DNA of 64,000 nucleotides. Origin: Trigonopsis variabilis. Its lineage: Eukaryota > Ascomycota > Trigonopsidomycetes > Trigonopsidales > Trigonopsidaceae. This document shows positions 1 to 64,000 of this stretch, one piece after another. Under the pieces are notes generated by a model, which was given only the letters and a program-made list of their open reading frames with translations, did not search any database and was not told the origin of the DNA. The stretch is from positions 186,001 to 250,000 of the forward strand of contig PPXM03000012.1 of the NCBI GenBank assembly GCA_003707065.3, written 5' to 3'. The position numbers and the translations under genes were made by a program. Within the stretch, counting starts at the first letter, position 1. Each line of letters opens with the position of its first letter.

Positions 1-1
1 T

Positions 2-2689
2 TCTTCGGAAGTTTCTACTGCCTCAAGACTTTGCGATGGTGCTTTAATACTAGTGGATGTCGTCGAAGGAGTTTGTTCACAAACTATGACCGTCTTGCGC
101 CAAGCTTGGCTGGATCAAATCAAACCTATACTAGTTCTCAATAAGATCGACCGCTTAATTACAGAACTGCAAATGTCTCCTTGGGACGCGTACAATCATT
201 TGTCCAACTTAATTGGTCAGGTAAATGCCGTGATGGGGACTTTGTATATGGCCGAACAAACCAAGGAAGGTGGCCTCGATCTGACGGACGATGAGGATCT
301 TTATTTTGCCCCAGAGAAAGATACTGTAATTTTTACAAGCGCCATCGATGGCTGGGGATTCACCGTCAGCCAGTTTGCCTCGCTTTATGAGCGCAAGTTG
401 GGAATGAACAGGTCGGCGTTAGAAAAAGTGTTGTGGGGAGATTATTATTTCGATCCCAAAACAAAAAGGGTCATTAACCAGAAGGCACTAAAAGGAAGAG
501 CCTTGAAACCTCTTTTCGTTCAGCTGGTGTTGGACAACATCTGGGCAGTGTATGATTCGACTGTTCTCAATAGAAACCTGGAGAAAACTGAGAAAATTGT
601 CAAGGTATTGGATCTCAAAGTTTTACCAAGAGACCTGAAAGCCAAAGATGGCCGATTTGTGCTCGGCTTGATTTTTAACCGCTGGATTCCAGTCTCTTCC
701 GCCGTTTTATTGGCCGTGACCAAGATAATCCCCAATCCGAAACAGGCGCAAGCGTCTACAGTGCAAGCTATCTTTGCCAAAACCCCTTATGACATCGTAG
801 GCCTTGTCTCTTCAGAGACCCGACAGGCAATGCTGACATGTTCTCCAGATGGCCCAGTGACGGCCTTTGTCTCCAAGATGGTGGCTGTACGTGAATCAGA
901 ATTACCATCGAGTCGTCCGACAGGTCTAACTGAAGATGAAATGGCTGCTCGACATAAGGCGGCAAGAGAGGCCGCCCAACGAGCTGCACAAGAAGCTAGT
1001 CGGCTTGAAAACAATAGTCTCGAAGACGACCAAGAGGGAGAGGATGATCTGGAAGCGTTAATTGCAGAGATGGAAAAAGAGAACGAGAAGGAAAAGGATT
1101 ACTTGATCGGCTTTGGCCGAGTATATAGTGGCACGCTCAAGGTTGGCCAAGAGATCTATGTCCTAGGACCGAAATACCGGCCAGATATCCCCGATAAATA
1201 TATAACTACGGTGACTATCACCAGTCTTTATCTTTTTATGGGCAGGGACCTGATTGCCTTAGATCAAGTGCCTGCGGGCAACATCGTCGGCATTGGTGGA
1301 TTGGATGGTAAAATATTAAAGAGTGGAACTCTCTCAACTGTTAAGGATTGTGTGAATTTGGCCGGCGTGAGCCTTGGAAGTGCTCCTATCGTGAGAGTAG
1401 CATTGGAGCCAGAAGATCCTGCCGATCTCGATAAACTAGAAGAAGGTCTCAAGTTATTGAACCAAGCTGATTCTTGTGTTCAAGTGCTAATTCAGGAAAC
1501 TGGTGAGCATATCTTGATGACTGCAGGAGAACTTCACTTGGAACGATGTCTCAAAGACCTTCGAGAGCGGTTTGCTCATTGCGAAATTCATTCTTCAGAA
1601 CCGATTGTCCCATTTAAAGAAACAATAATCTCGACTTCCGATCAGTCAGCTCCTATCAATCCCAAATTAGGCCGCGGTGGCTTTCTTGTAAATACCGTGG
1701 AAGGCTCGTTGAAAGTAGTAGTGACGCCTTTACCGGAGAATATCACGGATTTCTTGGATTCTAATCGGAATACTATTAGAGCCCTTACTTCGTTGAAAGG
1801 AAAAGAATCCGCCGAGGATGAAGAAGACGAGGAAGAGCTTTTAAGTGGCCCTTTACTGCCGCTTGAGACATTCAGGAATGAGCTCTCCAAACTTTTCGAA
1901 AATAATGACTATTCAAGTGACTTCATGAACCAGATAGCCGCGTTTGGCCCGAAACGAACTGGTCCAAACATTCTTTTGGATCCTTCAAACATTATTCTTC
2001 ATCATGTCTTTGCAGTTAATACCGACACCACTACTTCATTGAGACGATTCCAGGATGCAATACTATCCGCTTACCAGCTATTTACAAATCAAGGGCCTCT
2101 TTGCTTGGAACCGATCCAAGGCATTTTGGTCAGAGTCGAACCTGGATCAGAGCAAGACCTGTCCAACATCGAAGACCCGAGCTCACTAAAAGCGCTTGAG
2201 ACATCAAGTCAGGTTATGAGCGCAACTCGGGAAGGACTTAGATCTGCCTTTCTTGAGTGGTCTCCTCGTCTTCTCTTAGCAATGTACTCTTGCGATATTC
2301 AAGCTGAGGCTGAAGTGCTTGGTAAAGTCTATGCAGTCGTCACTCGACGACGAGGCAAGATTGTATCTGAAGAGATGAATGAAGGGACGTCCTTCTTTGT
2401 CGTCAAAGCGCTTATTCCTGTCATCGAAGCTTTTGGGTTTGCCGACGAAATCCGGAAAAGAACTTCAGGTGCTGCCAGCCCACAACTTATCTTCGCCGGT
2501 TTCCAGATGCTCGACCAAGATCCGTTCTGGGTTCCCACAACTGAAGAAGAACTGGAAGAGTTTGGGGATACAGCTGATAAGGAGAATATCGCTAAGCGAT
2601 ATATGGATGGAGTTCGCCGCCGAAAGGGTCTCAAAGTGTCGGCGAAGCTAGTGACAAACGCTGAGAAGCAAAGAACGCTCAAAAAATAA
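2..2689 (+). CDS. EFL1: Ribosome assembly GTPase EFL1/Ria1 (5' end outside window)
   Basis: Cytoplasmic EF-2-like GTPase that, with Sdo1/SBDS, releases the anti-association factor Tif6/eIF6 from late 60S subunits. The frame is open from base 2, so the gene starts upstream; the first visible residues (SSEVSTASRLCDGALILVDV) follow the family's switch II region, so the P-loop is missing. The G4 motif NKID is about 45 residues in and a G5-like SAIDGWGF follows. An acidic, charged insert rich in Glu, Asp and Lys lies near 1010-1110, typical of EFL1 and absent from EF-2. Domains II-V follow, with family blocks AGELHLERCLKDL and EPIVPFKE, ending in a basic tail. About 896 residues are seen without an intron. 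Its 3' end faces the MGM1 3' end 119 bp away. Paralogy to EF-2 is the only real alternative, and the insert argues against it. Confidence 0.95.
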   Translation, partial: SSEVSTASRLCDGALILVDVVEGVCSQTMTVLRQAWLDQIKPILVLNKIDRLITELQMSPWDAYNHLSNLIGQVNAVMGTLYMAEQTKEGGLDLTDDEDLYFAPEKDTVIFTSAIDGWGFTVSQFASLYERKLGMNRSALEKVLWGDYYFDPKTKRVINQKALKGRALKPLFVQLVLDNIWAVYDSTVLNRNLEKTEKIVKVLDLKVLPRDLKAKDGRFVLGLIFNRWIPVSSAVLLAVTKIIPNPKQAQASTVQAIFAKTPYDIVGLVSSETRQAMLTCSPDGPVTAFVSKMVAVRESELPSSRPTGLTEDEMAARHKAAREAAQRAAQEASRLENNSLEDDQEGEDDLEALIAEMEKENEKEKDYLIGFGRVYSGTLKVGQEIYVLGPKYRPDIPDKYITTVTITSLYLFMGRDLIALDQVPAGNIVGIGGLDGKILKSGTLSTVKDCVNLAGVSLGSAPIVRVALEPEDPADLDKLEEGLKLLNQADSCVQVLIQETGEHILMTAGELHLERCLKDLRERFAHCEIHSSEPIVPFKETIISTSDQSAPINPKLGRGGFLVNTVEGSLKVVVTPLPENITDFLDSNRNTIRALTSLKGKESAEDEEDEEELLSGPLLPLETFRNELSKLFENNDYSSDFMNQIAAFGPKRTGPNILLDPSNIILHHVFAVNTDTTTSLRRFQDAILSAYQLFTNQGPLCLEPIQGILVRVEPGSEQDLSNIEDPSSLKALETSSQVMSATREGLRSAFLEWSPRLLLAMYSCDIQAEAEVLGKVYAVVTRRRGKIVSEEMNEGTSFFVVKALIPVIEAFGFADEIRKRTSGAASPQLIFAGFQMLDQDPFWVPTTEEELEEFGDTADKENIAKRYMDGVRRRKGLKVSAKLVTNAEKQRTLKK

Positions 2690-2808
2690 CTTTGTAATTT
2701 AGCTACGATGGTCTCGAGTCAAGATAATACCTTATCTAGATTATATACATCTCAGTCCTATAGAATCACACTTAACGCCCGATGATCAATGACAAACAAC
2801 ACTTCTTT

Positions 2809-5464
2809 TCATTTCATCCCCGTATTCTGTAACGCAATGACATCTTCTATTTTCGAGAGGGCTAAGTCCAACAATGTCTTGCGCTGCTGAAGTTCCAAAT
2901 GCCTTCGGATCTTCGGATCCTCCTTTGCGAAAGCCTCGATCTGTGCGGGAGTCAGATTGCGACCCAATCTACTATCCAACTCTCGTGGGAAGTTATAATA
3001 AAAGTCAGATAATAACTCGACGTTCAAAAATAGCACAGCAGTGCTGGTCAGTTTATTTGCAACCACATCCAAGAATATTTCGGGACAGTAGTACTTATTC
3101 TCAGGTTTCTTACACTGGCTAGATCTCACAGCCAGCATGCGCATCTTTAGTATATCTGCACGATCCCGAAGAAAGCAAGCTTCATATCCACGCTCCATTA
3201 ATGGCTGGCTGAATCCATAAGCCTCAGATGATTCGGCCATATTTAAGGGCTTTCCCTCTCGTAACCGATCCACATGAGTCATTACCGCTCGCAACTTTTT
3301 GGCTCCCACTGATCGCTTCAAGTCATCAAAAGCACTGTTACATTGCCCGAGCTCTTCTTTCAAAAGAGAATACGCATTCTCCTTCGAAGCCACCCATTCT
3401 CGCTCATCAACCTCAATTTCATACTTGTAAGGCTTGATGCAGTTTTCAACCTGATCAGCGGTTGAGAAATATCGAGCGTTAAGAATTTGATATGTGGCTT
3501 GCCTAATGGCTTCTTGTGCCATAGGATGGGTCTTAAAAGGCCCAACAGCGATCTTTTGATCCATAGCTTCAGTCAAGGCATTGATTATCAGGCTGGTACT
3601 TAATCGTCCAATGCCAAGTTTCGTGAGACTAGAAGTGGCAGCATCCAATTTCCGATGCCAAATTACATCATCCTTTGATGCTGACGGGAGTTGTGCCACT
3701 GACGGTTCAGCTGAAATGGGCTGCCCAGGTTTGTAAGGACGATTCCAGAATCGCTGAGCCAAAAGATCTAGCACCCTTTGATCCAAATCAGCCTTCAATA
3801 TCTGGCGGACTTTTTCACGGCCAAATTTGGAGCTAAAATCATTAAAGCTGATCTTAAAAGCATCCACAGACTCATCCAGGTAAGTCTGAGGAGTCAAATA
3901 TCGATCATTGTATTCAACTTTGAACTGGTAACTTGCTTCCTCGAGCTCTTGGTGGATAGCATTCGCCGTGGGCTGAAGACTGTTAGCCATTGTTTGCTCA
4001 AGGACCTTCATTAGCTTTGTCTTCAGGCTATCAACTCCAACCTGACAATTTGACATTTCAAACTCCGGGTGCTGAGAAAAGTAGGAATGCTCATTTTTGC
4101 TAATCAAAGACGTTATATCGGCTGATCGGCGGAAAAGACCCATCGAGGGAACCTTAGTTATGACGCCCACGTATCCCATCGATAAAGGATAGTTTTTGTT
4201 ATTCAAGATAGCGATAGCACGCTCTGGATCGACCAGGTCCATCTTCGTGATAACACCGATTGTACGTTCTCCTCTGGGATCGACTAAACGACTAGCACGA
4301 AGAGCGGAAGAGTTAGCCAGATCGACGTCTGCAGCAGAGATAGCAAGGATCACATTAGGAGCCCGAATATATTTCTCACACAACTGCGTGATTTTGCGTT
4401 TTAATGAGTCGGGTTGATCAGCAGCAGCAATTTGGATATATCCCGGCAAATCAATCAAGGTGAGATCGGGAACATTGGGGGAAAAGATGTTTAGCTGAAT
4501 TGGATCGTCACTCACAGCCTCATGTTCGGAGACCGCCATATTAAGATCGACCAGAGTTTTCTGAATAGAGGTGAAATCAGTGATTTTACCCAAGCCCAAA
4601 GCAGGGAATTCACCATATTCGGCGGCAGAGTCTGGCGTATTAATGAGAGTTAATTCAATGGGACGACGAGTGACCATGTTATTACCTTTGGGCAAAAACT
4701 CATGGCCAACAATGGCTTCCAAAACTGAGCTTTTACCCGAACTTTGGGATCCGATGACGACGATTGAGGGCAGTTGAAGGGTTTCAGATTCTCCAATTCG
4801 CTGGAGGATACCTCTAATCTCAATCATCTTCTTGGTAAGGAAAATCATCTTATCCTCTTTGGCAATCTTTTCTTCGCTAGACGCTCCTTCATCGTCATCG
4901 GTTGCCATATAAGCAGCTCCAGCTACTGTAGTCGCCAACGTCCCATCGTCTCCTCCACTGCCGCTAGACCCATCACTGGTGGATTGCTCAGAAGAGCCTT
5001 CACCATTGTTGCCTCTCCAGCCGCCCGAACCAAACGATGGAAAGTCCAAATCAGATATAGCGTCTGACGCTTGATCCCAGATTCCTCCGATCCAGTCAGA
5101 AGCCTCATTTATTTTGTCCGAAGTGTATGATGCCACGCCTAAAAGTTAGCAAGCAAATGAAAGAGATTCAGGTTAACGTACTTTGAACCTTATGATTCAC
5201 ATAAGCGATTCCACCTGCTGCAGCTCCACCAACATAAGCAGGAATTCTAGCGGCCTTGGCAAACACCTTGAAAGAGAGTTCTCGAGCTAGAATATTCGAT
5301 ACATGTAGATTTCTGAGCTCAATCCTTGGTCTTTGAATAGCTGAATTGCTCCATGGCGATAATTTTTTTGTTCCGTGGTGTAGGCTTCGCGAAGTCAGAA
5401 GACCTTTTTGAACCCTGGCTGAGTTTAAACAAAAGGAGCGGAGGTTAATAGCTCTCTGAAACAT
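2809..5464 (-). CDS. MGM1: Mitochondrial dynamin-like GTPase Mgm1 (Msp1/OPA1 family)
   Basis: Inner-membrane dynamin needed for mitochondrial inner-membrane fusion and cristae. Coding exons are 5182-5464 and 2809-5138, joined over a 43-nt intron (5139-5181, donor GTACGT, branch CTAAC); 870 aa. The N-terminus is Arg/Ser-rich and nearly free of acids, a mitochondrial presequence, followed by a Gly/Ala-rich membrane segment (about residues 75-90). A Gly/Ser/acidic linker then leads to the short hydrophobic stretch LATTVAGAAYMA, placed where rhomboid (Pcp1) cuts Mgm1 into long and short forms. The GTPase domain has GSQSSGKSS (G1), DLPG (G3) and TKMD (G4). The stalk and C-terminal GED-like part complete it. 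Length and order match the family. The start at 5464 is the first Met before the presequence. The intron separates the presequence and membrane segment from the rest. Confidence 0.95.
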
Positions 5465-5588
5465 TTTTCCAACGCAAACGCAAACGTTTGCAGAGCGTTA
5501 AAGATTCAATAGATAGTCGGATCCTTCGTGTTGTGATTGTCGCAAACAAATGATGCTTGTAACAGGTTCGTTGCACGCCACTTCACCA

Positions 5589-6810
5589 ATGTGTCGGTTC
5601 TTGATTTATAAAGGTAAAGGAACCTCCAGATGTCCTCTTTACTGACGATTAGGAAAGGAGCCTGTATTATTGGCTCATTTGCTAACCCGGCCAGCACACT
5701 CTATAATCAAGTATGGATCGTCTTGGGAGCTCATCCTGACATGTCTAGTCAATCTTTCGACTCTCGGCTGCGGTTAGACGTTCGGTGGGTTATATAATCG
5801 AATTAGTTTTGCTAATATATAGACGTCCAATCAATGGGGACGGCTTTGGAGTGGGATATTACTGTCGAGATGACGATGACGAGATGAATGATGAACCTTG
5901 TGTATATACTGCCATTACTCCTGTTTGCTATCCTATTTTTCACGGCTGACAATAGGCATGGAATAATCTAAACTTGGCTAGATTGGCGGAGAAGACCAAA
6001 AGCGACCGAGTCTTTGCTCATATCCGAGCTTCCACTTCTGGAGTATTATCCGAGACCAACTGCCATCCTTTTGTCTATCACAGTTTAATGTTCATGCACA
6101 ATGGAAGTGTTGCGAACTTCCGTGCTATAAAGCGGAGATTAGTGGACCATATCGATACGAAATTTTTTGTCCAGATTCAAGGAAGCACCGATAGTGAATA
6201 CTGCTTTGCCCTTTTCCTCGACTGTCTGGAGAAGCTCGGCAATGATCTGTCAAAACCTGACCATAAGAAAGGCTTTGGACATGAGGTGATAAGAGAGGCC
6301 TTGCTGAAAACTATTGATCTTATCAAGGACTGGTCTCTAAGTGTGCCCAATGGTGACAAGGAACCTAGTTTGTTGAATTTTGCGGTCACCGATGGTCACA
6401 GCATTGTAGTGACTAGATATGTCACGTCAAAATCAGAGGAAGCAGCATCCCTACACTTCTCGACCGGTTCGAAATTCGTTGAAGTGTCCCCTGGAGAATA
6501 TCAGATGCAGCGAGCTGATAGAAGACAAGATGTAATCATGATCGCCTCCGAACCTTTGACATTCGAGAGAAATGACTGGGTTACTGTCCCCACAAATACA
6601 GTTGTAACTGTCTATAACCAAACTCTCCTTTTGCATCCCATTATCGACCAGTTCTACGATAGCGATCCCACATTCTTGAGGACAAGTGGATATGCCGAAC
6701 TGAAGGGATTAGTCAGTCCTATTCAGGTCTCGTCTACAACTGCACTGGCCGACCATGTTCCACCTCTAGGACGTGAAGATAGGCGTGCGATTCCTTCTCT
6801 GCAAGCATAA
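5589..6810 (+). CDS. DUG3: Class II glutamine amidotransferase Dug3 (glutathione degradation)
   Basis: Ntn-type amidotransferase subunit of the Dug1-Dug2-Dug3 pathway; with Dug2 it hydrolyses the gamma-glutamyl bond of glutathione in the cytosol. Five exons: 5589-5613, 5653-5710, 5749-5784, 5823-5922 and 5956-6810, with introns of 39, 38, 38 and 33 nt; 357 aa. The protein begins MCRFLIYKG, leaving Cys2 as the N-terminal nucleophile after Met removal. Conserved blocks follow in order: EPVLLAHLLTRPAHS, FDSRLRLDVR, RPINGDGFGVGYY, FAHIRAST, TNCHPF and MFMHNG. The first exon is only 25 nt, and all four introns lie in the first 370 bp. It diverges from MGM1 over about 125 bp and converges on POL12. 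Identity rests on the reconstructed N-terminus, which matches the family codon by codon across every junction. Confidence 0.93.
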
Positions 6811-7238
6811 GAATACGCAATTCCAAGTTAATTTACCTGATTAAAGCTATCATGCGATGCTGATGAGCAATTTATAGTCCTCAGCTTCACTGAGCACTCT
6901 CCGAACGAGGTGATTGGCTACATATACATAACTTCCATTGGAGCATGCCCTTAGAGACAACAGCCAAATGAAGAAAGACAGGCCAGCGGTCTAGTCACGT
7001 CCATTTTACGGCTCTACGGCTCTAGTATTGTCATTTACAAAAATAATCAGGCACTGCCATTGCATAGTTGGCAAGTGAGTTTGATTGATGTTCGATATAC
7101 GGTTTGTTCATGCATAGTACAAGTTCAATACTATAGAATCATGAAAATGTTGTGGCTCCAAACTAATTTATATCTTCATATAAACATTCAATTCTCTAAT
7201 ATTACACCAGATCCAGCTCCCCGTTAACTATTAGCCTA
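6811..7238. other. Convergent intergenic spacer DUG3/POL12
   Basis: 428 bp between two stop codons, AT-rich towards the POL12 side. It should hold both 3'-UTRs and poly(A) signals. I see no gene, tRNA or repeat in it. Confidence 0.6.
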
Positions 7239-9267
7239 CTAAATTTTGACGATATCCACCTGTGCCCTATCCCAGACGTGATGAAAGAACATGTCTTCCA
7301 TCCCATCAACCTTGTACCGATCTTCCGGCACTGGGGGTTTGACTCTTAAATGAGCATAGGTACCGTAAGCTTTCTTTTTAGTAAGCACTCCCGGGTTGAT
7401 AGAAAGCAAGCCGTCCACTACTTTGGCGAAATGACGAGTTTGACTGGGCAAGATAAGAATATCAGGATTAGCTTGTGAAAATTCGGCCAGACCCAGGTAC
7501 GAGACATCCAGACTGGAGTTTGAAGCAAGTCCACTGATATCCTTGCAAGTACCATCGCCGTATCCAGGAAATAGAGGATAGAAATGACGTTGACGAACCA
7601 ACTCACGGGTCACTCGCGAATACATGTTCTCACTCGCTGCTGTCCCAGATGTGATACCCTCTTGGGTGAGATCGTAAATGATATCGTTAGTAGAAATTCC
7701 GATTGTCAGCTCATTGATGGAGACTGTGCAAGGATTAGGAAGGCATTTGATATTTTTTGGCAGTCCGAGAGCTTTACGGTCAAGCTGCTCCTGAGGATAG
7801 GCTGCATGACGAGAGACCGCGTCACGAACATGGGGAACCAGAAAGACGGTAATAGATGATGGTAGAGATGATAATTCACTACTTATTCGCTCGATAAATA
7901 AATCGTCTAACGTACCATCACCTTGAGCTAAATGGAAATCACCTGAGGCGACCATGGGATGCTCGATATCCACAAATGGCCCAGCAAGAATGAGATAATC
8001 GGGTGAGTTCTTGCTTGCAACCTTAATGATTTCTTTAATGGGGTCAAAATCGAGGTTTGTTTGAGAGGTGAACGGACCTGCGGCAATCATAACACTAAGA
8101 GGCTCTTCACCATATCTGTCAGATATCTCTTCTAAGGCATCCCTAGAAGATATAGGACTAGGAAGAAGAGGCAAGTCGATGACTTCTTTGACAAAAAAAT
8201 AGTCTCCACTGGCGTTTATCCCTTTGAAAGCAACGATCTGTCCGGGATAGAAAAAGAAATCATCACTTGACATTTTTATAGGTATTCGAACACCTCCTGA
8301 TAAGCGTCTGCTCGTTTCGAGTACTAGCGACGCCTTATTTATTCTTCCTCCCGTTAAAGAATCGGAAGCAATTCGACCAACAGTTAAAATCTCCATCTAT
8401 TTGAGTTAGATACGGAGTTATGCACGGAAATGTACCTGGCTAGCGTGAGAAGGGTTCCCAAAGTCTTCTGGCTTGTAACCAGTCTCTTTAAGTGCATCAA
8501 TGAAAGACTCTATTCGTTCATCAAGATCTATAGTCCGTCAGCAAGCTGTCCTGAGTTGACTAGATCCTTACATTCTGAAGCCTCGGATAGTTTCTGATAC
8601 ATGGTTCGGAATTGATACTTTTTAATATCAACATTAGAAGCCAGTTTCATACGAGTGGCGTCTTTGGGAGTCAATTCGCTAGGAAGGTCAAATTCTTTAT
8701 TTAATGATTCAAGTATAGCGCCAGGATCAGGCCTTTGCGAAAATAAAATACCACTAGACATTAGTAAGGAAAGTAGTTACCATACTCTTTGATTAGACTC
8801 GTTTCAGGAGTAATTGGATCGGAATTCGAGTCTATCATTCTGCGAGAAGACGGGCGGGTCGGCGTGGCACTTGACAATTGCCGTCGTTTCATCACTAGTG
8901 GAGTCTTTGGGCTTTGTCTAATGGTCAGAGTTGTATAGGTTCATATCTAGTACCTTTTATCTGCGCTTGTCATTCGGGCTTTAATTGGTCCTACACTACC
9001 TGGTGTCTTCACTGCTGAATTTCGTGCTCTTGACGCGTTTTCAAGTTTCTCCTGGATATTTTCTCGGAGATCTTTGATATTTTTCTCATTCAATTCAAGA
9101 TCGGCTGCCATTGCGAGACAGTATGACTCCCATTTGTAATGGAGCTCTTGCGCATCCAAAGAGAAGATCTTCGCCAGAGTCTCCAGATCAGACACAACCT
9201 CGGGTTTTTTCTCTAAACCATTGCCAAATATATCGATAATAGATGTTTGCAATTCGCTCACAGTCAT
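7239..9267 (-). CDS. POL12: DNA polymerase alpha-primase subunit B (Pol12)
   Basis: Regulatory B subunit of polymerase alpha-primase, which couples the catalytic subunit to initiation and telomere capping. Five exons: 8954-9267, 8786-8917, 8572-8753, 8436-8527 and 7239-8396; introns of 36, 32, 44 and 39 nt; 625 aa. The N-terminal helical domain (residues 1-105) is followed by a basic Ser/Thr/Pro linker. Next come the OB-fold segment (from about YLDERIESF to EIYTV-like MEILTVGRI) and the calcineurin-like domain, which is inactive in this family, with AGPFVDIEHPM. It ends with the hydrophobic C-terminal block RHFAKVVDGLLSINPG. Each junction restores frame and family sequence. The 32-nt intron (8754-8785) is among the shortest here. 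The final exon happens to begin with ATG in frame, so an automated caller could start the gene there and lose 240 residues. Confidence 0.92.
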
Positions 9268-9997
9268 GATTATGAGTTGAAAGGAAAGCTTTTAGCAAGC
9301 TGAGTAGATCCTCTCTACTCCCAATAGGTATTCACTAAAACTTTGGTCAAGCTTAAAAATGACCTCAAAATTTAGAAAATCTTGTTTCCGTTGAGGCTTC
9401 AGATTTTTTGGAGCTAACCGGTCGGAAGATGCGCGCTCTCAATGGAGAAAGTCGAGACGCGTCACGTTGACTCGTGCAACAAATTAATCTCAAATGAGAC
9501 AAACCGCTACATACGAAGACCCGATGCTAGGAAGGCAATCCGATCCTATCTATGTTCTTCCTACATTCTAAGATCCATGTAATTAAAGAGTGACGCTGAT
9601 TGAGCATTGAGATAAAAAAATGAGGCTGCTCCAAAGGGATTGTTCGCGGCTAACAACAATGTCTAATAATGCTAATGCTAAAGCTAGGAAGGTAGTTATC
9701 TCGTCTAGTAAGAAGGGCACAAGTCATATATGAAGCCCGTTTGTCCCAACCATCTCCAAATGCAGTAGCAATAGGTGGGACATCATATAAATGCGATATG
9801 GTACGTATCGTCACACAGACCGAATACTCTGATCTGATGCGTGAAAATATGATTTCTTTGTATTAACAAGTAATCGTCACATGTTAGTGAGGCTCCTGAA
9901 TCTCAACTATCGGCGAGGTATGTGCTATTATTTCAAAGATACCATAGCCTTTATAGTATAATATACAAGTAATATACATCAGAATCTTCATCATATT
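9268..9997. other. Intergenic: POL12 promoter, ALG6 3' region, possible small plus-strand gene
   Basis: 730 bp between the POL12 start and the ALG6 stop. It must contain the POL12 promoter and the ALG6 3'-UTR. A plus-strand stretch (about 9619-9732) reads as a 37-codon basic ORF containing MSNNANAKARK, and another frame is open around 9730-9865. Neither gives a product I recognise, and the possible splice sites lack the branch motif seen elsewhere, so no gene is called. Confidence 0.4.
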
Positions 9998-11926
9998 TTA
10001 ATGACGCTTTAGCTTCTTAAGCTTGCCCCTTGAAGGCTTGGTATTCGTTGAAGACAAAAGGTGGATAGAAATGAGAATGATGTTATAATTGACGTAGAGA
10101 AAAAAGATAAAGAAGCAGGCAAAAGAGATAATGATGTTGGCAACGACGAAGATATCAGGATGGTGAGGAAATAGCTGCTGCAGGATGATATCGTTACAGT
10201 TAATTTGTATAATCAAGACCAGAATCATGCCAATGTATGATCCAACAACAACGAGACGCAGAAGACAGGAAAAGTAGGTGCGCGTAGTGGGAAGAGCCTT
10301 GTGAGCAGACAATAACCAATTCCAAAAGAGGGAGACCGCAAGAGTCTGTAAAATGAGATGGTCTTCAGTAAGCAAAGGGAGAAGGCTGAATACTGCAACA
10401 TTATTTATCCAGATTACCATTGGAATAACATTCTCAACATCTGCTCCATCTTCGGAAAGCAGTGGCTTTTCATTTTCACCATCATCACTGTCGTCAACGA
10501 TGTCAGACTCATCTTCGCAGAGGTTTGAGGCCTTAAGGTATCGAACTGATAAAAGAGTCGATATCGACAAAGGTAGCAGGACGGATTTCTCGTGCACCTG
10601 GAAAGAAAACAGAAAAAAGCCCCAAGCAGAAGCCGCCAAGGCCCATGGAAGGAGCCGTTTCAAAGGAAGCATGAAGATGATCAGACAAGTGGGAAGTATC
10701 GAACCCAGAGTTGCCAGAAGACTGACTTTCTGAAGCTGTAGAGGATCAAAGATGGTCTTGAACTTTATAAATACATTCGCAGCACACCAGAAACTGGCAA
10801 CTTTGCCCTCCCAGAGACCGCGGTCGAAAGGAAATACTCGCATGATACTTTGCTTGACTTGTGCCAAGCCGGGGCGAAACAGAAGTAATTTTCCAGGCCA
10901 TGAGGCTGCATCGCAGTCAACACATTTAGCAAACATGATCAGGGGAGAGTAGATCGTTATAAAGGTAATACTTGTCACAAACGCTAGGCCAAATAGCCTG
11001 CCCCAATGAATGCCAGCTAAAAGCTCTCGAAGGGATCTGACGGGGTGAAAGATTAAAGAAGACGTAGAAAGCCAGGATAAAAAGTTAGGAAAGCAAGTCC
11101 CTAAAAGATAGGCAAAGATGACAGGAGCATAATACAGGGCCATCTGTTTGAAGCAGATAGACATCACAAACAGGATACACCCAACATAGATTCGATTCCG
11201 CAATAGACTGACCAATGACAAGCCAGTGAGACCCAACATGACACCATTATATTGAAAATGACCATTATCAATAAGTATTAAGGCTGGTTGCAGCAGAACT
11301 AACACCTTGGCTATGTTTCTATCCCGAGAATTGAGAAGAGTGAACGTGCTCCCAGCATAGGCAATATATAGATTGACAGCAGCGATCCATGTGACAAGCT
11401 CACTCAGAATGACTGTAGCCCTCATGTATGCAATCAATCCATCCGTTTCCATACCTCTACTGGTATCTAATGCAAACCAGTCCTGTCCTCCAAATAGCCG
11501 TCCCAAATATCCCAAGAACATGGAATGATACGCCGTCAAGGGGGGATAATCTAGGCCCCACCACTGTAAGTCGTACCAGTACCATTCTCTGATGGGGAGA
11601 TTAGTCGTTATTTCCATCCAGTGTCGTTGCGCCTCGAAATCCCCATACATGGGAGGCTCCCCTTGTCCTGAGAAAGGACCCAGCCCAACCTGGAACCTAA
11701 TCATCAATAATAACAAAATTATAATTCTTCCGGCGACCCATTGAACGGAAGCCCGGAGAAACGGCGCGAGAAATCCATATATTGGGGCTACCATAGCGGG
11801 ATGCCACTTCCGGTAGTGTCGACGCTTGAGCCTAGCGAGCGATACAACGTAGAAAGGACCGCGTTGCGTTTTTATGGGAAAGTGAACGTGCCATCCCGAC
11901 CTCTCCAAACCGTAAAAGTCACGCAT
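9998..11926 (-). CDS. ALG6: Dolichyl-P-Glc:Man9GlcNAc2-PP-dolichol alpha-1,3-glucosyltransferase Alg6
   Basis: ER multi-pass glycosyltransferase (GT57) that adds the first glucose to the lipid-linked N-glycan precursor. One uninterrupted 642-codon frame. The luminal loop near residues 93-106 carries GDFEAQRHWMEIT with the acidic residues thought to be catalytic, then WYWYDLQWWGLDYPPLTAYHS, which separates Alg6/Alg8 from other families. Further family blocks are LIDNGHFQYNGVMLG, the FPFDRGLWEGKVASFWC loop and FQVHEKSVLLPLS. Many hydrophobic helices span the rest. An acidic hydrophilic loop (SDIVDDSDDGENEKP) sits near residue 480, and the C-terminus ends in a basic tail. I chose ALG6 over the paralogue ALG8 from the wording of the luminal loop, by memory of the family rather than by alignment. 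Confidence 0.9.
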   Translation of the reverse strand: MRDFYGLERSGWHVHFPIKTQRGPFYVVSLARLKRRHYRKWHPAMVAPIYGFLAPFLRASVQWVAGRIIILLLLMIRFQVGLGPFSGQGEPPMYGDFEAQRHWMEITTNLPIREWYWYDLQWWGLDYPPLTAYHSMFLGYLGRLFGGQDWFALDTSRGMETDGLIAYMRATVILSELVTWIAAVNLYIAYAGSTFTLLNSRDRNIAKVLVLLQPALILIDNGHFQYNGVMLGLTGLSLVSLLRNRIYVGCILFVMSICFKQMALYYAPVIFAYLLGTCFPNFLSWLSTSSLIFHPVRSLRELLAGIHWGRLFGLAFVTSITFITIYSPLIMFAKCVDCDAASWPGKLLLFRPGLAQVKQSIMRVFPFDRGLWEGKVASFWCAANVFIKFKTIFDPLQLQKVSLLATLGSILPTCLIIFMLPLKRLLPWALAASAWGFFLFSFQVHEKSVLLPLSISTLLSVRYLKASNLCEDESDIVDDSDDGENEKPLLSEDGADVENVIPMVIWINNVAVFSLLPLLTEDHLILQTLAVSLFWNWLLSAHKALPTTRTYFSCLLRLVVVGSYIGMILVLIIQINCNDIILQQLFPHHPDIFVVANIIISFACFFIFFLYVNYNIILISIHLLSSTNTKPSRGKLKKLKRH

Positions 11927-12549
11927 TCTTTGCCCTTTTAAACGACAGGTCTAAATTATGAGCTAGCTAAAATGTGTAAAGCTTTACAAGCAGAACCGAT
12001 TAGTTTTCTGCATTTTACTTGCTACATATATCAAGGTTATCCTAAAATAATCTCTGACTCTCGCTCGCAACGATTGCTGCTAGCTTTAAATTTATAAATT
12101 ACAGACTGTACAAGATAAACACTATAGATGATATTATTTGTAGATATTATTAATCTTGGCAAAGAATGATCAAATTAGCCAAGCACAGATGAATGGAGAT
12201 TGACTCAAAAAACAAATTATAGATAAATATTCGTTATCTCGGTAATGAATAAAAGTTCCAGAGTATGTAGCCATTCTTGCCTGCTATGCCTGCTATATAG
12301 TCAACTGTCATTAACCCCTCAGAATTGAGGGACTCAAGAAACTTTTTTTAATAATGCAAACAATACCCTCAAGCATGATTCTTGCTTGATATCAGAATCA
12401 ATGACGACAACAACAATCTAGACTCAGGAAACAAGGCAAAGATATTCATAATTCTCTTGCAAGATGTCACCAGGAATGTCACCACAAAGCACCTAGTAAT
12501 AGAAAGAATACTCCGCGTCATCAAGAGGTGTCTAAGGTCACAAGTAAAC
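11927..12549. other. Intergenic: ALG6 promoter and BUD13 3' region
   Basis: 623 bp, strongly AT-rich between about 12050 and 12400. It should contain the ALG6 promoter and the BUD13 3'-UTR. No coding frame, tRNA or repeat recognised. Confidence 0.55.
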
Positions 12550-13446
12550 TCAGTCATCATCGTCTCTGGTATGATAAAACTCGACTTGCTTCTTTTCCTC
12601 TCGTTCCATGTGTTTTCTCATATATCTCCTTTCAAATCCATTGGATCTATCTATCCCATCCCAACGCCAACCAGGTTTGATGCCAAATCGATTTGGCGGG
12701 AAATAACCCTGGTACGTTCTCAAGCCAGTCGTTGATCTCTCAAGCCCTTCACTTTTGTTAGTCAAAAAGGCCGCGGCTGGGTCGTTCCATATCTCCCGCG
12801 ACTTAAGCTCTTCATTATATTGCTCATCATTAGCATATCGATTTATCGACATCGACTTAATATCCTCTAATCGCTTTTCCTGTTTCGTCTCCTCGACCTG
12901 TTGAACTAAACCTTTCTGTAGATTCTTTAATCTTTCCTCCTCCTGGGCCTTGCGCCGTTGCTCTTTTAACATTTCTGCTCGGGCCAAAGCAGCGTCAACT
13001 TTACGTCCAGAGGTATCTCGGTAAATGGTTTTATGGCGCTTCTCAGCTTCCTCAGCATCGTTCATAGACTCTTCTAACTCCCTCATTTCTGCTTCCCGTT
13101 GCTCTCGTATTGCTCGGGATACTTCTTCGCCGGTTTGTAGACCGACCTTAGCACCTGATTCCATTCGATCTTGATCATGCGTTTTTGTTCCGCTTTCCAA
13201 GGTCTTCTTTTTAACACCACTTAGACTTTTCCATGATTTTGGCTTCGTACTAACGACTCGATCAGAGTAAATGTTCACCGCATCGCTATCAAACTCTGAT
13301 TCTTCCTGTCCAGCTGAAGATGCCGCTGATTGCTCTGCAACAATGATATCATCGTCCACTATTTGTAAATCTTTTGACTTCTTCTGCTTCTTCTTTTTCT
13401 GGCCCGAGAGATAGTTTTTGGTCAGATATTCAGCCAGTGAACCCAT
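12550..13446 (-). CDS. BUD13: Pre-mRNA splicing factor Bud13 (RES complex)
   Basis: Scaffold of the RES (retention and splicing) complex with Snu17/Ist3 and Pml1, bound to the activated spliceosome and important for weak introns. A single 298-codon frame, the usual fungal length. It begins MGSLAEYLTKNYLSG followed by a Lys-rich run, the family N-terminus. The middle is a long charged helical region with REQREAEMRELEE and the TIYRDTSGRKVD block. The C-terminal core contains PPNRFGIKPGWRWDGIDRSN, the region that docks on Snu17 in the known complex, and ends acidic. No intron. Its presence is relevant given the very short, numerous introns around it, but I see nothing unusual in the protein itself. 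Confidence 0.93.
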   Translation of the reverse strand: MGSLAEYLTKNYLSGQKKKKQKKSKDLQIVDDDIIVAEQSAASSAGQEESEFDSDAVNIYSDRVVSTKPKSWKSLSGVKKKTLESGTKTHDQDRMESGAKVGLQTGEEVSRAIREQREAEMRELEESMNDAEEAEKRHKTIYRDTSGRKVDAALARAEMLKEQRRKAQEEERLKNLQKGLVQQVEETKQEKRLEDIKSMSINRYANDEQYNEELKSREIWNDPAAAFLTNKSEGLERSTTGLRTYQGYFPPNRFGIKPGWRWDGIDRSNGFERRYMRKHMEREEKKQVEFYHTRDDDD

Positions 13447-13743
13447 GAGTAGTGGGCGGATAGTTTGAGCTTTGATGTTACACTGAGTGATGGGACCTGT
13501 CTGTTGCCTTGGGCGCCATCACTGCCCTTTAACTTCAGCCGTTGGTAGATATAAGTAGCGCTGCAAGGCATTAAATTTAGGGTCATAGTCTACGTATACA
13601 GTCATTGCTCGAGGCGAACTGGAAAGACCACAAATTTCACGTGTCATACATTTATCGTGGACAGTAAGAAAAGGTATCAAAGTGATTACGATTCAATCTT
13701 CTATGTACCACCTATCATCAAAATCTAATCATATAAAAATACA

Positions 13744-16700
13744 CTATTGCTCGTCCTTCTCTATGAAATTTGTCAGGTATAGAAGCAATGTCATCGTTTT
13801 TCCTAGCTCACTTTGCGCGCTAGGACTTATTGTTCTGTCGGATATAAGACCTCGTTTAAGAACAGTCACAACCAACTGACGACGTGCACTTAAGAAGTTC
13901 ACGACATTATTTACCATTGGGGTATTTTGAGCTCCAATACTTATCAAACACGACAATACGAGCCGGAGAATCGGTGTAACGACCTCGTAGAATATCGCTG
14001 CGAATTGTTCACCTAAATGTTAGCTCTAGCAAGAGTCAGCTACTTACTTATGTCAGGATCAATATTCAAGAACCGGCATTTCTTTAGCGTTTGGAACAGT
14101 CCATTTTGAACTATCTGGCTAGCACCTTCCCTTGTCAATGATATTTCAAACAAAAAAGCTAGCGTTGCTCTAATAAGACGTAGATGACTTTCACTAGCCT
14201 CCTTAGTCGCTTTAGGCGTTATTATTGGAACATCTTGGTCGACTCTGGCCAAAGATAAAATGAGCAGCTGCACAAGGTTCTGCCGACTAAGAAGGGGCAA
14301 AAAGTCGGTTCCAGTAGCGTTATACATAGTCGCAAATCGCCTTAATAAAACCAGTGCCATAATTCTTGTGGTTCCTTCACTCGTTGTAGCATCAGTGCAT
14401 AGAACTTCCAGAAATTTTTCGCCAACCGAAGCAACCACTTTTAGTGCCTTTTCGCTTTTTTCGCTCTTATCCTTTTCATGTGGAAAGTTGCTTAGATACT
14501 CATCACATACAATATATAAGTCTGTTCGTAAAGCAACAGTGGCAAAGGGGCTCTGAATGGCCACCAAGCTCGACAAGAATAGGTCGTTAATGCGCGAGTA
14601 AGCCATATCTGAATTTTTTGGATTATACTGCACGGTGCTCCAATATCGTTTCATCGTTTGGATCGCTAAAGAAGCTATAGGCTCGGCAAATATGGCATCG
14701 ACAGTTGAATAAAGGTTCAACTTTGGTACCAAAAGTTGGTTGATTTCCAAAACAAAGGTAAGCCGAGCAAGGGGCTTAATTTCCGCATCTTCAAGTAAGA
14801 CAGCAACTAAGCAACACCAAAATTTCAGAGCATTGGACTCGGCCTCATGGATAGATGTCCATTGATTAATAGCAGTTAGGTCTCCCACGAAGTTTTGCTT
14901 TTCTTCTTCAACACCGTTAATCTTAGAATTATCTGACAGAATCTCACGCTCCTTCAAATCCAGTAAAGTTTTGACCTGGGGCAGATCAACTTTGAGAAGT
15001 CCAGAATCTGATTTAGAAATAAAGCCAGTCAGAGTAACGCCAGATAATTTTGTCAATTTTGGTAGGATGGACAGCTCCTGTAATGGTAATTCACAAAAGT
15101 CGAGCAAGCTTGAGATGCTAACCCCCATAGCAGGTTGGAAAGCGACTTGGACAGCATTTTGACCAATCAAAGCGTCGCAATACTTTTTCATCAAAGATAT
15201 AGAGCCTGAGTGACTGACAGAATGAAACTCAATAGCCATATATTCCAAGAATAGTCCGCGTAACTGTAAAAACAAATGCAATGCTTCTGCTCCTTTAGAT
15301 TTTAGAAAAGACACGTCATTAGAGAAAGGCCTATCATCCCAAATAGTTCTAGTAGTAATAATAATAGTCTGATCCAAATACCTCGTAAGGAATTCATCTT
15401 GACGCAGGAAATGTAAAACGTGAGATGCTGTACGGGTATCCTTGCATAACTCAACGATAATACTCATTGCAATGTAGGATAACGTGCAAGAATCCAAGGA
15501 AATGATCGTCCCGGCAGCTTCTGTAACAGAAACACCTTCATCCAGAATATTCAGGGCCTGCCTTATAATTGATGCTGGAGCACCAAATCCACATGAATCA
15601 TTGGACACCAGAAGGCTTCCATCACCAGCCAATTGAAATCCTAAAAGAAAATGAGCGATATTACCAACAGACTTCCTCTCTTTTAGGTTCGTATTAATAA
15701 AGTTCAATAGATCTACTTTGTATTGTAAGAACTCCTCATTCTCCGGAGAGGTAGATATTTGGTTGGCTATTCCAAAAATAATCCGATGAGATTCATCATT
15801 AGTCTCCAATACTGTCAGGAGACGATTGCCAAGAATCCTTTTATCCAGGTCAACGGACGAAAGAAATTGAGAAGAGGAGGAAATCCGGCCCAACAAATCA
15901 AGAGCTAACGATGCTAATTGCACATTGGGATGAGCACAGTAGAGTGCAATATGTGGCACAATGTGAACATTAAAGAGAATGGCTTCCATAAAACTTTTCA
16001 GGCCATGTGTGCTTGGTAAACCTGTCGCAACGGAATCTTGACGAAACAGCGTTAGAACAACATCAACATAAGTCTCTTCAATGTCGAGGATATGGAGAAT
16101 AACCTGATGAGCAAGAATCAAGTTCTTGATGAGAGGATGATCATTAGGAAGGTCCTCAACCAGCTCAATTCCCACAGAAAGAATCATGAAGAGAACACTG
16201 TATATTCGCTCTTGGTAGAAAGCGTCTAAAACCCAAACTGCAGGATGCAATTTAATATACGAGACCAAGGTTGTCCCTTTTACAATTTTGTCAGGTGAGA
16301 TCCCATAATTCGTCGAGCACAGTTTAATGACATCTAGAGGAAAGTCTTCAAGAACATGAGTAATGAAGGACATGCAAGGAATTTGGAATCTCAAGCGATC
16401 ATCACCAGAAAAATTAACTGTGGTAGTAGAAAAGAAGACATCATTGATGATAAAGTCAACATAAGGCTGGAATCCTGGTCGCCGATAACCTTCTCCTAGA
16501 TTCTGAGGAATACCAAACAACGATTTGCTAGTTAAACCAACTATGAGTCTATCCATCAATGATAAGAAGCCCATAACATCAAACACATTCTGCAATCGAA
16601 GTGTGAAATACTCTCTGGGCTGTAACTGGCGTCCTGCTCTACTGCTTTCCGTTGCAGAGTCTGGTGAATAAGAATCGAAGATCCAATAGTCCAGAGCCAT

Positions 16701-18645
16701 CCATAGTTGTACTACCACAAAATGATCTAGTTCACAAAACGCCCCAATGGCGAGAAATATAGCACCTCTAATTGGAGTATTCCTTTTGAGTAAATCGAAT
16801 AAAAGATGTAAGGCATCCTCGGTAGCTGCTTCTGGACAATATTCAACTACAACGTGGACAAGTCGTAGGTAAGAAACAAGAGTCATCACAACATCTTCAG
16901 AGATAACAGGAGCTTCGGAAGCAGGCAAAACAGCCCTCGAGCCTATTGTAGCACTAGAAGATTGCGAAGAGAATTCGGATATGTAATACTCAAAAGCAGC
17001 CCATATTAAATCCCACGATAGTTTATTATATTTGCGCGATTTGAAAGGCAACGTACTAGGGAACGAAGAATCTAATCCTGGTCTGGAGAGGAAAGCATGG
17101 GCTGCAGCAGCAGACTGTACACCGAATGATAATGATGCAAGCATATCACTAAATACTGCTGCTAATATAGGAGTCTGACACTGAGCCGCCCACGTTAAAA
17201 AGCCGTACAGATTTCCCTCTGGGTCTGACCAGAAATCTAACGCTGCGTCTTCCCTGTTTGTATAAACAAATGATATCATAGCAAAAAAACGCTCTAAATG
17301 CAAATCCAACACCTCATCGTTCCCATTCTCTTCAGAACCATCAGCGAGCCGTAGTATTAAATCTTCTTCTTCCAGGCGCAGTTCTTTAAGTGAATCCGCC
17401 ATATGAGTGATAAAGCAGTCAATGAATGATTCCAAAGCAGTCAGTAATAGGCTCTCTGTAACTTCATCTAGGTTAACATTATGAAGAGATGGAACTTCTG
17501 TTTGAAAGTATCCACGAAACTGGTAATCAAGTTCATGTAGTCGACGAAGTTGACCGATATCGGCAGCCACTGACATTAGAAATTCCATCGAATGGTTATC
17601 AAGGCTGTCTTTAGTGGCAGATAAGACTTTCCTAGAAGATAAAAGTTCATTGCAGTTAGGATCATCTGAATCATTAACAAAACCATTGAGATAAGAAATC
17701 CAAATTAGAAGAATAGTCGCTCTCCAGTATTTGAGTTCAAATTTAGATTTTCTGACTCTTTTAATCGCTGAATGGAGCTCTGTGACATGAGTAAGTGAAG
17801 CTGTTGAACAAGTAGAGGAAAATATTGAAATCGTAGGAGATATAATCTGCAGAAGAAGGACGTCATAAGTTTTGATAGGAGCCGTATCACGAAGAAACTG
17901 CGATACTAGCTCGACAGAGAGCGTTTCACGAAAAGAGAAAAGTTGGAGGATTTGACATAACGTTCCATGAACAGTGATTGCAGTCTCAATTCTCGTGGAA
18001 AAAGATTCTTCTACTTCACTACCCGAAGTCTGTCCAAGAAAGGTTGCCTGTTTAGCTTTTTCATCCAGCTCTTGTGCTTCTGTTCTCACTTTTGGTAACG
18101 TCTCGATAACTTTGGATATTAACTGAGGAGCGGCCTGAAGAAGCATTCGTACAGCTTGTTCAAAATACTTTTGTGTCGAACGATCTGTAGCCTCGTTCTG
18201 AGAGTATTGCAAAAGCAACGCAATTATTGAAACGATATACTTTGATCTTTGACAGAAGATCATGACAGCACCCAGAAAGGCTGACCTATCAAGAGAGCTA
18301 GTTTCCTGCATGCCTTGATAGAACAGTTCGCCTGCGATCAATTCGTCGATCTTTAGATGTGAAGCTAACTCTAGTGCGCCTTGGATGAATTCGCCATTCA
18401 CGGTATATTCAATCCCTCCCATAGAAATTTTCCCTTAAAGTCAGAGAAATCATACTAGAATACATACCTGTCTCTAGCGCCTTTCTGCTAGATTCATTCG
18501 GCCCAGGAACATCTAACAACCCAGCCAGATCATCCGTGGCATCTCTGACAAGAGACAAGATATGAGGAGATCCTTCCTGCTGATTCGCATCAAGCAAATA
18601 ATCATAAAGCTCGACGAATCGCTCACTAACCCACGTCTGAGGCAT
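13744..18645 (-). CDS. NUP192: Inner-ring nucleoporin Nup192/Nup205 (Nup186)
   Basis: Large alpha-solenoid scaffold nucleoporin of the inner pore ring. Three exons: 18468-18645, 14048-18433 and 13744-14012, introns of 34 and 35 nt; 1610 aa. The N-terminus reads WVSERFVELYDYLLDA and, across the first junction, GKISMGGIEYTVNGEFIQGA, a block typical of the family. The last exon supplies FAAIFYEVVTPILRLVL and LISIGAQNTPMVNNVVNFL. The whole protein is helical, hydrophobic-rich and without FG repeats, as expected for a scaffold. Length fits yeast and mammalian homologues (about 1650-2000 aa), at the short end; it stops soon after LLLYLTNFIEKDEQ. A further small 3' exon cannot be excluded, but none is visible in the 297 bp before BUD13. 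Confidence 0.9.
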
Positions 18646-19447
18646 CGGCCTTGATGGGGTTGTTTATGGTTGGAAGTCGAGCGTTACATCCTGAGAAACT
18701 TCTGCCAAGTGCAAATACAGTAGCACTAGAGTACTTTAAATGATATATAAAAGAACATGACACTCTTCGTGATTGAAATGGTCCCTAACTGAATGGTTGA
18801 GCCCAAAGAATTAAGCAGAAGTATAGAGAGATCAGTTCCTCGCCAACTAGTCAAATCTATTAATGCAGGATTCTTATAGAATTAACTTCGACATATTCTT
18901 TTCTATAAGAGGTGAACAATAATCGTCCCGGAGAAAAGACTCCTACTTAAACGTGGACGTCTAAACATAGCCCCTATCTGGGAATCAAGCTCTCTTTCTC
19001 TCCTCAGTCATTCAATTGAGCTCGTTGATTACCTCTTCGACTTCGATAATACAGTACTTCTTCGACGCATGCAACAGTGCATCTGTCGGGAATAAATACG
19101 TTCGGTGAAGCCATGAACAAAATATCTCTAAATTCAATGGAGCCCTTACTGGTATTCTGCTACAAAACTCACCACATGACAAGCATGCATGCGAGACATC
19201 CCCTGACCTAAGAATCCCCAGAAAGAAGAACACTATTCTACTCTTTGTGATTCTACTTTTTCTAGTTGCTTAGATGACATCTAATCACAGTAGCGGAATT
19301 CTTTGTCCCGGGAGACGTAACGTTTATTCTCAAGGAGTGACTTCTCAACTCGCCAAGTAATCCGTCTCATCATCAGCAACGTTACATTGTGCCCACCTTT
19401 ATCATATAGTCGATTACAGCGCCAAATAAGAGGCTGCTCATGTCACC
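18646..19447. other. Divergent promoter region NUP192/DMA1
   Basis: 802 bp between two diverging start codons, so both promoters lie here. The 73-codon minus-strand frame at 19012-19233 has no recognisable family or splice context, and I do not call it a gene. Confidence 0.55.
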
Positions 19448-20740
19448 ATGCCGGAATCGTCACCTCAGACTACTCGTCCATCTTCTCATCCTTTGAGCTC
19501 GACCTATGAGCCATCTGCTCCTTCTGGCTCCGGGAACTCTCGTGCCGCAACGGTACTTGCTTCTGTTTTCCTACCTCGATCTTCTGCGGCTTCTCCTGCA
19601 TTGGGTTCTTCAAATCAATCGAACCCGCCTCCCTCTTCGTCCAATTTCTTATCAAGAGCAAGGAGTCGTTCAGCGGGTGCGGGGTCTGGCGTTGGTCCGT
19701 TTAGTTTTCTCGGTGGGTCTTCATCCCCACGAAGAGCTTCCACATCTTCAGGAGCTTTGGCTGCTGCAAACGTACCTCAGACGGCCAACAGTGATGATGG
19801 GGAAGAGTATGTCATCAAACTGATCCCGATAATGGATCATTCATCAGCCACTCCAGCGCTATATAATGAGACCGTGGAACGACATCTAAAATCCAACAGT
19901 GGTCAAGTATTATCTGTGGGAAGGTGTGCTTATCGAAAGGAGAAAGTGAATGAGAATGACGTGCGGGCTCCAATTGTGTTTCGAAATAAAGTGGTGTCTC
20001 GTACTCATGCCGAGATTTGGAACGAAAATGGCAAATGGTTCATTCGAGACGTGAAATCGTCATCTGGCACCTTTCTTAACCGCGTTAGACTGTCTCCCAG
20101 TAACAAGTTCTCGGCCCCTTACGAAATTAAAGATAATGATATTATTCAATTTGGGATGGACTTTAGAGGCTCATCTGAAAGAGAATACAAGTGTGTGAGG
20201 CTTAGAGTGGAGCTAGGCAGGCCAAACCAGCCAAAGAAAATTCATAATTTCAATGTCGAAGCTCATGAAAACCTTCAAACCTTAACCCGACCTCAGGGAA
20301 CAGGAACAGGAGGGACCACAAGCGAGTCCAAACAGGAATGCGCTATCTGTCTGGTAGGTGTTGCACCCTGCCAATCACTATTTGTCGCGCCTTGTTCTCA
20401 TGTCTGGCATTATAAATGTATTCGACCGTTGGTGGTGAAAAATTATCCTATATTCCAATGCCCTAATTGTCGATCTACATGCGATCTCGAGGCTGAAATT
20501 GAAGTTCCCGAGTTTGCCAAGTCTGAGAAAGGTGAAGATGAGAATGGAAACAAGACTGATGGGAGCGAAGAATTCAACACTGATGACGGAGAGCCTACCC
20601 AAGGACCTTCGGGATCGTCACATCCACAAATGCGATTAGATCTCCCTTCTGATGACGAATTGGAGTTGCATATTGGATCGCTGCGAATAGAGGACGGTGG
20701 TCTGACCCCGCGAAACGAAGAAGGCCCTTATGTTGTGTGA
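19448..20740 (+). CDS. DMA1: FHA-RING E3 ubiquitin ligase Dma1/Dma2-like
   Basis: Phospho-directed ubiquitin ligase of the Dma/CHFR/RNF8 type; in yeasts it works in the spindle-position checkpoint and septin/SIN control. One 430-codon frame. The first 115 residues are a Ser/Pro/Ala-rich disordered tail. The FHA domain runs about residues 120-255 and contains VGRCAYRKE, the phosphate-binding SRTHAEIW and SSGTFLN. The RING domain (about 297-345) has CAIC, CSHVWHYKC and CPNC, giving the full set of eight zinc ligands. The tail is acidic. Domain order and the FHA-RING spacing match fungal Dma proteins; CHFR would carry a cysteine-rich PBZ region after the RING, which is absent. Confidence 0.93.
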   Translation: MPESSPQTTRPSSHPLSSTYEPSAPSGSGNSRAATVLASVFLPRSSAASPALGSSNQSNPPPSSSNFLSRARSRSAGAGSGVGPFSFLGGSSSPRRASTSSGALAAANVPQTANSDDGEEYVIKLIPIMDHSSATPALYNETVERHLKSNSGQVLSVGRCAYRKEKVNENDVRAPIVFRNKVVSRTHAEIWNENGKWFIRDVKSSSGTFLNRVRLSPSNKFSAPYEIKDNDIIQFGMDFRGSSEREYKCVRLRVELGRPNQPKKIHNFNVEAHENLQTLTRPQGTGTGGTTSESKQECAICLVGVAPCQSLFVAPCSHVWHYKCIRPLVVKNYPIFQCPNCRSTCDLEAEIEVPEFAKSEKGEDENGNKTDGSEEFNTDDGEPTQGPSGSSHPQMRLDLPSDDELELHIGSLRIEDGGLTPRNEEGPYVV

Positions 20741-20864
20741 GCCATCGTATAGCTCAGCCATTTGTATAATAAGTTGTTGGTCTCGTAGGAGTCTTTTTCA
20801 AATAGATAATTAACTAAACTGGTAGATTATCTTCGTCTCCGTAGTCACCTCTTAGCATGTGATC

Positions 20865-21356
20865 TTATTTTGCACTTTTGTCCTTTTCCCTGTCGTTCAA
20901 CTGTTTCTCATTGTTTGTTTCGATTATATCGGTTTCTTCATTCCGAGTTGCTTCTAATTCTTTATGAATTTCTCCAATCAATCGGAGTATTTTCTTGTAG
21001 AGAGTGTCAGAGTCAATAGTGCGCGAATCGATATAATCCCCAATTGCTCCACTTGTCGCTTTAGATCGATATACTTGGCCTTCTAACAAGGCTGCCGTCT
21101 TAGATCGATCTTTCTCCAGTAACTTTGGATCATCATTAACTTGGCCCTCAACTAGCTTCAAGATTTTCTCTAAGAACTCTGTCTTGCATTCCTTCTGTAA
21201 GCACAATTAATAAATCATATTTCTTACACTGTTGTTAAAATCATTCAACTGCTCCCGGCGGATATTGTCAAATATTCCCCTTCTCTTGAATATCGTAATC
21301 AACTCATCAGCCGTTATCTCTTTTGAGTCTCCATTTGATTGCGCAGACGCGGCCAT
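20865..21356 (-). CDS. SHG1: COMPASS subunit Shg1 (BOD1/SHG1 domain)
   Basis: Small subunit of the Set1 (COMPASS) H3K4 methyltransferase complex. Exons 21228-21356 and 20865-21194 around a 33-nt intron; 152 aa. The BOD1/SHG1 domain is clear: ELITIFKRRGIFDNIRREQL, then after the junction KTEFLEKILKLVEGQVNDD and LLEKDRSKTAALLEGQVYRS. The C-terminal third is a charged helix ending in Lys/Asp/Glu residues. I chose the Met at 21356 because the domain starts about 17 residues later; the frame stays open upstream to 21527, but that part has no recognisable similarity and overlaps the promoter of MIP1. It converges on DMA1 with about 124 bp between stops and diverges from MIP1 over about 210 bp. Confidence 0.85.
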
Positions 21357-21565
21357 GGTACACGCACAAGAGTAAAATGACCTCCAATGATGCACTCGAT
21401 ATGGAACCCCAGCTTTGTTGAGGAAATCAACTTGAAGCCTAGAATTATCAGTGATAGCCAGCGTTACTACGAGAGGGCACGACTCAACGTCTGCTTTCGA
21501 GTCTAGAAGTTCGACTCTGATCCTCATATCTCCTGGCGAAATACTTTTATGACAATAATCTTTAT

Positions 21566-24500
21566 ATGAGGATGGTTAAAAGCAATGTTCGGACCGGAAT
21601 TGAGATAGGTCGTCGAATACGATTACGGTGCCGGCTCTATTCCCAGGTGACCCAATCTTCAACAGAGAATCCCGAGTGTAAGATTTGAATTATTATATGG
21701 AGTGAAGAGACTGACAGCTTTAGTTCGAGTGAACGATGTTGGTGTCCAGCAGATATCTCATAGCCTTCATCGACAGCTATTTGGTCAAGTTACAGTCCCT
21801 AATCCAGAACGGCGATTAATTGAATTGTCTAAGCAATACTTGGATATGAATGACCTACTAGGAAAGAAGACGTCCAAATCTGAACCTATTGTTGCGGAAA
21901 TACCCCCACTACTTGGTAAAGACCTTGACGAACACTTCTATCGAATCGGACTTGCTCACTCGAATGAAGCTAAAACGAAAGCATCTCAATTTGCGAGTAT
22001 TGATATACCCCCCAAGCCAAATGGATGGATGAAATGGTCGGGATGGACGAAGTATGTTGTCGGACAGAGTCCAGTCAGAGTCGATTATCCCCAAGAAGAT
22101 GCCGTTGTGTTCGATACCGAAGTTTTATATAAAGTGTCAAGCTTCCCAGTTATGGGAGTTGCTGCCAGTAAAGACACTTGGTACGTTTGGTTATCACCTT
22201 GGTTATTGAAAGAGAGTGATAACGACCGACATCTTATTCCATTTGGTCCCCGAAATGGCCCAGAACGGATTGTGATTGGCCATAATATAGGTTACGATAG
22301 AGCTAGAATTAAAGAAGAGTACCACATTGAAGAATCTAACAATTTCTTTCTCGATACCATTTCGCTTCACATGGCCACCCATGGAATGTGCTCCAGACAA
22401 CGGCCGACCTGGCTTAGCCATCGAAAAGAACAAGAAAAGTATGAGAAGGATATCTCGAATGTTGCCAAGAAATACGAATCTATCAAAGCACAGACAACAG
22501 ACAAGAAGCTGCTGTTAGAATATGAAAATGCGTTTAAAATGTTGAAAAATGAGCTCAAAAAGCTGGAAGCGACTTCTGCTAATAAAAAAGGCAGTCGATC
22601 GACTGACATAACTAGTGATAATCCAGAGGATTACTCTATTGTGGATAATCAGCCTGATTTTTCTACCACAAAATGGCTTAAAAAGACGGCTACTAATAGT
22701 CTTGCTGAGGTGGCTGCCTTTCATTGCCAAATCAAAGTCAAGAAAGCTGCAAGGGACTTTTTCTCGTCCGAGGATATACAAGACATCCGAAATAATCTCC
22801 AAGATCTCATTACTTATTGTGCGACAGATGTGGAAGTTACTCACAAGATCTTTCGAAAACTATTCCCATTGTTTTTGGAAGCTTGTGCTCATCCTGTAAG
22901 TTTTAATGCGCTACGATCTCTTTCTGCTCCCTGTCTGCCTATCGATAACTCTTGGGATAAATACATAAAATCTGCAGAAGAGAAATATCAAAGCTTGTCG
23001 GGAAAGGTGATCTCCAAGCTGGAAGAGTTGGTTGAAGATGCGGTTAAACTGAAGGATGTTCCAGAAGACGAGCGAAATAAAATTCTAGCTAATGACCCGT
23101 GGCTGAGCCAGTTGGACTGGGAAATTAAGCCCCCTCGTTATACCAAACCGAAGAAAAAGGGTGAAGAACCACGATTGGTGAAGCGGCAGAAATTGCCCGG
23201 CTATCCTAACTGGTACAAAGACCTAGTCAAGAAGGCAGGAGAAAAACCGAGAATTACTGCTAGATCTCGCTTAGCTCCGCTGTTGCTGAAATTATCTTGG
23301 AAAGGGTATCCTCTCGTTTGGAACGAGGATTACGGATTTACTTTTCGCGTACCTCTAAAGGACGTCGCAGGACTAGTAGCTCATAAGTACAGCTTGGTGG
23401 ATGAAGAAGAACTTCGAAAAGCAGAGCTACACACTTTGGAAGCCTATAATAGCGCATACGGACACTTCAAACTTCCCCATCCCGACGGATCGGATGGACG
23501 ATGTATATCGCCCTTTACAAAGGGTTTCCTACGATACTATGAAGCAGACGTTTTGAAATCTGAATATCCTTCAGGAATGGATGCGCTTGAAATGAATGCC
23601 GCGTGCTCCTACTGGATATCGTCCAGGGAGCGAGTCATTTCACAGATGACAGTCTACAAAGACCGAGATAATATAGACATTGGGGTGAAGAATCACGAAG
23701 ATAAAGGCCTCGGTATCATACTGCCTCAGATTATACCGATGGGTACTGTGACAAGGCGAGCTGTAGAGGCTACCTGGCTTACTGCCAGTAATGCTAAGAA
23801 AAACCGAGTTGGATCTGAGCTCAAGTCTATGGTCAAAGCTCCTCCAGGTTATTGTTTTGTTGGGGCAGATGTGGACTCTGAAGAACTTTGGATTGCAAGT
23901 TTAGTTGGAGATTCGCAATTTCAGGTTCATGGGGGAACAGCCATTGGATGGATGACACTAGAGGGCTCTAAGACTGAAGGTACTGATCTACATTCAAAAA
24001 CTGCCTCTATTCTTGGTGTGAGTCGAAATGATGCAAAGGTCTTCAATTATGGTAGGATATACGGCGCAGGTGCCAAATTTGCTAAACAGCTGCTGCTACA
24101 ATTCAATCCCGGTGTGACTGAATCTGAAGCAGACTCGCTTGTGAAGGAGCTCTACAGAGCTACAAAAGGAGCAAAATCAAAGTCTTTTCTGTATAAAAAT
24201 CGGGAGGTGACATTCTGGAGAGGGGGCAGTGAATCCATTCTCTTTAACAAGTTGGAGGATATTGCTGATAAGGATCTTCCTCGAACTCCAGTTTTGGGAG
24301 CAGCGATTACACAGGCATTGACCCGGGACAACGTGACGAGGAATGGCTTCATTACAAGTCGAGTGAATTGGGCTATTCAGTCCAGTGGAGTCGACTATCT
24401 TCATCTGCTCATCACTGCTATGGATTATCTGAAATTACGGTATAATCTGAAATGTCGACTAGCCATAACGGTCCATGATGAAATTCGATATTTGTCGGAG

Positions 24501-25184
24501 TGGAATGACCGGTATCGGACTGCTTGGGCTCTTCAGATAGCGAACTTATGGACGCGTGCGATGTTCTGTCAGAAATTGGGTATCAATGATATTCCTCAAG
24601 GAGTGGCTTTTTTCTCTGCGGTGGATATTGATCATGTCTTACGAAAAGAAGTTGATCTTGACTGCGTGACTCCTTCTCACCCTAACCCTATAGCTCCAGG
24701 GGAAAGCCTTGACGTGGTTAAACTTCTCAAAGTACCTGGGAGTCGCTTTGACCTTAAAGCGATGCCCAATAATCCTCTACCAGACTATCAAGGAATACAA
24801 TACCATCCCTGGAGATCGGAGATCCAAAAGGAATTCGACAGGATCAAAAGTGACCCCGATATAGCTGATGAACATTTCTACGCACTAAAGGCACAAATTC
24901 TCCGAGAAGCCGATGATCTACGTAAACTGGAGAAAGAAAGGAGATACATTCTTCACCAGGAGAAGAAGAGACTAACAGACAAGTCTTCCCTGAGTGCTGG
25001 GAGCAAGCAACGACCAAGTTCTACGAAAGATAAGCGGGGCTTTTGGTCTAAAAAGAAGATCAGTAAAGCCGATCGAATCAAAATGGAGGAATATCTGTCT
25101 GCTTGCACTCCAAATTTTAGGGACAACAGTCCAAGTTTTATTGAACCTTATCAGGAGCCAAGAAAGAGCGACAAGACACTCTAA
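21566..25184 (+). CDS. MIP1: Mitochondrial DNA polymerase gamma (Mip1)
   Basis: Replicative polymerase of the mitochondrial genome, family A with 3'-5' proofreading. Exon 1 is 21566-21677 (Arg-rich presequence with RRIRLRCRLYSQ). Exon 2 starts at 21718 or, more likely, 21724 and runs to 25184, giving 1192 or 1190 aa. Exonuclease motifs: FDTE near residue 167, GHNIGYDRARIKEEY near 225 and YCATDVEVT near 405. Polymerase motif A is GADVDSEELW near 755, motif B RNDAKVFNYGRIYG near 809 and motif C VHDEIRY near 958; all catalytic acids are present. A charged basic C-terminal extension of about 200 residues follows, as in fungal Mip1. Two in-frame Mets (21566, 21572) could start it. The two candidate acceptors are six bases apart and both keep frame. 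Confidence 0.95.
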
Positions 25185-25406
25185 TTGAGATACTTTTTTA
25201 AATTATTCCGTTACAACATATGACTCACTGTCTACATGATTGTGAGCTATGTACTGCAATATTTACTGTATTATAATAATAGGCTTATGGGGACCACCGT
25301 TTGAGGGCAGGCGTATGTGACTGTTGAAGTATGTGTGCACGTGACAGTGCCCGCGACACCCCCCGCAAAGGCAACTCGTGATGGGACCTGTAGTTTGCCG
25401 TCAGCC

Positions 25407-26058
25407 ATGGTTGAGAACACTAAACTTAACAAATTACAGCAATCGGTTCGAATTGGTAAGTTGGATGAGCGCATGTGGTACGATCGATGAAATAGGCTTC
25501 TGGTCATCAATTGCCGCGGTCGATCATGGAATCAAGCACGATGTGACGTACCACTGCTATGTGCTCTTATCGAGAAATGACTAACTGTTAGGGTATGTTG
25601 ATTAAGATTCTTTGCGGAACTGTGCTAATGAATTAAGTGGTAAAGGTACCCCTCGACGAAAGATCAAGAAGCCTCATTCGACCGGAGGAGGAGATGACAA
25701 GAAGGTTCAAGCTGTGCTCAAGAAATTGAACGTTCAACCTATTCCTCAAGTTGAAGAGGTCAATCTCTTCAAGGAGGATGGAAATATCATCCATTTTGCT
25801 CATCCTCGAGTGCAAGCCTCCGTTCCCTCTAATACTTTTGCCGTCTACGGTCATGAGGAAGAGAAAGATATGGCCGAATTATTGCCTGGCATTCTCACTC
25901 AATTGGGACCTGAATCACTGGCTGGATTGAAGAAACTGGCCGAACAATACCAAGCCATCCAGAGCCAACAGGCTGCTCAAGGAGAATCAAACGCTGAAGG
26001 CCAAGACGACAAGGACATCCCAGATCTCGTCCAAAGCTTTGAAAATAAGGTCGAGTAA
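25407..26058 (+). CDS. EGD1: Nascent polypeptide-associated complex subunit beta (NAC beta, Egd1)
   Basis: Ribosome-bound chaperone subunit that pairs with NAC alpha at the tunnel exit. The product (156 aa) reads [16 protein letters not shown], Gly-Gly, then [10 protein letters not shown], the basic ribosome-binding motif of the family. The NAC domain follows ([40 protein letters not shown]), then an acidic Gln-rich tail. Exon 1 is 25407-25455 and the last exon 25638-26058. To keep frame and the conserved Gly-Gly, two introns are needed, 25456-25591 (136 nt) and 25593-25637 (45 nt), leaving a one-base exon at 25592. Both introns have good donors (GTAAGT, GTATGT) and branch motifs (CTAAC, CTAAT). 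Joining exon 1 straight to the last exon shifts frame and stops soon after. Confidence 0.9.
25456..25591 (+). other. Long, foldable first intron of EGD1
   Basis: 136 nt, against 32-45 nt for nearly every other coding intron here. It contains a 7-bp inverted repeat GTGGTAC (25475-25481) and GTACCAC (25548-25554). A second pair, GATCGA (25482-25487) with TCGATC (25520-25525), lies directly inside the first, so the two stems could stack and shorten the effective donor-to-branch distance. There is a C-box-like TGGATGA at 25462 but no D box, so I do not call a snoRNA. Confidence 0.6.
25592..25592 (+). other. EGD1: Candidate single-nucleotide exon of EGD1
   Basis: The base G lies between an acceptor (CTAACTGTTAG, ending 25591) and a donor (GTATGT, from 25593). 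Exon 1 ends in phase 1 with G and the last exon begins T followed by GGT, so G+G+T makes the first of the two conserved glycines. Inferred from frame and conservation; no transcript data. Confidence 0.7.
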
Positions 26059-26307
26059 GGCGGTTATGACGGTGTGAATAGTGTACAAATGCATGCCATC
26101 TGAATTGTAGATATGTCATGTTTCTCTGCCATCCAAGATAATTCATTGAATATGCTCATCTCTTTCTTAATTCAAATTACCACGGTATCATTTTGTAATC
26201 TCATCTAAGTGAACATACTCCCTTCGCGCAAAGGAATGATGGTTTGTTGACTAGCCCTAACGACCCAAGGCCCGAGCCAACCACGCCTTCCTCTCTATCA
26301 GCTTATC

Positions 26308-26870
26308 ATGCAGTCTGACCCGGATCTTGTCAATTTTCCGTCGTTGGACTTAATATCACATCTCAATGCGCGCAAGGACGTTGAAGGCCTGCTCATTCTT
26401 GACTCGACTTCGGGAGATTTAGTCTATCACTCGCTCGAAACAGAATCCCCCAAATCGCCTGGACCACAAACAATGACACCTCTGAGTAATTCGGGCCTTC
26501 GAAAACGCTTAATGTTACTGGCTTCTTCGCCAGCATCGTCTCCTGCTTCTGAATCGCGCTTTGGAGGAGCCCGCGATTCTCCACAGCATGCTGGGAATGG
26601 CACTGGGGAATATGTTCCCAAGATTTGTCTTGAATACGCACGCCTAGCTATGACTCTTCTTCGTGTTTCTGACCGTCTCCCTATTGCAGGTGGCTCGAAA
26701 CCTTCCAATGAAAAGGTGTTGAGTGGTCGTGTTGAGCTTATTCGAGTGAAGACAAGTCATCATGAGCTCGTAATTACTCCCGGTATGAATACTTACGACG
26801 TTTGACGGACTAATTATTAGATGAATCTTACGTCTTAGTTGTGCTACATGCTTTGGATGAGTTTCAATGA
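26308..26870 (+). CDS. Dynein light chain, roadblock/LC7 type, with internal insert
   Basis: Roadblock-fold light chain, which dimerises on the dynein intermediate chain. Exons 26308-26782 and 26821-26870 with a 38-nt intron; 174 aa. The family's first half is LDLISHLNARKDVEGLLILDSTSGDLVYHS, and the second half ICLEYARLAMTLLRVSDRL, VELIRVKTSHHELVITP and, from exon 2, DESYVLVVLHAL. A typical roadblock protein is about 95-110 aa. The excess here is a Ser/Pro/Gly-rich insert of roughly 55 residues between the second strand and the helix, a second short insert (IAGGSKPSNEKVLSG), and a short N-terminal extension. Without the small second exon the last beta-strand would be lost. It converges on POP1 with only 25 bp between stop codons. 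MglB/Rab-GAP type roadblock proteins are the alternative. Confidence 0.82.
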
Positions 26871-26895
26871 TTCGCATACCATAAGAACTGTATCT

Positions 26896-29435
26896 CTAAT
26901 ATACAATGGGATCCCACTTGGCAAGTCGACATGCAAGGCTTCCCGAGTTTCTGACAAGACAGTACCGGTCTGTGAAATCAGCCGAATTGTCAATGCAGAC
27001 CCACGACAACGATCCAATTGCATATCCCTGGCCCTGCGCAAGGTTGAAATTGCCAGTAGTGATATACCCAATCAAATGAGATAACGGAGGACAAGCGTGT
27101 GTCCGGCGCTCGTGTGAGTGTGCGTCATATCTGATGGGCAGCTCTCTTGATCCTTCAACTCGCAGCCATTGTTTTCGGTGCTCTCTAGGAATAGAATACA
27201 CGCGGGCCCGAAACAATGGTGTTCCTCTTTCACATAGCCGTATATTGGCCTGGAAAAGACCTAGAGGAAGATTTTCCATAGACAAGAAATCCATCTTCCT
27301 TGGATCCGGGATCATCCAGGGACAGAGATTGGCTTCATTAATTCTCTTGAGGAACTCTGCTGTTTCGTCTGAGCCCTGCGAATTACCAACTAATAGCGGT
27401 CGGTTGGCTATGATCAGCAGTGGCCAGTCGCATTTGAACGGATTTCCCAGCTCGTTGACCCGATGCTTCTTCTGGGTTTCTACCGCAACATCTTCTCTAC
27501 CACTTCGTATGACATCATTTGTGTATCCTGAATGGTTCAATACTTCTTCCGAGGCTTTTGAAATTCGTGCGCCATAATATTTTCGTCTGGCCTTTGGCTT
27601 TCTATACCAGTCATTCAATATCTTCTTCTCTTCTATTTGCAATGCCTCTTGACCCGCTGCACAACCTGGAAAATCTATAGGGAAGAGTGGTCTTTTCGCC
27701 TCGTATGCTAATTGATGAAGCTGTTCCAGACCACCAAAGCTGACTTTTGGATTCTTCATCAGAGCATGCCAGAATGGAAGAACCCAAAACCATGGCAATA
27801 GCAGAGACCATGCATTCTCAGCATCATCCTTTTTAAACAGAAGAATGTTAATAGCGGATTCCTCGGTTTCTTTAAGAATCTTTTGGCAATCTTGCTTCAT
27901 TGACGATATACTCGAGCCCTTGTCTAGACTTCTCGCATCTCTGTATTTCTCTAGATCAATTGCTTGTAACGTGCGCATGTTCTTGTAGCAGAGGTTACGC
28001 CCTTCCTTGGTGAAAAGAGGTGAACATTGGGGCTCCAGATCATATATTTCTGTGAACGCCTCTTCTATATTATGCCCGTCCGCATTCCGGAAAGATTTCC
28101 GAGAAGCCCATATTCTGGGATCTTTTACTGTAAAACTAAGTACCGTGCCCGAGGGTAAGGCACTAGGATTCTCGAGAGCAGCGAGAGATCGGAAGATCCG
28201 TGCTGACATATCGTTCTCATCTAGGGGACGAAGCAATGAAATCAAGCAGTCTGTCGCTTTGGAACCATGTACGTCGATTGATCCCAAGGCGAATCTACAA
28301 TCCGTGATTGAGCAGCCCTGATCATGAAATGAAGAAAGAGCGGACCATAATGAGGAGAAGATTGAAGGATGAACTCGGATCATAACATTATGGGTACCGA
28401 GATCTCCAGGTTGCCAATAGATCATTGCAGGTCCAAACAACTTCGAGAAATAATTCTGCTCTGTGCGACCGTCATATATCAGACCGTACCATGCTTTTCT
28501 GCCCCTTGTAAATCTTTGCCCACACGCTCCAGAACCTGCTAAATGAGTTATTAGCGATTTAATCTTGGTGATATCGTCACATGACACTATGATAGTAGAA
28601 AAATAAGTCGTATCAAAAGCCATGACTGTTCGCTGATCTTGTGCGAATCCTGCATGAACGCGATGAGTATTTCTATAACATTTTAAGGAAGGTTTAAGGG
28701 GTATAGAAAACCCCCATCTCACAGATAAGTGAGCCCGTTTGGCGTGCCAGATGTGCGTAGGCAGCCAGACTTTCTTCTTCTGTCGTTTCTTATAGCGCAG
28801 CTGAATTCCTTCAAGAGTCTCTGCTGTAAAGGCATTCGGGTATTCAGTGGACCTGTCCCTGTAATGATAGAACATGCTTTCTAAGGACTTTTCAACGGAT
28901 CCAGCACAGAGTTTTCGTTGCAGATTTTTCAGCCGTCTGATGGTATCTTGTCGAATATACACTTTAGCGGACTTTCTCCTTCTCCATCGACTTTTCTTCT
29001 TTGTTTCATTATCGCGAGACTAAGATCAGCGTCAATAAATCGATAAATTCTAACCTCGTATAACGCTTTAGCACGTAATTTTGATGGCATTCGTTTAACA
29101 TTGTGGCTGGCAGCACGTCTTCTCAGACGTCTAGGGAGCGCCTGAAAAGCTCTCTGAGTAGCTGCTGATCTTGCTCGTTAGATTCCGTCAGAGTATCAGA
29201 GCTTACCTTGTTTTTAACATTGCCCGCTCCATTTGATTTATTTCATATTCTCGGGCCTTGATATACTGCCCCACATCCAATTGCCCATTTTTTATCGCTC
29301 ATGTTAGGGATAAAATATCATCTTCATTGACTTACCAGGATCCATCTTCTGGGCATGAATGGACCTAGCATCGGCCAGCTTAGCACGTTGCCTATGGCGA
29401 AAAGAATCTTTAGCTTGATCTCGACCGCGCTTCAT
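26896..29435 (-). CDS. POP1: RNase P / RNase MRP protein subunit Pop1
   Basis: Largest protein of nuclear RNase P and RNase MRP, which process pre-tRNA and pre-rRNA. Four exons: 29336-29435, 29207-29297, 29055-29169 and 26896-29019; introns of 38, 37 and 35 nt; 809 aa. The Pop1 N-terminal domain is spread over the small exons: LDVGQYIKAREYEINQME, then RAFQALPRRLRRRAASHNVK and MPSKLRAKA. The large exon adds WLPTHIWHAKRAHLSVRWGF, a family hallmark, the POPLD region (LPWFWVLPFWHALM, GGLEQLHQLAYE, PIDFPGCAAG) and the C-terminal block IGYITTGNFNLAQGQGYAIG. The third donor is GTTAGA, weaker than the usual GTAxG. The Met at 29435 is the first in frame and gives a basic start. Confidence 0.93.
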
Positions 29436-29605
29436 TCAAGATACTCTCTGGCTAGTCACCAGGTGGGAGAAATAAATGGTGGACCGCTACAGGAAAAAAA
29501 AGAGACGTTACATCCAGTTGTCGTATATACCCAATCTACTATAAACTTATATTCCATGCAAAGTCACCGAAAGTCTTCGTTATTCCGGTCTGATTATACC
29601 CTTAA

Positions 29606-31018
29606 TTAAGAAATGCTCATTTTCGAAAAATTATCGTTAGCATCTTGCAGATGTTTTGTAGCTCCAGATGCTTTCTTCGTCGCAAAAGACAGTAAAGGAG
29701 ATACTGCTGGTCCAGAAGTAACCGCTGATAAACTAGGGGACACAGCCCGTCGCTTTAAAGCTCCGTCGTCGTATTCTTCGTCAAGGTCAGCTTTCCTTTT
29801 TGTATTTTCAAGAACAGTTTGATTTGCAAGCTTGAAATAATTGGAACTTGCATCAGCATCAGCCTTTCCCGAGGACGAGTCACGCCTAGGCGTAGTATCG
29901 ACTGACTGGGGCTTTTCTTGTATGCTATCTAAAGGACCAGCATCATTAATAAAGGAGCTGGGAACTCCCTGGTTTGTAAGACTAGAGTCATGTGCGATCG
30001 ACTCTGGCGCTTGATCTTGGGCCTCAGACTTATCCTTTCGAAGCGAATATTTCCTAAGAAAGGGCACGCTTGGATCGGTTAGGTCATCTGATCGGAGCGA
30101 CATTGTGACTGCCGCTTCAGAACGAAATTCGGAAGCTAAAGGGGCACCTTCGTCATTGAGCTCATGAGATATTCTCAGCAGAGCTTTCGGGCGAAGCTTC
30201 ATTGCTCTCGAGCTACTGACGGGTCTTTTTATGACATTCGCATCATCTTTTACTTCACCCACGTCCGAAGACCGAAGGTTGGGAGAAGAATAGTCGTTGA
30301 ATAAGTTGAACTTGAGGGCCAGCGACCGCCTCAGAGGATTGTGGGTGAACGAGCCGGAACCTGAGATAAACCCATACTTATTTTTTCTTCGTCTAGCATC
30401 CAAAAATGGGCTGAAAGGCGATTGAAATGATTCTCTGCGAGATCCAGGACCTGATCGTGTTCCGAAATCGCTGACGTCACTCAAATTGTCATCTTCGCTA
30501 AAGTTGCTCATAGCTGACGTTCCAATCGTTCCTCGCTCAAGATATTGACTCCTCTGACGCTCTCTAACAAACCCTCTGGACCCAACTGGATACAGTAGCT
30601 CGTCGTCCATGGCACCATCAGACGACGAGTCTTCCGCGTCAGAAGGATCATTAAATTCCATTAAAGATCCATTTACCAGTCCTAGGCCTGAAACAGAGCT
30701 ACTATGGTTCAAGGATCCAATCGGAGAATCCAGCACGAAAGACTGGCGCCTTGAGTGCGAGGAACCCATGGAGATTGAGTTAATTGAGGTCGTTGGTGTC
30801 AATGTCAGAGTGGGAGATTGATAATTTTGTCTAATCGCCGTCTCATTCACAGGTAGTTTAGGTATAACAGAAGGACTCAATGGACAATGACCTTTGGAAG
30901 GATCCACATCATATTCACCCTCGCTTTTTCTAGCTTCATTTGTAGGCTTCACGGCCCCGAATGAAATCCTCTGGACATTCTCATTGCCATCTTTGAACTC
31001 GTTTTCGTAGTTAGCCAT
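29606..31018 (-). CDS. Unrecognised Ser-rich, probably disordered protein
   Basis: A 470-codon frame that I cannot assign. It is rich in Ser, Asp and Asn and looks mostly disordered. It has many Ser/Thr-Pro pairs and RRxS-like sites (SHSRRQSF, GSRRESFQSPFSPF) that would suit CDK and AGC kinases. Two segments look ordered and may be conserved: ARRRKNKYGF...FNLFNDYSSPNL (about residues 208-253) and AMKLRPKALLRISHELNDEG (about 275-294). Basic clusters (KRKAD, LKRRAVSP) could act as nuclear localisation signals. The Met at 31018 is the first in frame. It diverges from FIG4 over 337 bp. The long frame, the codon use like its neighbours and the absence of a competing gene on the other strand support it as real; function is unknown. 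Confidence 0.75.
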   Translation of the reverse strand: MANYENEFKDGNENVQRISFGAVKPTNEARKSEGEYDVDPSKGHCPLSPSVIPKLPVNETAIRQNYQSPTLTLTPTTSINSISMGSSHSRRQSFVLDSPIGSLNHSSSVSGLGLVNGSLMEFNDPSDAEDSSSDGAMDDELLYPVGSRGFVRERQRSQYLERGTIGTSAMSNFSEDDNLSDVSDFGTRSGPGSRRESFQSPFSPFLDARRRKNKYGFISGSGSFTHNPLRRSLALKFNLFNDYSSPNLRSSDVGEVKDDANVIKRPVSSSRAMKLRPKALLRISHELNDEGAPLASEFRSEAAVTMSLRSDDLTDPSVPFLRKYSLRKDKSEAQDQAPESIAHDSSLTNQGVPSSFINDAGPLDSIQEKPQSVDTTPRRDSSSGKADADASSNYFKLANQTVLENTKRKADLDEEYDDGALKRRAVSPSLSAVTSGPAVSPLLSFATKKASGATKHLQDANDNFSKMSIS

Positions 31019-31355
31019 GCTTTTTTGGTCTCTTCACACTTGTACCATGGACCCGCTAAATGATATTCTACCTCGACATGCGAAAGAAAAAGACTTTTCA
31101 AAGAGAGACCCTTATCAGCCTAGCAATTGAGAATCCACTGGTCGACCACGTTATATATTATAAACTTTCAGTAACTTAATTCTTATCAAAAGGTGGAGCA
31201 ATAAAGGGAGAGATTGATACCATCTAGCAGCCCTTACGGCAACGGCAGATCCGTTACAATCAGCTATCGCGACCTGTCTAAATCAAAACACACATTGACT
31301 GCGGGTCTAAAGACTGTGTTTGCATTCTTTAGAACGGCCTGTTCTTTTGTGGTGA
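31019..31355. other. Divergent promoter region (Ser-rich protein / FIG4)
   Basis: 337 bp between two diverging starts, AT-rich in its middle (31140-31200). It should hold both promoters. Nothing else recognised. Confidence 0.5.
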
Positions 31356-33875
31356 ATGGAGGACGGCGGAGAGGGGCCGCGACGACATCATGGCGAAGAA
31401 TCTCCTTCATCTTCCCTGAATGAGAGCACCGTGAACATAAACTCACCCTCGCCTGATGAATGGTTAGAACCAGAGACTGTGATGTGCCGGTATGTTCTTT
31501 ATGAAGGCAAATATACGTGGTTTCTAGTATGCTCTGATGCCCATGAGAAGCGCCTAAGGGTGATCGAGATCGATCTGTATGCGAAAGAGTCACTCAGAAT
31601 AAAAGAAGATAAAAGGACATATACACGATCGGAACTACGGGCTTATTTTCTGAAGCTGGAGAAATCACAGGCAAAGATCCAAAAACGACTTGCTCTCTGG
31701 GGAGTAATGGGGTTCATACGCTTCACTGAGGCATATTACATGTTGGTTATAACGAAGCGAAGCCCGGTAGCTTTATTAGGAGGACATTATATTTATCATA
31801 TTGATGATACCGAGCTCTTGCCAGTTGCTCCAATGTCTCAATATCGAAGGCCTGGCCGGAATTCTCAAGAGCACCGGTTTTTGACTACTCTTCAGAATCT
31901 GGATTTGACAAAGACATTCTATTTTAGCTATTCCTATGACTTAACTCACACTTTACAAGTCAACATGCTCAGAGAACGAAAAGAAATAAGTAATCCCGGA
32001 AAAGTACTTGACTATAACGAGATGTTCGTCTGGAACCACTATCTTTTAAGACCAATAGAAGCTGCAGGGCCGTTCACTTTCCGCTGGTACTTGCCGATCA
32101 TTCATGGTTTCATTGATCAAGCCGACATTTCCATCTTTGGAAGAAATATCTTTGTCACCCTGATTGCTCGTAGATCTCACTATTTCGCAGGAGCACGATT
32201 CTTAAAGAGGGGAGTTAATAATGAAGGATACGTTGCAAATGAAGTGGAAACTGAACAAATTGTCTGTGATATGTTGACCACATCTTTTCATGACTTTCAT
32301 AGAGGTCCTTTTGCTAATCCTCGATATACGTCTTTCACTCAACATCGTGGGAGTATCCCACTGTTTTGGTCACAGGATGTGAGCGGCATGTCTCCAAAGC
32401 CACCCATTGAATTGAATGGTGTGGACCCCTTCTTCTCAGCTTCTGCTTTACACTTTGATAGAATGTTCAAACGGTATGGCAAGCCTATCATGATCCTCAA
32501 TCTCATCAAGACCAAGGAAAGGACCCCTCGAGAGACAATACTTCTCAAAGAGTTTGAAGAATGTATCAATTACCTCAACCAGTTTCTTCCCAAACAATGT
32601 GAACTTCAATATACATCCTGGGACATGTCACGGGCTTCCAAAAGCAGAGGTCACGCTGTTATTGATTACTTGGAAGCTTATTCTGAGAAAGTCTTGAATA
32701 CAACCGGTTTCTTCCACTCAGATATATCAAATTCCTCTATTCAGAACGGCATCTGTCGAACGAACTGTATCGATTGCCTTGATAGGACGAATGCTGCCCA
32801 GTTTGTTATCGGAAAGCGTGCTCTAGGTTATCAGCTTTGTGCTTTGGGGATAATAAAGGAACCCTCTCTCGATTATGATACTGATGCAGTCAATCTATTG
32901 ACTGAAATGTATCACGACCATGGCGATACCATTGCACTGCAGTATGGTGGCTCTCATCTCGTGAACACAATGCAGACTTATCGGAAGCTGAACCAGTGGA
33001 CAAGTCATTCAAGGGATTTGATTGAAAGTATTAGGCGGTACTACAGCAATTCTTTCGTGGATTCGCAACGACAAGATTCTATTAATCTTTTCTTGGGCAA
33101 CTACATTTGGGAGGTCGGCAAACCAATGATCTGGGACTTGGCTACAGATTACTATCTCCATCACATTTCTTCTTCGAAACACATAAGGCGGGATTATCGC
33201 AAATGGTTTAACATCCGAGACGCGGTCCAGTATGTCAATGTCGTCGCTCATTATTCCAATGATACCATGAGAAATCTGGTTATGGACTCCATGTGGGAGG
33301 AGTATTATCGCCCTAAGATTCTATCAACGTTCAGCAAGATTTTCACCTTCAGCATCAACTCGACACTTCGATATATGCCGAACAAGGGGTCAAAAAAGCC
33401 TCTTGATGAGAGCCCTTTTACTTCCCGTGTAAGCAGCGGAAGAAAAAAAGAATCCAGCCACCGACCAGTTGAAGGTGAGCGTACAGTAGCGGCCAAAGGA
33501 TCCCATCTAAGTGCGAAGGAAATCGCGATACCAGGGTTTCTGCATGTCAAAGGTTTAGTAACAGGAGATATTTCATCCTTGGCAGTTGCTGATGAGCCTG
33601 CATTGAGTCAATCTGAGCTCAGGGAATATGAGCGGTACATCCAATATCCTCGAACTATAAGAGTCGTCTCTGAGGACGATTCGGAGGATGAACAAGGCCG
33701 TTCCGAGTATTCGAAATATATTGGATCTGTCTTTCTGCCCTCCGTCTCGCAGGACAATCAAGACCTTTATGCTAGGAGTGCAAACATTTCTAGTATTTAT
33801 GATCATTACTCAAGTACCACAACCGGGCATTCAAGCAAATACAGACTATACAGTCAGTGGCTTTCAGGAAAGTAA
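31356..33875 (+). CDS. FIG4: Phosphatidylinositol-3,5-bisphosphate 5-phosphatase Fig4
   Basis: Sac-domain phosphatase of the vacuole/endosome that works with Vac14 and Fab1 to set PI(3,5)P2 levels. A single 839-codon frame. After a short acidic, Ser-rich start, the Sac domain begins at about residue 45 with YVLYEGKYTWFLV and shows GVMGFIRFTEAYYMLVITKR, the family's Sac N-lobe. The catalytic CX5R-T motif is CIDCLDRT, about residues 470-477, inside RTNCIDCLDRTNAAQF. The downstream block TDAVNLLTEMYHDHGDTIAL and the YYSNSF and QDSINLFLGNY segments separate Fig4 from Sac1, as does the lack of C-terminal transmembrane helices. The C-terminal 150 residues are Ser-rich and variable. It ends 84 bp from the convergent TTI2 stop. 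Confidence 0.94.
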   Translation: MEDGGEGPRRHHGEESPSSSLNESTVNINSPSPDEWLEPETVMCRYVLYEGKYTWFLVCSDAHEKRLRVIEIDLYAKESLRIKEDKRTYTRSELRAYFLKLEKSQAKIQKRLALWGVMGFIRFTEAYYMLVITKRSPVALLGGHYIYHIDDTELLPVAPMSQYRRPGRNSQEHRFLTTLQNLDLTKTFYFSYSYDLTHTLQVNMLRERKEISNPGKVLDYNEMFVWNHYLLRPIEAAGPFTFRWYLPIIHGFIDQADISIFGRNIFVTLIARRSHYFAGARFLKRGVNNEGYVANEVETEQIVCDMLTTSFHDFHRGPFANPRYTSFTQHRGSIPLFWSQDVSGMSPKPPIELNGVDPFFSASALHFDRMFKRYGKPIMILNLIKTKERTPRETILLKEFEECINYLNQFLPKQCELQYTSWDMSRASKSRGHAVIDYLEAYSEKVLNTTGFFHSDISNSSIQNGICRTNCIDCLDRTNAAQFVIGKRALGYQLCALGIIKEPSLDYDTDAVNLLTEMYHDHGDTIALQYGGSHLVNTMQTYRKLNQWTSHSRDLIESIRRYYSNSFVDSQRQDSINLFLGNYIWEVGKPMIWDLATDYYLHHISSSKHIRRDYRKWFNIRDAVQYVNVVAHYSNDTMRNLVMDSMWEEYYRPKILSTFSKIFTFSINSTLRYMPNKGSKKPLDESPFTSRVSSGRKKESSHRPVEGERTVAAKGSHLSAKEIAIPGFLHVKGLVTGDISSLAVADEPALSQSELREYERYIQYPRTIRVVSEDDSEDEQGRSEYSKYIGSVFLPSVSQDNQDLYARSANISSIYDHYSSTTTGHSSKYRLYSQWLSGK

Positions 33876-33959
33876 ACGCTGGTCAATAAACCACGAACTG
33901 ATCATTCAACTTGCGCATGAAAAGAGAAGAGGCCATGTTCGGTCGATCTTGCGAGGGAA

Positions 33960-35598
33960 TCATGCCAACCCTTCAACAGCCAGAATCTGCTCATATTTAT
34001 TCCAATCTTCGCTTTTATATTCTATAATTGTTCTCAACCGCACAAGTAATACTTTCTTATGGAGAACGATCGACTGAAACAAGGCTACATCGTTGCCCTT
34101 CCACAAATTAGCGTCTTCCTTCAACCTCCTCGAGAAGATAAGCAATGTTTCAAATATCTCCAATCGATAAAAAAATACAGACTCCCAGAAACTGTCGAAG
34201 ACGGAATTCATCAAGGTCAAAACAGCTTCAGAGAGAGGTAAAGAAGACAGAACGAAGGGGTCTTGAAGCACGTGGTTGCAATTCTTGATTATAGAATCAC
34301 AATAACGAGAAAAATGAGACCTGAATGTCTTGAAAAAAAGTTCTGACTGTTTATAGAGGACCAATTGAACTGGCTCATACGTATCTGAGAGCGTCATACC
34401 TCGGCCGATACCAAGCGTCATCACTCGATCGAGAAAAGACACATAATTGAGGTCATTATCTTCCTTCATATGGCCTAAAACATTCATAGTCGCTGATAAT
34501 GTCACAGAAATAAGCGCAGCCGAGTCGTTCGCGTTCACAGAGGGTGGTAAATAAGCCAGAAGAGGCTGGAGGGAATCAAAGAAGACGGGTGATAGTCCAG
34601 TTTTTTTAATGAACTGAGGACTAACGGCGCCCAGAATAGCCGATAACAATCTGCAGCCTTGTATTTTGAAATATATGTCAGGATCATCAATCAACGTCAG
34701 AGTCAATGGAATAAGACGTCTCCAATTATGAATAAGACTATCAGAATGGATATGATGTTCTTCCAGAATAGAGACAATACAACATGGTAAATCAGGACAT
34801 TTATTCTTCCAGACAGATGTTGATTCGAAAGAATGGTCAAATCTAGACTTGGGATCGGGATAAGCTGCTTTTCGTCCCTGCTCCGAAACTTGGTCATGCC
34901 TGATGTCCAAAATAAAGCTATCATTGATCGTATTGTCAAATGCTTGTTGCCAATTGATATCTTCGTAAGACTCGATGATTTTGGCACTGATCTCTGTGGC
35001 CCTCTTGGTATTCCATGGATTATCCCCACGAAACGCAATTAACATCCTTAGTAGAGGCCCTGATAAACCCGGATGATTACCTCTAGCTAGAAGTTCATTG
35101 AGTAGAAGTAAACAGCATTCAATAAAATCCCGGGCAGAAGAACCCTCGGTCGAATCTAACTTTTAGAGATGATCTTTCAGAAATACTACCTTTAATGATG
35201 CTTGAAAACTGCCACCTAAAATTGGAGAGATTGCATATCTCGATGAGTGTCGTTATACAATGTTCTAAAGATAAAGATTCTATGTATGGAGTTGAGATCA
35301 CTAGTATTCGAGAAGTCAGGATCCGAGCGAGGACAAGCTGTAATTAGCTAGGAATATCGGAAAATTAATACTTCATCATTGATCTCTTTGTTCAAGTTTT
35401 TCGTATCGTTAAGGGAATCAAGGAAAGACACGACTGACGAAAAAGGAATCGTCGATTCTCCAGGGAAGTTTACGCTATCGTCAGTATATCACGAAGCGTC
35501 ACATACATTATTGACTGGGGCAATTCGATAGCTCTGTAGCTTGTGTTATGAGGGTCTATCTTCTCTGAAAGCCTGTCAAACTCATTAATATTGCTCAT
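33960..35598 (-). CDS. TTI2: Tel2-interacting protein 2 (Tti2, TTT complex)
   Basis: HEAT-like helical subunit of the Tel2-Tti1-Tti2 complex, which matures PIKK kinases (TOR, ATM, ATR) with Hsp90. Four exons: 35507-35598, 35372-35474, 35190-35337 and 33960-35155; introns of 32, 34 and 34 nt; 512 aa. Family blocks are LLRMLIAFRGDNPWNTKRA, the WKNKCPDLPCCIVSIL segment, and LIHNWRRLIPLTLTLIDD with IYFKIQGCRLLSAIL and KTGLSPVFFDSLQPLLAYLPP. All junctions restore frame; the second and third introns use weaker donors (GTATTA, GTAGTA). Tti2 is poorly conserved, so the assignment rests on these central blocks, the length and the helical character. An unrelated HEAT-repeat protein is the main alternative. 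Confidence 0.78.
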
Positions 35599-35885
35599 TG
35601 TAGTACATCCTAGTGTGACAATGGTGGAAGATCAAGCGCTACTGATAGCTCAAGAGTTACCAATTCTACTACGTGGCTCAAGTCTGAAAATCAATTGATA
35701 TTACCGAAATAACGAGTATAACAGATAATTTATAGTTTACATAACAACTGCCAGCAGATTAGGTTACCGAGACTTAAGCTAAAGGTTGATGGGAGAACCA
35801 AAAGAAAGGGAAATATTGTGGCCCGAGTGCAAGAACAAATCTTGTCTCATAAGTGCTTGTTAGAATTTTTGCAATCGAAAGGTGC

Positions 35886-37637
35886 CTAGAAGACGAGATA
35901 GAGAGAGCACATTAAAGAAGGACCGGTGCAAATTCCGAGCCAGAAAATAACATTGCCTAGCGTTGTCCTATCCCGTAAAAGTTTAGTTCTAGAGACCTGC
36001 ACAAGAGGAATCTGAGCCATTTGAAGAAGGAACAAGTAACACCGTAGCTTGTCAAATATGCAGTACATTGCCAGCTCATGAACAAGGGACGAGAGAAGGA
36101 AGGTAATTATTGTAGCAAACCCCTTGGAGACCTTGAAGGCTGAAATGGAACTATGGTAGACATGCCGAAGGAGGAAGGTGTGCACTGGGACGTTCCATGT
36201 TCTAGCAAATTCATCCCACGACACACAGTTCCACCAATCACTATAGAAATGCCGATCAGCAAATCTTGTTAGTTCGGCTATGGTGTTTAGAATCGCATCC
36301 CATATGATATAAAAGGTCAACAGATACAGAAGCATAAAACTAAGAGTTAGAGACTGACTTCAATTGCACGTACGGTAATATAAGATCGGAGAAGAATTGT
36401 GGAAAATCCAGTATGCGTTCTTTGATGGGTAGTTGCCTCATCTCAAGGCCTCTGTCCACTAGGGGATAGACCCATTGTTCTGCAACGACAATCATGAGAA
36501 TAAATACGCCAAAGACAGCAGTAGTTTTCTCAAGGACATATTTCCATCTGATTCCACTTGTGCGGGGGTACTCAAGGAAATAGACCACAGTCGGGAACAT
36601 AAGGAATTGAAAGTACTTCGCGTACGTCAAACTAGAAGGGTAACTGACTTGCTCGGGCCCTTGAGAAATCAGCTCGTAGTTAATTCGTTCCATTTTCCGC
36701 ACAAGCTTTTCTCTTTCTGCAGATGACAGATCATCGCGCTCCAAGTCCTTCGTATGTTTAATCTTCTCCCAGTACAGCTTCGAAAGATAGCCATTATAAA
36801 ATGCGAATGAATGTTGTTTCATCAGTAAAACAAGACTGCAAGAGTCAATCAAAGAAGATCAAGCACTCCATACCTATGCAAAAGAAGATATATTTGGCCA
36901 GTCCACGGGAATTTCCAGTGCTTGGAGCAGGCTAAAGTCCCCCCTAATAGAATAAATTCATACAACTAAAGAAGTTAGAATAGATGGAGCCTGCATACGT
37001 ACTGTCTGTATCGTAATACCGGTATATTTCCAGCGAATAGTACCCCGCAAGCACAACTTTTGAAGAAAGACACTAAAAAAAGTGGCCGTCGTAGCCAGAA
37101 GATCTGCTAGAGCAATGTATATCAATTTATCGTGTAGGATCTCAAGAATGTGGTTCTCTAATATTCGTCCAGACGTATAATAATTGTTTGTGAATTCTCG
37201 CACGCATATGAAGAATACACCCATCCAGTACCTAAGAATTAGAAATGTCTGTATGTCAGTCTTCTCACAATACAAAGAAGCCTCTGAAAAGAGAGTGGGA
37301 TTGAGAATCGAGGATACTAGTTCGGACCTTGAAATAAACCTGGATGTTATTAGACGATCACATTGTGCCACCATACATCATGAAATGGAACGAAATCTCG
37401 CTTTGATTGAGCTGTGCTCGTTTTGGACTTGGACGGCCGACGAACCAGTCCATGAGCTGGAGTTCAGTTAGATTAATTCCGAACGATACGCTTACTATTC
37501 ATGCTATCAACGCTGTATATCATATCATCTTCCTTTTTCCCGCCGATGTTTCCGGTATCCTTCCCCATGTTGTCACGATGCTTAACTCGTGGTCTAATCG
37601 AGCTACTGCTGGGAGAACTTGTATCCGAACTGGGCAT
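35886..37637 (-). CDS. ARE2: Sterol/diacylglycerol O-acyltransferase (MBOAT; Are1/Are2-like)
   Basis: ER membrane-bound O-acyltransferase that esterifies sterols (ACAT/SOAT) or diacylglycerol, feeding lipid droplets. Seven exons: 37496-37637, 37377-37456, 37269-37339, 37003-37231, 36874-36965, 36374-36835 and 35886-36339; introns of 39, 37, 37, 37, 38 and 34 nt; 509 aa. The N-terminal 50 residues are Ser-rich and hydrophilic. Then come FRGFFVLYWMGVFF, HSLVLLMKQHSFAFYNGYL, the FYSDWWNCVSWDEFARTWN signature, RHVYHSS, and the putative catalytic His in SSLVHELAM. Many hydrophobic helices match the MBOAT fold. Without the tiny exons the gene appears as four unrelated ORFs. Are1, Are2 and DGAT1 cannot be told apart from motifs alone; the symbol marks the family. 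Confidence 0.88.
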
Positions 37638-38312
37638 GTAACCCGAAGACCAACGCAGATCTGACAGTTGAGGAAACAGTGGCTCGATTCTAGCGTGCAA
37701 CTGAGAACGTGTTAATAAGATTCCGTAGGAGATGGTTCTGATCAACGTCCAGGAGGCGTGCTACATTTAGGCCCTGGAGTGATAGATAGTGGTGACTGTA
37801 TCGAGAAAGTCGAATAGCTTCTGTATACCTGGCTAATTTGATGAATCGCAACTATCTAATCTCGGACTTTGAGGAGCGATTGATGTTCATGTACACGATA
37901 TCAAAGTATGAAACATCTGGCATCTTTGGCATCGCCCATATGCAACAGTAAGCAATTGACACAGGTAGAACCATCAATCCCCCTGTCGATGAAGTGCTAA
38001 AGATCTATTTCAACTGTAATAAGAATCATATCGTATATACAAGGCTTGATATCTATAGAAGTCGTAAAGAGGCAGCATAAATATTCTAATACAAGGCTTC
38101 ACCAGAGATGGCAGATACACAATGAGGTGCCTCGGCCCTAAAAAAGACAAATGGTCTAGAATAATTGAGAAGAGTTGCTTCCACTCATGTACATTGGTTA
38201 CCGAGTAAATATCAAGTTGTTTTTATCTTGTGTCACTAGCCCACATGTCTCTAGTTCTCCGTTTCCTCAAGAGTATCCGTGATCGTTACATTCACATCTT
38301 AGGACTACATTA
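37638..38312. other. Divergent promoter region ARE2/TRS85
   Basis: 675 bp between two diverging start codons. The ARE2 frame stays open upstream to about 37745 but without another ATG. No other gene or RNA recognised. Confidence 0.5.
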
Positions 38313-40001
38313 ATGTCCACAGATAGCCTGATTTCGGCGATCCGGGACTCGCTGTCGCCCAAGGTCGTCATATGTGCATCCTCTGATGCTGAAGACTTGG
38401 CCAGAAGCTTGTCGTTCTCAGGTGTCCGTGATCTCCTTCAACCATTCACCATCCGAATTCCCTATAAAGTCCCTGTGCATGACCCTCAAGCGGACACGCT
38501 CTTCGTTGAGGATTTTTCTCTCTGTCTGGTCGAGCCTCCGAAGGAATTAGACTCTGATAATGAGCTGAGCCGATTTATGGAACAGAGGTCAGATTGCTTG
38601 GAATCAAAGATACTGGATGAAATTGCTCTATCGCGGTTAAATTCTGAGCCTCAATTAAACACACTAACAGGAAGTGAACTCATTTCTCGTGGCAGTAAGG
38701 TTCAGACCGATAGCTACAGCGATTATATCTCAGCGTTGATTGGTAACCCTCCTTTGGTCCCTCATGAAACCCTAGCACATCCTGTGGCGAGTATCTTGGT
38801 GATTTCATCAAAAAATTCAGATCCTGTAGAAGCTGTCTCTATTCAGTTCCGAACGATAAGAGCTTCCTACTCGCAATCTTACGTGGATCAAGAATATCCC
38901 CGGTATTACGTATTATTGCATGATATTGATAATGACGACGAACTGCAGTCGGAATCAATTCTTGATAAAATGAAAAGATCCTTTGGACTGAACTGCTTCA
39001 TGATAAAAATTCATTCTCGTGCCCCTACAGAAGACGACCAAGACATAGTCAACGTGTCTGGGATGTATCCTCCTTATTACTATTTGCAACCTTCGGCAGG
39101 CCCTTCGAGACTTTTTAATATAAAAATGCATCTATCGGATAAAGAAGCTATAGAGTCGTTTGTGAAAGAAATGGCTGCCCAGAATTTAATTCCCGTTCTT
39201 GAACGGACCATGATATCATTAAATGAACAAGTCGCTTCTGGAAGAAGAGGGATTGCAAATCGTTTCTTCTCTGCTTCTAAACGACTACTCGGAGGAGGCA
39301 GAAATGTCACTGGTCAGACTACTAACGGCAGCAGTTACAATACAACGACTGCTAGCTATCCTGCAACTTCAGTAGAGGGTCAATTGAGAAGGCTAATTGA
39401 CTTGGCTTTCTTTCTTGGAAGCTACAGACTGGCATGTGATATCTGTGAATTGATCAAGAAAGACTTTCTGAATGACAAGGCGTGGGCATATCTTGCAGGG
39501 GTCCAAGAGATGTCCATTATCTGTCAGCTGTTCTCATCCGCTCCTCTTAACGAGCGCACAACTCGTGAAATCTTAAATCCTACTCTCGACCAGGCTCTAT
39601 ATAACTACTTGAATCGATCTTCTTTGCCAGGCTTCGCTCTTAGATTGCTAATTGTCTCATCCGAACTCTTAAATCATCGCAATGGCCATATGCATAATCA
39701 TGCCTGCAACTGGCTTCTCAAGGTGCTCGATGATCACCTGGTCGGGGATATTGGTCAGACATTGGTGATGGAAAGAATTGCAAACTTTTACCTCAATCGT
39801 ACAAGCATTCTTCATTGTGGTTTTAGGCGAAAGGCTGCATTCTGGCAATTACTGGCATCAAAAGAATGGATTGGTCTGTCTCAACTCAATCACGCACGAA
39901 TCTGTCTAGCAGAGAGCTCAGAAGTCTATGATGAAATTGAATGGACGAAACAAAAAGGAAACCTGCTCGATGTCCTGCGCAAGCAGTCAGAAGAAACTTA
40001 G
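38313..40001 (+). CDS. TRS85: TRAPPIII complex subunit Trs85 (TRAPPC8)
   Basis: Subunit specific to TRAPPIII, which activates Ypt1/Rab1 for autophagy and Golgi traffic. A single 562-codon frame, shorter than the roughly 650-700 aa of yeast homologues. The N-terminus LSPKVVICASSDAEDLARSLSF and GVRDLLQPF is the Trs85 start. The most telling segment is MYPPYYYLQPSAGPSRLF followed by FVKEMAAQNLIPVLER and EQVASGRRGIANRFFSASKR, the family's central block, then LRRLIDLAFFLGSYRLAC and RRKAAFWQLLASKEW near the C-terminus. It ends soon after these helices, so the shorter length comes mainly from compact linkers. No intron. CHM7 follows on the same strand after 123 bp. Confidence 0.92.
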   Translation: MSTDSLISAIRDSLSPKVVICASSDAEDLARSLSFSGVRDLLQPFTIRIPYKVPVHDPQADTLFVEDFSLCLVEPPKELDSDNELSRFMEQRSDCLESKILDEIALSRLNSEPQLNTLTGSELISRGSKVQTDSYSDYISALIGNPPLVPHETLAHPVASILVISSKNSDPVEAVSIQFRTIRASYSQSYVDQEYPRYYVLLHDIDNDDELQSESILDKMKRSFGLNCFMIKIHSRAPTEDDQDIVNVSGMYPPYYYLQPSAGPSRLFNIKMHLSDKEAIESFVKEMAAQNLIPVLERTMISLNEQVASGRRGIANRFFSASKRLLGGGRNVTGQTTNGSSYNTTTASYPATSVEGQLRRLIDLAFFLGSYRLACDICELIKKDFLNDKAWAYLAGVQEMSIICQLFSSAPLNERTTREILNPTLDQALYNYLNRSSLPGFALRLLIVSSELLNHRNGHMHNHACNWLLKVLDDHLVGDIGQTLVMERIANFYLNRTSILHCGFRRKAAFWQLLASKEWIGLSQLNHARICLAESSEVYDEIEWTKQKGNLLDVLRKQSEET

Positions 40002-40124
40002 AAATTTTATGTACTATAGATGTATGTGTATGGCGTTTTTCCTGTATAATTTTTGTATTGTTTGACTAATCGTGAGGTCCTGTCCGATTATCTGATGTAA
40101 CACTCAACCTGCAACGATCTTGTC

Positions 40125-41495
40125 ATGACCTTTTCGGTCAAGGAGAACAAGTTATTTACCGATAACCGGATTCCCTCTTTATATTCAGACTTCGGAATTT
40201 TGAAAGAGACCAACCCGGATGGATACGAAGCAAATATACTGGCATGGCAGGGCCTACTGACTGATCTCTGTTATCGGGGCAAATTAGGCAAAAACAGGCT
40301 TATCCTTAGTGTCGATTCTGCTACTCCTCAACTCTTTAGACTAACAGAGCATCATGTGGGAAATCCTCTAGGGCTATCATATGTTCTCGTAAGTTTTCAG
40401 CTGTTCGTGTGCATGGACTGACTTTAGGATGAAGGCGTATTAAAGGGTGAATTGATTCCAAAGGCCACCTTTGGCGTTAGAGATCAGTGGACGGCTTTAG
40501 GAATTCTTAAAGGGGCTATAGAGATCTCAGGGTTATGGAGTTTTCGGTGGAAGAGTGCTACGGGATCGGGAGAGCACCAAAGGCTGAAGGCTCAATCTTA
40601 CGTTATAGTGCAAAACGTAATTAAAGCAGCTGGTGAGATACATGACAACTGGATGGACTTGGTAGACAAAGATGAGAGTCTGAGGGTCCTGACTCTGACT
40701 CATTTTCGTTCTTTGTTTCGCTCTATAGATGGAGAAGAGGCCTTGAGCGATGATGACCTTTTGATAGCCGCGCAATATCTCGTTAAAGACAAGTCTGCAA
40801 GCATGACTGAAGACTATATCAAGCTTGGAACAGCAGCCATTGCGGAAGATGAGAAGGCTATTGCCAGTATAAATAACGCTGTATCGGGCATTGACAGACA
40901 AATTAATGAGTACACTGCCAGTGTCCATGGCTTGAAGGCAGAGGTACAGGATACTCTCCGAAAAGGTCAAATGACTCGCGATCTTCAAGCTCGCTCAAAG
41001 GCGAAATTCTTACTCAAGGGACAAAGATTGATATCTTCCAACCTGGAGAAAGCTATGTCTGCAAAGGCACAACTCGAAGAAGCCAAAGAAGCCATTGTAA
41101 GGGCCAGAAGTAATGCCATGGTTATACAAAGTCTGGAGAATACCACTCCTATTCTTCAGAGAATGAATAAGGCTTGGAGTCGTGAACGAGCTGAAGAGAC
41201 GCTTGATAAATTCATGGATCAGAAAAATGAAACAGAGGCCATATCTGAGCTGATATCTTCGGTCGGTCCCACTGCAGAAGCCGTGGATGAAGATGAGCTT
41301 GACAGGGAGCTTGAAAAGCTTGCAGAAGAAGAAGCTCACAAAGAGACTCTGCCGTCTACCGAAACATTACCTGAGCCACAGGAGTTGCCTGTGGAAGAGT
41401 CTGTCCATGAGATCGACCGTCGCTTGAGAGATCTGGATCTTGATGGCGGTCCAGGGGATGACAATGAGACAGAAAAACAACAAATTGCAGCCTAG
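40125..41495 (+). CDS. CHM7: ESCRT-III-like nuclear envelope protein Chm7 (CHMP7)
   Basis: Nuclear-envelope ESCRT adaptor that, with Heh1/LEM2, seals holes and monitors nuclear pore assembly. Exons 40125-40388 and 40428-41495 with a 39-nt intron; 443 aa. The N-terminal half resembles winged-helix ESCRT-II (Vps25-like) folds: LILSVDSATPQLFRLTEHHVGNPLGLSYVL, then after the junction DEGVLKGELIPKATF. The C-terminal half is Snf7-like: paired helices with many Lys/Glu/Ala, MTRDLQARSKAKFLLKGQRL, then the acidic VDEDELDRELEKLAEEEAHK stretch near residues 365-384. A C-terminal helix VHEIDRRLRDLDLDG could serve as the MIM that binds Vps4. It converges on RAD18 with only 44 bp between stops. Confidence 0.87.
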
Positions 41496-41539
41496 ACTCC
41501 TTTGAATGACCCATAAATACTTATTTCTAATATACACGA

Positions 41540-42529
41540 TCATAGCGGTCGTTTGACAGCTACATCTCCATCGGGACTCTCGCTGCCGGTCGGCGACTCT
41601 ATTCGTTTCCGCTTTCCCAGAGACTCTTTTGCGGCTTGTTGTAGTGATTGAAAGCTTTTAGCTTGTGACTTCATCCAATCTACGCTGTCAAAATCGGACC
41701 CGCCTATGCTTTTCCCCTTTGTTTCTGTCTTAAGTCGTTCCTCTGAGGTGAATGAGCCGAGGAGAATATGCTTGGGCACAGGGTCGATCCGGTCTGTGTT
41801 AGCGTTCCAATAGACCACCCAGGCCTTGTATCGGGCTACTAATTCAGGCGTGGTTCCTTTCAATGATAGCCCCTCTTGTTTGAGGAGGTTGCGGACCTGA
41901 ACAGGCTTTAGTGATCCAAAATGCGGTGTGCTAAGTTTTTTATAAGTGGCCGATGCTGCCGATCGAGTAGGGGAGGAGACAAGGTGAGCTGCACGTTTCG
42001 GTCTTGCCATTTGAGTTGTTTGCGGCCGATTCTGGCAGTCCCAAGCATGCGTCTCTATAGAATCGAGAGGAAATTTCCTTCCACAGATCGGACAAGGGAT
42101 CTGATCCGGATCATCGCTCGTGGCAATGTTGTCTCCGTCGACGTTTTGCTCACTTTCCGGCGTTATAATATCGTCATTCTCCGATGATAATTTATCCTTG
42201 TCGTTTAGTTCATTGCTTTTTGATGCCCGAGTTTCCGTAGCCAAAGCCATAATGCTTGACCGTATATTACAGAATACCGTCACCACCTCACCGATTAACT
42301 TGTTCGGCTTCAACCGCCCCTCCGTGATCTCCTCTCGACAAATAGGACAATAAGCCGAAGTTGCAATATGGCGCCGGATACAAAGAGAGCAGAATGTGTG
42401 ACCGCAGGGACCAAACATGGGCCCGGTAAAGAACTCTTTACAGATGTGGCATCTCAGAAGGCTTTCGAGCTGTTCCAAGCCCGGCGCCCTCGTACTTCGC
42501 CAATCGCTCGAGTCTGAGATCTCTTGCAT
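41540..42529 (-). CDS. RAD18: E3 ubiquitin ligase Rad18 (post-replication repair)
   Basis: RING ligase that with Rad6 monoubiquitinates PCNA at stalled forks. One 329-codon frame. The RING is at residues 28-64 with CHIC, CGHTFCSLCIRRH and CPIC. A UBZ zinc finger at about 144-165 has CPIC...H...C ligands (CPICGRKFPLDSIETHAWDC). A SAP DNA-binding motif lies near 200-235 (LKPVQVRNLLKQEGLSLKG with the ELVARYKAWVVYWN helix). The C-terminal tail, basic with Ser/Gly, probably holds the Rad6-binding helix. Order RING-UBZ-SAP is diagnostic, and the protein is shorter than yeast Rad18 (about 490 aa), mostly in linkers. The start at 42529 lies 344 bp from the dynein stop, on the same strand. Confidence 0.95.
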   Translation of the reverse strand: MQEISDSSDWRSTRAPGLEQLESLLRCHICKEFFTGPMFGPCGHTFCSLCIRRHIATSAYCPICREEITEGRLKPNKLIGEVVTVFCNIRSSIMALATETRASKSNELNDKDKLSSENDDIITPESEQNVDGDNIATSDDPDQIPCPICGRKFPLDSIETHAWDCQNRPQTTQMARPKRAAHLVSSPTRSAASATYKKLSTPHFGSLKPVQVRNLLKQEGLSLKGTTPELVARYKAWVVYWNANTDRIDPVPKHILLGSFTSEERLKTETKGKSIGGSDFDSVDWMKSQAKSFQSLQQAAKESLGKRKRIESPTGSESPDGDVAVKRPL

Positions 42530-42872
42530 GGGCGTTATCCCATGGACTTGATGGTGTTCTTAGAGACGCTTCCAGTTAGAGACGCGTGCACACGTACAAT
42601 GTTGTAACGCGTGGTAGCGTTATTCTTGTCGGAACGGGCTAGTTATGGTTTCCGTCATTGCCAGAAGGGACGATCGAGTGATTTTCTAATACAAAAACTT
42701 GGAACTCGTTAAAATTCGCGTATAATTCTTTTTAACCGCTATCTACCATTTTATATTCATGAATGGGTCGGCGTTGATTGCCGACCAGAGTCATATAGAA
42801 CCTCTTGTAGAGGCAGCCATTAGGATCATTTTAAATGCATCTGTACCACAGCAGATTACCACTGTAATTCAC
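42530..42872. other. Spacer between dynein 3' end and RAD18 start
   Basis: 343 bp holding the dynein 3'-UTR and RAD18 promoter. It is too small for the roughly 300-residue C-terminal domain found in metazoan dyneins. The plus-strand ORF at 42759-43082 overlaps dynein coding sequence and is not called. Confidence 0.5.
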
Positions 42873-45800
42873 TCAACTGCCAAGAGATCTAATGATATTG
42901 GAGATGTCTCGAATAAGTGTGTTCGCTGCGAGTTAGTAAAAGCTAGTAGAAAAAGACATACCTTGTTCCACACGCTTGAGCCTGACTGCGTCAGGAGGGA
43001 GATTGAGCCAAGACAGAGGCTCGTGGTCTGGGAGCAAAGCAGCCCAGTTAGAGATGTTTTTGGCGTCAAATCGCTCCGGTAGTTCCAGGCGCTCTTCTTT
43101 AGATGCAAGAATGTTAAAGTTATCTTCGAACGACTTTATTGAAAACAGGCGAGACGACTGATCAGCGATCAACGCCAGATCATGTGCGTTATCGACCTTC
43201 CCTCCATAGATTATCTCTCGTATCAGGTATTCTAGAGCTCTCCAAGGAATTTTATCAGGAGAAATATTGGTTCGTTTCCCGGCGTACCATTCGATCCACC
43301 GGCTGATAACATAATAAGAGTTTGTGAAATCGGCGTTATTGAAGTCGTAGTTTGTGGTCCATCCGACCGGCGCGTAGCGCTGACTTTCAACAATGACAGC
43401 GTGCAGCCAACAGAGCAGGAAGTGGACTCTCTGAGTTTCGACAGTTGAACTGGGCGGCAATTCATCCATCATACTGAAGAGATCAAACAGAATAGCTTTT
43501 ATGCCCGGAGGAGGCTCAAATGTCAAGACTCTCATAGAAAGAACGAGATTCGTAGGAATGTTAGCAGTTGCCTCAGTAGTACAGAACAGTCGGAACTGAG
43601 GATGCGGTTTGAGCACATGAAGTCGTTTTTCCAAACGACCTAACCATGACTGTTGAAGATGAACGTTTTTGAGCATGACCCAGTGTCCTTCTTGGGCTCC
43701 TTCAACCAAAGCACGTTCAGCTAATAACGAGACATCTTCTGATCCCATGGCGATGGATTTATAGGATTTCTTAAACTTCAACGCCAGATCGTCAATTCTG
43801 AAACTGGGGTCGTAGCCTGGCTCGGAAAAGAGGATGAAGTACGGGAAAGACCCACACGACTCAATTATACCCTGTAAGTCACTTTCGGAATCAGGCTTTG
43901 AGCTTGGGAAGTAATGATGGGCCAGTCGTTCCAAAGAAGGAATAAATCGATCCATTCTGGTGGCTTGCATGGAAATAGTAACCAAGAGCTCCTTATTGCC
44001 GCTGTCTTCATGGACCTGGCGAGCCAAAAAGACCTCTGGCTCGTCCTTACTAATTATGTCATCCACCGAGGTATGCGTTTCTTCAAGAACTTCCCTAATT
44101 ACCCTGGGGAGTTCGGGAGGATTGTCATCGGAAGGCGATGAAAAAAGGGAATCAAACAGGAGCGTGTCAGGATGAGATGGGGCAATGCGGCAAAGTAAAA
44201 CAGCAAACTTTAGTCGGTCATCATACAACAGAGAAGGGCAAGTCTGTTGGTAGACCTCTTCAAACAGAGCCTTGTGAAAATGTTTGACTCTTTCAGCGGG
44301 CTCTTTGACAGTGAAAGATTGACTCAGTGCAAGCACTTTATCGAAGATATCCCAGAAATATTGAATGCTGAACCGGTAAAATCCTTTTAAAGCTGATAGA
44401 CTCTCCAAGACTGTAACAAGGCCGCTACAGCTTTGAGATAGAGGTTCGTAAATAGCAGCAGCGCTCCTTAATTGAGCCATAACATCTCGAATTTGGGCAG
44501 ACTTCTTCTCAATGTCCGAAGATTCGATCTTTAATTCTTCCAAGCGACTAATGACTCTATCATCATCAAGAATATTTCCCTGAGCTTCACTTATCGACTG
44601 CAACAACTTGGATTCCAATTGTCTAAGACTAGATTGAAAATCACTTTCAGCCTTGGTTAAAGATTCCAATTGGTCATTAATGTCAGGACGCTCGACTTTC
44701 AGGACATAGTTCAGACACTGCGACTCGAGCGTCTTCCGTGTCACAGTAAAGTTGATCAATGTGGTCTGGCTGCATATATTTGACGAGAGTTTTATATCGG
44801 CAGTCCTAGTATAAAGATAAAGCTCGAAAGAAGGAGAAAAGTCGATATCTTGGTTCTTGACCCGAATTAACGTACGACCGCCAGTCTTTTGGTATTCCTT
44901 ATTGAGAATGGAGTTCAGCAAAGGGTCAAAATGTTCTGCGTCCTGAATTAAGATAGACCCGCCAAAGCGCAGAGCGCTTTCAAGGTGTTTGACATAAGAA
45001 TCATCCAAGAAACTCGTCACAGTCAATGGCCGGTTACGAGCCTTGTGCTCATTAACCAAGTAGGAAACAACCTTATCCGAAGGATCAATAATTAAAGGAT
45101 ATCGCTGGCAGTAATCAAGCATCAACTTGTTCTCAATCCATAACGCGTCATCGACCAAACCGCACGCTTTCCACTTAGCCCTGTCTTCAGCCGAAGACAG
45201 ATAATCAATAATAGATACTTCATTTTGGATAAAAAGACCAGAATTGCGCAACATATCTTTCCATTTACTCTCCAAGTTCAGCCGCCGGGCCTGGTCAAAT
45301 ACTCCGCCATAGGTGATATAAGCACTGACCAAAATACACATTGTAGGTAAGAACTTCATGGCCGATTCAAAGTCGCTTATACTCTTTTTCCATCGATCGC
45401 GTTCACTGGACAGATTCTCCAATAAGGTCACACTGCGTCCAACTTTCTTCTCAACCGAAGCCATTTCTTGTCGAATAAACTGCACATCCGCAACCAAAGA
45501 TGCATATTCTTCTTTGTATTGCTCGATACTCTTTTCTAATTCTTCAATCATTTCATTGATAGCAATGGAATTGGCTCGAGCCTCGTTGGCCTTGGCCTCA
45601 AGTTGACGCATTTCCTGCTGGAGGGGTTCCACGCTCTCTAGAATCTGGCTGAAGAGAACTTGGGCCTCGACCCACTGCATTAGTGGGCCACATGCTTTGC
45701 TTGCTCTGTTGACAGTCTCGTACTTGAATATGGGGTTTGAAAGATAATGGCTGGTCATATATCGTGTCAGCTGAGGTGAAACCTGTCTTTCATTGTCAAA

Positions 45801-48800
45801 GTCCACAATACTCGCAATAAAGTCATCTTTCCTTATCACGCTCTGAACGGTTCGCCACGAATCAACCTTATAGCCGAGTAAACTACACACAGCCTCCATG
45901 GTCAACTTCACAGCTTCTGGGGGGTTGATCATCGAGCGAACTTCAGTCAAGTGTTGTTTTTTGATATTGCTGACACTCTGCCGAGCCTCAATCACAGCTG
46001 GCTCAGCCTTAGCTAAATCGTCTCTCACTTTCAGTCCCCTTTCATTGATTTCCTTTTCTTGCTTCGAGATGGCAGTCTGGATCTCAAGTGATGCCGCCTT
46101 TTTCTGTTCAGCCACCGTCTGATCAGCGAGCATCTGTTTCAGCTTTTCATTAGCAGCTTTATTTTTCACTTCAAGCTCCTGTTGTTTTTGAGCCAACAAT
46201 GATCGCATATTCTTCACACTAAGAACTGTCTCTTTCAGTTTATCAACACCAGCATTGAAATGCCGTTGATTATCTTCAAAAAGAGCTTTCTTGTAGTTGA
46301 AAATTCTCTCAAATTTGGATAAGAAATCGAGGAAATGTCGAGGAGATATCGTAACCGAGTTCGATAGGTCAGATGCATAATCAATGGACGACAAGTGAAT
46401 CCAAACAAATGCATTTATCACTGCGAACTCATGGCTGATAGTACAACCCTCCAACGAGGGCACAGCGAACGGGAAAGAATCAGGAGCGACAAAATTACCA
46501 TTATTCAAATCAATGTGTTTGGTGAGAGCTTCACCGACTTGAAAGAACGAGTAAGGAGACCAGTCGCCCATCCAATCTAAGACGCACCGGTTAAACAACG
46601 CCGGCGAGGCTGTTTGCCGATTAGTTATGCTATCCGTCAATGGATTCATCGTGAAAACCACATGAAGATTGCGGATAATCTGGGAAACAAACCAGTCATA
46701 TAGCTCAGTCGGAGTATCCAATAGCAGGCCTTGTCTTTCGGAGATTTCTTTGCATGTGTTCAATAATGCGTGCCATTCGTCTCCTTCAAATAACCCTGGA
46801 ATTTCACCGTTAGCCAGTAGCGTATTCATTCGCTCAAGAAATGATGGATCTATCAAAGTTGACTCATCGACAATAAAGCAGACCTTCTCGTTACAGGACG
46901 CCCGTAAGATCGTCTTCAGATCGTTCTCAAAATCAGCACCGCTGTATTTAGCGTGAACTCGTAGTTGAAATATTTTCATGCCGTTCATCCAGGCAACAAA
47001 CTTGCATATAGTTGACTTTTGCGTTAGATTCCTCAGCTAAAACAAGCGCTCTTACCTTGCCACTACCACTAACTCCACACAGAATCATGTGTCCTTGGGG
47101 TTGATGGAAGACCCGATCAATTCTTAGAATATGGTCCAATAAATCATCATACAGGACCAGTGGAATGTCGATCTCTTCTTCACAGAATGTATGAAGACGT
47201 GCTTTGACAAATTCTCGGAAAACACCCAAATCAACCGACACATAATCCTTTGATAACCAATCCGAGAACAGAATTGGCCGTTTCATTGCTTCTTCGACAT
47301 CAACAGATAGAAAAATCTTTGATGCAATCGTTTTTAAATGACTGAAGGACCACTCTCGCTCATAGTCGTAAATTAGACGATCTGAGAACAATCTCATTCC
47401 TTCATGAGCCCAAATCCTGACAAGAGACGAAAATGTAACATGCTCGGAGGATGCCAATGATTCATATATACCCCTGACCCATCGAGTAAGTTCACGGGGA
47501 CTATAGATGTAATGAGGCTGAATCTTGGCTGTGAATCGCGTTCGTGACTCGTTATAAAAGTCAACCATAGCTTTAGTCAAGTCTTCATGATAACCCTTGA
47601 GATTTGGTGCTCGTTTTAGAATCGCCTTTGAGAATGTATTGTAGACTTGCATCAGAGAGTGCTGGCCAGGATACCCGACATAGACAACTGGAACATGACG
47701 AAGAAATCTATTAGACATAATATGCCGCCCGGGATCTGATGAAGGATTACACGCTCCCACAAACTGGACTCTTTCCAAGGAGATCCACTTCTTATCAGCC
47801 GTTCTCCAAAAGCCTCCTTGCTCGCATAGTTGCCGAAGAAATGAGATTAGAGGCTGTGAGCCATATTGATCTAAGGCGGGTAAGTTGATCTCGTCACAGA
47901 ATAAAACAAGCCATTTTCCAAAGTTGGAGGGCGCAAGTACCAGGCCATCGTTGCTCTGGTGATATTTACAAAAGCGTTCCATGGTCTTGAGGACCAATTC
48001 AGGCGTGCTGTTGCTAGAAAAATTAAGCATAGATACTTCAAAGTCCGGAAGTCGTCGAAGAACATTAAAGACAGTCATTGTCTTGCCAGATCCAGGAGGA
48101 CCACACATCAGCAATGGCTGTCTTTGAGACAGGAAGCTGCGTATGAAATTCTCATGACGGATAATGTCAACTGTTGGAACCACTGCTTCGGTTCCAACTA
48201 CATTTTCTGGTTGTAGTTCTACCATTGGCACTAAACTTTCATCAAGAGTCAAAGTGGAATTCGGGAGGGCGACGCGAATTTCAATGAAACCCTTGCCCTC
48301 GGGAACTGACAGCCGTGAGAAAACAGGCTGCTCTTGGAGAAACTGGCTGAAGTCGTCTCGCTCTTCGTGGCCGCAGTCCCCGGTAAAACTCCAGACCAGG
48401 GCAGCTGCCAGTTTATATAGGAGATAGATTTCTATTTGATTATCATCAAGTTTAAAGTCCTTGTGGCGGCTATCATACTTGATGATATCTCGACCGGCCT
48501 CTCCAACGAACGCAGTGAGTGTCACCAAAGACTGGTAGCTTAAAAAGCCCATTGCATGGAAGTATTCCTGAGCTTTCATAAGACATTTATCCAAGAGTTC
48601 GGAGCCAAGGAACTTCGAAACGGAGGATGCGATAAGAGAAAATACTTTTTGCCCATTGTCAACCTGAACATCATCTTCATCAATTGTCATCTCGGACTGA
48701 AATTGTAGTTTCCATAGTAGGTTGTGCAAAACCATATGATCGTTTACTATATCATCACCAAACCATACCATACCACACCGGCTCACTGTGGCCGGTGTAG

Positions 48801-51800
48801 CATTCCGAAGAGAAGATACTTCAAACAATATTCTTATGTTTGATGGTATATTGATCCTTTCTCCAGTAGGTAGGGATAAGAGTTTATTATCATCAAGCAC
48901 ACTATTATATTAGCTCCTGTCAGCACGTATAACAAAATACCTGTTCAAACTTTCGACCCATTCGGGATCTATGTCTCCATCAAAAACGATCCAGTGACGC
49001 CTAGTCGCTTCTCCACGCAAGTTCTCTGCTACTTTTCGTACTATGGAGGTAAATAACCCATCTGTCCATTCTCTAGTGGTGATGTCCATAGTTCCATATA
49101 ATTCCTCTTTTGATAGTATTTTCGCATCAATAGTGTGGTGGACAAATTCAGTTCCATCTTGTTCTTCGAGAGCTTGAAGAAGTGCTTTCCATGAGGTAGT
49201 CTTGCCTGTCACTGGGTCCCCAACAAGAATTAAACCATGATGGCTGTCTTGGAGATCATAGATTTGAAAAACCTTTTCGGCCCAGTTTTCGGAATTCTGA
49301 AGTCCCAGTTTTTTGGCAATACTGGCAACATGTGATGCCAAAGATTCATCCAGATGACGGCTAATGGAGTAGCCGGGAAATTCGCTCTTGAGCAGTCTAG
49401 AAGGTCAGAATTCATCATTTCAACTGTTCTTACTCTTTCAAACGTCGAGCATCTTCATTTACCAACCGTGGAGAAATGGTCCTATAAAGACCTTCAAGCA
49501 CAACCTGTAGCTCCTCTTTAATCTCGAGTTTAGTATCAACAGAGTCAGGAATCTGGCGCCTTCTGAAAGTGCCACATTGAGCTAGCACACTCTTAAGCGC
49601 TCTCAGACTAAAATCATAATGAGACTGTTCACTCAATTCACGACCCATTCGATCGAAAAAAGGGACGAGAATGTGAGCTATATCATAAGAGTGAATAAAA
49701 CCTTGGCAATATAACAAAACTTCGGCAATAATATCTGTATCAGGTTTGGAGAGAGCAATTCCTAAGAATAGCTTTTTCAAGTTATCAGGTAAATGTGACC
49801 GTCCCTTATATGTGGGATTCATCGTAACAAATATGCCTCAATGTTAGCACGAGACCATTCTAATGACTTACCAGTGGATTGATTTAGCTTCGTCGGTGAG
49901 CCGATCAAATCAACTTGCGATTGTCCCTCCGTCCGCAGAGCTTGCTGTATTACTTGTAATTGAGACGAAACTGCACTTAGAATGCTTTCTTCGAGGCGAT
50001 TAAATTCATCAAAACACCCCCAAGCTCCAATAGAGCATAAGCCCATTAAGATCCTTCCCATGGAAAGAAAATCGAAGCTGTCATCGCAGTTGAATACAAG
50101 AACAGGTCTTCCCAGTTGCTTTGCAAGAGACTTGACTGTTTCAGTCTTTCCCGTGCCGGATGGGCCATATGGAGATCCACCCATTCCCCTTCCAAGCGCT
50201 TGAGTCAACGAAATATAGCATTTATCCGTGACTGGAGTCCGGACCAGCCGTTCTGATACTCCAAAATATTCAAAACCATATGGGAACGAATTTTCACATA
50301 TTTTGACACTCACTTCATTCGCTAGTTCCTTAGGAGCATAATAAAATCGAAGCTGTCTAAGCCACGTAAAATTCTGACTCTCTTTGACTTGCTCATTGAT
50401 TAAAGCCTTAGTAATTCGTTTTTGATAGCTGAATTCGCTCAGCAGATTCTCGTATTTCTTTCGAGACAAGATGGGAAGATCCTTAACAACTTCAGATGAC
50501 AAATAACCAAGAATCCGCTCTATAGAATCTGCAATCTGGGTTACAGAGGAATTCTGAGATAGATCCGACTCGATTTGGGAAGTCCATAGGATCTGAAACG
50601 CTAGAACTAGCATCTGGACAGGCTCATCATCGATCTTTTCAAGATGGGCAAGAGCGTCACCAGCATTTACAGTGAAAATTCCGGCAAATTTCTGAAGTAA
50701 TTTATCCAACCGACTGAGAAGAGACTCTCGCAAACATTTCTCTAATTCGCGTAGCCATTCTTTTATATCGTGGAACTTGCCAATTTCAATTGGCTTGTCA
50801 AGCTGAACTACTTCACCTTCAGGCGATATGACATCCCTAATAACTTGAGAAGCAGAGTCAAATTGCAGAGATCCAATTCCATTATACATTTTTGACAGAT
50901 GTTTTTCAATTCTTTGAATATCAGAAGCATTTCCTATCAGCTCAAGTAAGTCCTCATCGCCGACGAAGTAAAATCTCTGGAAACGTTTCCGTTCATTCTC
51001 AAGGTAGTCTCCTAGCGATTTACGCAGTCGTTCTAGCTGATCAACCAGTCGCTCAAGTGTTGATTGAAAATCCGGGATAGCTAAGACGTCCAAGACAAAT
51101 GGAGATTTGGCCAGTTTCTTCATTACTGAGAAGAAGTCAGTCGAGATGTTCTGAAAACGAGATGATTCGGAAGTTAGAACTAATTGGAGATCTTTGTTTC
51201 CGGTAAATATGCCATCCATATATACCCATTGCCGTTGGACATCAATCAAAATGTCGAAGACAGAGTATATCTTAGTAATCTTATCTTCCCAAGCAGTTGC
51301 ATCTTCCTCGAACGTCTTGTAATAGGCAGAGTGCTTCATGGCAGCCAAGGAATTGATATTATCAGTCGCAAGATTAAGAACGCTCTCAGATCCCTTAACC
51401 AGCTTTGTTCTATTCTGATAATTGATCAGAGTCAGACAATAGTCAGTCCATTTCTCTCTAATTTGTCGCAGGTATTCCTCGAGCGTCATTTCCCCTTGTG
51501 CCTGGGTGAAAATGTCTTTGATCGCGCCTTCATGCGCTTTGATATCCAACTTCCAGACATCACCGAGAGTCAAAGAAGTCACAACGAGACGTTTTCCGCA
51601 TAATTTTGAGATTGCCTTCCAATGTCTGGCGTTTATGCAGTCCGATTTAAGGGTTGATATCAACGGCACTGTACTGATATGGTTCTTTATGACATTTTGT
51701 ATATATTCAAAGGCTGAGTATTGTCTCATCTTCACAGGCATATCTTTTGTTAGGTTCAGTAGGTCTTCAAGTGATTGCCGTAGACGTCTTGGATTGACAC

Positions 51801-54800
51801 TTATCCACAGAATTTCCCCAAGCTCGTCGAGTTTCGTCCAAATAGTAGTCACTGATGACCATACGGCCTTAAAGTCTTTTATCTCATCAGCTATCTCCTT
51901 CAGATCGTCCACAGGTTTCACCTCAAGTCCCAGTGCCCTTTCTGCTTTGGATGTAAGCTCTTCCAAACGTTGTAGTTTTTCTGTTTGCGATGCTGATCGA
52001 TTGAGAGTATTAAGAGCATCGGCTGGATTTATAGCTCCAGAAATTGGTCGCTCATTTATCCAATCTGCCTTTAGATTGGCTATCTTATCCGTAATGGACT
52101 TCCTCTCTTCTTGTATTTTGAGTTTAAGATCGTCGACCTGCGAATCTAATAGTCGCTTCTTACGCCTGTAGATCTCTAAGAGCGCACTCCATTCCGCTTC
52201 AGCGTTCTCAAAATATAACCAATCAGGCGGGAATTGATAGCGCCTGCGCGATAAAAGATTCTGACCTTGGCGACATAGGTCAAGCATATGTGACCATTTA
52301 TCCAGATTCGACCCACAGCTTTGCAAGTCGGTAATAAAAGACACAGCCTCACTAGTTGAAGCTAGTTCAAGTGATTTACTCTCAAGACTGGATCGCATGG
52401 CGTTAATCTCAAAATATAGCTGATTCAAGCTGGCAGAGAGATGTTCAGCAAACTTTGATATTATATCCTGCTGCCACGCATCATACTTTGCATTTACCCT
52501 ATCCTGAACCTGATCGAAATGGACAACAATAGAGCCAAATTCTTGAAACGTCCTGGCTGTATCAAATGTGATCCGATCTCGTCGAAGATCTTGGATAACG
52601 TCAAGCCACTTTTGTAAATCCGAGCCGAGTTCTTGAAAAACAAAATCAGGCTGTAAATCCCATAATGACTGAAAACGAACCCACTTCTCCGTATACTGAG
52701 AAACGTGTTGAATTTTGTTCGTGATGGCGTGTGTGGCCTCAAGCAACCGATCACTTGAACGGGATATGACGGATGCAAAAGTATATTGAGCAGTAGATGT
52801 GGGAAAAGAGGTCAACCGGATCTTGTAAGTCTCAGCAGAAAGGACGGAGAGATTAGAAACGGTCCTAAGCATACCTTCTAAGCAGTCATAAAGAATCGCT
52901 TTTGAATACTCTAGGGGCGGACTGATAGAAATAATTCTGTTAGACAAGACAATGTCATGCCTGACCTGAGGAAGGCTGTTTTCATCATCTATCTCGTCTG
53001 ATTGTAAATTCTTGAGCCATTGGGATAGAATAGTATCAAGCCGCGAGTGCAGAATCTGAGAGATAGCTCCATTGAGCTGATCAACCCAGTAGCTCATATT
53101 TGCACATCGTTCTATGCTAATATCATCAATAGTAGCTTGTATTAATTCTATGGCTTCGGAAAAGGCATCAAAGGTAAACGGGCAGCTTTGCAATTCTTGT
53201 AACTTTGTCTCTATTAATTCATCCACCGACTGGATCTTGTAGGCTTTCTGATTGAGGTTATGGGCAGAAAGAGAGAACTTTTTGATGAAGCCAAATAATT
53301 CTAGATCGGCATTCGGAGCCGCGTATGTCAGTGATCGAGAAACGGCGGTCTCCCATTTGTACTTAAAGCCGTCTTTCAAAATGTTATGAATATCGATAAA
53401 GTCCTTATATAAGAGAACAGAACAGTTCTTGAGCCTGTTGAAAAGAAGCTCCGACTCTCGATAGAGCCTTATGGAGTCTGTCAAATTCACTGCTAAAGGG
53501 TAGAGCTTCTCGGCCCGTTGGACAGCAATAACGATATCTCTTGGCACCGTGTAATGCAAATACTGGAGGTTTCTGACTTCTTTAAATAGCGTAATTAACT
53601 GAGGATCAAAGTTCACACTTAACTTTAATTTATCAGCTATTTGCCGGTCCTTGACCGTCGTCATCACTCGTCCAGTCACATTCAGGTCATGAGTGCTGAT
53701 TTGGGTACACCAATTTTGAAAGATGGCTTTGGTATCCAACATTGACTTGAAAGCTTCACTCTCCGTATACAATTTCTCACCCTCAGCGTAACTTTTCCAT
53801 CGAGCGCCCAGGACATCTTCCACTCTTTGTTGATAGAGTACAAGCTGCCTCTCGATTTGACGAATCCATAGAATAGTTCCAGATACAGGAGGAATATCTC
53901 GAACCTTGTCCATGAAGTAGCTCTCCGACTTGCCATACTGAACTCTGAATCGATCTTGAAGGGACATGATATCATACTTGACTCTATCGATCAATTGGCT
54001 CTGATACTGCTGAATAGCAGCTCTCACTCGGGATCTAACAAAAAGTCTATTAAATTTTGAGAATACTTTGAACATCTCATTAGCGGTCGTAGCAGTGGCT
54101 AGCTTCTCTCGCAAAGATAGAATAATTGAGGTCTCCGCTCTTGAGATGTGATCATTATACAGCGTCTGAACATTCTCCCAGCTTTGATTTCCCTTCTCAG
54201 ACAAGTCAAAAATATCCACACTGTAAAGATTCTTATACGCATCCGTGACTTCATTCTTGACATCAGACACCAATGCTTCATCACCAATTCTATCTGAGCT
54301 GTCATCTCTGATCTCATCTATGGTCACAGAGATCTGGTTATGCTCAAATCTCAGGGATTTTATCTTGTTCAATCGATCCTTGAGAGAATTGTGAGCAAAA
54401 GAGAATAGTTGGACCGATTTCTTGCCTGTGGCTGGACGGCGCTTGAGTAGTTCACGACACGCACGACGGAACTCTTTGCTGTTGTTCTCCCAAGACTCGA
54501 AGACTTGGTCGATCTCTTTTGTATAACGTTCGAAATCCTCGTAAGATGATTCAATGAGAAATTTGGAATCAATAATGACCAGAAGCTTCCGGTTCAGATC
54601 ACGTGACACTGCATCTACCAGCGGCACGAGGCGCTCTATAGGATAAGATGTTTGCTTTAATTTTTTGAGGATATGATCGAATATAGCTTCGATAGCTAGA
54701 GTCAAGGACTTCAGTGATGTAGCAGATAAGAGCTGATCTAGAGGGAAATCCTTAAGCATCTGAGTATAAGAACTGACTCTAGTAATTGCATCCTGAAGCC

Positions 54801-55891
54801 CAGTGTCTGACCTAAGTCCGACGGTAGCCAAACTCCGTTTACCTGCATGAAGAATCTCTAATGTGAGCTTCACTCCAGGTGAATCTAGTTGGTCGCGGAT
54901 TGTATTGAGCGCCTGTTCCATCGACAGCCAGAAATTGATTTCTTCGCTCGCCGATTCGCAGACAGGATCCCTATTCATTTCAGTGATATTTCTAATCGAT
55001 TTGATCCACGAATTCACAATTGACTGCATTCGGTTCATGAAAATGCTATCAGTGAGAAGCTCTATGGGTATCAGATCGACTGAAGGTGGGACATTTCTTT
55101 TAGAGGCCTAGAGTCAGACAAAGCAGATCTAGAGACACTTACTTCTTTCAACGCTTGGACGATGGTGGGATCAAAATTAAGAGACAACTCGGGGATGTCA
55201 ATATCTTGTTGTAAATGCTTGAAACTCAGTTCCAACTCAGCAATTCGTCGACGAGTTCCCGGGATGCCTGATCGCGCTTCATCAGCAGTGCTCAATCGAA
55301 AGTGATTTTCCAGTTTTTCTTTGTTCTTCGAAACAGCCTCGAAATATGGGTTGATTGCAAGTTGGATTAACGATCGTAGGTGTTCGTAGGGAGAGATCGC
55401 GATCTGAGACTTCTGGAGCGTCTTCAATCGGTCTAAAGGTAGACTGACAAAATCCAATTGATCCCCGATGGAGTATGATGCATCTAATGGACCAGTAGGT
55501 TTGATTAAAGCCATTATTGCTACCATTCCTTCCTGTAGATCAAACTCAGTCAATATTCTGTATTGCTCGATGAAGTGGACTTCTGCACGTTAGGATTTAT
55601 CAGGAATTCCAGACAATTACCATCATGTTCCAATTGCTGCTTAATAAACTTTGCCACGTAGATGACTCCGCTAGTGGTCTCATTAACGAACTGTTCAAGG
55701 GTTGAATGAAGTTTCGTGTTAGTATGCGAATCAAAAGACGCATTCAACTCTCCATCTTTGGCTCCAAATATGTCTTTGCAAAGCTGCCGAATATAGTTTA
55801 ATAGTACCCCAGAGGAAACTCGTGTTTGTTCTTCTTGAACAGAATCGTCTCGTTCAGAAGTCGACAATTGGGGTAGTTCATTCATCCCCAT
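42873..55891 (-). CDS. DYN1: Cytoplasmic dynein heavy chain
   Basis: Minus-end microtubule motor for nuclear positioning and organelle traffic. Eight exons: 55621-55891, 55143-55582, 49872-55107, 49434-49836, 48941-49396, 47056-48901, 42962-47015 and 42873-42925; introns of 35-40 nt; 4252 aa, all junctions in frame. The tail and linker cover about residues 1-1850. P-loops: AAA1 GPSGTGKTETVK near 1886 with Walker B CFDEFNRL; AAA2 GDPVTGKT near 2177; AAA3 GPPGSGKT near 2533; AAA4 GVSGSGKST near 2880, whose codons for Lys and Ser are split by an intron. The stalk coiled coils flank the microtubule-binding domain that begins INPPEAVKLTMEAVC near 3245. AAA5 and AAA6 follow, with LPDHEPLSWLNLPPDA. 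Only about 25 residues come after that block, so the C-terminal domain is nearly absent. Confidence 0.95.
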
Positions 55892-56092
55892 TCCTACCCA
55901 ACAGCTGGAACGCTTTTTCTAGAGACAATATCTCGCTCACAGAACCAACAGGAGTCTATCAAGCCAGCAACGTTCACGCGACACGTCAAGCGAGTGTATA
56001 CACAGGGCTTCTCCCAAGATTACCCGGCATCCTGATCCTGTAACACTTCAAACTCCCAACCTGAAGCGAGGCAGAAAAAGATTGTGTTCCTA

Positions 56093-58271
56093 ATGGGGAG
56101 GGTCTGGAGTCTAATTACTCACCCTATACCCCCTCTTTGGGGCTCGCGGTGCTTAATTAATTCGGCAATTACATCAAGACCGATTATCCAAAGCTTCAGG
56201 CACGTTCGAAAGGTGTCTGGGCAACCGAGGACAGAGTTGGATTCGCGACTGAGAGAAAATTCGCTGCAATCTCCACAGAGAATAATTGCTCGAGATCCGA
56301 ATAAGAAGGTCGGCGCTAAGAAGAATGGGAGTGATGGCAAAGATCCTCGAAAGATGCATACACAGAAGAGAGAGGAAGCCGGGAAGGAGCGTCGGAAAAC
56401 GAATCGGAACAAAGAAGTCTCTCAAAATCATTTTAGCAAGAAATACAGAAAGAGAACTCGAACTGTGGACAATGAATTGATAACTAAGCTTGCTAAGTGC
56501 AAGGATTTAGATTCCCTTCTTTCTCGCATGGACTATACCAAAATGCCCGTTCATGTTATAAAATATTATAAGAAATGGGATAATTTTATGGTCGTGAAAG
56601 AGATTCATCGACTATTAAGGAAAACTAAATACTCATCGACGACGTATGCATTGTGGCTTTTGCTAGATCGAGCAAGGTTTATGGATGTTACGGTTGGGTT
56701 CAATATCGCTCTCTTATTCTTAGGTTTGCACGCTCCAATATCTTTGACCCAAGAACTATATAATAAGGTACGTTGCCAGTGCACTCAAAGCCAAACTTAC
56801 ATTTTAGATGAAACGATTTCCGCTAAATCAACCTACGATTTCCACCTTTTCTCAGATGGTAATTGGACTTCGAAATAAGTTAGAAGACGACCACCTCAAA
56901 TTGATTCAAAAAGTTCCTTCTCCCACTGAGCACCAGCTAAAGTGTCTAACTCACAAAAAGCTCTCCAAGTGGGTAACCGAGAACTTTATTAAATATGCCG
57001 ATAATGACATTCTAAAGAATAACTTCGAAGGTATAAAGTCACGGAAGCCAAATGAAACTTCACTTTATATGACAGCATTTTTGGAGGTCCTCAAGTTCCA
57101 CATTTCTAACTTCGATTCTTTCTATTTCAGCTTAGTTCTTACCTACGGCTGGGAAAACATCGCGATCTATAACTTAGATAACGAAAGAGTTATTAATATT
57201 GCAAAGATTTTCAAGAAATTCCTCACAACAACTGCAATGCCTGATCATGAAACGAACAAGGAGATCCTGATTGATACGCTTTTCTCCTTAATAACTGAGA
57301 TCGGCACCAATGACAAACTCAGGTCAGATCTAAATGTTGTTGCGTACCATGACATTTTCATGGTGCTTGACTGTTGCAACAGTAGAGTCGCTAATAAGGA
57401 AATTCTAGCCTTGTGTAATAAATGGCTCGACTTTCCGATCAACGAGTCAGACATTCCGAATGCGGTCATTAGAAAAGATATCATATTCAGTATTCCTAAA
57501 GCTTACGAATCAAGAAACGTTCCTGGCTCTATAGTGTTCTACTATCTCAAGTCGTTTTACAAGCAGGAAATCATAAACTTCGGTACGACTAGTAAGCTAA
57601 AGGATTATTTCGTCTTCTGTTGCGAACAATTGCACGACTACATTACTTCCGATGTCATGATCCAGATTATTCAGGGCATTCTGGATCGTCCTATTACTCC
57701 ACTTAGTGAGAAGAACGAACTACTTTTCTCCATATGCGATTATTATTTCACGCACTTCCAGAATACCAATGACTTCCACAAGATTCTTAATAAGCTCGTT
57801 CTCTCCCTAAGTGACGATAAAGATATCTTCGCAGAGCTCATTGATTATATCAAGTCTTATGAGAAAGATCAGAATATCTATGAGAATATCCTTAAAGACA
57901 GCGCTTGCCACCGACTTCTTACATCCTCTGCCCGTGTTCATATTGGAGATTATTCTGCCATCCTCAACGAGCCTTCTGACAAACCATCCCGAGAGTTTTA
58001 CAAGATCCAAATTAGAGACTTGGCCAAAAATCCCTCAGTTGATCCTCATGCACTCTTAGATGTGCTTGACTTGGTCTTGTATAAGAATCGGCAATTCTGG
58101 GATAGGGATTATACTAGCAAAAAGGATAAGAATGTTGTGTCGATCAAAATGGCCATTCGGTTTTACAAAATTGCTTTTGAAATCCTCAAAGCTAGAGAAG
58201 AAAGCGCGCCTGCTCACCATGATCATTTCAATAAAATAACGCATCGGTTCAGTAGCAATGTCTTGAAATGA
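56093..58271 (+). CDS. Probable mitochondrial helical protein, function unknown
   Basis: Not recognised by family. Exons 56093-56767 and 56808-58271 with a 40-nt intron; 712 aa from the first ATG. The N-terminus (MGRVWSLITHPIPP and the next 35 residues) is rich in Arg, Ser and hydrophobics and lacks acids, which suggests a mitochondrial presequence. A very basic, disordered stretch follows (about residues 50-120). From about residue 125 to the end the sequence is made of short amphipathic helices rich in Lys, Asn, Ile and Phe, as in fungal pentatricopeptide-like or other helical-repeat factors that act on mitochondrial mRNAs. I could not fix a repeat register by eye. It diverges from the dynein gene over about 200 bp and converges on RAD9. 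Confidence 0.75.
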
Positions 58272-58357
58272 TAATTTCGTCCCAAATTTCTCTCAGTGGA
58301 CAGTTTCTGCAGACAGATATTTGATTTGTACTATAGTTTCATTGTAAATAAAGATAT

Positions 58358-59718
58358 TTAGTCAAACAGTCCCTTCACCTTCTATATTAGCGATAGAAAA
58401 TAAGCCATACGTACGACTTCAGGCTGCGTTGGGCCGATTTCTTCGTCTTCCAATTCCTGTGCAAACTGTGATAGGGTAGCATCGTCGACTCCATCATCAT
58501 AATCGAAACCTTGCTCCTCCTGGTTGACCTAAAGTCAGAGTAACATCCAGCACGACGTACCTCATATGACACATCCCAAGAGACCGACTGGTCCTGCTCT
58601 TGGTCCTCCATGGGATCGTAAGGATCTCGAACACTGGCGTTTGCTTTTTGCAATCTCACCATGGATCCAACAGCGTTATCTCGAAGGAGCGATTCGTTTC
58701 TGTGAGGCTTTCGCGACGATCTCACACCAGATTGTGACTGGGGATCGATAGCCATAAAGATAAACTCCAGTAAGACAGTATCGTTTTTATTCAAAGTCTC
58801 AAAAAGCACAGGAGTCCCATCACTGAAGTAGCCGTTCACCGCAGAATCCAAGCTCTCAAATAGTGTAATCATGCTCCGGAAATCAGGGAACCCAAACGTT
58901 ACTGAACATGAAGACTTTGGAACAAACATAAAACAGGACGTCTCAAGCAGCATTTTTGTCCGGTACGGCTGCTTCAGTACATCTACTTTGTTAGATCAGA
59001 TAAGTAACTAGAATAACCTTTGCCATAAACTACCCCTGGAGTATAAGCATCAAATTCGATATTCGATTCATCGAAATTTAAAGTACCATTTTCGCATTTA
59101 TGAGAAATATGGTTAAAAGTGTCCTTGATCGTAGCTGGCTGAAAAGCAAAATGATAAGAGGCTGCAGCTTTGTCGAATTCTACCCTATATCCATCCGTGA
59201 CGTCTGAGTAGATAACTTTATAGGTTTTAACAATTCCTTTGTGATGTCAGAAACTTAGATACGGCTAATGCTCACCGCTGTCTCCGGACAAAGTGATCCC
59301 CAAGCGATTAGCTGAACCGGAATATATGATTCCTAGCGAACATTTACTAACAGATTCATCTTGGCTTTTAAATGCAGGCAGTAGAAACTAAATGGTCAGT
59401 GCGTTTAGTGTTCTCCTCACCTTTGACTGCACTTGAATAGTCAATATCCCATCTGAACCTGTCATAGGGTTCAGAGAAGCAATTGAAAATGATGAAAAGA
59501 AAGACTTGTTGAACGTCGCACATCCAAACGACGAGTTTGTGCCATTTAGTATATAAATCTTGAGCTATTAATCAGTATATTGTCTCCATTTTCTGACTTA
59601 CTCCTCCTTGGGAAATCTCGAATGTAAAGACTTCATGTATCCGTGAAAACCCGTGCAGAACAGACACCCATTTTTGGTAATTAACACCATTCTCGATAGA
59701 GCATCGAAAAATTGACAT
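58358..59718 (-). CDS. RAD9: 9-1-1 checkpoint clamp subunit Rad9 (first exon unresolved)
   Basis: PCNA-like subunit of the Rad9-Rad1-Hus1 clamp loaded at damaged DNA. Exons from the 5' side: up to 59602, 59421-59564, 59276-59387, 59018-59236, 58561-58982, 58415-58528 and 58358-58381; introns of 37, 33, 39, 35, 32 and 33 nt. The product shows VNYQKWVSVLHGFSRIHEVF, ILNGTNSSFGCATFNKSFF, VQSKFLLPAF, then GIVKTYKVIYSD, VLKQPYRTKMLLETS and VTFGFPDFRSMITLFESL, all aligned in my judgement with fission yeast Rad9. The tail is acidic with EEIGPTQPEV and a last exon encoding KVKGLFD. About 375 residues are visible. The frame opens at 59718 without an ATG, so a small upstream exon is missing; 59691 is a candidate exon start. 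Confidence 0.82.
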
Positions 59719-59719
59719 T

Positions 59720-60770
59720 AGTCGGACCCACGAGAGGAGCGGTCGTCAATTGGTATCTCAGTCTTAGCGGTAATTATTCGAGCAAGCGGACTTTCATTCA
59801 AAGTTCTTAGTTTACTAGAAAAATACAATGATTTCTAATCAAAACACCTTTAACCGGGTAAAAGATAAATCAGGCAGATCCAGTATTGGAGATCTGAGAT
59901 CGTTCTAAACTCCCAACCAGAGTTGATACAATACCTGCCGCCAGTTTGCCAATTCTCTTCATTTTGCTTTGCACAATGGCTTTTTAACTTGGCCTAATAT
60001 TCGAACACTCCTGGCTAGCAATTAAGAAACTCACGGTATTCCTGATTTTCTTTCTAACTGGTGAGATTGCCGTGACATGTTCGGAAATCTCAGAGATTGA
60101 CTTCTTTCTGTGTATTTCAGTGTTCCTAATTAAATGGCCCTGAATTGATACCGTACCCAACTAGATGGAAATTCTAGACACTTAACATTACTGTTTAGCA
60201 CATTAGTGCTATAGTACGATATGAATCTGTCATCTTTGCATATTGAATCTTCTTTGGTTTTCAGCAAAAATGTGCATCATTTAAATGAAGAGTACTTAAA
60301 TAGCTGCAGAACTATATCCTCTTTCTTAAGGAACCGAAAAGTTTCCTAGACTTTGAGAAATCTTTCGCCATGGTCTAGCCTCATTCCGTTTAGGGTTTGG
60401 AAGCTTACGCTGATGTACCCCTTTATAGATCGTTCTCATTATATGGTTTTCTTTGAGGGTAATATCTATAGTATTTACTCTCCCAAGCGCTTAGGTCTCC
60501 GTGGCTGTACGTCCATGTTTAGCTGGCCATAGTAAGATCTTGATCCTAAAGGTCGTGGTAAATGCTGTGGGAACACTGAGATAGGGCCTAAAGCTATTTT
60601 CATATGATGGGACATGGTCGTTATTCCCTTTGTCTATATTTCATGCTGTTATATGGGAGCTTGTGTCCTTACCTAAAGAGGGCGAGACTGCTCAGGTGTG
60701 TCACTCGGCAATGGCCAAAACCTTTGATTAAAATGATATATTAGGAATTCTAAAGATTAAGAACTGGTCT
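59720..60770. other. Long non-coding block upstream of the MFS gene
   Basis: About 1050 bp with no frame of note on either strand, AT-rich. It must contain the promoter of the permease and the 5' end of RAD9, including its missing first exon. It is much longer than most spacers here. No tRNA, repeat or relic gene recognised. Confidence 0.5.
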
Positions 60771-62258
60771 ATGGGTGTGAATTCAGAGCTCCTTCCTGAA
60801 AAACGCAGTAAATGGAGGCGATTCTTTGATGAAGACGAATACAGAATAAGATGTCGCAATTCTAAGTGGTACAAGTGGTATAGCGACTGCGATTCAAAAG
60901 AGGAGAAGGCTCTACTATTGAAGATAGACTTTCTGGTACTATTGAGCTGCACAGTTATCTATTTCTTGAAATATGTTGATCAGTCTAATCTTTACAACGC
61001 TTATGCGTCGGGGATGAAGGAGGACCTTGGAATGGAGAAATCAGATCTGGCTCGAGTTCTAACATTCTACACCGTAGGAGCTGTTATTGGCCAAATTCCA
61101 CTTTTTTATATCTGCGCAAAAGTCCCAATGAGCCTTGTCATTCCTTCACTGGACGTTCTATGGGGAGTGTTCACATTACTCCAGTATCGCGCTAGAGATA
61201 ATCGGGAGCTATTGGCTTATAGGTTCTTTGTTGGTCTTTTTGAGGGAGCTTTTTATGTTTCCGTTCATTATGTGTTTGGCTCCTGGTATAGGGCACACGA
61301 ACTAGGAAGACGAGGCGGCTTGTTCTATTGTGGTCAAATGGTTGGGACCTTATCAGCAGGAGCTATCCAAGCTTCTGTCCAACGCAATCTAAACGGCTCA
61401 CACGGTTTACGTGGCTGGCAATGGATGTTTATTGTCAATGGCTGCATTACCATTCCTGTCGGAGTCATAGACTATTTTATCCTTCCTGGGACTCCTGATC
61501 GATGCTATCGGATATTCCTGAGTCAACAAGAAGTCGACCTGGCAAAAAGGAGACTAGAATGCTCTAGACGGCGATCTTCACCAGGCTTTACATTTGCGCA
61601 TTTCAAGGGGATTTTCTCTACTTGGCATTTTATAGTGCTAACCTGGTGGAACATCGTGTTTTGGAATGCTGCTCTGTGGGTACAGACCGGTACATATATC
61701 CTCTGGCTTAAATCTCTGGATCGGTACTCTGTTGAGGAACTGAATAATCTGTCAATGATAAGCCCTGCTGTTGGAATAGTATTTGTGCTTGTCTTCTCTT
61801 TTGGTGCTGATTTGTTTCGATGTCGATGGGGAGCCGTTGTCCTTTGTGAGCTGTTCAACTTTGTCGGTTTGGTAATCGTGTCGATTTGGTACGTTCCAGA
61901 AAGTGCGCTCTGGTGTGCCTATGCTTTTCAATACTCCAGCTTTGCTATTTCGTCCATCATCTTTGGGTGGATGAATGATATCCTTCGTCATGACGATGAG
62001 TACAGAGCTATTGTGCTTAGCTGGGCCAACCTCATACCTCAGGCTATTGTGGCTTGGAGTTCACTTGTTCTTTACCCTACCACTGATGCACCTCGATTCG
62101 AGAAGGGATATATATTCTCTGCTTGTGCGGCAGCAATGATGATTTCCTGGACTTTTGTCGTTCTTTACTTTTACAAGCGAGACGAGTTCTTCTTTTTTTC
62201 TCAGAGGACGTCCGTCTCTGAACATAGTGAGATCATCGAGTCTAAGTCCTGTTCTTGA
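60771..62258 (+). CDS. MFS permease, anion:cation symporter (allantoate/pantothenate/biotin) family
   Basis: Plasma-membrane transporter of the Dal5/Fen2/Liz1/Vht1 superfamily. One 495-codon frame without introns, the normal length. A cytosolic N-terminus of about 55 residues contains WYKWYSDCDSKEEKALLLKID, then the first helix. The signature IYFLKYVDQSNLYNAYASGMKEDL resembles the Fen2/Liz1/Vht1 branch. Helices 2-6 follow with YRFFVGLFEGAFYVSVHYVFGSWY, an Arg-rich cytosolic loop after helix 6 (LPGTPDRCYRIFLSQQEV) and six further helices. It ends with a Ser/Glu-rich tail. The substrate cannot be read from sequence: pantothenate, biotin, allantoate and related anions are all possible. Both flanking spacers exceed 1 kb, unlike the rest of the window. 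Confidence 0.88.
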   Translation: MGVNSELLPEKRSKWRRFFDEDEYRIRCRNSKWYKWYSDCDSKEEKALLLKIDFLVLLSCTVIYFLKYVDQSNLYNAYASGMKEDLGMEKSDLARVLTFYTVGAVIGQIPLFYICAKVPMSLVIPSLDVLWGVFTLLQYRARDNRELLAYRFFVGLFEGAFYVSVHYVFGSWYRAHELGRRGGLFYCGQMVGTLSAGAIQASVQRNLNGSHGLRGWQWMFIVNGCITIPVGVIDYFILPGTPDRCYRIFLSQQEVDLAKRRLECSRRRSSPGFTFAHFKGIFSTWHFIVLTWWNIVFWNAALWVQTGTYILWLKSLDRYSVEELNNLSMISPAVGIVFVLVFSFGADLFRCRWGAVVLCELFNFVGLVIVSIWYVPESALWCAYAFQYSSFAISSIIFGWMNDILRHDDEYRAIVLSWANLIPQAIVAWSSLVLYPTTDAPRFEKGYIFSACAAAMMISWTFVVLYFYKRDEFFFFSQRTSVSEHSEIIESKSCS

Positions 62259-63389
62259 CCTTTAAAATTGGCTCCTGCTTTGTGTGCTTTTCTGTTTATA
62301 GTAGCTGTGCGTCGTACATGATTTAACTATAGCTATCACGATGATTTTCTATTTCCATTAATTTATTTCATTTTATGTACCAGTCTCGTAGTCAAGTCAA
62401 CTGTAAATTCGTGATAGGCTTTTCCCTTCCACGGTCACCTCTTAGGAGAATTACAAAAGACAGATATTATATAGTAGGTTGACTTGTTAAAGTGTTTTCG
62501 CTGCACTTATAGCTCAGTTTATGACACGATCTGTAGGCTGCCAATATATGTCGGTAACGTAGATGTACTGTTACAATTTCCCGAATATGTCACGCATCGA
62601 CATATACTTCACAGCGACGAGAAGACGGTGTGATAGACTTGTGGGCCAGTCTGGGTTGAAACACAAGCTTCTGTTACACACAAACCTTACGATGCCAAGG
62701 TTTCTTTCTCTTCAGTTGTAATACACCAAGTGATTAGCTAACCCTGATCTGAATTCCATTCAATATAGTGAGACTACTTTACGACACTTGGATTATGAAC
62801 AAGACTGAAGCTTATCTGGCCCTTGATTTGTCACTGTAGATGTCGCTATTTACGTACTTTGAAATGAGAACGCCTTTAAGAGCACAAAAATCTCGATACG
62901 GACACCGGTTTAGAACTTATGTAAGCTCACTCTAGAGATTAATAAGATGTATTTTATGGAACATTATGTTTGTGTGATTGATTTAAAGTGGAATAGGAAC
63001 TTTTCATTTCACATATTATTCGGGGGCTCTTATCGATGAGACCACAGTAATACTATTTCAATGAATAATGGAAGATAAAAGTGCTACTTCATGTATCCTC
63101 AGAATAACACGTAAGGTGTCGCCCGGTAGAGATGACGACATGAGGTCCTCTCATTACCCTACTTGCCCCGCAAGAGCGTTGATCTCGACGCCAAAGGACG
63201 GCTGATATCAATTGGATCCGACTTCTAAGCCAGAACACTGCGGTTACCTTTGTGAAATTCTATCGATTTCTCTTGGAAGGTCAAACAAGTCGAGAAAAGG
63301 GCGATAAGGTGAGTAGAGTTGCGGTTGAGGCGAAGGATAAGCCAGGCTTGTCATTCCTTTTCGAGGATAATATCGAGATCTTTACTGAC
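62259..63389. other. Long non-coding block downstream of the MFS gene
   Basis: About 1130 bp, AT-rich, without a reading frame of note on either strand. Its 3' part (63309-63397) carries a likely 5'-UTR intron of the next gene. A short D-arm-like TAGCTCAGTT near 62510 has no matching T-arm. No repeat or relic recognised. Confidence 0.5.
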
Positions 63390-63397
63390 ATGTCTAG
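63309..63397 (+). other. Probable 5'-UTR intron of the WDR48-like gene
   Basis: 89 nt with donor GTGAGT and a branch/acceptor ACTGACATGTCTAG. The acceptor end matches that of the second DUG3 intron (CTGACATGTCTAG at 5737-5748). An ATG at 63390 lies inside it. Confidence 0.6.
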
Positions 63398-63407
63398 GTC
63401 TAGAAAG

Positions 63408-64000
63408 ATGAGCCGAGTCAAATCCACTCGAAAGTTAGCTTATTTTGTCGGACCGAATGATTCCCACTGCGCTGGACATGCCTTAGGAGTGAATTCTTTG
63501 GCCATCGACACCGTATCTCCCATATCTCGAGGAACGGCAGGAACCCTCTACAGTGCAGGAAGAGATGGGGTCATTTGCTCATGGTTATTAAACGATATGA
63601 ATCTGCACGACGAGCAGCAGTATCCGCCCAACTCGGGTCGCACCACCTTTTATAGCCGATGTGAACAGCACACAAACTGGATTAATGATATTATATGTAA
63701 TGACAACTGTGTGATATCTTGTTCTTCCGATCTATCTGTTAAAATTTGGAACCCTCATACGAATGCTTCGTCGAAATTGGGACAGCATTCTGATTATGTC
63801 AAATGTCTTGCTTCTCCCGGATACGTTTCTCCATGGATAGCCTCAGGAGGGCTCGATAGGAAGATTTTCCTGTGGGACGTGAACAAAGAAACAGAGATGT
63901 GCCAGATCGACCAAAGTTTCAATGGAACCAACACTAAAGGGAGCATCTATGCAATGGCCGTGTCTGGAGATATCATTGCTAGTGGTGGACCTGAAAACAT
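63408..64000 (+). CDS. WDR48: WDR48/UAF1-like WD40 protein (3' end outside window)
   Basis: Beta-propeller protein that binds and activates USP1/USP12/USP46-type deubiquitinases; fungal relatives are Duf1 and Bun107. The frame is open from 63408 to the window edge (197 codons). The first repeats are visible: HALGVNSLAID, TLYSAGRDGVICSWLLND, then CEQHTNWINDIICNDNC with VISCSSDLSVKIWNPH, HSDYVKCLA with WIASGGLDRKIFLWDV, and the next repeat SIYAMAVSGDIIASGGPE. This order and wording fit WDR48, whose second repeat has HTDWVNDI and third HKDYVKAL. Start choice: an in-frame ATG at 63390 would add six residues, but it lies inside a probable 5'-UTR intron, so ATG 63408 (MSRVKSTRKLAYFV) is preferred. 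Confidence 0.85.
   Translation, partial: MSRVKSTRKLAYFVGPNDSHCAGHALGVNSLAIDTVSPISRGTAGTLYSAGRDGVICSWLLNDMNLHDEQQYPPNSGRTTFYSRCEQHTNWINDIICNDNCVISCSSDLSVKIWNPHTNASSKLGQHSDYVKCLASPGYVSPWIASGGLDRKIFLWDVNKETEMCQIDQSFNGTNTKGSIYAMAVSGDIIASGGPEN

Follow-up and report, generated by a model that had tools for sequence, protein, structure and literature searches.

Can the reading frame of a conserved fungal gene depend on an exon that is a single nucleotide long? The question is raised by EGD1, the gene for the beta subunit of the nascent polypeptide-associated complex (NAC), found at positions 25407-26058 on the plus strand of the window, that is, of the 64,000-nucleotide stretch analysed here (G000:C12:186001-250000, within an 11.35 Mb genome of 15 contigs). 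Exons of this size have precedents, and a mitochondrial single-nucleotide exon is reportedly present in Placozoa. We examined whether the sequence of EGD1 calls for such an exon, whether the same genome holds others, and what the EGD1 relatives in public databases look like at the same codon.

The split glycine codon of EGD1

The identity of the gene, proposed as EGD1/NAC beta in the initial annotation, was borne out. The open reading frame extends from an ATG at 25407 to a TAA at 26056-26058, and the joined exons encode 156 amino acids that carry both a NAC domain (Pfam PF01849, 7.7e-23, 80.6 bits) and the N-terminal RRK-type motif that together mark NAC beta (EGD1/BTF3). Human BTF3 aligns with residues 4-153 (7.5e-41), and 16 aligned relatives are 62-67% identical to EGD1. 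The motif GKGTPRRK is unchanged in all 17 aligned proteins, and human BTF3, which carries VRIGGKGT, reads VRIGGKGTARRK at the position of the joint.

The predicted first exon (25407-25455) encodes M1 to I16 plus the first base of Gly17, ending ATT G. It is followed by a putative 136-nt intron of phase 1 (intron 1, 25456-25591), which begins with GTAAGT and ends in CTAACTGTTAG at 25581-25591, a stretch that contains the branch site CTAAC and the 3' splice site TGTTAG. Then comes one G (25592), the middle base of the Gly17 codon (G/G/T), and directly after it a 45-nt intron of phase 2 (intron 2, 25593-25637), GTATGT...GCTAATGAATTAAG, with the branch site GCTAAT and the 3' splice site, ending AAG, at 25624-25637. 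The last exon (25638-26058) supplies the third base of Gly17, starts T GGT AAA GGT, contains the NAC domain and runs to the stop codon. One base thus lies between AG and GT (TTAG/G/GTATGT), and both introns are complete in their motifs. The genomic bases around this run of G are assembled as TTAGGGTATGT, and the predicted joined sequence is ATTGGTGGTAAAGG. We recovered every position that the initial annotation had given for this structure (the end of exon 1, GTAAGT at 25456, CTAACTGTTAG at 25581-25591, G at 25592, GTATGT at 25593 and the end of intron 2 at 25637).

To ask how many splicing patterns could encode the conserved protein, we enumerated every model across positions 25431-25670 that uses GT or GC as donor, AG as acceptor and no intron shorter than 20 nt. 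The exact conserved 13-residue motif was obtained from none of the 180 single-intron models and from one of the 3,065 two-intron models, namely intron, G, intron. It had been claimed that this arrangement alone restores the frame and the Gly-Gly pair; the claim holds for the frame together with the exact motif and is too strong for the frame by itself, since an intron from 25456 to 25645 also keeps it. Leaving out the G brings a stop after 46 codons and keeping intron 2 (which then reads IGYVD) a stop after 20, the early stops that had been anticipated in both cases; keeping intron 1 brings one after 27. The combination of a CTAAY branch site, 1-12 bases, AG, a lone G and a GT donor is rarer than that, since shuffling the 164-nt interior 20,000 times with dinucleotides preserved produced it only twice. 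The G at 25592 is flanked by complete introns and needed for both the frame and the conserved protein, two of the properties expected of a single-nucleotide exon. It is highly probable, judging from the genomic sequence, that EGD1 has a one-nucleotide coding exon, most likely constitutive, and that two ordinary U2-type introns are removed one after the other around it.

The single 190-nt intron from 25456 to 25645, which would use an alternative acceptor, TAAAG, ending at 25645, is the structure that competes most directly. It preserves the frame to the natural stop (predicted joined sequence ATTGGTACCCC), and one of the proteins among the matches listed, P0082, carries precisely this form in its annotation. 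Its product, however, would read VRIGTPRRK and lack G18-K19-G20, which are present in all 16 other aligned proteins and in human BTF3, and GGKG is retained in 64 of 64 transcript-like relatives among the matches listed. Such an intron would also bypass the AG at 25637, the nearest one downstream of the branch site, and leave both CTAACTGTTAG and GTATGT without explanation. We consider it improbable.

The initial annotation had pointed to stwintrons as a related route. These consist of two adjacent introns that are removed consecutively, and they are described from Pezizomycotina and Lipomyces (PMC5639578, PMC6616335), so that ascomycetes, Lipomyces included (PMC7138796), are a group in which one might be expected. 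In a stwintron a splice element of one intron is split by the other, which must leave first to build that site, whereas the two EGD1 introns are complete and lie 1 nt apart, with donor, branch site and acceptor of each contiguous before any splicing; read as a [D1,2] stwintron, the locus would yield the join ATTG+TGG, which is out of frame. With no splice site of either intron broken by its neighbour, the locus fits a true one-base exon and not a stwintron, a reading to which we assign very little probability. A recursive (zero-nucleotide) splice site is excluded, as the arrangement is AG/G/GT and the donor of intron 2 lies wholly downstream of the joint. An error in the assembly, or a pseudogene or unspliced relic, is just as hard to sustain. 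The lone G does lie in a run of three G, and long-read assemblies can miscount homopolymer runs. Yet the assembled bases give the exact conserved frame, which one G more or fewer would break, and elsewhere the gene is both undamaged and conserved. The only other NAC-domain match in the whole 11.35 Mb genome is one gene on contig C9, appearing as two pieces, which is probably NAC alpha. The one-base exon thus remains by far the favoured structure.

A second probable one-base exon and the genome-wide search

The genome contains a second predicted one-nucleotide exon. It belongs to a beta-tubulin gene read from the minus strand (L035, G000:C4:188724-188555), the predicted protein of which matches tubulin at 3.3e-112. 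Its first exon (C4:188724-188688) ends GGA CAA GCA G and is followed by a 40-nt intron, GTACGT..CTAATCACCAG, by a single G at G000:C4:188647, and by a 91-nt intron, GTGAGT..GCTAACGAACAG, after which the sequence continues with GAACCAGATTGGC. The layout GGACAAGCAG/GTACGT..CTAATCACCAG/G/GTGAGT..GCTAACGAACAG/GAACCAG encodes GQAGNQIG. The model predicts the joined sequence GCAGGGAACCAG, and the join yields MREIITIQCGQAGNQIGSSFWE, which aligns without a gap at the joint with beta-tubulin structures. In an enumeration like that for EGD1, IQCGQAGNQIG was given by 0 of 121 single-intron models and 1 of 1,118 two-intron models. The lone G occupies the middle position of a glycine codon in EGD1 and beta-tubulin alike.

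The other beta-tubulin gene of the genome (L067, in the region C4:671663-672277) is 71% identical to L035 over residues 56-260. It has a different set of introns, none of them at the codon that is split in L035. Two of these, read by eye as GTAAGT..CTAACGATTTTAG and GTAAGT..CTAACTTTTAG, match the EGD1 introns in style. An apparent 14-nt exon (GGTGCCGCTTTCTG) was also read by eye in this gene.

We searched the genome for further cases with patterns for a branch site, an acceptor, one base and a donor, using the reversed pattern as a control. The pattern CTAAYN{1,12}AGNGTRNGT had 22 matches (59 for the control), and all of them, in the window and at 21 other loci, were inspected. EGD1 and beta-tubulin alone join reading frames with a proper donor, branch site and acceptor; frame joins were also found at L020, L047 and L050 and set aside for their poor donors. 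The pattern CTAAYN{1,12}AGGGTRNG had 28 matches (49 for the control), 20 of which were inspected (the window, L028, L034, L035, L038, L044 and L052-L065). Here possible joins at L054, L055 and L062 were set aside because the motif lies within a long open frame on the same strand, and those at L053, L056 and L065 because of poor donors or branch sites. A looser one-base-exon pattern matched 182 times (360 for the control), and a pattern for exons of 1-8 nt showed no excess either (113 matches, 281 for the control). An intron pattern was counted as well (125 matches, 303 for the control); it presupposes the layout and hence was not used as evidence. With no genome-wide excess over the reversed pattern, the organism therefore does not use one-nucleotide exons at large.

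Introns as such may be few in this genome. A strict scan requiring long frames on both sides found 5 intron candidates in the 64 kb window, where intronless frames reach 1,739 amino acids. At 12550-13446 the window also encodes a member of the Bud13 family, which belongs to the RES splicing complex.

EGD1 relatives at the same codon

We collected the best 120 of 1,050 and the best 120 of 5,071 matches to EGD1, 153 different proteins in all. The 89 proteins named by NCBI/nr (P0269 by nr only) are gene models. The 64 others are drawn only from jgi, lgn, ena or merc, lie on contigs of 3.4 kb or less or lack contig data, and include two with a JGI product name; these proteins likely stem from transcripts. 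The comparison of junctions in related species that the initial annotation had proposed was thereby made at the protein level, where it shows a signature at the joint, with some misfits that we return to below. Among the matches listed, RIGGKG is present in 64 of 64 transcript-like proteins and in 30 of the 89 named models, the joint being altered in the remaining 59. Since these proteins are akin, the counts at the joint are not independent events, and with the best scores listed first, altered models may be under-counted.

The alterations are concentrated at the joint. In the 64 named proteins among the best 120 of 1,050 matches, 39 of the 40 insertions and deletions within residues 5-120 fall at residues 15-17; the other 56 proteins of the same 120 have two such events, at residues 11 and 25, and none at 15-17. 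MGM1 served as a control of limited use, since indels in loops prevail beyond its GTPase domain; across residues 125-325 there was one event in 87 proteins. Among the matches listed, the 59 altered EGD1 models comprise 27 with a one-residue insert, 8 with one glycine missing, 17 with longer inserts and 7 others. They come from what we take, by their species names, to be Pezizomycetes, Orbiliomycetes, Eurotiomycetes, Dothideomycetes, Leotiomycetes, Lecanoromycetes and Lipomycetes; of the eight Lipomycetes among the matches listed, two are altered (P0242, P0246) and six canonical.

The inserts themselves hint at how such models may be made. If a GTNNGT donor after ATTG were moved 4 bases, to its own terminal GT, the model would read ATT GGT NNx GGT, that is, IG-X-GKG, and the move would mend a frame short of one base. 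The residues inserted are I (9), T (8), D, E, H and K (2 each), N and A (1 each). Any residue can be written by this move, so that the informative part is the donors implied: GTATGT for Ile, GTACGT for Thr, GTAAGT for Lys and Asn, GTGAGT for Asp and Glu, GTCAGT for His and GTGCGT for Ala. Their third base is A in 20 of the 27 inserts (26% would be expected if all codons were used equally; p = 3e-7 on the assumption of independence) and otherwise G (5) or C (2), never T. A preference for A at this position is a property of fungal donors.

Other models are altered in different ways. Two Orbilia models, P0079 (VRI-GKG) and P0273 (VRIGFVHSN-GT), differ from each other at the joint, and a short-contig protein with RIGGKG matches both at 100% identity across the 105 residues that follow. 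Ophidiomyces ophidiicola likewise has two models, P0055 (VRIGIGKG) and P0075 (VRIGKG), which differ at the joint alone. P0095, from Penicillium ochrochloron, reads IG-YV-SFL-GKG, which is compatible with GTAYGT directly after a lone G, like the IGYVD obtained in the window when intron 2 is kept; the IG-FV of P0273 fits a GTTYGT donor only. In ten altered models GKG is directly preceded by S or R, as an acceptor AG/xGGT would yield. Taken together, the altered EGD1 joints in public models are probably a recurring annotation error, as far as protein sequences can tell. No confirmed EGD1 relative was found in the viral_contigs and genome_contigs DNA.

This pattern among the relatives suggests an EGD1 exon that is old and widely mis-annotated. 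Several models fit less well. Four from Teloschistales (P0113, P0118, P0120 and P0262) end CTAAC..AG/GN GGT, as one ordinary intron left in the model would, and their kin P0111 and P0091 have one-residue inserts, which the 4-base reading would not predict. AGGGT with a GTRNG donor does not fit into any of the four inserts of at least 29 residues (P0106, P0113, P0114 and P0118), and only one of 22 longer inserts (P0095) is compatible with AGGGTRNG; some of these models may be partly spliced. Because no more than that one insert is compatible, we hold the old-exon reading tentatively, and given the Teloschistales introns and the incompatible long inserts, great age is possible rather than probable. 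Possibly, then, the one-base exon was present in the ancestor of Pezizomycotina and Saccharomycotina and was kept for hundreds of millions of years. A large share of ascomycete NAC-beta models would in that case be wrong at this codon, and the fidelity of one-base splicing could act as a brake on NAC output.

Proposed splicing and relation to known cases

Introns 1 and 2 split the same glycine codon, in phases 1 and 2, and each would be defined across the intron; each has all signals of its own and can be recognised in this way. For the 45-nt intron 2, the genome offers comparably short introns in a 43-nt candidate 5' of the MGM1 frame and the 40-nt intron of beta-tubulin. The U1 site of intron 2, which reaches from the final bases of the exon to +6, covers the AG of intron 1. 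Two spliceosomes could hence not occupy the place at once, and removal would proceed by consecutive reactions. Either order would be workable, because each intron has a full set of splice sites. The isolated G would join one neighbour and then the other to give ATT G.G.T GGT AAA, or I-G-G-K; skipping it, or keeping either intron, would lead to the early stops described above. A long stem in intron 1 would bring its donor and branch site together; the stem is not exceptional (z = -1.1; 30 of 200 shuffles fold equally well). A scan of the window for RNA families found none that reaches its gathering score, the one snoRNA match being far under the cut-off. As to origin, we infer that an ancestral phase-1 intron may have stood before GT GGT, as in the four Teloschistales models, and that a second intron was then gained one base further on.

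Arabidopsis APC11, which the initial annotation rightly named as a precedent, has a constitutive one-nucleotide exon that is required for the frame (PMC4674806). Its old annotation absorbed 10 intron bases (1 mod 3), an error of the same kind as in the EGD1 models, but APC11 is a plant gene, its base is A and its exon was tested with minigenes (PMC4674806). The one-nucleotide microexons of VPS55 and APC11 are described as deeply conserved in land plants and absent from reference annotations (PMC8831610); these too differ from EGD1 in being from plants and in having proof from RNA-seq and RT-PCR (PMC8831610). The closest parallel is the one-base exon of Fusarium CYP621A, reported as the first in a fungal gene (PMC12940212, Nelson & Syed 2026). 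Like that of EGD1, it is a G between AG and GT (AGGGT), the middle base of a glycine codon in a conserved motif of a fungal protein, and its gene models are wrong at the joint (PMC12940212), as those of EGD1 relatives probably are. The CYP621A exon is confirmed by RNA reads (PMC12940212), whereas that of EGD1 is predicted from genomic sequence. CYP621A is, moreover, a Fusarium P450 with 20 orthologues, whereas the genes described here encode a core chaperone and a tubulin in a distant fungus, with hints of the same structure in other Ascomycota. In the open-licence literature we found no paper that pairs EGD1 or NAC with microexons, and the sole match for beta-tubulin and microexon concerns Cryptococcus. 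As a class, single-nucleotide exons are known; what looks new is the gene concerned, the presence of two cases in one genome and the possible depth within Ascomycota.

If the interpretation is correct, it would expose a systematic error in public NAC-beta models (59 of 89 named proteins among the matches listed). We suggest screening for models in which residues are added or dropped at a single constant joint and the added ones encode the first bases of a donor. Two cases in one genome, together with a possibly old case in a core gene, would make the question of the one-nucleotide exon testable in laboratory fungi.
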